39,990 nucleotides of DNA, taken from Verrucomicrobiota bacterium (GTDB taxonomy: Bacteria; Verrucomicrobiota; Verrucomicrobiia; Chthoniobacterales; JAFAMB01). Position 1 is the first letter of the stretch. The number at the start of each line of letters is the position of its first letter. Made by a program: the position numbers and the translations under genes. Of this stretch, positions 1 through 39,990 are shown piece after piece. The notes beneath the pieces are model-generated. The model saw only the letters and a program-made list of their open reading frames with translations, was not told the DNA's origin and did no database searches. The stretch is from assembly GCA_019246215.1 (NCBI GenBank), contig JAFAQT010000053.1, forward strand, positions 1-39,990. The letters are read 5' to 3'.

Positions 1-247
1 TGCGGTATTTCGTCGAAAGACGCAGATCACCGTGCAACAGGTCGCCCAAGTAATTCACATACTGATCGAAGAGCGGCCCGTCCAGTTTGTATTTGGCGCG
101 AAGCTGTTTTTCAATGTGCTCGGGCAACTTTCGTTCCCGGTCGAAAGGGCCACCCGGCATCAGCCGGACGAGAAAAAAGGTAATCGTAATGACGCAGAAA
201 AGAATAATGCCCAGACCGACTGTTCTTTTCGCGATGAACCGGATCAT
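1..247 (-). CDS. Oligopeptide/dipeptide ABC transporter permease, N-terminus (truncated by window edge)
   Basis: Reverse-strand translation from ATG at 247: MIRFIAKRTVGLGIILFCVITITFFLVRLMPGGPFDRERKLPEHIEKQLRAKYKLDGPLFDQYVNYLGDLLHGDLRLSTKYR; typical OppB/DppB N-terminus. Absent from the ORF track because it runs off the edge. Confidence 0.85.
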   Translation of the reverse strand, partial: MIRFIAKRTVGLGIILFCVITITFFLVRLMPGGPFDRERKLPEHIEKQLRAKYKLDGPLFDQYVNYLGDLLHGDLRLSTKYR

Positions 248-370
248 CGAGTGTTTCGTCGCTCACCGTTCGCGTGTTCGGCGTTCTGGTTCGTGCAGTC
301 AGGACATTGGTAAGAACTTTGGTTCAGGACATCGGTGACATTGTTAGTATCCTGGTTCACCGACAGAAAA

Positions 371-940
371 TTAGAACTTGACCATGGAATAGACTGGCAC
401 ATCGGGCGGTAGGTTTTTCCGTCCGTGGAGGAATTGTAATTCGATGACAAAAAGAGCAGAACCAACAATGCCGCCCAGCTTTTGGATTAGATTGACCGCT
501 GCCCCTGAAGTGCCACCGGTCGCCAATAGATCATCGATGAGGACCACTCGCTCGCCGGGATTGATGGCGTCCACGTGCATTTCGACCTCAGCATCGCCGT
601 ACTCCAGTTGGTAAGAGGAACCAATGGACTTATATGGGAGTTTGCCTTTTTTTCGGATCGGAACGCAACCCAGCGCCAGTTTATAGGCGACTGCCGCTCC
701 GAACAGGAACCCGCGCGCATCAATCCCGACGACCTTCGACGGATTCGCTTTTTCAGCCTCATCCCCGAGATGGTCTATAACGCTTTGGAACAATTGTCCA
801 TCGCCGAGAATGGGTGTTATATCCTTGAAAACGATTCCTGGTCTGGGGAAGTCAGGGATGTCTCGAATGGCAGATTTGAGCTGTTGAAGGTTGATCCGGC
901 TCATTTGAGACGAACCTGAACGAAGGACGACGAACGTCAA
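371..940 (-). CDS. apt: Adenine phosphoribosyltransferase
   Basis: IRDIPDFPRPGIVFKDITPIL and PRPP-binding VVLIDDLLATGGT motif; real start probably MSRINLQQ, slightly inside the ORF. Confidence 0.95.
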   Translation of the reverse strand: MTFVVLRSGSSQMSRINLQQLKSAIRDIPDFPRPGIVFKDITPILGDGQLFQSVIDHLGDEAEKANPSKVVGIDARGFLFGAAVAYKLALGCVPIRKKGKLPYKSIGSSYQLEYGDAEVEMHVDAINPGERVVLIDDLLATGGTSGAAVNLIQKLGGIVGSALFVIELQFLHGRKNLPPDVPVYSMVKF

Positions 941-1010
941 TGATCATCCACAAAAAACTTGAGCAATTGCAACCCCGCCTTTTTATTCGGGTTCCAGGTT
1001 TTTCGCCATT

Positions 1011-1811
1011 ATGAACGGGTCCGACCGGCTATGGGTTGAGTTGGCCTTGATTTCGTACCTCACAGGCTTCGCGTATTCAGTCTATTTGCTGGCTACCAAG
1101 AAATTCCTGACTCCGGGCGTTAGCTTCTGGGCTATCTGTGCCGGATTCCTGTTTACGACCATGTTCCTGTTTGACCGTGGACACGCGATTGGGCGTTGTC
1201 CGATTACGAATCGGTTCGAGGTGCTGGTTTTTATGACTTGGTCAATGGTGCTCATTTACCTGCTCATCGGTTCGACTTATCGCCTCTCGTTGATGGGTGC
1301 GTTTACCGCACCGGTGGCCTGCGCTTTGCTGTTTTTTGCGGTCGCGCTTTCTCCGAACGAATCGGCGGTAAAAAGAATCAAGGTGAATCCTTGGCTCGAG
1401 GCGCATACCTCGTTTTCAATGGTGGCTTGCGGGGCGTTTGCGTTGGCATGCATCGCCGGCGTGATGTTTTTAATCCAGGAGCGCCAGCTAAAGACCCGCC
1501 AACCCAGCTCAATCTTTTACCGGCTTCCACCGATCACAGCATTGTCAGTCGTGAATTCCCGTCTGCTGTGGCTGGGATTTATTCTCTTCACGGTTGGGCT
1601 CGCGACGGGGTTTCTGATCGGCGGGCACATCAACTGGCTGCAGGCGGTATGGTCTATCCTGGTTTGGTGCGTCTACGGCGGCATCCTTATCGCCAGGGTA
1701 CGCCATGCTATGGCGGCCAAGTGGGTTGCGACCCTGTCGATCGTTGCTTTTAGCTTGTTATTGAGCACGTTTTGGGGGATCCGGTTTATCTCTGAGCGTC
1801 CATCGCTTTAA
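1011..1811 (+). CDS. HemX/CcsA-like cytochrome c assembly family membrane protein
   Basis: Multi-TM protein with RCPITNRFEVLVFMTWSMVLIYLLIG; TAATG overlap with hemA (HemX-type position). Confidence 0.8.
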   Translation: MNGSDRLWVELALISYLTGFAYSVYLLATKKFLTPGVSFWAICAGFLFTTMFLFDRGHAIGRCPITNRFEVLVFMTWSMVLIYLLIGSTYRLSLMGAFTAPVACALLFFAVALSPNESAVKRIKVNPWLEAHTSFSMVACGAFALACIAGVMFLIQERQLKTRQPSSIFYRLPPITALSVVNSRLLWLGFILFTVGLATGFLIGGHINWLQAVWSILVWCVYGGILIARVRHAMAAKWVATLSIVAFSLLLSTFWGIRFISERPSL

Positions 1812-2866
1812 TGCAAATACTCTGTTTCGGCATCAGTCATCAGACGGCAAATGTTGAGGTCCGGGAACGATTTGCGGTTCCAGACTCGGCGCTGGCCGAT
1901 TCGTTGACTCGACTCTCGCAGGTTCCGAGCGTCCTGGAAAGTGTGCTCCTGTCGACCTGCAACCGAACAGAATTCTATATCGTCACGCACGATTCACAGT
2001 TGGCCATCGAACCTCTTTTTCATAGTTTCTATGGACCAGTCGAGGCCAGCGCGTTCCAGCATCTCTTCCGTTTACAGGCTGTTTCCTCAATCCGGCATTT
2101 GTTTCGGGTTGCTTCCGGGCTCGAGTCAATGGTCTTCGGCGAGACGGAGATTTTTGGGCAGGTTAAACGAGCCTATGAGGCAGCCGCGAGGTTGGGGACG
2201 ACGGGCAGAATCTTGAACCGGCTTTTCCAAAAGGCATTCCACGTCGGCAAGCACATACGATCGGCAACTGCGATCACTCGTGGCAGTGTTTCCGTCGGTT
2301 CTGTGGCCGTGGATCTGGCTCGACAGATTTTCGGGGAACTTAAAGCACATAAAATCATGATCTTGGGTGCCGGCGAGACGAGCGAACGAACGGCTTGGAG
2401 CTTTCAGTCGCAGGGAGCCAGGCAATTGTTTGTCTCGAATCGCTCGTTCGAACGAGCGACAGAACTAGCCGAAGCAATCGGCGGGCGAGCCATCCGTTTT
2501 GATCATTGGGAAGACGAATTTCGCGATCTGGACATCCTGGTCAGTTCCACTGCTGCGCCACACGCAATCGTGACGAGGGCCAAGCTCGAGCCGGTCCTGA
2601 GAATGCGGCGCGATCGACCGCTTTTCATAATCGACCTTGCCATACCCCGAGACGTCGATCCGGCTGTCCACCAGATGGACGGCGTTTATGTCTATGATCT
2701 GGATTCGCTCCAGGCGATCGCAGCGCGCACACTGGAGGCCCGGAAGGAGGAGGCAGAAGCTTGCGATCACATGATCGAAAAACATGTTCAAGATTTCGAG
2801 GCATGGTTAGACCGGATCGCCGAACGGGCGATTACATCGGCGGCAATCGAGTGCCCGCGCACGTGA
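1811..2866 (+). CDS. hemA: Glutamyl-tRNA reductase
   Basis: LLSTCNRTEFYIVT catalytic Cys region, GLESMVFGETEIFGQVKRAY, NAD-binding ILGAGETSE. Confidence 0.96.
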   Translation: MQILCFGISHQTANVEVRERFAVPDSALADSLTRLSQVPSVLESVLLSTCNRTEFYIVTHDSQLAIEPLFHSFYGPVEASAFQHLFRLQAVSSIRHLFRVASGLESMVFGETEIFGQVKRAYEAAARLGTTGRILNRLFQKAFHVGKHIRSATAITRGSVSVGSVAVDLARQIFGELKAHKIMILGAGETSERTAWSFQSQGARQLFVSNRSFERATELAEAIGGRAIRFDHWEDEFRDLDILVSSTAAPHAIVTRAKLEPVLRMRRDRPLFIIDLAIPRDVDPAVHQMDGVYVYDLDSLQAIAARTLEARKEEAEACDHMIEKHVQDFEAWLDRIAERAITSAAIECPRT

Positions 2867-3792
2867 AGAGAGTTGTTCTTGGAACTCGCGGTAGCCAGCT
2901 GGCATTGGCCCAAGCTGAACTTGTCAAACAAGCCCTCGAGCGGCTACCGGAGACGTCGGAAATTATAGTCCGGATCGTCCGTACAACCGGTGATCGAAGA
3001 CTCGATATCAGTCTCAGCAAGCCAGGACCGAAACTTGGCAAGGGATTGTTCACCAAGGAGCTAGAAGAGGCTCTGTTGAGTCGAGAAATTGATGTTGCGG
3101 TGCACTCTTTGAAGGACCTGCCGACCGAACTAGCGCCGGGACTCGAGTTGACGGCGACCTTGCCGCGGCACGACCCAGTGGACGTCCTGATCTCCAAGTC
3201 CGCGAAGTCCCTGCGCGAAATCCCTGCAGGGGGAGTCGTAGCGACCAGCAGCCCTCGGAGGGCTCGCCAGATAGCGGTCCATCGGCCGGATTTGCGCGTG
3301 GCAAACATCCGCGGCAATGTCTCTACCCGCATCGCCAAGCTTCTGGCCGAAGATTCATGGAACTCGCTTGTGTTAGCGAAAGCCGGCCTGGCGAGACTCG
3401 GCTACGGCCTCACTACCGGCCTCTTGGAGTTTGAGAGCGGTCAGCTGTTCGTGACGGATTTAGTGGAAATTTTACCAGCAGCAGGACAGGGTGCGATCGG
3501 CTTGGAAATCAGAGCTAATGAATCGGAGCTTCACCATTTTCTGGCCAACATTAACGACGCGTCGACTTGGTTTTGCACTGGCGTCGAACGGGAGTTCTTG
3601 CGGTTATTGGGTGGCGGCTGCAATTTGCCACTTGGGCTTCGGACCTGGCTGAAGGGGAATGAGCTGCGCTGCGAGGCGATCATTTTTGATGCAAGCGACG
3701 AACCGCGGTTCGGAACGGTTTCGGGCGAATTCAAGACGCCGAGGGCGGCGGCAGCCGCGCTTTTTAACAGGATTTATGATGAACGAAAGTAA
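2863..3792 (+). CDS. hemC: Porphobilinogen deaminase (hydroxymethylbilane synthase)
   Basis: LGTRGSQLALAQ, HSLKDLPTEL, GGGCNLPLG cofactor-Cys motif; GTG at 2863 gives a GTGA overlap with the hemA stop (ORF-track start 2761 is longer). Confidence 0.93.
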   Translation: MKRVVLGTRGSQLALAQAELVKQALERLPETSEIIVRIVRTTGDRRLDISLSKPGPKLGKGLFTKELEEALLSREIDVAVHSLKDLPTELAPGLELTATLPRHDPVDVLISKSAKSLREIPAGGVVATSSPRRARQIAVHRPDLRVANIRGNVSTRIAKLLAEDSWNSLVLAKAGLARLGYGLTTGLLEFESGQLFVTDLVEILPAAGQGAIGLEIRANESELHHFLANINDASTWFCTGVEREFLRLLGGGCNLPLGLRTWLKGNELRCEAIIFDASDEPRFGTVSGEFKTPRAAAAALFNRIYDERK

Positions 3793-5287
3793 AGGACTTT
3801 GCGTGCTTGCCGGAGCTGGTCCGGGCGATATCGGACTGGTTACCGTACGTGCAAGGGAGGCCCTCGAACAGGCGCAAGTCGTTGTTTACGATTATCTTTG
3901 CAACCCTGAGATCCTGAAATGGGCGCCGGCAGATGCGGAGATTGTGTTTGCGGGGAAAAAATCCGGTCAGCACACAATACATCAAGAAGAGATCAACCAA
4001 TTTTTGGTTAATAAGACAAAGGAAGGGAAACGTGTGGTGCGGTTGAAGGGGGGCGATCCGTTCGTCTTCGGAAGAGGAGGCGAAGAAGCCGAAGCACTGG
4101 CTGCAGCGGGTTTGACGTTCGAAATCGTGCCAGGGATAAGCTCGGCAATCGCGGTCCCCGCGTACGCAGGGATACCGTTGACCCATCGGGATTTTGTTTC
4201 CTCTTTTACGGTTTTTACCGGCCATGAGGATCCGGCCAAAGAGAAGACTGCCATTAACTATAAGGCGCTGGTAGCGGGAAAGGGGACTTTAGTGATGATG
4301 ATGGGGACGGATCGCCTTGCGTCGATCGTTCCGCAGCTGCTGGCGAATGGAGCGGATCCCCACCTCCCAGTTGCCCTGATTCGTTGGGGAACGACCGGGC
4401 GTCAGGAAACTCTCGTCGGGGTGCTGGAGTCCATCGTTACCGCCTCAGCCGGATTTCAGTCGCCGGCGATTGTGGTCTTCGGTCGAGTGGTCGAATTGCG
4501 CGACAGACTGCGGTGGTTTGAGAGAAGGCCGCTCTTTGGCCGGCGGATCGTCGTGACACGTACCCGGAAACAGGCAAGTGCTTTTGCTGCGAAATTAAGA
4601 GTTTTAGGGGCGGATGTCTACGAACTGCCGACCATCCGGGTCCAAGCCCCTGAAAACCTTATGGAATTCGGTGAATTGGTGCGCGATGCATTTCAATACG
4701 ACTGGTTGATTTTTACGAGCGCCAACGGCGTCGACGCTTTCTTTGATATGTTCTACCGCCTCTATGACGATGCTCGCAGTATCGGGAATGTGAAAATTGC
4801 GGCGATTGGGCCGGCTACCGCTCAACGCATCAAAAACTTCCACCTGGCGGTCGATGTGCAGCCAAAGGAATTCATTGCAGAGGCGATCATCGATGGCGTT
4901 TTGGAATTTGGCAGCGTCGAGAACCTGAAGTTTCTCGTGGTGAGAGCTCTGAACGCACGGGAGGTTTTGCCGAAGAGACTAACGGAACTCGGCGCCATTG
5001 TGGACGAGGCCGTCGCTTATCGGACGGTACCGGAAACAGAGGATATGTCGGGCGCCCTGGAAAGATTTCAAGCGGAGGGAGCGGATCTTGTAACTTTCAC
5101 CAGCTCCTCGACAGTAGAAAATTTTCTGGCATTGAAGCTTCCTTGGCCGCCAGAGATGAAAACGGCAAGTATCGGCCCAATCACCTCCGAGACGATGCGG
5201 AAGAAAGGCTTGCCGGTCGACGTGGAAGCCGCCCAATACGATGTGGAAGGCCTCGTGGCAGCGGTGCTCGGTCTGTATGCGAAGTAA
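3779..5287 (+). CDS. Uroporphyrinogen-III C-methyltransferase / uroporphyrinogen-III synthase fusion
   Basis: N-terminal SUMT (GAGPGDIGLVTVRA, VVRLKGGDPFVFGRGGEE, VPGISSAIAVPAYAGIPLTHR) fused to HemD-like domain (LFGRRIVVTRTRKQASAFAAKLRVLGADVYELPTI); ATG 3779 inside ORF 3659..5287. Confidence 0.93.
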   Translation: MNESKGLCVLAGAGPGDIGLVTVRAREALEQAQVVVYDYLCNPEILKWAPADAEIVFAGKKSGQHTIHQEEINQFLVNKTKEGKRVVRLKGGDPFVFGRGGEEAEALAAAGLTFEIVPGISSAIAVPAYAGIPLTHRDFVSSFTVFTGHEDPAKEKTAINYKALVAGKGTLVMMMGTDRLASIVPQLLANGADPHLPVALIRWGTTGRQETLVGVLESIVTASAGFQSPAIVVFGRVVELRDRLRWFERRPLFGRRIVVTRTRKQASAFAAKLRVLGADVYELPTIRVQAPENLMEFGELVRDAFQYDWLIFTSANGVDAFFDMFYRLYDDARSIGNVKIAAIGPATAQRIKNFHLAVDVQPKEFIAEAIIDGVLEFGSVENLKFLVVRALNAREVLPKRLTELGAIVDEAVAYRTVPETEDMSGALERFQAEGADLVTFTSSSTVENFLALKLPWPPEMKTASIGPITSETMRKKGLPVDVEAAQYDVEGLVAAVLGLYAK

Positions 5288-5289
5288 AC

Positions 5290-5305
5290 CCCGGCTAAAG
5301 CCGGG
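5290..5305 (+). terminator. GC hairpin immediately after cobA/hemD stop
   Basis: CCCGGC-TAAA-GCCGGG followed by CTTAGTTTTCC; weak U tract. Confidence 0.45.
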
Positions 5306-5347
5306 CTTAGTTTTCCTGGAGTTGGCCAGGCGCTTGGATCGAGAAGG

Positions 5348-5542
5348 TTATGGATTGAAACGGAACTTCAACTTGCCGCGTTTGGCCGCCAATTTCGCTT
5401 TCCGGCGAACCTTCTGAGAAGGCGTTTCGAAAGCGCGCAAACGACGAACCTCTTCCATAATGCCCTCTGCGTCGAGCTTGTTTTTCAGCCTTTTAAGCGC
5501 TCTGTCGATAGGCTCACCTTTTCTCACAATAACTTCGGGCAT
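5348..5542 (-). CDS. rpsU: 30S ribosomal protein S21
   Basis: MPEVIVRKGEPIDRALKRLKNKLDAEGIMEEVRRLRAFETPSQKVRRKAKLAAKR. Confidence 0.95.
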   Translation of the reverse strand: MPEVIVRKGEPIDRALKRLKNKLDAEGIMEEVRRLRAFETPSQKVRRKAKLAAKRGKLKFRFNP

Positions 5543-5869
5543 AAAAATCGTGTCAATCGGATGCTTTTTCGGATGAGGGGTACATAGTAGCCGGGGTTTT
5601 TCGGAGCGTCAATCGATCAAGCGAAATTCCTTGGAAGAGTTATCAGAGCGATGGGTAAGCCGGCAAGCGGGACGCTTTCCTTAAGGGAGTTGGGGAGTGG
5701 CAAACACCGGCATTCCGTTCGAGACACCGCCCTTAGAGCGAGCCGCCAATGCGGCGGAACCGGCTTTGGCTGCGACTCGCCGCGTCGCGCCCTGCGGCGC
5801 TGCAGGTCAAGGGTGCGGAAACAAGCTTGCGTTTTCGAGTTCGCACGGCATCTGTATTGCGCTATTATC

Positions 5870-6508
5870 ATGAACAAAGCCGTCGTTCTCGGTCTTGGTT
5901 GTCTCGGGATTATCATCCTGGGGTTTATCTTGTTCGGTTTGAGCATCGCTGGCGGATACAACGGGTTGGTGAGGTCCTCTACAGCAGTGGATGCATCTTG
6001 GGCGCAGGTACAGACGCAATATCAACGTCGAGCGGATCTGATTCCCAACTTGGTGCGAACGGTCGAGGGAGCAGCCAATTTCGAGAAAACCACGCTGACC
6101 GACGTTATCAACGCACGGGCAAATGCCACCAGAGTCACGATTGACCCCTCGAAGGCTCCAACTGACCCTGAGCAACTTCGGCAGTTCGAGCAGGCACAAA
6201 ACGCACTTAGCGGCACCTTGAGCCGCCTCCTGGCGGTGAGCGAGAATTACCCTCAGCTAAGGGGAAACAACAACTTCCGCGACCTTCAGGCTCAGATCGA
6301 AGGCACGGAAAATCGGATTGCGGTAGCACGCCGTGATTTCAACAACACCGCACAAGGTTACAATGCGCAAGTACGGTCGTTTCCGACGGTGATATACGCC
6401 GGTTGGTTTGGCTTCCAACCGAAGCCGTACTTCCAAAGCTCGGCGGGTGCGGAGGCGGCTCCGAGCGTCAGTTTCCCGTCATTCAGCCCAAGTCCCAGCC
6501 CGAAATGA
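5870..6508 (+). CDS. lemA: LemA family protein
   Basis: MNKAVVLGLGCLGIIILGF..YNGLVRSSTAVDASWAQVQTQYQRRADLIPNLVRTVEG; ATG at 5870 inside ORF 5651..6508. Confidence 0.92.
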   Translation: MNKAVVLGLGCLGIIILGFILFGLSIAGGYNGLVRSSTAVDASWAQVQTQYQRRADLIPNLVRTVEGAANFEKTTLTDVINARANATRVTIDPSKAPTDPEQLRQFEQAQNALSGTLSRLLAVSENYPQLRGNNNFRDLQAQIEGTENRIAVARRDFNNTAQGYNAQVRSFPTVIYAGWFGFQPKPYFQSSAGAEAAPSVSFPSFSPSPSPK

Positions 6509-6608
6509 GCGGTTGCCCTGGCGCTGGAGTCACAACGAGCTTAGCTTTCTTGCAGCTGCCGGCAGTGGTCGCGCACTGGTCCGTATGCAGATTGCACGGG
6601 TTTCGCAG

Positions 6609-7406
6609 ATGAAGAAACTGATAGCTCAATTCTCAATCCGTGCTTCTCTCGCTGCCGCTCTCGGGCTGTTTATCCTGCACGCGATGGCTGTCGAGGTGCC
6701 GCCCGAGCCCGCGCATTATTTCAATGATTATGCCTCGCTGATTGATCCGCGGACGGCTCAACAGCTCGACGGGCGATTGCAGGATTTCGAGCGCCAGACC
6801 TCGAACCAGATTCTGGTAGTAATTTATCCGAGCTTGTCCGCGAACACGGCAATCGAGGATTTCGCTCAGGAGGCATTCCGCGCGTGGAAACCCGGCCAGA
6901 AGGGTCGGGATAACGGCGCGATTCTTTTCGTGTTTGTGAAAGACAGGAAAGCGCGAATCCAGACCGGATATGGTCTTGAGGGCGCGCTCCCGGATGCAAT
7001 CTGCAAACGGATTATCTCCGATGAGCTGGCGCCTCGTTTCCGGGCCGGCGACTTCAACGGCGGCATAACGGCGGCGGTGAACGCCATGATCGCGGCAACC
7101 CAAGGGGAGTACAAAGGGACTGGCCGAACGGCTGCCCAGACGCGCGCTCAGGGGCAGAAGAGCCAGCAAAGCATGGTCGACCTGATTATCCTTCTTGTGG
7201 TGCTTGGGATCGTCGCATTGTCATGGCTGCGCGCTGCTCGCCGTGGAACCGTCTACACGAGTTCAGGGTCACGGGGATCTGGGGGAATCTGGTGGATTGG
7301 TGGAGGGGGCGAAGGCCGAGGGGGCTTTTCCGGAGGGGGTGGGGACAGTGGCTTTTCCGGGGGCGGAGGCGACAGTGGCGGGGGCGGCGCGAGCGGTGGC
7401 TGGTGA
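6609..7406 (+). CDS. TPM-domain (YgcG-like) membrane protein with Gly/Ser-rich C-terminus
   Basis: YFNDYASLIDPRTAQQLDGRLQDFERQTSNQILVVIYPSL.., GRDNGAILFVFVKDRKARIQTGYGLEGALPD, C-terminal GGGG-rich tail; starts MKKLIAQF at 6609. Confidence 0.88.
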   Translation: MKKLIAQFSIRASLAAALGLFILHAMAVEVPPEPAHYFNDYASLIDPRTAQQLDGRLQDFERQTSNQILVVIYPSLSANTAIEDFAQEAFRAWKPGQKGRDNGAILFVFVKDRKARIQTGYGLEGALPDAICKRIISDELAPRFRAGDFNGGITAAVNAMIAATQGEYKGTGRTAAQTRAQGQKSQQSMVDLIILLVVLGIVALSWLRAARRGTVYTSSGSRGSGGIWWIGGGGEGRGGFSGGGGDSGFSGGGGDSGGGGASGGW

Positions 7407-7424
7407 TTTGGATTCAGATCTCGC

Positions 7425-7859
7425 ATGAAACCGCATCATTTTCTCAAAGCTATCGACCACGACAGAATTGTGTCGACTATTGCTGCTGCCGAAAAACGAA
7501 CGAGCGGTGACATCCGCGTCTTCATCAGCCGCCGAAAAACGAGCGATGCGCTCCATGCAGCCGGCCTTTGCTTCACCAGGCTGAAAATGAATCAGACGCC
7601 GTTGCGGAACGCGGTCCTGATTTTCGTCGCTCCGGTGTCGCATCAATTTGCGGTGGTCGGCGACACTGGTGTTCATGCCAAATGCGGCGATGACTTCTGG
7701 CGTGAAGTCGTTGAGGGAATGGAGTCTAGTCTGAGACGTGGTGATTTTACCGAAGCGCTAGTGCACGGCGTTCAAAAGGTCGGCGCGTTGCTCGCCGCCC
7801 ATTTTCCGCCCAATCCCGATGGCAAAAATAACCTGCCCGATGCCGTGATGGAGGAATGA
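7425..7859 (+). CDS. TPM-domain protein (second copy, shorter)
   Basis: IVSTIAAAEKRTSGDIRVFISRR..LRNAVLIFVAPVSHQFAVVGDTGVHAKCGDDFW; adjacent to lemA and first TPM gene. Confidence 0.82.
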   Translation: MKPHHFLKAIDHDRIVSTIAAAEKRTSGDIRVFISRRKTSDALHAAGLCFTRLKMNQTPLRNAVLIFVAPVSHQFAVVGDTGVHAKCGDDFWREVVEGMESSLRRGDFTEALVHGVQKVGALLAAHFPPNPDGKNNLPDAVMEE

Positions 7860-7865
7860 TCGCGA

Positions 7866-7992
7866 AAGGAGTACAGGAATGCAGAATGCGACCCGAATCG
7901 GTTATCGAAGGAAGAATTTTAAGGATACGTCGGTTGCGAGGCCGTTATTCAGCTATGAGCGCCTTCTGAACTCCTCCTACTCCTGAACTCCC
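7866..7992. repeat. Family A inverted-arm intergenic element, copy 1
   Basis: Left arm AGGAGTACAGGAATGCAG (~7867) and right arm CTTCTGAACTCCTCCTACTCCTGAACTCC (~7963-7991), whose reverse complement begins GGAGTTCAGGAGT. Confidence 0.5.
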
Positions 7993-7999
7993 TTATCCA

Positions 8000-9145
8000 A
8001 TGCCTGCAACTCGGATCCTGACGGCCGTTCCGATTTGTGACGGTCACGACAGCGCCATCAACACGATCAACCTCGAATTCATTCGCCACGGCGTCGAAGT
8101 CGTTTATCTGGGGTACAATCGTTCGGCAAGGGACATCGTGCGGGCTGCTCTTCAAGAAGATGCGGTTGCGATTGGTATCTCGACCTACAACGGCGGGCAT
8201 GTTGAATTTTTTGAGGAAGTCCTCGACCGGTTAAACCAACTTCGTCTCACCCCGATGATCAAGATTTTTGGAGGCGGCGGTGGAACGATCACGGCGGAGG
8301 AGGCCAAGATCATGTATGCACGGGGTGTTGATCGGATTTTCTTTGCCGGAACGCCCCTCGCGGAAATGTTGGGCTATCTCAGGGCACAGTACCGCGACGT
8401 CGTTCAGCAACCCTACGAGCGATTGTTCATCGGCACCGACCAATATTTGGCACGCGAGTTGACGCTTGGAGAACGCGGCGCCCCCGGCTCACCTGAACAG
8501 ATTCCGGCTGCCACCAAGCCTGACTGCAAAACCAAGGTGATTGGGTTGACCGGCCCCGGAGGCGCCGGAAAAACAACACTCATCGATGAACTGGTTTATC
8601 GGTTTCTTCGCTCTCGGCCGCAAAACCAGCGTGTTGCGATCCTTGCTCATGATCCCAGCATGATCGGGTCGGGTGCGCTCCTTGGCGACCGGGCTACGAT
8701 GATTTATTCCCAGGATGATCGCGTGTTCATGAGGAGCCTGGCCACGCGAGGTCAGACAGGAGGACTTAGTCCATCGACGCATCGATGCTTGGACATTCTC
8801 CGCAAAAGCGAGCTGTTTGATGTCATACTGGTCGAGACGGTCGGCACTGGTCAGGAGGCGATTCCCTTCGGAAGTGGAGCGCTCGGGGGCGTTGATAAAG
8901 CGGTCCTCGTTGTGCCGCCGGATTACGGAAGCCAGCTTCAATTGCAGAAAATCGCCATGATCGACTCCGCGGATGCAATCGTGGTAAATAAATCTGATTT
9001 GCCAGGGTGCAAAACTGCAGTCGCCGAAATTGAATACCGGATTCGGGCAAATCAAAAGGGTCAAGCGTTGCTACGTACCCAGGCCAACCGCCACCGCGAT
9101 ACAGGGGTGGACCAGCTTTTCGAAAGCTTTCTTGGACGGGAATAG
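8000..9145 (+). CDS. B12-binding domain + MeaB/MeaI-type G-protein chaperone fusion (N-terminal half of an IcmF-like mutase)
   Basis: PICDGHDSAINTINLEFIRHGVEVVYLGYNRSARDIVRAALQEDAVAIGISTYNGGHVEFF (B12-binding, IcmF-like), Walker A GPGGAGKTT, GALLGDRATM, FMRSLATRG, VETVGTGQ, NKSD. Confidence 0.9.
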   Translation: MPATRILTAVPICDGHDSAINTINLEFIRHGVEVVYLGYNRSARDIVRAALQEDAVAIGISTYNGGHVEFFEEVLDRLNQLRLTPMIKIFGGGGGTITAEEAKIMYARGVDRIFFAGTPLAEMLGYLRAQYRDVVQQPYERLFIGTDQYLARELTLGERGAPGSPEQIPAATKPDCKTKVIGLTGPGGAGKTTLIDELVYRFLRSRPQNQRVAILAHDPSMIGSGALLGDRATMIYSQDDRVFMRSLATRGQTGGLSPSTHRCLDILRKSELFDVILVETVGTGQEAIPFGSGALGGVDKAVLVVPPDYGSQLQLQKIAMIDSADAIVVNKSDLPGCKTAVAEIEYRIRANQKGQALLRTQANRHRDTGVDQLFESFLGRE

Positions 9146-9157
9146 GGATGAAGCGGA

Positions 9158-9295
9158 AGAATTCAGGACTTGCAAGCGTTCAAGGGGCCAGGAGTTGGCG
9201 GCCTTTGCACTTCTGGTACTTCATTTGACTCGCATTTGAGAATGAGACGATGCACTGGGACTAGTCGCGAATTCTGGAACTCCTGAACTCCTGGT
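9158..9295. repeat. Family A inverted-arm intergenic element, copy 2
   Basis: CCAGGAGTT (9188-9196) versus AACTCCTGG (9286-9294), plus GAATTCAGGAC at left and GAATTCTGGAACTCCTGAACTCCTGG at right; lies between the two mutase ORFs. Confidence 0.5.
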
Positions 9296-9329
9296 ATTTT
9301 CTGGCTTCTAATTCGGAATTCTTTTCCCG

Positions 9330-11120
9330 ATGACTTCACTCGGACAAATTATTGCCGCCATCGAGAACTACCGGCATTCCGGTCTTGGCCAAGTGCAAAA
9401 GGCGCGTACTGACCGCGATTTGGGGGAACGGATGTTGCAAACATGGCGAGAAGCCAAGGACAAAATTGGTTTTACCGTGACTCCGACGGGACTACGTCTA
9501 CCGCGTCTGGCCTTACCAGACCTGGATGAGCCCGGAGAAATTGCGCGCTTCTTGTGGGACGAGGGATTGCCGGGGGAATTTCCTTTCCTGACGAGTGCCT
9601 ATGCGGAGCAGTACCTGGATCCTGGCTCAGCGGAACCAACAGAGAACGAAAAACAACAAAGTGGCGTTAAAATCGGGAGTGAAGAACCGACGCGATTATT
9701 TGCCGGCTTGGGTCTGGCCGAGGACACTAACGCTCGATTCCATTATTTGTCGCGCAACCAACGCAGCAAACGATTGAGCACTGCGTTCGATGGTCCGACC
9801 CTTTACGGGGTTGGCGCTGGTGCTGATGGAGTTTTCGGGAAGATCGGGGAGGGTGGAGTAGCGATTGACACCATTGAGGATATGGAGCGGCTATATGCTG
9901 GGTTTGCTCTCGATCAGCCCGATGTTTCCGTTTCCATGACGATCTCTGGTCCGGCTCCGATTCTCTTGGCCATGTACGTTGCTGCGGCAAAACATCGATT
10001 CGGATCAGATGTCGCTGCCAAGTTGCGTGGCACGATCCAGGCCGACGTTCTGAAAGAGGTTCAAGCTCAGAACGAGTTGATTTTCCCGATCGAACCCTCT
10101 CTCCGCTTTCTGGCGGACATGGTAGATTATTGCTCACAACAGATGCCGAAATGGTATCCGATATCGATCAGTGGATACCACATCGCAGAAGCGGGCGCGA
10201 CACCGGTTCAGCAGGCTGCCTACACTCTTTCGAACGGGTTCGCGTACGTAGATTACTTTCGGAATCGCGGCATGGACGCGAACGTGTTCGGGCCGCGGCT
10301 TTCATTCTTTCTGGATTGCGGGCTGGATATTGAATATATCGCGCTCTTGCGCATCTGCCGGAAGATCTGGGCAATAGGAATGCGCGACGTTTATGGTGCG
10401 GACAAACGAGCGCAAACCCTGAAGCTTCACACGCAGACGAGCGGTCGATCGTTGATCGCAGCGGACTGGCCGAACAATCTCACAAGAACGGCTCTGGAGC
10501 TGATGTTGGCTTACATGAACGCGACGAATTCCTGTCATAGCAATTCGGCGGATGAGCCATTTACCACCCCGAGCGAGGAATACGCCCGTTACGCGGCTCA
10601 TGCACAGGCAATTTTGCTCGAAGAAAGCGGATTATTTAAACACATGATGAACACGCTCCAGGGATCGCCCGGAATGAAGGTGGTGGGTAACGCCGTGGAA
10701 GAAGCGATCCTGGAAGAGTTCCGTGAAATCGAGCAACAGGGGGGAGTGCTGGGTGCGGTCGAGCGACGTTACCAGCGGAGCCAGATTCAGGCAGCCGGCT
10801 ACTTGTTGGAACGCCAGATCTGCAACGGGGTTCGTCCGGTGGTAGGGCTCAACCGATACAACGATCCCGACGGAAACTGGCCCGAGGTCCACATGATCCG
10901 AACGGCTAAGGAAAAGAAGCAACTTCAACGCGATCGGTTACAGGATTTTGAGAAGCGGCATGCCGGAGAGAAATTGCAGAGCCTCGATCGGCTATCAACA
11001 GTGGTTGAGCAAGGAGGCAACGTCTTCGAAGAGCTCATTTACACGGTAGAACATTGTTCACTGGGCCAGATTACGGAGCGATTCTGCGAGGTGGTTGGAA
11101 AATTTCGACCGATGGTCTGA
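9330..11120 (+). CDS. Methylmalonyl-/isobutyryl-CoA mutase family, catalytic large domain (C-terminal half of an IcmF-like mutase)
   Basis: EEPTRLFAGLGLAEDTNARFHYLSRNQRSKRLSTAFDGPTLYG, VSMTISGPAPILLAMY, SISGYHIAEAGATPVQQAAYTLSNGFAYVDYFRNRGMDANVFGPRLSFFLDCGLDIEY, QTSGRSLIAADWPNNLTRTALELMLAYMNATNSCHSNSADE. Confidence 0.92.
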   Translation: MTSLGQIIAAIENYRHSGLGQVQKARTDRDLGERMLQTWREAKDKIGFTVTPTGLRLPRLALPDLDEPGEIARFLWDEGLPGEFPFLTSAYAEQYLDPGSAEPTENEKQQSGVKIGSEEPTRLFAGLGLAEDTNARFHYLSRNQRSKRLSTAFDGPTLYGVGAGADGVFGKIGEGGVAIDTIEDMERLYAGFALDQPDVSVSMTISGPAPILLAMYVAAAKHRFGSDVAAKLRGTIQADVLKEVQAQNELIFPIEPSLRFLADMVDYCSQQMPKWYPISISGYHIAEAGATPVQQAAYTLSNGFAYVDYFRNRGMDANVFGPRLSFFLDCGLDIEYIALLRICRKIWAIGMRDVYGADKRAQTLKLHTQTSGRSLIAADWPNNLTRTALELMLAYMNATNSCHSNSADEPFTTPSEEYARYAAHAQAILLEESGLFKHMMNTLQGSPGMKVVGNAVEEAILEEFREIEQQGGVLGAVERRYQRSQIQAAGYLLERQICNGVRPVVGLNRYNDPDGNWPEVHMIRTAKEKKQLQRDRLQDFEKRHAGEKLQSLDRLSTVVEQGGNVFEELIYTVEHCSLGQITERFCEVVGKFRPMV

Positions 11121-11336
11121 TGTAGACCCGGTCGGCGGATTGCGTGTGAGCGTGTTGGCAGACTCCGGTATCGGAGGAAGCAAAGGTCCCGAAGACGGAA
11201 GGTCTCCGTAGCTGCACCTGGAGATCAACCGATTTGGTTCTCAGGAGCCAGAGCGAAACGCTGCGCTTACAAAAAGGCAACCGTTGCTGCGCGGCGTAAC
11301 CGCGAATGATGGTTCTACGTCTGCACTGGTAACGAT

Positions 11337-11576
11337 ATGAAAAAAATTTTTCTTGTTTCGGCAATGATGTTTGCCGTTGCACTGACGGCTCAACCTAAGG
11401 CGCAAGCGGGTATCTTCGTGCGCTTCGGTCTGCCGATCCCGGTCCCTGTTCCGTACTTTTATGGTCCAGCGTATTACCCGGGCGGCTATTACTATGGTCC
11501 TTACGGGTACGAGTACTACAGGCGACCTTATTGGCACGATCGGTATTGGAGTCACGGACATTGGTGTTATCGCTAA
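11337..11576 (+). CDS. Small secreted Tyr/Pro/Gly-rich protein
   Basis: MKKIFLVSAMMFAVALTAQPKAQA signal peptide, then GIFVRFGLPIPVPVPYFYGPAYYPGGYYYGPYGYEYYRRPYWHDRYWSHGHWCYR. Confidence 0.7.
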   Translation: MKKIFLVSAMMFAVALTAQPKAQAGIFVRFGLPIPVPVPYFYGPAYYPGGYYYGPYGYEYYRRPYWHDRYWSHGHWCYR

Positions 11577-11902
11577 GCTATCTTCTCGATACGCTCTGCT
11601 GGGATTGGGCAAACAGCAACAATCCAGAAGAGTGAATTCAATTGCACCTCGAACCTCTCCGCATCGTTCGAGCCGATATCATATCTGATCGATCCAGCTG
11701 AGCTGAGGGGTGATCAGGAAGCTCGAGTCCAAGGGTCGCTAAGGTAATCGAGACGCTAAAGTGCTTTCTGAATTGGCGTACTGCTACCCGCTGAAGGCTG
11801 TAACGCGGCGATAGGGGAGTCGCCAGGCAGGCTTCCTCAAGGAGATCGGGCGTAACAGGGCTGAGCGATATCTCGGGGAAGCGAGGACAGTGCGGATATC
11901 TC

Positions 11903-11931
11903 TTGACCTGGAGGAGCGAAGTTAATACTTT
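11903..11931 (+). promoter_or_regulatory. Candidate sigma70-like promoter of the sugar ABC operon
   Basis: TTGACC (11903-11908), 17 bp spacer, TACTTT (11926-11931); operator palindrome immediately downstream. Confidence 0.4.
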
Positions 11932-11935
11932 AGTA

Positions 11936-11947
11936 GCAAACGTTTGC
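11936..11947. promoter_or_regulatory. LacI-family operator-like palindrome
   Basis: GCAAACGTTTGC, perfect 12-bp palindrome with central CG, ~240 bp upstream of the substrate-binding protein gene. Confidence 0.75.
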
Positions 11948-12183
11948 GCGAACGGTGCGCTTATCGTTTAAACCAAAGTTTCAATCCCCTCCGGAACGAA
12001 CCGTCCACTGCGTCCGCCTGGGCGTCGCGGTGCTGTTCTTCCTCAAGTTTATGAAAGCTGTCTTGCCAAAGAGGTTGATCAAACCCTTCATTCTGCGCCC
12101 GAGCGGCGACTCGTTCGCGGCGATCCACAGTCAACAACATCATCTATCCCTCCTTCTCATCCGACCAATTGGAGAACTATCCC

Positions 12184-13125
12184 ATGACTAGAATAAACAA
12201 ACCGTTCAGAACTCTGCTTCTGGGGATCGGCTTCGCGTTGAGCTGTCTCACTTTCGGGTATGCGCAGGATAAGAAACCAGTGATCGGGCTGGTGATGAAA
12301 TCGCTTGCGAACGAATTCTTTAAGGATATGCAGGAAGGCGCGGTCAAACATGTCCAGGAACGTGGAGACTTAACCCTTCTCCCGGTCGGGATGCATTCCG
12401 AGACGGACATCGATACTCAAGTCAATGCCGTCGAAAATTTTATCACCAAGAAAGTCGACGGAATCGTGATCGCGCCTGCGGATTCACGCGCTCTAGTCCC
12501 GCCTGTAGCGCGCGCAATCAAAGCCGGTATTGTGGTGATTAACATTGATGTCGCGCTTGACGACGCAGCCAAGAAGCAGGCTGGTGTGGACTTAGCTTTC
12601 GTCGGCCCCGACAATCGAGCTGGAGCCAAGATGTCGGGAGACGTGTTAGCCAAGGCGCTTGGATCTGGCGGCAAAGTTGTTATCATCGAGGGAAATCCGG
12701 GGGCTGACAACGCTCAACAGCGCAAACTTGGATTTGACGATGCAGTCAAAGAAGGCAAGCTCGATCTGTTGGATTCCCGTACGGCGCATTGGGAGACGGA
12801 GGAAGCAAATACTGTCTTCACGAATATGCTGACGGCGCATCCCGACATTCAGGGAGTGATGGCAGCCAACGATTCAATGGCACTTGGAGTGATCAAGGCG
12901 ATCGATGCAGCGGGCAAGTCGGGAAAGATCCAGGTCGTCGGCTTCGACAACATCCCCGCCGTCCAGCCGCTGCTCAAGGAACACAAATTGCTAGCGACCA
13001 TCGACCAGTTCGGCAGCAAAATGGCTGCCAACGGAATTGACTACGCAATGAAAGCTTTGAAAGGGGAGAAGCTCTCAGGCTGGATCAAGACGCCGATCGA
13101 GTTAGTGACTGCCCCGGCGAACTAA
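12184..13125 (+). CDS. Ribose-type sugar ABC transporter substrate-binding protein
   Basis: Signal peptide, KPVIGLVMKSLANEFFKDMQEGA, VDGIVIAPADSRALVPPV, IQVVGFDNIPA; GGAG 9 bp before ATG 12184. Confidence 0.92.
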   Translation: MTRINKPFRTLLLGIGFALSCLTFGYAQDKKPVIGLVMKSLANEFFKDMQEGAVKHVQERGDLTLLPVGMHSETDIDTQVNAVENFITKKVDGIVIAPADSRALVPPVARAIKAGIVVINIDVALDDAAKKQAGVDLAFVGPDNRAGAKMSGDVLAKALGSGGKVVIIEGNPGADNAQQRKLGFDDAVKEGKLDLLDSRTAHWETEEANTVFTNMLTAHPDIQGVMAANDSMALGVIKAIDAAGKSGKIQVVGFDNIPAVQPLLKEHKLLATIDQFGSKMAANGIDYAMKALKGEKLSGWIKTPIELVTAPAN

Positions 13126-13179
13126 ACTCCTGCAAGACCAGTCGCCTTGTGCCCGACCGGCTTTGCACCTTTTCCTGCC

Positions 13180-13197
13180 CAAAATACCTCTATTTTG
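13180..13197. other. AT-rich perfect hairpin between substrate-binding protein and ATPase genes
   Basis: CAAAATA-CCTC-TATTTTG. Confidence 0.4.
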
Positions 13198-13419
13198 CAG
13201 AAGGGTCAGCTGGCTTTTTCAAGGCGGTCCAGGGCGGCCTGGCGGTAAAGCGCCAATTTCTGAGTCATTGGGTCGAGCGGGTCCGGCCGCCATGGAGCAA
13301 GCCAGATCGCCATAAATGGTAAGAAATGCTTCCTCTCGGACCAGGCCGGCTCGGAACGCCTTGGAAAGCCCGTTTTGATCAGCACAAACTGCATGTTATT
13401 TTCGGGGATAGGACAATAG

Positions 13420-14973
13420 ATGGAGCCGATCCTGGAGCTGCACGGTATCTTCAAGTATTTCCCCGGAGTCACCGCACTCGAGTCCGTCGATTTTGCGCTT
13501 ACACCAGGTGAGATTCACGCGCTTGTCGGCCAAAATGGGGCCGGAAAATCTGCACTCATCAAGATTTTGAGCGGTGCTTATACGGCAGACGCCGGCGAGA
13601 TGCGTTTCCTCGGTGCTCCATACAGGCCTCGTACCCCCCTTGACGCTCTGGAAGCCGGCGTCCGCGTTGTTTACCAGGAGTTCAATCAATTGCCGTATTT
13701 GTCCGTCGCCGAGAACTTGTTATTTGAACGGCTACCGCGGCGTTTCGGCGTGATGCTAGACCGCGCCACGTTGAGGCGCCGTGCTATTGATCTGCTGAAA
13801 AGAGTAGGCCTTGAGCTCGATCCGGCGATTCGGCTCGAGCATCTTGGGATTGCACAACGCCAGCTCGTCGAAATTGCCAAGGCGCTTTCGTCGACCGGCC
13901 GATTGCTTGTCCTTGATGAGCCGACCGCGACGCTCACTCCGCGGGAGGTGACGCGATTGTTCGAGATTATTCGGAGTGTGCGTGCCTCCGGGGTGACGGT
14001 CATCTATGTTTCACACCATTTGCAAGAGATTTTCGAGCTGTGCGATCGAGTAACCGTGCTCAGGAATGGACGGCGAATCGAGAGTTTTGCCCTCTCCGAG
14101 ACAAGCGCGCCGGAGCTCGTCCGTTTAATGGTCGGGCGACCACTGGAGGCAGCGACGCACGCCATCGAGGCAGATGCTGCTGAAACGGCCAGTCCGGCTC
14201 CGACCAAACGAGAGCCGGCATTGCGTTTGGACGGGCTACGCGCTCGCGGCAGTTCGTATCCGGTCTCATTTGAGCTGAATTATGGCGAAATCTTAGGGCT
14301 TGCCGGGTTGGTCGGCTCGGGTCGAACCGAATTGCTTCGCGCAATCTTCGGTGCTGATCGACGTCACGGTGGAGAGATGTATCAGGATGGACAGCGCGTC
14401 GCATTCGCCGATCCTCTGGACGCCGTGCGGCATCGGGTTTGCCTGCTAACTGAGAATCGAAAGGAAGAGGGACTGGTCCTGGCGATGCCGCTACGGGTTA
14501 ATGTCACGCTGACCGACCTCGCTCAGGTCTCGCGCGCCGGCCTGTTGCGAGTTCAGACCGAGCGCGCAACGGCGCGGCACTGGGTCCGAGAGCTCGATGT
14601 CCGATCCAGATCTGTTGAACAGACGGCACGCGAGCTTTCAGGTGGGAACCAGCAGAAGCTGATCATCGCGAAATGGCTATTTCGGGACGCCTTGATCATC
14701 ATGCTCGATGAGCCGACCCGTGGGATCGACGTAGGAGCGAAGGCCGAGATCTACACTTTGCTGCGGCGACTGGCGAAGGTTGGCAAAGCTCTTCTGGTTG
14801 TCTCATCCGAACTTCCTGAACTGATGGTGATTTGCGATCGAATCCTTGTTCTCTCGCGCGGGAGGCTGGTGGGCGAAGTTCATCGCAACGAATTTGATGA
14901 AGAACGCATCCTGTCACTCGCCTACAGCGAGTATTTGGCAGCTAAACCGCAGGCGGAAGATCGCAGCAGCTAA
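13420..14973 (+). CDS. Ribose-type sugar ABC transporter ATP-binding protein (two ABC domains)
   Basis: GQNGAGKSALIKILSGAYTADAGEM, LDEPTATLTPREV, second half LSGGNQQKLIIAKWLFRDALIIMLDEPTRGIDVGAKAEIY; Walker A has GAGKSAL rather than GAGKSTL. Confidence 0.93.
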   Translation: MEPILELHGIFKYFPGVTALESVDFALTPGEIHALVGQNGAGKSALIKILSGAYTADAGEMRFLGAPYRPRTPLDALEAGVRVVYQEFNQLPYLSVAENLLFERLPRRFGVMLDRATLRRRAIDLLKRVGLELDPAIRLEHLGIAQRQLVEIAKALSSTGRLLVLDEPTATLTPREVTRLFEIIRSVRASGVTVIYVSHHLQEIFELCDRVTVLRNGRRIESFALSETSAPELVRLMVGRPLEAATHAIEADAAETASPAPTKREPALRLDGLRARGSSYPVSFELNYGEILGLAGLVGSGRTELLRAIFGADRRHGGEMYQDGQRVAFADPLDAVRHRVCLLTENRKEEGLVLAMPLRVNVTLTDLAQVSRAGLLRVQTERATARHWVRELDVRSRSVEQTARELSGGNQQKLIIAKWLFRDALIIMLDEPTRGIDVGAKAEIYTLLRRLAKVGKALLVVSSELPELMVICDRILVLSRGRLVGEVHRNEFDEERILSLAYSEYLAAKPQAEDRSS

Positions 14974-14986
14974 GGTCGAACGCATC

Positions 14987-16009
14987 GTGGATGAGAACCG
15001 CGGGATCTCCGACCAGGCCAAATTGGGAGGCTCCAAAACGCCGGCAAAAGCCGTTCTGCAAAGGGTGTTGCGGGAAGCCGGTATTGGAATCGCACTTGTT
15101 GTGCTGATCGCCGTTTTCTCGGCTTTCGCTCCCCATTTCATGGACGAGTCGAACGTAACGAACATCCTGACCCAGATCACAATCAATCTAATCATGGCGA
15201 CCGGGATGACCTTCGTGATCCTGATTGGCGGCATTGACCTTTCCGTCGGGTCGGTTATGGCGCTCTGTGCGATGGTGGCCGGCCTGGTTCTCAAAAGCGA
15301 GTCGGTGCCGGTCCCCGTAGCGATAGCGGCTGCAGGGTTGGCAAGCGTCATTGTCGGCATGATCTGCGGTTTCATGAATGGATTCGTCTCCAGCTTCTGG
15401 AACGTCCCATCTTTCATCGTCACCTTAGGGATGCTCAATATTGCCCGCGGTGGTGCGTTAGAGGTCACCGATGCCCGAACGTTGTTTGAGTTCCCAAATA
15501 TGTTCAACAACTTCGGGACGGCGACGCTATTCGGAGTGCCCGCGATCTTCCTAGTCGCTCTTTCGTTGGTCTTACTCGGATGGTTTGTTTTGACGCGAAC
15601 AGTGTTCGGCCGGCTCATCTATTCTATCGGCAATAATGAAGAGGCGGTGCGACTGTCGGGTCACAATACGTTCACTTTCAAGGTCGCAGCTTTCGTCATT
15701 TCCGGTCTTACCGTCGGCATTGGCGCCATTATTTATATGGCTCGACTGACGATCGCGAGTCCGATTCTCGGTACCGGCTTCGAGCTGAACGCGATTGCAG
15801 CGGTGATTATCGGTGGCACAAGCCTGAACGGCGGCCGCGGCTCGCTCATCGGAACGTTCCTCGGCGCCTGCCTGATCGGAGTCCTTGCGGACGGCCTTAT
15901 TTTGATTGGTGTCGGCGATTTCGTGCGGCAGATGATCACCGGCGGAGTTATCATCCTCGCCGTGATCCTGGACTCTTACCGAGCCAGAATTGCGGATCGG
16001 GCGCAGTAG
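14987..16009 (+). CDS. Ribose-type sugar ABC transporter permease
   Basis: TNILTQITINLIMATGMTFVILIGGIDLSVGSVMAL, GTGFELNAIAAVIIGGTSLNGGRGSLIGTFLGA; probable GTG start 14987 within ORF 14846..16009. Confidence 0.9.
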   Translation: MDENRGISDQAKLGGSKTPAKAVLQRVLREAGIGIALVVLIAVFSAFAPHFMDESNVTNILTQITINLIMATGMTFVILIGGIDLSVGSVMALCAMVAGLVLKSESVPVPVAIAAAGLASVIVGMICGFMNGFVSSFWNVPSFIVTLGMLNIARGGALEVTDARTLFEFPNMFNNFGTATLFGVPAIFLVALSLVLLGWFVLTRTVFGRLIYSIGNNEEAVRLSGHNTFTFKVAAFVISGLTVGIGAIIYMARLTIASPILGTGFELNAIAAVIIGGTSLNGGRGSLIGTFLGACLIGVLADGLILIGVGDFVRQMITGGVIILAVILDSYRARIADRAQ

Positions 16010-16017
16010 GCTTAGAG

Positions 16018-16166
16018 GTCAGGAATCAGGAGTGCAGCATACGAATTAGACATGACCCGGCACCAGATATACGGAAGTCGGCTGCTTTTGATTCGAAGTC
16101 TTCATACCAGGGAAACTGACTGAATGGAAAGCAACCGTCATTCCGTAACTCCTGAATCCTGAATTC
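16018..16166. repeat. Family A inverted-arm intergenic element, copy 3
   Basis: Left TCAGGAATCAGGAGT (~16019-16033) versus reverse complement of right arm TCAGGATTCAGGAGT: 14/15 identity. Confidence 0.6.
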
Positions 16167-16171
16167 TTTGC

Positions 16172-17197
16172 TTACTCGTGCCTGCTCAGAAGGAAGGGAG
16201 ACGCAGTGCCGGTGGATTCGCGGACCGTGAGTTCAGGAGTCATCAAAATCTTGCGCAGCCGGCCTTCCCCCCCTTTGCGGATACGCTCCAAAAGGGTTCC
16301 GGCGGCAATCTCGCCCTGCCGGCGAATCGATTGGCCGACAGTCGTCAGCGCCGGGTAGATGTAGCGGCCGAGGTCGATACCGTCAAAACCGATTACTGAC
16401 AATTGGTTCGGTACGCGAATTGCGTGCTCAGCGGCAAATCGTAGCAGGCCGATGCCCATGAGATCGTTGCTCGCAAACACCGCGGTTATCTCTGCCCTCT
16501 TCAGCAAGATGCGAGCGGCCTTGTAGCCGCCTTCTGCGGTGAAATCTCCTCTGATAACCCATTCAGGCCGAAACGGTGCGCCAGCTTCCGCGAGCGCCTT
16601 TCGATATCCATTCAGGCGGTCGGTACTGACAGTTGTGGTATCAGGTCCGGCAATACATCCGATGGATTTATGCTTCTGTTCCAGCAGGTGACGCGTGGCG
16701 AGATAGCCTCCCTTGAAATGATCGATCTGTACAATGTCAGAGGTTACCCCCTTGACTGCTCGGTCGACAATAATGATCGGCACGTTCGCTTCCCGCACAT
16801 GTTCAGCCAGTCCCAGGTCATCCCCAGCGGAACAAATGATCAGCCCATCTATGCGTTTCTCGAGCAGCACTCGCAAATAGGTTTGTTGCCGTTCGGGTTG
16901 ATCATCGGAGTTGCATAGAACTACGGTGTACCCTGCACGATAACAGATGTCTTCAATTCCCTGCGCCAATTCCGCAAAAAAAGGATTAGAACTATTGGAG
17001 ATCAGGAGCCCAATGGTACAGGTGGATTGCTGTTTCAAGGATCTCGCCACCGCACTGGGAACGTAATTCAGACGCTGGATTGCTGCTTCGACTTCACCAC
17101 GCACCTTATCGCTCACAGGCCGTGTTTTATTGATCACGTGGGAGACGGTCGTATAGGAGACTCCCGCCAAGGCAGCTACATCCTTGATAGTCGACAT
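16172..17197 (-). CDS. LacI/PurR-family transcriptional regulator
   Basis: MSTIKDVAALAGVSYTTVSHVINKTRPVSDKVRGEVEAAIQRLNYVPSAVARSL HTH; periplasmic-binding-like effector domain. Confidence 0.95.
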   Translation of the reverse strand: MSTIKDVAALAGVSYTTVSHVINKTRPVSDKVRGEVEAAIQRLNYVPSAVARSLKQQSTCTIGLLISNSSNPFFAELAQGIEDICYRAGYTVVLCNSDDQPERQQTYLRVLLEKRIDGLIICSAGDDLGLAEHVREANVPIIIVDRAVKGVTSDIVQIDHFKGGYLATRHLLEQKHKSIGCIAGPDTTTVSTDRLNGYRKALAEAGAPFRPEWVIRGDFTAEGGYKAARILLKRAEITAVFASNDLMGIGLLRFAAEHAIRVPNQLSVIGFDGIDLGRYIYPALTTVGQSIRRQGEIAAGTLLERIRKGGEGRLRKILMTPELTVRESTGTASPFLLSRHE

Positions 17198-17310
17198 GGC
17201 GAATACGGATAGGGCGGAGTTGGTCGATTAGCGCATCTGTTCATTCTGACCCATTCGAAAGACAATTAAGCGCCCAAGTGTCGAAGATTGGCATTGGGGC
17301 CGGAAGTGCC

Positions 17311-17324
17311 TGCAAACGATTGCA
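17311..17324. promoter_or_regulatory. Second LacI-type operator-like near-palindrome, upstream of the lacI-family gene
   Basis: TGCAAACGATTGCA; one mismatched pair from TGCAAACGTTTGCA; ~115 bp upstream of the regulator start. Confidence 0.5.
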
Positions 17325-17358
17325 TAAAATGCTTCTGGCACCATTCTCTTGCCGGTCG

Positions 17359-19722
17359 TTACTTCGCGGCAACCGGTTTTCCTTTAGCGCCCGATTCTTG
17401 CGGTCTGGAGACTTCGTGCCTCAGATTTCCCTTTCGCAAATTCGACCACCAGAGAACGATCGGTGCAGCGATAAAGATGGAAGAGTAGGTGCCTACGATC
17501 ACTCCCACGACGTTGGTGAACGCGAAATCGGCGAGCACCGGCCCGCCAAAGATCAGAAGCGAAAGCATGCAAATCAATGTTACGCCGCTCGTCAGAATGG
17601 TTCGACTCAGCGTCTCGTTGATGCTGGCGTTCATCAGGTATTGAATTGAGCCCTTTCGGCCCGAGCGCAAACCCTCGCGGATCCGGTCGAAGACAACGAT
17701 CTTGTCATTGATCGAGTAGCCGGCCACCGTCAGAATTGCCCCGACCATCACCAGCGAGAATTCGCGCCCAGTGATCACAAAAATGCCGAGTGTGATGATC
17801 AGGTCGTGGAGCATGGCGACGATCGTCCCGATGGCGAATGAAAATTCGAATCGTATCGTGACGTAGAGCAGAATGCCAAGGACAGCAATTCCAAGGGCAA
17901 ATAAAGAAGTTGTTGCAAGCTGCGTTCCCATGATGGGGCCGACACCTTCGGAGCGCTCAACGGTCAGACTCGCTTTTGGGAAGCTTTGTTCCAATTGGTG
18001 TACGATTTTGTCCGAGGTGCCAAACGGTGATCGGACCGAAACAAAATGCGAGGCGCGCCCCTTCTGCTCGCTCGCCTCCTGCTGGATCACCGCATTGCCC
18101 AATCCGATGTGTCCAAGAGCCGCACGAATGTCCGCCTCCGGGAGTTCCGTCGCCGATTTGACGAGCAGAAAGTCGCCGCCCGTAAAGTCAATGTTGAACA
18201 TCTTGTTGCCTCGCAGCCCGAATGCTGCGATCGACGCTGCCAGCAGGACCAGGGACGCAATCAAAGCGGTGCGCCATTTGCCTAGAAAATCGAAACTCTT
18301 TGATTTGATCAGATGCAGCATGGAGATGCGTTTCACCAAACCCAGCTTCAACGCCCAGCCGAAAACGTTGCGCGTCACCAGCAGTGCAGAAAACATCGAA
18401 GCGATGATGCCGATCGTCAGGGTGATCGCGAACCCTTTAACCGGACCAGAACCGAGCCAGAACAGAATCGCAACTTTCAGGAGGGTTGTAAGGTTTGAAT
18501 CGACGATTGCGCTGAACGCCTTGCGGTAGGCGGTATCGATCGCCGATTTGAGGCTCTTCCCGTGCTCGAGTTCTTCTCTTAGACGTTCGTAGATAAGAAC
18601 GTTGGCGTCGATCGCCATCCCAATCGTCAAGATGATCCCTGCAATTCCCGGGAGCGTGAGGACGAATCCGAAGAGCGACATTGCGCCGAATAAGAGGATG
18701 CCATTTACCGCGAGACCGATGAACGCAACCAAGCCTGCCGCCCGATAATAGACGAGAACGAACACCAGCGTTGCTGCGAGTCCCGCCAACCCTGCTGCAA
18801 TTCCGCGGAAGATCGAGTCTTGCCCTAAGGTCGCCGAAACAGTCCTGGTTTCATCAATTGCCACCGGAGTCTGCAGCGGGTTTTCCATGACGCTGGCAAG
18901 GTTTTTCGCCTCGTCGCCGGTAAAGTTTCCGGTAATAACCGCCTCTCCGTTCGGAATTTCGCTTTGAATATTTGGTGCCGACACGACTTCGTTGTCGAGG
19001 ACAATGGCCAGTCTATTATTGATGTTATCGCGCGTGACTCGGCGAAACGCTTCGGCGCCGGCTCGCGTCAGTCTCAATGAAACTTCGTAACCTCGCTGCT
19101 CGAATACGGGCCGGGCGCTTGCCACGTCCTGTCCGGTGAGTTCCGGTCGTCGCTTGACCAGCAGTTTTTCGGTCTGCCCGTTTCGGCGTTCAGTAGAGGG
19201 GAGAACGACGTAACCCGGAGGGGTAAAAGCCGTGCCGGCAGCAATTTGCCGGACAAGTTGATCGGTGTTCGGGTGGACCAGCCGGAACTCCAGTTTCGCG
19301 ACCCGCTGCAGCTGCTGCCGCGCCGTTTCGACTTGTGCCGTGTTCAATCCTGGGATCTGGACCAGGATATGGTCTGCCCCTTGTTTGGTGATTACCGGCT
19401 CGCTGACGCCGAATTCATCGACACGTTTTCGGATGACCTCGACCGCCTGCTCTTGCATCTCCGGCGTGATCGGGCGTGGCCGACCCCCATCTTCAGGAAC
19501 GGGCGGCACCAACCGGACCAGAAATGAGGTTCCGCCCTGCAAATCGAGTCCGAGATGAATTTTTTGTTCGAATGGTAAGAACGCATCGATCGAGAAAGTG
19601 CAAAGCAGCAACGTCAAGGTCGTGCCCAGTCCACGTTTTGTCTTCTCCTTGTCGGTCAGAAAGTACCAGGCGAAAAGAAGCAGCACGAAGAGCCCGAAAA
19701 AGAAGGTCAACGTCGCGTTCAT
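17359..19722 (-). CDS. secDF: Protein translocase subunit SecDF (fused)
   Basis: HLGLDLQGGTSFLVRL (SecD), GMAIDANVLIYERLREEL, then FNIDFTGGDFLLVKSA and SINDKIVVFDRIREGLR (SecF) in one 787-aa ORF. Confidence 0.95.
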   Translation of the reverse strand: MNATLTFFFGLFVLLLFAWYFLTDKEKTKRGLGTTLTLLLCTFSIDAFLPFEQKIHLGLDLQGGTSFLVRLVPPVPEDGGRPRPITPEMQEQAVEVIRKRVDEFGVSEPVITKQGADHILVQIPGLNTAQVETARQQLQRVAKLEFRLVHPNTDQLVRQIAAGTAFTPPGYVVLPSTERRNGQTEKLLVKRRPELTGQDVASARPVFEQRGYEVSLRLTRAGAEAFRRVTRDNINNRLAIVLDNEVVSAPNIQSEIPNGEAVITGNFTGDEAKNLASVMENPLQTPVAIDETRTVSATLGQDSIFRGIAAGLAGLAATLVFVLVYYRAAGLVAFIGLAVNGILLFGAMSLFGFVLTLPGIAGIILTIGMAIDANVLIYERLREELEHGKSLKSAIDTAYRKAFSAIVDSNLTTLLKVAILFWLGSGPVKGFAITLTIGIIASMFSALLVTRNVFGWALKLGLVKRISMLHLIKSKSFDFLGKWRTALIASLVLLAASIAAFGLRGNKMFNIDFTGGDFLLVKSATELPEADIRAALGHIGLGNAVIQQEASEQKGRASHFVSVRSPFGTSDKIVHQLEQSFPKASLTVERSEGVGPIMGTQLATTSLFALGIAVLGILLYVTIRFEFSFAIGTIVAMLHDLIITLGIFVITGREFSLVMVGAILTVAGYSINDKIVVFDRIREGLRSGRKGSIQYLMNASINETLSRTILTSGVTLICMLSLLIFGGPVLADFAFTNVVGVIVGTYSSIFIAAPIVLWWSNLRKGNLRHEVSRPQESGAKGKPVAAK

Positions 19723-19732
19723 GGCGAACTGC

Positions 19733-20104
19733 TTAAGCGGTCGGTTTTGCTTCGGAAGCGGCTGGTTTTGATTCTGCTGTCTTTTCGACTCCTACCACTG
19801 CGCTTTTGTCGATCTCGATCTTAACATTGTCGGCAACTTTAAGCAGAAAGGTAGTCTCTTTGACATTTGCGATCAAACCGTGGATACCACTGTTAGTGAC
19901 GACACGATCGCCGGTTTTGAGGTTTTTGATCAGCAATTGAAGTTGCTTTCTCTGTTTCTGCTGGGGACGAATCAGGAGAAAATAAAAGATGACCCCCATG
20001 AAAAGAAAAGGCAAAAGCTGCAGCAGATCAGTTTGGGGAGCAGCTGTTTGAGGAACAGCGGTTTGTTGAGCCAGGAAGAAAATTGTTGGGATTATCGGAT
20101 GCAT
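19733..20104 (-). CDS. yajC: Preprotein translocase accessory subunit YajC
   Basis: LLPFLFMGVIFYFLLIRPQQKQRKQLQLLIKNLKTGDRVVTNSGIHGLIANV. Confidence 0.95.
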   Translation of the reverse strand: MHPIIPTIFFLAQQTAVPQTAAPQTDLLQLLPFLFMGVIFYFLLIRPQQKQRKQLQLLIKNLKTGDRVVTNSGIHGLIANVKETTFLLKVADNVKIEIDKSAVVGVEKTAESKPAASEAKPTA

Positions 20105-20231
20105 ACTGAACCCTTGACGAAGGTCTTGCCTTTGGACGAGGGGAAATGAGTCAATAACTCAAAGACGCGAATGGATCAAAACAAATATTGCTCCACCTTC
20201 CAGCGTGCAACCTCCGCCGGAATAGGCCTGC

Positions 20232-21071
20232 CTATGGTCGATGCGCAATCCGGGCTGGCGCCCTGTAACCATCCGGATCCACAATCAAGTCGCCAAAACC
20301 GATCGCGCGAACTGCCTCTCGGATCTGGCTTTCCACAGCGGATAACTTTTCCATTTCGCCGTGGTCGACTTGGAGTTTTGCGTTCGGAGCTTCGTTCGCC
20401 TGAGCGAAGTAACGAACGCGAAAAATTTCGAATCCGCACGACCGCACATATTCCTCGGCCTGTTCGACCATTCTCAACGCGTTGCCGGTCACGACCGTGC
20501 CATACGGTATTCTTGAACTGAGACAAGGTTGTGCGGGTATATCGGCAGTCGGGAGACCATGCTCGCGCGAAAGTAGCCGGATCTCCGCCTTCGTTAGGCC
20601 GGTCATCCGGAGGGGAGCGAGCACGCGAAACTGCAGGGCAGCACTGGCCCCCGGTCGTACCTGGAAGGCGTCATCCGCATTTTCTCCATAGGCTAGCGTG
20701 CGAAACCCGCGTTCCAGCGCGAGGCTCTGCATTCTGGTGAACAGCTCGAGTTTACAAAAGTAACAGCGGTTGACTGGATTGCGTGCATACCGGGGGTCGT
20801 CAAGTTCCGTCGTCGAAATGACCTCCAAGTTAGCTCCGAACGCTTTCGCAGCCGCAAGCGCGCCAGCAAGAGCGGCCCGTGGCAGACTGGGGCTATCGGC
20901 AATAATGCCGAGAGCACGGTGTCCCAGGACTCCGGTCGCTTCGCTCAGGAGAAACGTGCTGTCGACTCCCCCGGAATAAGCGACTAATAACGGACCAACT
21001 TCTTTCAGGAGCTCTCGCAGTTCACGCAATTTTTCCCGGGGCGCATTCGGTTTGATCATTTTGTTATCCAT
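20232..21071 (-). CDS. larE: LarE-like ATP-dependent sacrificial sulfur transferase
   Basis: PP-loop VAYSGGVDSTFLLSEA, RNPVNRCYFCKLELF, YGENADD, LPTADIPAQPCLSSRIPYG. Confidence 0.88.
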   Translation of the reverse strand: MDNKMIKPNAPREKLRELRELLKEVGPLLVAYSGGVDSTFLLSEATGVLGHRALGIIADSPSLPRAALAGALAAAKAFGANLEVISTTELDDPRYARNPVNRCYFCKLELFTRMQSLALERGFRTLAYGENADDAFQVRPGASAALQFRVLAPLRMTGLTKAEIRLLSREHGLPTADIPAQPCLSSRIPYGTVVTGNALRMVEQAEEYVRSCGFEIFRVRYFAQANEAPNAKLQVDHGEMEKLSAVESQIREAVRAIGFGDLIVDPDGYRAPARIAHRP

Positions 21072-21908
21072 TTACAACTGGATCCTTCGAAACAAATCGT
21101 CCAGTGGGAGCTGCAGGCCAACATAGAACTTTCCAAAATCTGCGTATTGAGCGCTTACGGCATCGAATCTCATGGCGTACACAATTGATTTTATCTCGAA
21201 GATGTCGTGCGCAAACAGAGATACCCCCCATTCGCCGTCATCCAAACCGGTCGAGCCAGTGATAAGTTGGCGAACCCGCCCTGTATATTGGCGCCCGATG
21301 CGGCCATGACCTAACATCAGTTCTTTTCGCTTTTCGAACGGGAGAATATACCAGTTTTGTGCGGCATCCCTCCTTTTTGTCATCGGGTAGAAACAAAAAA
21401 CGGGCCAATCCGGCATATTGGGGTAAAGGCGGTCCTGGAGATATTTCTGCATTCGCTGCCGAAATTCGCCGCGCTCCTGTGCGAACTCGGACGACCCGGG
21501 AGACAACCCCTTTTCGGCGCTCAACGAAGTGGCGTAGTCCTCTTCGCTGGTGGTGTATTCACTGCGTTCTGTCAGGGAATAGAAACTGAAAACCGGGGCC
21601 AGAACATTAGCCCCCAACGACAAGGTCAGCCTCTTTTCGATGCTGTTTGCAGTGTGAAGATCCTCGGTCAAGAGCATGAATCCGATGTCTGCCTTTGGGG
21701 AGACCACGCTGAATGTCAGGATCTGAGTGGAAGGCAGGGATCGGATTTCCTGCACTAAGGCGGACAGGTTCGTCTTCGCCGAGAGTCTCTGCTCGGAAGT
21801 GAGCACTTGCCACTGGCCGAACTCTACTCGATAAAAGAGATGCAGCACGTGCCAACCTTCTTTGGGACGCAACACTGGCCAGTCTGTCATACGAAATCTT
21901 ACTTGCAC
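21072..21908 (-). CDS. hemQ: Chlorite-dismutase-family coproheme decarboxylase-like protein
   Basis: VFCFYPMTKRRDAAQNWYILPFEKRKELMLGHGRIGRQYTGRVRQLITGSTGLDDGEWGVSLFAHD; retains FYPM Tyr and proximal His motif. Confidence 0.9.
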   Translation of the reverse strand: MQVRFRMTDWPVLRPKEGWHVLHLFYRVEFGQWQVLTSEQRLSAKTNLSALVQEIRSLPSTQILTFSVVSPKADIGFMLLTEDLHTANSIEKRLTLSLGANVLAPVFSFYSLTERSEYTTSEEDYATSLSAEKGLSPGSSEFAQERGEFRQRMQKYLQDRLYPNMPDWPVFCFYPMTKRRDAAQNWYILPFEKRKELMLGHGRIGRQYTGRVRQLITGSTGLDDGEWGVSLFAHDIFEIKSIVYAMRFDAVSAQYADFGKFYVGLQLPLDDLFRRIQL

Positions 21909-22166
21909 TCTGCTGTCTGTCCAAGGCCAAGCAGAGCCTCGAGTTCTTTCCTTGCCGCGCCCCGTTCGGTTAGCGTTTTGACCTTTGCGTTATTCGTAAG
22001 GCCGGGCGATGTTCGCGGACCGACAAATCTCGAAAAGAGGACTCCAGGGTAGCGAATTGATCTGAGACTTGCAGTGTCGGTTTGATTCGTTAGATTGGCG
22101 GGCCTTTGAACAGGACGCAGGAGATAACTTGGTTCGGGAATCGCTAAAGAGATTATAAGGTAACTT

Positions 22167-22403
22167 ATGGCTGACGTTGCAAATAAGTATCCGCAGAATG
22201 TGGCTGGGCAATTTTACGTGGATGACCAATGTATTGATTGCGATCTTTGCCGCGAAACGGCACCTGCAAATTTTACCCGCAACGATGACGGTGGTCACTC
22301 CTACGTATATAAACAGCCGGAGAACCCGGACGAAGAAGCCCTGTGTAAAGAGGCAATGGAAGGATGTCCCGTTGAAGCGATCGGAAGCGATGGAGACAGT
22401 TAG
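22167..22403 (+). CDS. Ferredoxin, single [4Fe-4S] type
   Basis: CIDCDLCRETAPANF ... CKEAMEGCPVEAIG. Confidence 0.92.
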   Translation: MADVANKYPQNVAGQFYVDDQCIDCDLCRETAPANFTRNDDGGHSYVYKQPENPDEEALCKEAMEGCPVEAIGSDGDS

Positions 22404-22411
22404 CAGGATGG

Positions 22412-22840
22412 GTGGGACACGCCCATATTGCGAAACGAAGCGGAAAGTCCGCACTTGTCGCCGGGCTATCCCTTTTCCTTATGCCGAAATCGCTACGCAA
22501 AACAGTGATTGAAGAGTGGCGCGGGCTGCCTGAGTCGGACGAAAAGCTGGATCGGACGCTCTCAACTCGAGAGGTGCTTCTTCAACTCGCCCCGAAACTT
22601 GGACTGGAAGCACGGCTGCGCGAAGAGGAAATCTTCTTTGCGTGGGCTGAAATCGTTGGCGATTTTTTTGCGAGGCACTCTCGCCCGGTGAGACTGAATC
22701 AAGGCATCCTGGTGGTGAATGTCCTGCAGCCCACGGTGTTGTACGAGCTCGACAGACAGTGGAAGTCGCTGATTTTGACAAAGTTGAAGGAGCGATTTGG
22801 TGGCAAACTAATCAAAGAACTTCGCTTTCGGGTGGGCTGA
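22412..22840 (+). CDS. DUF721 (DciA-like) protein
   Basis: FAWAEIVGDFFARHSRPVRLNQGILVVNVLQPTVLYELDRQWKSLILTKLKERFG; true start may be MPKSLRK, internal to ORF. Confidence 0.82.
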   Translation: MGHAHIAKRSGKSALVAGLSLFLMPKSLRKTVIEEWRGLPESDEKLDRTLSTREVLLQLAPKLGLEARLREEEIFFAWAEIVGDFFARHSRPVRLNQGILVVNVLQPTVLYELDRQWKSLILTKLKERFGGKLIKELRFRVG

Positions 22841-22862
22841 ACCGTCCGTTGAGCCGCGATTT

Positions 22863-23243
22863 TTGGAAACGTATAGGCAGATATGTTCCGACGAATGGAT
22901 CGAAATTAACGATCTGGAGGTGAAAGGCACCATCGGCGTGCCGGAGAAGGAGCGCAAAACTCCTCAAAGATTGCTGGTCTGTGTTCGGTTTAAGATCGAG
23001 ACTACTTTTGCAGCCTTAGACGATAGAATAGAGAAAACCGTCGACTATACCAGTGTCGCCGCCGCAGTCGAGAGGGTCGTCAAGACCAGTAGGGCGCGCC
23101 TCATAGAACAATTGGTTTCTGAGCTCGGGGACTCCTTAATGACGCGCTTTCCGATGCTGCGCCTGGAAATCGAGTTGCGGAAATTTATTCTGCCGAACGC
23201 CCGATACGTCAGCGTGAAATCAGGCTGGACGCGTGGTCGGTAG
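22863..23243 (+). CDS. folB: Dihydroneopterin aldolase
   Basis: IEINDLEVKGTIGVPEKERKTPQRLLVCVRF, TVDYTSVAAAVERVV, IEQLVSELGD. Confidence 0.92.
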   Translation: METYRQICSDEWIEINDLEVKGTIGVPEKERKTPQRLLVCVRFKIETTFAALDDRIEKTVDYTSVAAAVERVVKTSRARLIEQLVSELGDSLMTRFPMLRLEIELRKFILPNARYVSVKSGWTRGR

Positions 23244-23274
23244 GAGCGCGGTTTCCTTCTCGAGGTTAACGGTA

Positions 23275-23710
23275 CACAGAAGCAAACAAAGACAATTTGA
23301 ACAGAAGGAAACAGCGCGGCGGAGCCGCAACCAAACTTCGGGCATGTTGGAGCGCCGTGGATGTTTGGTAAAAGCGAAGGTGCAAAACCAAACCGCCGCG
23401 CCGATGTTGACCAACGCACCCGCTTAGCAGCTTGATCACTTTCTGAAAAGCCTCGCGAAAATCGAAGATTCCCAACTATAGCAGGGCAAAGGAAATGAAG
23501 AGGGGATCAGTGCGGAGGCTTCGAAATTGTCTCTGTTATTCGATAACTTCCGTTTGCGCGCGTGACGTTCGGCCAGCTTGGGTTTGGAAGCGAAAATCAA
23601 ATAGGGGCGTTGTAGAAACCGCTGTCGGGCGCTCAGTTCAAAACCGGTATCTACCTTCATCGCCTTTGCTTCCTTCTGTTCAAATCCTCTTGTATCCTTC
23701 TGTGATCCCC
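23275..23710. repeat. Family B inverted-arm element
   Basis: Left arm CACAGAAGCAAACAAAGACAATTTGAACAGAAGGAAACAG (23275-23314); right arm (23662-23710) reverse complement CACAGAAGGATACAAGAGGATTTGAACAGAAGGAAGCAAAGGC; no convincing ORF between. Confidence 0.65.
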
Positions 23711-23726
23711 GGTTGGGCTTTAGGTT

Positions 23727-24356
23727 TTACCATAGCCGCCTGCTGAGTTCTTCAAACTCATGCTGGTTGTGTTCCACCGCCAATACCGGTACATCCACAA
23801 GGTTCTCAAGGACGCTCAGGTTCGTGGGCTCGGAAATATCGGGGTCAGCGTTCATTGAATTCAAGATAATCAAGGACGTCTTCAGACCTGCCCTGCGAGC
23901 GGCTTCGACGGTCAGCCGTGCATGGTTCAGGACTCCTAGTCGGTTGGCGGCAACGATCAGCACGTTCAAGTGAAGATCTCGGGCAAGATCGCGAAAATCG
24001 TAATCGGCGAAAATCGGGACCATGATGCCGCCGGCGCCCTCGACCAGCACGCCGGAATGTCGCCTCGCCAGTTGCTCGAATACCTGGCGAATCGCATCCA
24101 GGTCGATGAGACGACTTTCGATCATCGACGCGGTATACGGTGCGACCGGGGTCCGGTACCAAACGGGATTGATGATGTGTTCGGGCTCACAAAAGCCGCA
24201 CGCTTCAAGAAGGTGCCGCACGTCGGCGTTGTCACCGGTACAGATCGGTTTCATCCCGACAGCATCGATCCCTCTGGACCGCGAACACCGGACCAGTCCA
24301 CTGACGACGAAAGTCTTTCCAACACCCGTGTCTGTTCCTGTGACAAAATAGTTCAC
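23727..24356 (-). CDS. bioD: Dethiobiotin synthase
   Basis: MNYFVTGTDTGVGKTFVVSGLVR, LVEGAGGIMVPI. Confidence 0.94.
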   Translation of the reverse strand: MNYFVTGTDTGVGKTFVVSGLVRCSRSRGIDAVGMKPICTGDNADVRHLLEACGFCEPEHIINPVWYRTPVAPYTASMIESRLIDLDAIRQVFEQLARRHSGVLVEGAGGIMVPIFADYDFRDLARDLHLNVLIVAANRLGVLNHARLTVEAARRAGLKTSLIILNSMNADPDISEPTNLSVLENLVDVPVLAVEHNQHEFEELSRRLW

Positions 24357-25732
24357 GCGCCGAGATTTTTTACCAGCTCCGCGACGATCGGTTCTGCCAG
24401 TTTGTGAAGTTCATCAGTGTCCAGACCTTCAAGCAATAGGCGCGCTTTCGATTCGGTGCCGGAATAGCGCAGTAACACACGGCCTTTCCCGTTCAGCCTC
24501 GATTCCGCCTCGCGCAACCGCACCGTCAGAAGATGAAACTGTTCAAAGGGAGTTTTTTCCTTCACTGCCACGTTACACAAAACCTGCGGAAATTTTTTCA
24601 ATATCTGACGAAGCTCGCTCAACGTTTTGCCGGTGCGCAACATGATGGCGATGATTTGGAGAGCGGCGACGAGACCGTCGCCAGTCGTCGTAAAATCGCG
24701 GAAAATCATGTGGCCGCTCTGTTCGCCTCCCAGGTTCAGTTGCTGCTGAACCAAAGCGTCCACGATAAATCGATCGCCTACCTCGGTGCGGAAAACCTTG
24801 CCGCCATGTCGATGCATGACCTCGTCCAGCCCGAAATTGCTCATGATCGTTGCAACGACGGTATTTTTGTTCAACTGATCCCGAAGTACCAAGTCGGCTG
24901 CAGCGATCGCCAACAGGTCGTCGCCATCCAGCGCAAACCCGAGCTCATCACATAATAAAAGCCGATCGGCATCTCCGTCATGTGCAATCCCGAATGCGGC
25001 GCCCGACGCGCGAACAATTCGAGAGAGAGTTGTCGGATGAGTACTTCCGCAATCAACGTTGATGTTGATTCCATCTGGAGCGCTCGAGTGCATATCGACT
25101 TCGGCTCCGAGCATGGTCAATACCATGGGAGTCGTCTGGTACGCCGCACCGTTCGCCAGGTCCACTGCGATTTTGACGCCCGATAACGAAAAATCTTTCG
25201 CGACAGTGGAAGCCGCGAACGTGACATAATCTTCTGTCGCTTCCTGAATCGTACGGATACGGCCGATCGATTTGCCGGTTGGTAGTTGGTGGTTGCCGGG
25301 ATAGTAGTATTCCGCCTCAATCGCGCGCTCGGATTCGTCGCTGAGTTTATAACCGTTCGGACCGAAGAACTTGATTCCATTATCCTGGAACGGGTTGTGT
25401 GATGCCGAAATCATGATGCCAAAAGACGCGCAATACCTTGTGGTAAGGTAGGCGACCGCAGGAGTGGGAATGATACCGGCGAGCAGGACCTGAACTCCGT
25501 TCGAAGCGAGACCGGCGGCAATAGCCGATTCCAACATCTCTCCCGATGCGCGGGTATCCCTGGCCACAACGGCCGTCGGATAATTCTCCTCTTTGGCCAA
25601 CACGCGGACCGCGGCTTGTGCCAATTTCAGAGCTGATTCGACTGTAACGGGTTCACTATTTGCGAGTCCCCGAACACCGTCCGTACCAAAGAGCTTCTGT
25701 GACACCGCCCAGTTTCGCTGGAGCGATCTCAA
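24353..25732 (-). CDS. glmM: Phosphoglucosamine mutase
   Basis: SQKLFGTDGVRGLAN, GIMISASHNPFQDNGIKFF, DGDADR, LLRYSGTESKARLLLEG; likely GTG start at 25705; 4-bp overlap with bioD. Confidence 0.95.
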   Translation of the reverse strand: MRSLQRNWAVSQKLFGTDGVRGLANSEPVTVESALKLAQAAVRVLAKEENYPTAVVARDTRASGEMLESAIAAGLASNGVQVLLAGIIPTPAVAYLTTRYCASFGIMISASHNPFQDNGIKFFGPNGYKLSDESERAIEAEYYYPGNHQLPTGKSIGRIRTIQEATEDYVTFAASTVAKDFSLSGVKIAVDLANGAAYQTTPMVLTMLGAEVDMHSSAPDGININVDCGSTHPTTLSRIVRASGAAFGIAHDGDADRLLLCDELGFALDGDDLLAIAAADLVLRDQLNKNTVVATIMSNFGLDEVMHRHGGKVFRTEVGDRFIVDALVQQQLNLGGEQSGHMIFRDFTTTGDGLVAALQIIAIMLRTGKTLSELRQILKKFPQVLCNVAVKEKTPFEQFHLLTVRLREAESRLNGKGRVLLRYSGTESKARLLLEGLDTDELHKLAEPIVAELVKNLGA

Positions 25733-25819
25733 AGATCAATCGGGAATATCGAGCCAAGCCACAGTTCCGAAAGGATCAGCACATTCTGCAACGCATGACT
25801 GCGGAGTTGCCAGCTAACA

Positions 25820-25975
25820 CTATCGATGCATCGGGGCCAGCGTTGGCGGCGGACGTTCAAGTCCCCAACGGTCAGGAGCAACGTCCACATTTTTCTTGAT
25901 CAGGTACCAAACCGCGGTCGCCACGATCAGAGCCATCAGTTTGGCGCGCCAGTTATTAAAGAAAAGCCGTTTCAT
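25820..25975 (-). CDS. Minimal CdaR/YbbR-like membrane anchor (51 aa)
   Basis: MKRLFFNNWRAKLMALIVATAVWYLIKKNVDVAPDRWGLERPPPTLAPMHR; resembles the N-terminal TM segment of CdaR and sits between cdaA and glmM; ATG 25975 inside ORF 25820..26158. Confidence 0.65.
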   Translation of the reverse strand: MKRLFFNNWRAKLMALIVATAVWYLIKKNVDVAPDRWGLERPPPTLAPMHR

Positions 25976-25979
25976 TCTA

Positions 25980-26798
25980 TCAAGGTGTCGTGTCGGGCTC
26001 TGGCAAGCTATCGTCCTCGCTGTTTTCCGCCGGATCATTTCCGCGCACCAGCAGTTCGGACAATCGCTTCTCGAACCCTCCCGGTTTAAAACCGCGCTCG
26101 ATTTTTCCTTTGTGACATATTGAAATGTTCCCTGTCTCTTCCGAGACCACGATAGCAATTGCGTCCGATTCTTCCGTGACGCCGAGCGCAGCTCGGTGCC
26201 TAAGGCCTAGCGTGCGATCAAGATCCTCCCGTTGGCTGACCGGAAAGACGCAAGCGGCGGCGATAATGCGGTCGTTCCGAATGATCACCCCACCGTCATG
26301 GAGCGGAGTTTTCGGGAAAAAAATTGTAATCAAAAGTTCCTCAGACATGTCGCAGTCAATATGCACACCGCTCTCAGCGAAGGTTCGGATCGCCGTATCC
26401 CGTTCTATGGCCAGCAACGCCCCGATCTGTCTACCTGCAAGTTCAAAAACCGCTTCGGTGATGATATCGATCGTTTCCTTCTTCTGGGTCGCCGATGAAA
26501 AAAATTGGCCGCTGCCAAGTTCTGCAAGGGCACGTCGCAGTTCCGGCTGAAATATAACCACTAGAGCGATGGCCAGGAACGCTGTCAGACTCCTTAATAG
26601 CCAGCTGATTACCGTCAGGTTCAGAATCTGCGATACTAAAGTCAGAGTGATGAACAGAATGGCAAGACCGGTCAAGACTTTGGCGCCACGCGTTCCACGA
26701 AAATAGAGGTAGCCGTAATAGATCGCCGCCGCCAGAAGCAGAATTTCGATCGCGGCGTTCCAATAATTCTGCAGGAGCTCTAAGATCTCGTTAATCAT
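25980..26798 (-). CDS. cdaA: Diadenylate cyclase CdaA (DisA_N domain, 3 TM)
   Basis: FQPELRRALAELG, TPLHDGGVIIRNDRI, DRTLGLRHRAALGVTEESDAIAIVVSEETGNIS. Confidence 0.94.
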   Translation of the reverse strand: MINEILELLQNYWNAAIEILLLAAAIYYGYLYFRGTRGAKVLTGLAILFITLTLVSQILNLTVISWLLRSLTAFLAIALVVIFQPELRRALAELGSGQFFSSATQKKETIDIITEAVFELAGRQIGALLAIERDTAIRTFAESGVHIDCDMSEELLITIFFPKTPLHDGGVIIRNDRIIAAACVFPVSQREDLDRTLGLRHRAALGVTEESDAIAIVVSEETGNISICHKGKIERGFKPGGFEKRLSELLVRGNDPAENSEDDSLPEPDTTP

Positions 26799-27648
26799 TG
26801 AAAAGGATGGCCTCTGTCATCCGTAGCGCTTCATGATTCGGGCGAACATCATGGACTCGAAATATGTGACCGCCTTTTTCCCGGAGCAAACTGGTCAAAG
26901 CAACGGTCGGCCACATTCGGTCTTCCGATTGCAATTTCGAGTCATGGAGCAGGTGGGCGATCACTGATTTTCTGGAGAGTCCCACGACAATGGGTCGATC
27001 AAGTTGGGCAAATCGGCCAAGGTGCCTTACGAGCTCCACGTTGTGCTGAACGCGCTTGCCGAAGCCGAATCCGGGATCGATCGCGATGCGGTCTCGATCG
27101 ACGCCGCTGCGAAGGAGTTCATCCTGCCGCCGGCGGAGAAACTCAAAAACCTCGGCAACAACGTCGTCGTAATGCGGATTGATTTGCATCGTTTTGGGGG
27201 TTCCGAGCATGTGCATCAGGATAACCCCCACCTCTGAGTATTGCACAACTTCCATCATCTCCGGATCGGCCCTAAGCGCCGAGATGTCGTTGATGATATC
27301 CGCCCCGGCAGCTATCGCCTGACGAGCTGTTTCCGCTTTATAGGTGTCAATGGACAAGTAAAGCCCTGGCAACTGCTTGCGAATCCGTTGTATGACCGGA
27401 ATGACGCGGCGAAGTTCCTCTTTCAGTGCCACTGGCTCGGCCCTCGGGCGGGACGATTCGCCACCGATGTCCAGGATTGTCGCTCCCTCGTTAGCCATGC
27501 ATTCAGCATGCCGGAGGGAGGCTTCCTCGTCCACGAATCGGCCGCCGTCTGAAAAGGAATCGGGCGTGACATTCAAGACGCCCATGATCAGACCCGAACG
27601 ACTCAGGTTCACCGAGCCGTTGCGGAGCCTCCATATCATGCAGCACAC
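26791..27648 (-). CDS. folP: Dihydropteroate synthase
   Basis: IMGVLNVTPDSFSDGG, GESSRPRA, IAIDPGFGFGK, VGLSRKS. Confidence 0.95.
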   Translation of the reverse strand: MCCMIWRLRNGSVNLSRSGLIMGVLNVTPDSFSDGGRFVDEEASLRHAECMANEGATILDIGGESSRPRAEPVALKEELRRVIPVIQRIRKQLPGLYLSIDTYKAETARQAIAAGADIINDISALRADPEMMEVVQYSEVGVILMHMLGTPKTMQINPHYDDVVAEVFEFLRRRQDELLRSGVDRDRIAIDPGFGFGKRVQHNVELVRHLGRFAQLDRPIVVGLSRKSVIAHLLHDSKLQSEDRMWPTVALTSLLREKGGHIFRVHDVRPNHEALRMTEAILFND

Positions 27649-27730
27649 TCGCTACGCAAGCTACGAGTTTGCAAGTGGTTTCGCGTTACCGCGAATCTCG
27701 CAAGCAGAAAGCGCATAGGCTACCCTTTGC

Positions 27731-27753
27731 CCCCCTTAAAGGCGAAAAGGGGG
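27731..27753. terminator. Hairpin between clpC and folP
   Basis: CCCCCTT-N9-AAGGGGG, downstream of clpC on the minus strand. Confidence 0.45.
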
Positions 27754-27794
27754 CGCTTCGTTTACGCGAACGTTCCGGCTTGTAAGATCTTGCC

Positions 27795-30266
27795 CTAAGC
27801 GGTGGCCGGTTGACTGTGCTCGGGCTGCGTCACTTTAAACGCCAATAGCTCGCCGGCAGCGTGCACGTCGAGCGTGTCACCCGCTTTGATGTTCCCGCGC
27901 AGGAGTTCTTCCGCCAACGGGTCTTCGAGATACTTTTCGACAGCTCGCCGCATCGGCCGCGCCCCGTAGATTGGGTCATATCCTTTATCGATCAGGAATT
28001 CGATTGCGGACGTCTCGAGAAGCACCCTAATCGCCTTTGTTCCAATTCGCTCGACCACCTTTGCTACTTCGAGGCTCACGATCTTCGCCAGATCAGGCCG
28101 CCCAAGCGTGTGGAAGACGATCATATCGTCCAACCGATTCAGAAACTCGGGCTTAAAGGTCCGCTTTGATTCTTCGAGAATTTTATCGCGCATCTGTTCA
28201 TACGACTCGTGGCCGGAGACTGCCCCGAAGCCCAAAGCGGTCTGACGCTTGATCAGTTCCGCTCCCACGTTCGAGGTCATAATTATAATCGTATTACGAA
28301 AATCGATTTTGCGGCCGAGACTGTCGGTGATTTTGCCTTCTTCCAATATCTGCAGAAGAAGATGCATGACGTCCGGATGCGCTTTCTCAACCTCGTCAAA
28401 GAGAACAACGGAGTACGGGCGGCGGCGGACCGCTTCAGAAAGCTGACCGCCTTCCTCGTATCCCACGTATCCGGGAGGAGAACCGATCAGCCGCGACGCG
28501 GTGAACTTTTCCATGTACTCGGACATGTCGATCTGGATAAGGGCGTCTGCGTCACCAAACATGAACTCCGCAAGGGAGCGTGCCAGGAATGTTTTACCGA
28601 CTCCTGTCGGTCCCAAAAAGATGAAAGAACCGATCGGCCGTCGCGGATCCTTCAAATCAGCACGTGAGCGCCGCAATGCCTTACTGATCGCGACCACCGC
28701 TTCGTCCTGACCAATCACGCGGGTCATAAGCTCCTCCTCCATCTTGAGGAGCTTTTGAGCTTCTTTTTGCTCCATGCGGTTGAGCGGTACGCCCGTCCAC
28801 CTGGAGACAATGTGCATGATGTCATCCCCTGTGACGACCACTTCACGTTCTTCACGCTGTTCCCGCCATTCGGTCAGGATGCGCTCTAATTTATCTTTGG
28901 CCTGTTTTTCTGAATCGCGAAGCGCTGCCGCCTTCTCGAAATCCTGTGCCTTAATGGCCGCCTCTTTCTCCGCACGGATCGATTCGATTTCTTTCTCGAT
29001 CTCCTTCACATCGGGCGGCCGAGTCATAGCGTTGATTCGTGCCCGTGCGCCCGCTTCGTCCATCACATCGATGGCCTTATCCGGAAGGAAACGACCGGTC
29101 AGATAACGGTCGGATAAACGAACTGCTGCGTCTAAAGCTTCGTCCGTGAGCCGAGCCTTGTGATGCGCCTCATACTTCGGACGCAACCCTCTCAGAATCT
29201 GAATAGCCTCATCCACCGAAGGGGCCTCAACCTTTACCGTCTGGAACCGGCGCTCGAGAGCCGCATCTTTCTCGATATATTTCCGGTATTCATTCAGGGT
29301 CGTTGCTCCGACGCACTGGAGTTCGCCCCGGCTCAGAGCCGGTTTGATAATGTTGGAGGCATCCATCGCGCCCTCCGCGGAGCCCGCGCCGACGATAGTG
29401 TGTAACTCGTCGATGAAGAGGATCACGTTCTTCGAGCGGCGAATTTCGTCCATAACCGCTTTGATCCGCTCTTCGAACTGGCCTCGATATTTCGTTCCGG
29501 CCACCATTAAGGCGAGGTCAAGCGTAATGACTCGCTTGTCCCTTAACAATTCCGGTACGTTTCCGGTACCGATCTCCTGCGCGAGACCCTCAACGATCGC
29601 GGTTTTCCCTACGCCGGCTTCCCCGAGAAGAACGGGATTGTTTTTCGTGCGCCGGCAAAGGATCTGGATGACGCGCTCGATCTCATTTTTGCGACCGATC
29701 ACCGGGTCCAGCTCGCCCTTCTTCGCTAGTTCAGTCAGGTCGCGACCAAAGGCGCGCAAGGCGGGCGTCTTAACATCTTTCTTATTGCCTTCCTGCGGAG
29801 ACTCCGCTTCGCTTTCAGGCGGTGTAAAATTTGGGTCCAATTCTTTTAAGATTTCGTTCCGAGTTCGTTCGATATCAACTTCCAAGCTCTTTAAAACTCG
29901 CGCCGCGACGCCTTCTCCCTCTCGTAAGAGACCGAGCAAGATGTGTTCCGTGCCAACATAAGAATGATTGAGAGCTTTCGCCTCTTTGCCGGCCAAGGCC
30001 AGCACCTTCTTTACTCGCGGGGTGTATGGGATGTTTCCGACCATTTTTGTCTCGGGATGGGAGCCAACATGTTTCTCGACTTCCATCCGGACGGTCTCCA
30101 GGTCGAGGCCCATCTTCTGCAGCACGTTTACGGCGACACCTTGGCCAAGTTTGATCAGCCCGAGCAAAAGATGCTCGGTCCCAACGTAATTATGATTGAA
30201 CCGGTCGGCCTCTTTGCGAGCGAGCGCCAACACTTGTTGGGCACGTGGGGTGAAATTATTCATCAT
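27795..30266 (-). CDS. clpC: ClpC AAA+ unfoldase
   Basis: Clp-N repeats ([37 protein letters not shown]), two Walker A sites ([26 protein letters not shown]), central UVR-like [18 protein letters not shown]. Confidence 0.96.
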
Positions 30267-31378
30267 TGAGTTTCCCTTGCCGGGCCTTCTGCCTGCCCCC
30301 CCGACAACTTGTTCTTATTTGGTTTAGGGAAGTTTTTCAACTTCTCCCGGGCGATATCTGCGCGCAGGTGGTCGCGCTCCTCCGCTGCCAGCTTCTGCTG
30401 GGAAAAATGCTGAAGATGTGCCGGTTGTGTTTCCATCAACAATGAGTTCGTGAGTATCCGACCCTCCTCCGGGAAAAAGCCTAAGTCAATGCCCAGGCGC
30501 ATCACTGAAAGCAAGTTCAATGCTTCCTTTGAAGAAACTGAAAAGGCATGGGTCAAAATTCCATAGGCTCTCCCAATTTGATCCATCAACATGGTGCGCT
30601 TCGTTTCAAGGAGATTCTCGCGCGACTGGTTCTCCCGTTGGATCAACGTGTCGATTACCTTGTTCAATCGTTCGATAATCTGACCTTCGTCTTCGCCCAG
30701 GGTAGTCTGATTGGAGACCTGAAAGAGGTTACCCATTGCCTCTGTTCCTTCGCCGTACAATCCGCGCACCGCCAATCCGATCTTGTTGATCGAATTAATC
30801 ACCTGGTTAATTTGCTCACTTAATACCAGACCAGGCAAATGGACCATCGCTGATGCCCTCATCCCAGTCCCGACGTTTGTCGGGCAAGCCGTCAAATACC
30901 CTAGGTCGGAGTCAAATGCGAAATCGAGATGCGCTTCCAATGCGGTATCGACTTCGTCGATCATTCGAAAAGTCTTCTGCAGATCCAACCCGGAGCTCAT
31001 CGCTTGCATGCGCAAATGGTCTTCCTCATTCATCATGATGCTGATCGCCTGACTCGAACTAATCGCAGCGGCGCTGCCCATTCCTTTTGCCGCGTGTTCG
31101 CGGCTGATCAGATGACGCTCTACCAGAACCTGTTTTTCCAACGCGGAAAGTTCATTGAGCTGTTCCGAGAACGCATTGCGCATTTGCGCGAGATTGTCTA
31201 CTTCCGGCTTGATCTCATCCAAAATCCGGATTCGTTCCGTTTTCTTGGCCCAGCCGGGAAAGGGTAATTTAGCCAGGTTGCGCGCGAGCCGAACGCGGCT
31301 GCTGATCACGATGGGATGGTGGCCTCCGTCCCCTGATAACCACTCACCACGTGTTTTTAGGATCGTGCTGATTTTCAT
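30263..31378 (-). CDS. mcsB: Protein arginine kinase McsB
   Basis: [41 protein letters not shown] phosphagen-kinase active-site region, [16 protein letters not shown]. Confidence 0.95.
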
Positions 31379-31875
31379 TCGATTTTTTCTCCTTCCCCAA
31401 GCTCGAGCTGCCGGATTTCATCCCGGATCGTCGCGGCCGATTCGTAATCTTCTTTCGAGACAGCCTCTTCCAGACTTCGTTTTAATTCATTCAGACGATC
31501 GGAGCGGACGATGTCTCTGAAGAGACGGGCCGGCACTTTGCCGGTGTGCTTGGTTCCTTTGTGCATCGCCTTAATCAGCGACGCCAGCCCCTCGGCAAAC
31601 GTGCCGTAACATTCGCTGCATCCGAGACGGCCGGTTTTTTTGAAATCTGCTTGCGTAAACCCGCATACCGGGCAGTGTTCGGTGGGAGCAGCCTGTTCAA
31701 CCTGCTGCGTTTCACCCAGACCAAGCAAAAGGTCCGCCAAGGCAAACCCGGTCGGATCTGACACCCCTTTGTCTTTGGAACATGCTTCACAAAGGTTGAT
31801 CTTCTTCATGTTCCCATCGACGATCTGCGTCAGGTAGACTGTTGCTGTGTTTGTTTTGCAGACGTCACAAATCAT
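31375..31875 (-). CDS. mcsA: McsA-like zinc-binding UVR-domain activator
   Basis: MICDVCKTNTATVYLTQIVDGNMKKINLCEACSK, CPVCGFTQADFKKTGRLGCSECY, C-terminal UVR LEEAVSKEDYESAATIRDEIRQLE. Confidence 0.92.
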   Translation of the reverse strand: MICDVCKTNTATVYLTQIVDGNMKKINLCEACSKDKGVSDPTGFALADLLLGLGETQQVEQAAPTEHCPVCGFTQADFKKTGRLGCSECYGTFAEGLASLIKAMHKGTKHTGKVPARLFRDIVRSDRLNELKRSLEEAVSKEDYESAATIRDEIRQLELGEGEKIE

Positions 31876-31924
31876 GGTCTTAATATCCCCATCATTCGGC
31901 CGGTCTTGATTTTACTAAAGCACA

Positions 31925-32803
31925 CTACTCATAAATCGGAGTGCCTGTTGTGCGTGTCAACTCGCGGAAACTCTCAATGAATTTCAAAGTGACTGGCCCC
32001 GGTTGACCGGTGCCGATCAACCTCCGATCAAGTTGAACCGCAGGGATGACTTCAGCGGCGGTGCCGGTCAGGAAACATTCTTCCGCGGTGTAAATGTCGT
32101 GCTTGGTGAGTTCGCATTCCATTGTCCGAATTTTGAGTTCTTCCGCGAGTTCAAACACCACAGCTCGCGTTACGCCCTCCAGGATTCCGGAGTTCAAATG
32201 TGGGGTCGACAATTGGCCACTTCTGACAATGAAAATGTTATCACCGGTACACTCCGCCACGTATCCTTGTTCGTTTAACATGAGGCCTTCCCCCGCACCC
32301 GCATTCTGAGCCTCGAGCTTTGCAAGGACGTTGTTCAGGTAATTCAACGATTTGATCCGCGGACTGAGCGCGGCAGGAGACGTCCGCCGGATCGAACAAG
32401 TGACCATAGTCAGGCCCTTTTGATAGAGTTCTTCGGGATAGAGCGCAATCGTGGCAGCGATGATGATCACGCTCGGACGTCGGCAGGAATCCGGATTTAG
32501 CCCGAGCGATCCCGCGCCGCGAGTCACGATAAGCCGAACATAACCGTCGTGAAAATCGTTCTGGCGGATGGTTTCGAGTGTCGCCGCAACAAGCTCCGAC
32601 TTCGATATTGGAACCTCCAGAGCGATCGCTTTGGACGAACCCCACAAACGGGTAATATGTTGATCCAACCGGAACACCCGGTCGTTGTAGAATCGGATTC
32701 CCTCAAACACTCCATCCCCGTACAGCAGACCATGGTCGAACACGGAAATCTTCGCCTCGGCCTGGTCGTAGAAGTTTCCGTCGATATAGATTTTGAGGTT
32801 CAT
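31925..32803 (-). CDS. Branched-chain amino acid aminotransferase-like (class IV PLP)
   Basis: SVFDHGLLYGDGVFEGIRFYNDRVFRLDQHITRL, IKSLNYLNNVLAKLEAQNAGAGEGLMLNEQGYVAECTGDNIFIV. Confidence 0.9.
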   Translation of the reverse strand: MNLKIYIDGNFYDQAEAKISVFDHGLLYGDGVFEGIRFYNDRVFRLDQHITRLWGSSKAIALEVPISKSELVAATLETIRQNDFHDGYVRLIVTRGAGSLGLNPDSCRRPSVIIIAATIALYPEELYQKGLTMVTCSIRRTSPAALSPRIKSLNYLNNVLAKLEAQNAGAGEGLMLNEQGYVAECTGDNIFIVRSGQLSTPHLNSGILEGVTRAVVFELAEELKIRTMECELTKHDIYTAEECFLTGTAAEVIPAVQLDRRLIGTGQPGPVTLKFIESFRELTRTTGTPIYE

Positions 32804-32820
32804 AGTTTCGGGGTCGAATG

Positions 32821-33531
32821 TTAGTTGGTAAGCAATCCATCTCGGATGTCAACGCGCCGGTCACCGGCCGCCGCGAGCCGTGGGTCGTGAGTCACGACGA
32901 CCAATGTTTTCTGCTTCTCCCTGGCCAAAGCAAGCAGCAATTCCATGATCGCATTCCCGTTGGCGGTGTCGAGATTGCCGGTAGGTTCATCTGCAAAAAT
33001 GATCGCAGGATCATTGATCAATGCACGAGCGATCGCCACCCGCTGCTGTTCTCCACCGGACAACTCATTCGGTAAATGATTCATTCGGTCTGCCAGACCG
33101 ACGCGCTGAAGCTGATCTATCGCGGAGGCTACCTCTTGTTTTTTCCGGATCAAAGATGGAACGAGCACATTCTCGAGTGCCGTCAGTTCAGGCAGCAAAA
33201 AATAACTTTGAAAAACGAATCCCATTTTTTCATTACGAATCCTTGCATCGGCTGAAGCACCGTTTTGATAAAGTTTGTGCCCTTCGAAGATCACTTCACC
33301 AGCCTCGGGTCGCTCAAGGCCGGCCAGGGTGTACAAGAGAGTTGTCTTTCCGGCCCCAGACACGCCGCAGAGGAAGAGGGCTTCCCCGCGCTGAACTTCC
33401 AGAGTAATACCCCGTAATACGTCGATCTTTCGTGAGCCGATCTTGAACGAGCGATGAACGTTTTTCGCCGTGAGCTGTGGCTGATTAATCACCATCACAA
33501 TGGATTTGGCGAATGCCTTCGAATAATACAA
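32821..33531 (-). CDS. LolD/MacB-type ABC transporter ATP-binding protein
   Basis: LFLCGVSGAGKTTLLYTLAGLERPEAGEV, VFQSYFLLPELTALENV, LSGGEQQRVAIARALINDPAIIFADEPTGNLD; real start probably MVINQPQ, just inside ORF. Confidence 0.9.
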   Translation of the reverse strand: MYYSKAFAKSIVMVINQPQLTAKNVHRSFKIGSRKIDVLRGITLEVQRGEALFLCGVSGAGKTTLLYTLAGLERPEAGEVIFEGHKLYQNGASADARIRNEKMGFVFQSYFLLPELTALENVLVPSLIRKKQEVASAIDQLQRVGLADRMNHLPNELSGGEQQRVAIARALINDPAIIFADEPTGNLDTANGNAIMELLLALAREKQKTLVVVTHDPRLAAAGDRRVDIRDGLLTN

Positions 33532-33946
33532 TCGCTACCGCGGTGGCGAGATTCAAACTGCGGGCGTCGGAGACCATCGGAATCGTCAGACAATTCTCTG
33601 CATTGGACAAAAGCAGACTTTCCGGTAGCCCCTTTGTCTCCCGGCCGAATACCAAGTAGTCTCCTTCGCGAAACTTCGCCTCCCAATATTTCCGTGTCGA
33701 CTTGGTTGTCAGAAGAAACCGGCGCTTAGGGGGGCGAGTCACGGTTTCAAATTCAGCCAGGCTTTTCCAATACTGCACGTCCACGAGGTGCCAGTAATCC
33801 ATTCCTGCGCGCCGAAGTTGACGGTCGTTGACCGAAAAACCAAGGGGCTCCACCAAATGGAGCCTGCTTCGTGTCGCCAGGCAAAGCCGAGCAATATTTC
33901 CGGTGTTTGGCGGAATCTCTGGTTCAATCAGCACGACGTTGAACAT
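33485..33946 (-). CDS. trmL: tRNA (cytidine(34)-2'-O)-methyltransferase (SPOUT)
   Basis: MFNVVLIEPEIPPNTGNIARLCLATRSRLHLVEPLGF, DYLVFGRETKGLPESLL, SDARSLNLATAVAIVLFE. Confidence 0.93.
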   Translation of the reverse strand: MFNVVLIEPEIPPNTGNIARLCLATRSRLHLVEPLGFSVNDRQLRRAGMDYWHLVDVQYWKSLAEFETVTRPPKRRFLLTTKSTRKYWEAKFREGDYLVFGRETKGLPESLLLSNAENCLTIPMVSDARSLNLATAVAIVLFEGIRQIHCDGD

Positions 33947-33963
33947 ATTACGGAAAAAAACAA

Positions 33964-33994
33964 AAAAAGCGCCTCACTGTCCGAGGCGCTTTTT
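33964..33994 (-). terminator. Rho-independent terminator downstream of rplU-rpmA
   Basis: AAAAAGCGCCTC-ACTGTCC-GAGGCGCTTTTT, perfect 12-bp stem with A/T flanks. Confidence 0.9.
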
Positions 33995-34022
33995 CCGTCG
34001 GGAGGGAATGTTTATTGCTTGA

Positions 34023-34295
34023 CTAGTTGATCGAACCTGTTTGCGCTACTTCGATCGGCTCGACATTGACCCTGCGACCACTTCGGTCAAACCGTACAAT
34101 ACCATCTACCAACGCAAAAATGGTGTAATCACGACCTAATCCAACATTTTTGCCGGGCAAAAACTTTGTTCCGCGCTGCCGGATAATAATATTTCCAGCC
34201 GCCACTTGTTCGCTCCCAAATTTTTTCACACCTAGCCGTTTGCTGACGCTGTCTCGCCCGTTCTTAACGCTGCCTTGACCTTTTTTGTGCGCCAT
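34023..34295 (-). CDS. rpmA: 50S ribosomal protein L27
   Basis: [51 protein letters not shown] at 34295 inside ORF 34023..34343. Confidence 0.96.
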
Positions 34296-34323
34296 ATTTA
34301 GATCTCCCAAGCCGACAAAAGAG

Positions 34324-34638
34324 TTATTGGCCGATCGATTCAATCTTCACACGAGTAAGCAAGCGCCTGTGACCTATAGTCCGGTGGTACCCCTTTCGAC
34401 GCTTGTACTTGAATGCGATGACCTTTTTGTCCTTGAACTGTTCCATGACTTCCCCCCTCACGATGACTCCGGATGCGATCGGATCGCCGGCGGTCACTTT
34501 CGCGTCCTCAGCAACCAACACTACGTCGCCGAAGGTCACTTTTTCTCCAGGCTCCGCCGCGAGCTTTTCAACCGTTATGATCTGCCCGGGGCTCACCCGA
34601 TACTGCTTACCTCCGGAACGGATAATCGCGTACGCCAT
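34324..34638 (-). CDS. rplU: 50S ribosomal protein L21
   Basis: [57 protein letters not shown]. Confidence 0.96.
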
Positions 34639-34724
34639 GGTCAGTGTCTAATAGGAAAATAGGAAAGGTGCTGAAACTGCCATAGTGAGCTCCGCCTGAC
34701 AAATAGTTTTTTGGCTTTGCGCGG

Positions 34725-35654
34725 CTAATATTCTCTGTCCAATAAATAGTCGGCGATCCCATGGAGGGTCTGGGCCTGGCCCGCGAACGGATCGAGCGAT
34801 CGGTGCGCCTGTTCCGTCAATTTCTTCGCCGCCTTTCGCGACTCCCTCAGTCCAATAACCGATGGATACGTTGCTTTCTCGGAAACGAGATCTTTCCCGG
34901 CGCTCTTGCCAAGGGTTTGAGAACTCTGCGTCACATCGAGGATATCGTCGATTACCTGGAAGGCAAGTCCGAGTGACATACCAAAATCCGACAAGCTTTG
35001 CAGGCGAGCTGGCGTAGCATTGGCGCTCATTGCGCCGAGTCGGATTGAGCTGCGCAATAATGCAGCGGTCTTGGATCGGTGGATGAACTTCAGCGCAGGT
35101 AAAGAGACCCGTTTCCCTTCGCTTTCCAGATCTGCTACCTGTCCCGCAATGAGTTTCCGGCTGCCGGAAGCGATCGCCAATTCGCTAATGATATCCTTCA
35201 AAGAATAGCGCGGCCACGGGGAGACCTGCGCCGCAAGTTCGAAAGCTAAAGTTAACAAGGCGTCTCCTGCCAGGACAGCGATCGCTTCTCCGAAGACTTT
35301 ATGCGAGGTGGGCATGCCCCGGCGGAGATCATCGTTGTCCATGCACGGCAGGTCGTCGTGAATGAGGGAGTAGGTGTGAATACACTCAAGGGCACATGCC
35401 AACGGGAGAGCCGTTGCGGCTTGACCACCGCAACATTCTCCCGCCGCTAGACATAAGATCGGCCGGAGCCGTTTGCCGCCGGCAAACACGCTATAGCGCA
35501 TTGCTTTATGGATCGTCTTAGGTTTGACGCTCGACTTTGGCAGGCAGGATTGCAATGCACCGTCCACCATTTTCTGCCGGGACACCAAGTAGTCCGCAAT
35601 TGCGCGCTTGTTCTCTAATTCGTCCGACACAAAAGGTTTCTGCGTACTCAGCAC
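34725..35654 (-). CDS. Polyprenyl (farnesyl/geranylgeranyl) diphosphate synthase
   Basis: GGKRLRPILCLA, LIHDDLPCMDNDDLRRG (FARM), GLAFQVIDDILD (SARM). Confidence 0.94.
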   Translation of the reverse strand: MLSTQKPFVSDELENKRAIADYLVSRQKMVDGALQSCLPKSSVKPKTIHKAMRYSVFAGGKRLRPILCLAAGECCGGQAATALPLACALECIHTYSLIHDDLPCMDNDDLRRGMPTSHKVFGEAIAVLAGDALLTLAFELAAQVSPWPRYSLKDIISELAIASGSRKLIAGQVADLESEGKRVSLPALKFIHRSKTAALLRSSIRLGAMSANATPARLQSLSDFGMSLGLAFQVIDDILDVTQSSQTLGKSAGKDLVSEKATYPSVIGLRESRKAAKKLTEQAHRSLDPFAGQAQTLHGIADYLLDREY

Positions 35655-35697
35655 TGTATAACGCTCCTGAAGTGAACCAGCCTTTCTTATTCGGAAC

Positions 35698-37326
35698 TCA
35701 CCTCAGGTAGCGCTGGGCAATGGGCATTCGCCAGCCGATCCCAAAAGCCATGCTCGTAACACGAAGGCCGGGAGCCGCCTGGCGCCTCTTGTATTCGTTC
35801 ATATCTATCTTTCGCTGAATCCATCGAACGGTTTCGGGATCAAACCCGCGCTCGGCTATTTCCTCGGGACTCAAATGGTCCTCCACATACATCTTTAGGA
35901 TTTCGTCCAGAACTTCATAGGGCGGCAAGGTATCCTGATCCTTCTGATCCGGTTTCAATTCAGCGCTGGGCGGCTTGGTAATAGAGTTTCTCGGGATGAC
36001 CTCAGTCTTCCGGTTGATCCAGTTCGCCAACCTGTAAATCATCGTTTTCGGCACATCGCTTATTACGGCGAGTCCCCCGCACATGTCCCCATAGATCGTG
36101 CAGTAGCCGACCGCCAATTCGCTCTTGTTCCCGGTCGTCAACAGCAAGTGGCCGAACTTGTTCGACATCGACATCAAAATCAGACCCCGGAGTCGGGACT
36201 GCATGTTTTCTTCGGTCGTATCCTCGCTTTTGCCGGCGAAGATCTCTTTAAACTGATTTTTGAGCACTTCGAAAGGCTCCTTGATCGGAATGACATGCCG
36301 CGCAATTCCCAGATTTTTCGCGAGTATTGCTGCGTCCGCAAGGCTGCCCTGGGAGGAATAATGGCTCGGCATGGAGACGCCGGCGACGTTTTCCTTTCCG
36401 AGAGCGGCCACCGCAATTGCCGCGGTTACTGCCGAATCGATGCCGCCGCTCAACCCTAGAACCGCAGATTTGAATCCGCACTTTGAAAAGTAATCTCGAA
36501 CGCCGAGGATGAGGGCCTCATAGACCTCGTGTTCTGGCGATAGCTCGTCAGAGAGAAAAGGTGCAGCGGAAGACTCTGCCACCCCAACCTCCTCCCGAAA
36601 ACCTGACATCCGAAAGAGGGTGCCTCCCGAGGCATCAATCGCGAAGGAGTTCCCGTCGAAGATCAATTCGTCGTTCCCACCGACCGCGTTGCAGTAATAA
36701 AACGGCACGCCAAAGAAGATAGCTCGCTCGCTTACCATTTTGCGCCGAAGAGCAGGCTTACCGACGCTGTAAGGCGAGGAGCTCAGGTTTAAAATGAGCC
36801 GAGCGCCTTTTGCGATGAGAACGGAAACCGGGTCCTGATAATACAAATTCCTGTCTAGATATTTGTCAGTCCAGATGTCTTCACAGATTGTGATGCCGAC
36901 TTTTGTTCCCAGGAGCTCGATCGGGCTCTGATCTGGAGCAGGATCAAAATACCTGGCCTCATCGAAGACGTCGTAGGTGGGCAACAGCGTTTTGAAAATT
37001 TTCTGGACCGGCTGATTTTTCGCCAACACTCCGCACGCATTGACGAACGGTTTGCCGGTCTCTCTGGGACTGAAATCGACATACCCGACGAGCAGAGGAA
37101 CACTGCCGACCGCTTCTCTCAGTTGCTCCAGCGACTCAAGCGTCTCTGGAACGAATCGCGATTTGAATACCAGATCCTGGGGCGGGTATCCTGTTAGCGC
37201 TAGCTCCGGGGTAAGCACCAATTCGGCTCCTGATGAGACTGCCTTCTCGTAGGCTGAAAGAATGCGGTCCCGGTTTGCCCGGATATCGCCGACGGTTGTA
37301 TTGATTTGAGCAAAACCAATCCGCAT
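35698..37326 (-). CDS. nadE: Glutamine-dependent NAD+ synthetase
   Basis: N-terminal nitrilase domain (MRIGFAQINTTVGDIRANRDRI), C-terminal LGLSGGIDSAVTAAIAVAALG. Confidence 0.95.
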   Translation of the reverse strand: MRIGFAQINTTVGDIRANRDRILSAYEKAVSSGAELVLTPELALTGYPPQDLVFKSRFVPETLESLEQLREAVGSVPLLVGYVDFSPRETGKPFVNACGVLAKNQPVQKIFKTLLPTYDVFDEARYFDPAPDQSPIELLGTKVGITICEDIWTDKYLDRNLYYQDPVSVLIAKGARLILNLSSSPYSVGKPALRRKMVSERAIFFGVPFYYCNAVGGNDELIFDGNSFAIDASGGTLFRMSGFREEVGVAESSAAPFLSDELSPEHEVYEALILGVRDYFSKCGFKSAVLGLSGGIDSAVTAAIAVAALGKENVAGVSMPSHYSSQGSLADAAILAKNLGIARHVIPIKEPFEVLKNQFKEIFAGKSEDTTEENMQSRLRGLILMSMSNKFGHLLLTTGNKSELAVGYCTIYGDMCGGLAVISDVPKTMIYRLANWINRKTEVIPRNSITKPPSAELKPDQKDQDTLPPYEVLDEILKMYVEDHLSPEEIAERGFDPETVRWIQRKIDMNEYKRRQAAPGLRVTSMAFGIGWRMPIAQRYLR

Positions 37327-37390
37327 AAACGTGGGTGCCTGAAAATATTTGGAATCGCGCCGCGGACAACGCGAAATCGATCGTTCCCAG

Positions 37391-38122
37391 TCAGTTCTCG
37401 CCGGGAGGATTTACATTGAGCGCGGATACCGTTTCTGGATCCCGAACATCTGCCCAGTAACCTTTGATCTCGACCGCTTTCACTCTTTTGCCGTCCCGAA
37501 CCATTGCCACAATCGCGTCTGTCAGTTCGTATTCCCCTCTGGGCGACTTCTCCAAGGAAGCGATATAGGGAAAAATGTTTGATTTGAAAGCATAAACCCC
37601 GGCGTTGTACCAAGGCGTGTTCGATTCTGCGGGAAGTTGCTTTTCCCGGAGGTCAATGACATCGAATTTTTCATTAAGGTATACGGCGCCGCCTTTCGAA
37701 GGGTCTTGAGTGTGACGCACGGTAAGCATCAGATCGGCTTCGTCAGGCTTGGTCAGGAGGAGATAGCACGCCGGATCCACCAGGATATCTCCATAACTAA
37801 GAATAAATGGGTCGGAGCCACAGAATTCTTTGGCGAGTTCCACGACCTTTCCAGTGCCATCCTGTCTGACTTGTTCCCGATAGACGATCTCAATCCCGAG
37901 CGCCGAACCGTCCCCGAAGCGATCCACCACAACTTCTTTTCGATATCCGATCACAATGAGTATTTGCCGCACTCCGGCTTCGCGAAGGCCTTCAAGGATG
38001 TAGGAGAGAACTGGTTTCCCGCAAATTTCGACCATCGGTTTTGGCTTCGATTGCGCGAGTTCCCGCATCCGCGCCCCGCGTCCCGCCGCGAGAACCACGG
38101 CCTTTGTCGGTCGTCCACTCAT
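37391..38122 (-). CDS. Sugar-phosphate nucleotidyltransferase
   Basis: KAVVLAAGRGARMRELAQSKPKPMVEICGKPVLSYILEGLREAGVRQILIVIGY. Confidence 0.9.
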   Translation of the reverse strand: MSGRPTKAVVLAAGRGARMRELAQSKPKPMVEICGKPVLSYILEGLREAGVRQILIVIGYRKEVVVDRFGDGSALGIEIVYREQVRQDGTGKVVELAKEFCGSDPFILSYGDILVDPACYLLLTKPDEADLMLTVRHTQDPSKGGAVYLNEKFDVIDLREKQLPAESNTPWYNAGVYAFKSNIFPYIASLEKSPRGEYELTDAIVAMVRDGKRVKAVEIKGYWADVRDPETVSALNVNPPGEN

Positions 38123-39327
38123 GATCGTCCAAGCTCTCCCACAAATTTCTCAATTCGGTCCATCGCTTCTTTGAGTTTGTCCATGCCGGTAGCGAAACAG
38201 CAACGCACGTACCCTTCCCCGGAATTGCCGAATGCGCTGCCGGGAACGACCGCGACCCTTTTGGAGGTCAGCAATTGCAGAGAGAAATCTTTGCTCTTCA
38301 AACCGGTCGGAGTGATACTTGGAAAGGCGTAGAAGGCTCCCCTCGGTGTGTGACAAGGAAGTCCGATTTCGTTCAAACGGTTAACGATGAAATTTCGGCG
38401 GCGTTCGTAGTCGCTGCGCATGGTGACGACTTCGTTTTGACAGTTTTCGAGCGCTTCGACGGCCGCCTCTTGTGACACATTGGACGCGCACATGATGGCG
38501 TATTGATGAACCTTCATCATCGCCTCAATGATCGGTCCGGGCGCACAGGCATAACCCACTCGAAAGCCCGTCATTGCGTACGATTTGGAACATCCGTTCA
38601 GCAGAATCGTTCGCTCCTTCATCCCCGGAAATGAAGCGATGGAGGTGTGCTCAGCACCATCGTATACAAGTTCAGAGTAGATCTCGTCGGAAAGCACAAT
38701 CATATCGCGCCGTCGGCACAGATCCGCAATCGGCTCGAGATCTGCGGCGGGAATTGTCCCACCGGTCGGATTGGTTGGAAAACTGAGCAGAAGCGCCTTG
38801 GAACAGGGTGTGATGACTCGGTCGATGTCTTCCGCCAAGACGCGAAACTCCTGCTCGACGGAGGTGCGGACCGGCACCGGCTTGCCATAACAGAGCAATA
38901 CGCTTGGATTGTACGAAACGTAACTAGGCTCATGGTAGATAACTTCATCCCCCGGATTGAGCAACGCACGCAAAGCCAAATCGAGCGCTTCCGAAACCCC
39001 CACACTTACCAGTATCTCACTGTGCGGATCGTAGGTTATGTTGTACCGTCGCTGAATATAACTCGCAACTGCTTGCCGAAGCTTCGGCGTTCCCAGGTTC
39101 GACGTGTATCCGGTCTTCCCTTTTTCCATGGCGAAGATAGCAGCCTCCCTAATCCGCCAAGGGGTGACGTAATCTGGTTCTCCGATGCCTAGAGAAATGA
39201 CGTCCGTCATGGTCTGAACCACCTCGAAGAAGTCTCGAATCCCAGAGCGAGGGATCTCGAGCACGCGATCGGCAATGTATCTTGAGAAAGTCATGGAACA
39301 GTAGGTAGCCTTAGCTTCCGGTCTCAA
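38119..39327 (-). CDS. Class I/II PLP-dependent aminotransferase (AspC-like)
   Basis: VISLGIGEPDYVTP, SFPTNPTGGTI, LNGCSKSYAMTGFRVGYACAP (PLP Lys); likely start MTFSRYIADRVL. Confidence 0.93.
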   Translation of the reverse strand: MRPEAKATYCSMTFSRYIADRVLEIPRSGIRDFFEVVQTMTDVISLGIGEPDYVTPWRIREAAIFAMEKGKTGYTSNLGTPKLRQAVASYIQRRYNITYDPHSEILVSVGVSEALDLALRALLNPGDEVIYHEPSYVSYNPSVLLCYGKPVPVRTSVEQEFRVLAEDIDRVITPCSKALLLSFPTNPTGGTIPAADLEPIADLCRRRDMIVLSDEIYSELVYDGAEHTSIASFPGMKERTILLNGCSKSYAMTGFRVGYACAPGPIIEAMMKVHQYAIMCASNVSQEAAVEALENCQNEVVTMRSDYERRRNFIVNRLNEIGLPCHTPRGAFYAFPSITPTGLKSKDFSLQLLTSKRVAVVPGSAFGNSGEGYVRCCFATGMDKLKEAMDRIEKFVGELGRS

Positions 39328-39365
39328 TCAGAGATGTAACAGCAACACAAGGAGCGGAAAAAAAT

Positions 39366-39789
39366 TTTGAACAAAAGAGAACAAGGAAGTTGAACTGAAG
39401 GCAGCAAAGGAATCGAAGGGTTCAGTCTCAATTGGGCCAACGTTTCTTGGCGATTGCGTCGCTCTCAGTTGCGCAGGTCAGGGTGAGATCGACTTCACCA
39501 CGGGATTTGCACAGAAGAGAGCAAGAGAGGCTTTGAACAGAGGGCAGCAAAGAAATCAAAGGCTTCAGTCTCAATTGGGCTAACGTTTCTTGGCGGTTGC
39601 GTTGCTCTCAGTTGCGCAGGTCAGGGTGAGATGGACTCCACCACGGGATTTGAACAGAAGAGAGCACAAGAGGCTTTGAACAGAAGGCACAAAGGAATCG
39701 AAGAGTTGAGTCTCAATTGGGCTAATATTCCTTGGCGGTTGCGTGGGCCTCAGTTGCGCAGGGTCAAAGGGTCAGATGACTCCACCAAT
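39366..39789. repeat. Tandem array of ~142-bp units carrying family B motifs (3 copies)
   Basis: Unit starts ~39366, 39506, 39649; internal marker TCTCAATTGGGC follows TTCAG/TTGAG at 39421, 39564 and 39706; units share TTGAACAGAAG..CAAAG and GTTGCGCAGGTCAGGGTGAGAT..GACTCCACCACGGGAT. Confidence 0.85.
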
Positions 39790-39821
39790 TATCATTCCCC
39801 GAAACTCCACTTTCTGATCCA

Positions 39822-39879
39822 CCTTTGCTTTCTTTGCTGCCTTCTGTTCAATCCGCTTTGTTCTCTTCTGTTCAAACCC
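39822..39879. repeat. Inverted family B arm closing the tandem array
   Basis: Reverse complement TTTGAACAGAAGAGAACAAAGCGGATTGAACAGAAGGCAGCAAAGAAAGCAAAGG matches the array start TTTGAACAAAAGAGAACAAGGAAGTTGAACTGAAGGCAGCAAAGGAATCGAAGG. Confidence 0.8.
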
Positions 39880-39990
39880 GCTCAGGGTGTTACCGGTAGC
39901 CTCTCGGCGCTAGCGGGTTGGCTCAACAGCATCCCGTTTTGTTTGTAGGTTTTCAGCCGAAAGCGAGTCGCGGTAGAGACAACCCCTTCC

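Follow-up and report, generated by a model that had tools for sequence, protein, structure and literature searches.

The locus at positions 8000 to 11120 of the window (the whole stretch of DNA that was analysed, 39,990 nucleotides) raises the question of whether the domains that isobutyryl-CoA mutase fused (IcmF) joins in a single chain may also work as two separate gene products, and whether such an arrangement precedes the fusion or follows from its loss. We consider it probable that the two open reading frames found here, ORF1 and ORF2, constitute a heteromeric IcmF-type AdoCbl-dependent mutase, most likely acting on n-butyryl-CoA/isobutyryl-CoA, in which the G-protein chaperone is part of the B12 subunit, and a pre-fusion state is a somewhat likelier origin than fission. 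A preliminary description had reported an enzyme split into ORFs of 381 and 596 amino acids with a gap of 184 bp between them, and these coordinates are exact in the sequence:

8000..9145, + strand: ORF1, B12-binding domain fused to a MeaB/IcmF-type G domain, 381 aa (profiles, AlphaFold2 model)
9146..9329, + strand: intergenic gap of 184 bp, with a copy of the repeated AACTCCTG element inside and without an open frame across it
9330..11120, + strand: ORF2, catalytic acyl-CoA mutase subunit, 596 aa (profiles, predicted fold)

Since extension of the ORF1 frame meets two stop codons in the gap, no continuous frame spans 9146-9329. A promoter and terminator scan of 7700-11400 gave nothing exceeding chance. 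The neighbours in the window are tetrapyrrole genes, LemA, TPM-domain proteins and a sugar ABC transporter, which are unrelated to the two genes and give no clue to a pathway.

The following features were assigned in ORF1, where "two-gene" denotes sequences from loci of the present type and "fused" denotes single-chain IcmFs:

8009..8392, + strand: B12-binding domain, residues 4-131 (Pfam PF02310; NCBIfam TIGR00640 above cut-off)
8045..8047, + strand: His16 of DGHD, expected lower axial cobalamin ligand (invariant in 21/21 two-gene and 24/24 fused sequences)
8444..9130, + strand: MeaB/IcmF-type G domain, residues 149-377 (PF03308 positions 1-228 of 273; TIGR00750 positions 4-202 of 300)
8552..8578, + strand: P-loop GPGGAGKTT, residues 185-193 (core invariant in alignment A2)
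8939..8950, + strand: switch III, Q314 to K317, aligned with Q341 and K344 of IcmF (invariant in the two-gene and fused groups)
8987..8998, + strand: NKxD guanine-specificity motif, N330-D333 (alignment)

The B12-binding and MeaB matches in Pfam had E-values of 9e-14 and 8e-36, respectively, and ORF1 as a whole covers positions 3-391 of the NCBIfam model for IcmF, which has 1076 positions (5e-76, 256 bits). Its best solved relative is IcmF of Cupriavidus metallidurans (chain residues 47-433), and the AlphaFold2 model of ORF1 (pLDDT 84.6) superposes on both IcmF domains, B12 and G, at once with a TM-score of 0.86-0.87 and an rmsd of about 3.2 over about 396 columns. According to the coverage of the Pfam and NCBIfam profiles, ORF1 ends where the G domain ends and the C-terminal arm of MeaB is absent; the match to TIGR00750 (MeaB) is below cut-off and reaches only position 202 of 300.

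The corresponding features of ORF2 are:

9336..9464, + strand: two N-terminal helices, residues 3-27 and 29-45 (model pLDDT about 91-94 to residue 40; hhalign for the first helix)
9477..11108, + strand: substrate-binding (TIM barrel) mutase domain, residues 50-593 (NCBIfam IcmF positions 525-1073)
9699..9701, + strand: Phe124, aligned with the IcmF specificity residue F598 (Phe throughout the two-gene and fused rows)
10068..10070, + strand: Gln247, aligned with the IcmF specificity residue Q742 (Gln throughout the two-gene and fused rows)
10179..10181, + strand: His284 of SGYH, aligned with the catalytic His of MCM/IcmF (invariant)

ORF2 matches Pfam MM_CoA_mutase (3e-109) and aligns to the same IcmF model over positions 525-1073 (1e-160, 537 bits), and no B12 domain was found in ORF2 itself. 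Its best solved relative is again C. metallidurans IcmF (chain residues 553-1110) and, although the pLDDT of the model is 72.9, the 14 best fold matches are all IcmF chains. The assignment of IcmF-like B12 and G domains to ORF1 and of the mutase to ORF2 in the preliminary description is thereby borne out by profiles and structural relatives alike, as is the correspondence between gene order and the domain order of IcmF, given that the two proteins follow one another along the same model. About 45 additional residues precede the mutase domain of ORF2 and had been described as linker-like; in a profile comparison the initial helix of the ORF2 family is indeed homologous to the linker helix of IcmF (hhalign probability 89%, P 2.4e-6), and the outgroup mutases tested in the same way scored at background level. 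In the joint alignment the two-gene proteins lack the central part of the IcmF linker, as well as a hairpin that IcmF has.

Residue conservation was compared in 21 two-gene and 24 fused sequences together with MCM-type and HcmA rows. His16, the P-loop, NKxD, Gln314, Lys317, His284 and the pair Phe124/Gln247 are kept in 21/21 two-gene sequences. The specificity pair is Phe/Gln in two-gene and fused IcmF proteins, Tyr/Arg in the MCM-type rows sampled and Ile/Gln in the HcmA rows sampled, so that, judged by sequence, the predicted specificity pair of ORF2 is that of the isobutyryl-CoA mutases. One position departs from this uniformity: the switch I residue aligned with R108 of MeaB is Arg in 24/24 fused IcmFs, whereas the two-gene clade has Thr, Ser or Ala there, and because of this replacement the GTP cycle of the two-gene proteins may differ in detail.

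The same architecture could serve a different substrate, such as isovaleryl-CoA, pivalyl-CoA or an unknown branched acyl-CoA, since the Phe/Gln pair also permits isovaleryl-CoA and pivalyl-CoA, which IcmF too accepts (PMC9974510), and since a long stem branch separates the two-gene clade from fused IcmF. We regard this as unlikely, given that not only Phe/Gln but all other active-site positions tested are identical to those of IcmF. Gene neighbourhoods in relatives contain a short-chain dehydrogenase (45 loci), a thiolase and a CoA-transferase, which fit C4 acyl-CoA metabolism; the short-chain dehydrogenase is the only broadly conserved neighbour, and this lends the different-substrate reading some further support.

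The split itself is conserved well beyond the window. Among 57 relatives, mostly of the same order, ORF1 is present in 19/19 genomes with a full-length ORF2; one additional genome has ORF1 alone (G022), and two fragmented genomes (G006, G009) have only fragments of ORF2. ORF2 orthologs were found in 14/388 genomes drawn from the phylum, all 14 belonging to the same class, and in these 388 genomes no protein exceeded the NF045497 cut-off for IcmF and no full-length fused IcmF was found. A scan of named genomes yielded 157 relatives, and the best 80 of 157 are almost all from Verrucomicrobiota. Two isolates, Chthoniobacter flavus Ellin428 and Haloferula sp. BvORR071, have the two-gene form, as does a genome assembled as a single contig (G175).

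In 85 distinct adjacent pairs from relatives none is fused (0/85). The commonest spacing is a 4-nt overlap of start and stop codons (36/85), the median is 16 bp, 48/85 pairs are spaced by 30 bp or less and 4/85 by about 1 kb, within a total range of -26 to 1199 bp. The 184-bp gap of the preliminary description is therefore real at this locus and atypical of the family. Genes lying between the members of these four wide pairs, as read from their translations, are a GNAT-type acetyltransferase (2 cases) and a toxin-antitoxin-like pair (1 case). Pairs are separated in L066, L076 and L103, the two genes lie about 1.8 kb apart in G051, and they are unlinked, on different contigs, in G029, G056 and G045. 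Being unlinked or separated in several genomes, ORF1 and ORF2 must be separate polypeptides, and explanations by read-through or frameshift therefore fail.

Several apparent fusions were discarded on inspection. The 1109-aa open frame in G233 (L035) has a stop between the genes, the 965-aa frame in G066 (L039) differs from the frame of ORF1, and the B12 and MeaB matches in Halomarina and Natrinema belong to separate genes. A possible fused or truncated copy in L134 (named Bryobacterales) has assembly gaps inside and was set aside as uninformative.

The assembly behind the window is fragmented, of metagenome type and made up of 443 contigs, a source that would by itself invite the suspicion of an assembly error, a frameshift or the pseudogenisation of a fused icmF. 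Such an origin has a negligible probability in view of intact frames with the same split in 85 distinct pairs, including those of the single-contig genome and the two isolates. Sequencing error, which the preliminary description had allowed for, and with it frameshift and pseudogene, are ruled out by the conservation of the split across families of Verrucomicrobiota. The recent fission that it had listed among its options is excluded by the same distribution, and is further rejected by the depth of the clade and by the failure to find any fused form in the 388 genomes of the phylum. The two-gene state is ancient and stable in Verrucomicrobiota.

The few genomes in which the genes are unlinked or separated might also suggest that ORF1 is a chaperone-like protein for another mutase and that ORF2 works with another B12 subunit. 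We judge this very improbable: the co-occurrence of ORF1 and ORF2 is near-perfect, ORF2 lacks a B12 domain of its own, and in the host genome ORF1 is the one MeaB-type gene detected and ORF2 the one MCM-type mutase gene. Besides ORF1, B12-binding matches in the host are confined to two proteins, whose open frames are 530 and 1215 aa long. The host genome also encodes one PduO-type adenosyltransferase.

The relation to fused IcmF was examined with a mutase-domain tree of 75 sequences including 24 fused IcmFs, the latter sampled from the phylum of G434 (named Bryobacterales, probably Acidobacteriota), Actinomycetota, Bacillota, Pseudomonadota and Bacteroidota. All two-gene mutases form one clade (support 100/99) that is sister to all 24 fused IcmFs (100/100), and an independent tree of the G domain gave the same topology. 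In AU tests on a reduced set, nesting of the two-gene proteins inside fused IcmF was rejected (p 7e-5 and 2e-5), as was one arrangement of the fused proteins inside the two-gene clade (p 0.005). The root falls between fused and two-gene clades that are joined by long branches, and its position needs to be treated with caution. The two-gene form is a sister lineage of the sampled fused IcmFs and not a broken IcmF. The preliminary description had let its interpretation hang on whether the mutase falls outside the IcmF clade, and the outcome is intermediate in that the mutase is sister to all sampled fused forms without lying among them.

The direction of change is less certain. In the related outgroups examined (e.g. 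Ilyobacter, Methylibium, Xanthobacter) the B12 domain, MeaB and the mutase are mostly separate genes. Stepwise fusion, first of B12 and G domains and then of the mutase, is two events and full fusion followed by fission is three; since unfused outgroups make the stepwise route one event cheaper, the pre-fusion state is slightly more likely. The alternative is an ancient fission, in which a single-chain IcmF ancestor was split once within its linker in the verrucomicrobial stem and part of the linker was kept as the N-terminus of the mutase. This is a serious, if less probable, contender: the genes follow the IcmF domain order, their spacing is usually minimal with overlap of start and stop, and the N-terminal helix of ORF2 finds its homologue in the IcmF linker and not in the outgroup mutases tested. 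Apart from the additional event, it is disfavoured by the lack of a fused relic in the 388 genomes and by the position of the two-gene clade outside all sampled fused forms. Shared gene order and linker helix fit both histories. The ancestral unfused state proposed in the preliminary description is accordingly possible and slightly favoured, though unproven.

If the two-gene form does precede the fusion, one may tentatively see in it a surviving intermediate of IcmF assembly, in which the B12 subunit took up its G chaperone before the mutase was fused, and in which the B12-G unit may detach as a free AdoCbl cassette for loading or repair. The B12-G fusion on pSymA of Sinorhizobium medicae, which does not include the mutase, shows that such an arrangement is viable.

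Complex formation, substrate and GTP cycle are what we infer for ORF1 and ORF2, and the proposed action of ORF1 on ORF2 in trans takes the IcmF/MeaB cycle as its analogy. In these systems, GTP-dependent pairing of G domains via switch III, in which Q341 and K344 of IcmF have a role, wedges the mutase open for exchange of AdoCbl (PMC10481361). By analogy, ORF2 would form the TIM-barrel mutase core, capped in trans by the B12 domain of ORF1, and ORF1 would also bring its own MeaB-type G domain. Two ORF1 molecules with GTP bound would bring their G domains together by way of switch III, and the pair would act as a wedge that lifts the B12 cap off ORF2, whereupon an adenosyltransferase, presumably the PduO-type enzyme of the host as the supplier of AdoCbl, could load the cofactor, or damaged cobalamin could depart. 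Hydrolysis of GTP would then free the wedge and let the cap shut for catalysis. Because the C-terminal arm of MeaB is absent, the pairing of ORF1 G domains should be transient, as in IcmF.

The structural work on MeaB and IcmF explicitly raises the question of what benefit, if any, fused IcmF confers (PMC9974510). The two-gene clade is a natural comparison here, with the chaperone tied to the B12 domain and not to the mutase core; with it the parts could be titrated separately, loading of the B12-G unit away from the enzyme could be tested, and stepwise fusion could be put to the test as a route of enzyme evolution. A prior description of the two-gene form was not found in the literature searched, key older papers lying outside that search. 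Since neither ORF can reach the cut-off of the IcmF model, automated annotation likely scatters both genes under MCM and MeaB names.

Among known systems, IcmF (C. metallidurans PDB 4XC6 and others; NF045497) is the closest. Domains, their order and fold are alike, the ligand, GTPase, switch III, catalytic and specificity residues and the linker helix are held in common, and the two are sister clades in both trees. The differences are two polypeptides here against one there, with stops between the ORFs; a shorter linker; Thr/Ser/Ala in place of Arg at the MeaB R108 position; a distinct and mostly verrucomicrobial clade; and scores of 256 (ORF1) and 537 bits (ORF2) against the curated cut-off of 1500 bits for NF045497.

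Classical ICM (IcmA/IcmB with MeaI) likewise keeps the mutase core and the B12 domain in different polypeptides and shares the Phe/Gln pair, with Gln at the second specificity position, but its small subunit is the B12 domain alone, whereas ORF1 adds the G domain, as the preliminary description had rightly pointed out. HCM (HcmA/HcmB with MeaH) also has separate mutase and B12 chains and the second-position Gln; its B12 domain and G protein, however, are separate genes on the Methylibium and Xanthobacter plasmids, HcmA has Ile where ORF2 has Phe124, and the Phe124 family of ORF2 is a clade apart from these HcmA proteins. Methylmalonyl-CoA mutase and MeaB share the mutase fold and the logic of a G-protein chaperone, but most MCM relatives sampled carry the B12 domain on the mutase chain and have Tyr/Arg instead of Phe124/Gln247, and MeaB is free-standing with a C-terminal arm, unlike the armless, B12-fused ORF1.

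The S. medicae pSymA locus (L202) has the same plan, a B12-G fusion with an overlapping mutase gene downstream of it. Its mutase lies on the HcmA side of the tree, with 59% identity to Xanthobacter HcmA, and it has a full-length MeaB part and a Val/Gln specificity pair where the two-gene clade has Phe/Gln; it is a separate, convergent case. The present loci, each with a B12-G ORF and a mutase ORF bearing the linker helix, form one clade in both trees. The distinct heteromeric architecture envisaged for them is backed at the level of sequence, and they are best called a two-gene sister family, probably IcmF-like in its working and outside the definitions of both IcmF and classical ICM.

Upstream of the pair, the window carries a tetrapyrrole cluster, and a repeated element lies directly 5′ of both ORF1 (B12-binding and G domains) and ORF2 (the mutase subunit):

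1011-5287: tetrapyrrole cluster, with genes for a cytochrome c assembly-type protein, glutamyl-tRNA reductase and a fused uroporphyrinogen methylase/HemD protein, in that order
7977-7991: GAACTCCTGAACTCC-related copy, directly 5′ of ORF1
9277-9291: GAACTCCTGAACTCC-related copy, directly 5′ of ORF2

Two matches to GAACTCCTGAACTCC were found versus 0.11 expected, and several relatives have comparable AACTC-rich sequence ahead of ORF2.

The DNA between the two subunit genes varies among relatives. Additional genes separate them in loci L103, L066 and L076, namely a toxin-antitoxin-like pair, presumably VapBC-like, in L103 (between 5073 and 6001) and what we take to be a GNAT-type acetyltransferase gene in L066 and L076. 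GC-rich palindromic, REP-like sequences are frequent in the short intergenic gaps of L012 (genome G017), L013 (G027) and L016 (G055).

The mutase ORF of L199 (6713-8574, G051) loses its frame near residue 469 on a contig with N runs, probably through assembly error or as a pseudogene. The verrucomicrobial-type pair was also observed on contigs named Bryobacterales and Phycisphaerales (L134, L087, L095, L107), which may reflect transfer or wrong binning or naming.

An independent case of a B12-MeaB fusion accompanied by a separate mutase gene is found in Sinorhizobium medicae ml20:

L202, 2932-6080 (pSymA, NZ_CP140965.1, unannotated at this gene pair): overlapping genes for the B12-MeaB fusion and the mutase

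The fusion protein is 486 aa long with a complete MeaB part, and the mutase, 59% identical to Xanthobacter HcmA (of 2-hydroxyisobutyryl-CoA mutase) and placed on the HcmA side of the tree, has Val/Gln at the specificity positions.

The G domain of ORF1 itself differs from that of fused IcmF in switch I:

8696-8698: ORF1 residue 233, aligned with MeaB R108

All 24 fused IcmFs sampled have Arg at this position, whereas the two-gene clade has Thr, Ser or Ala.
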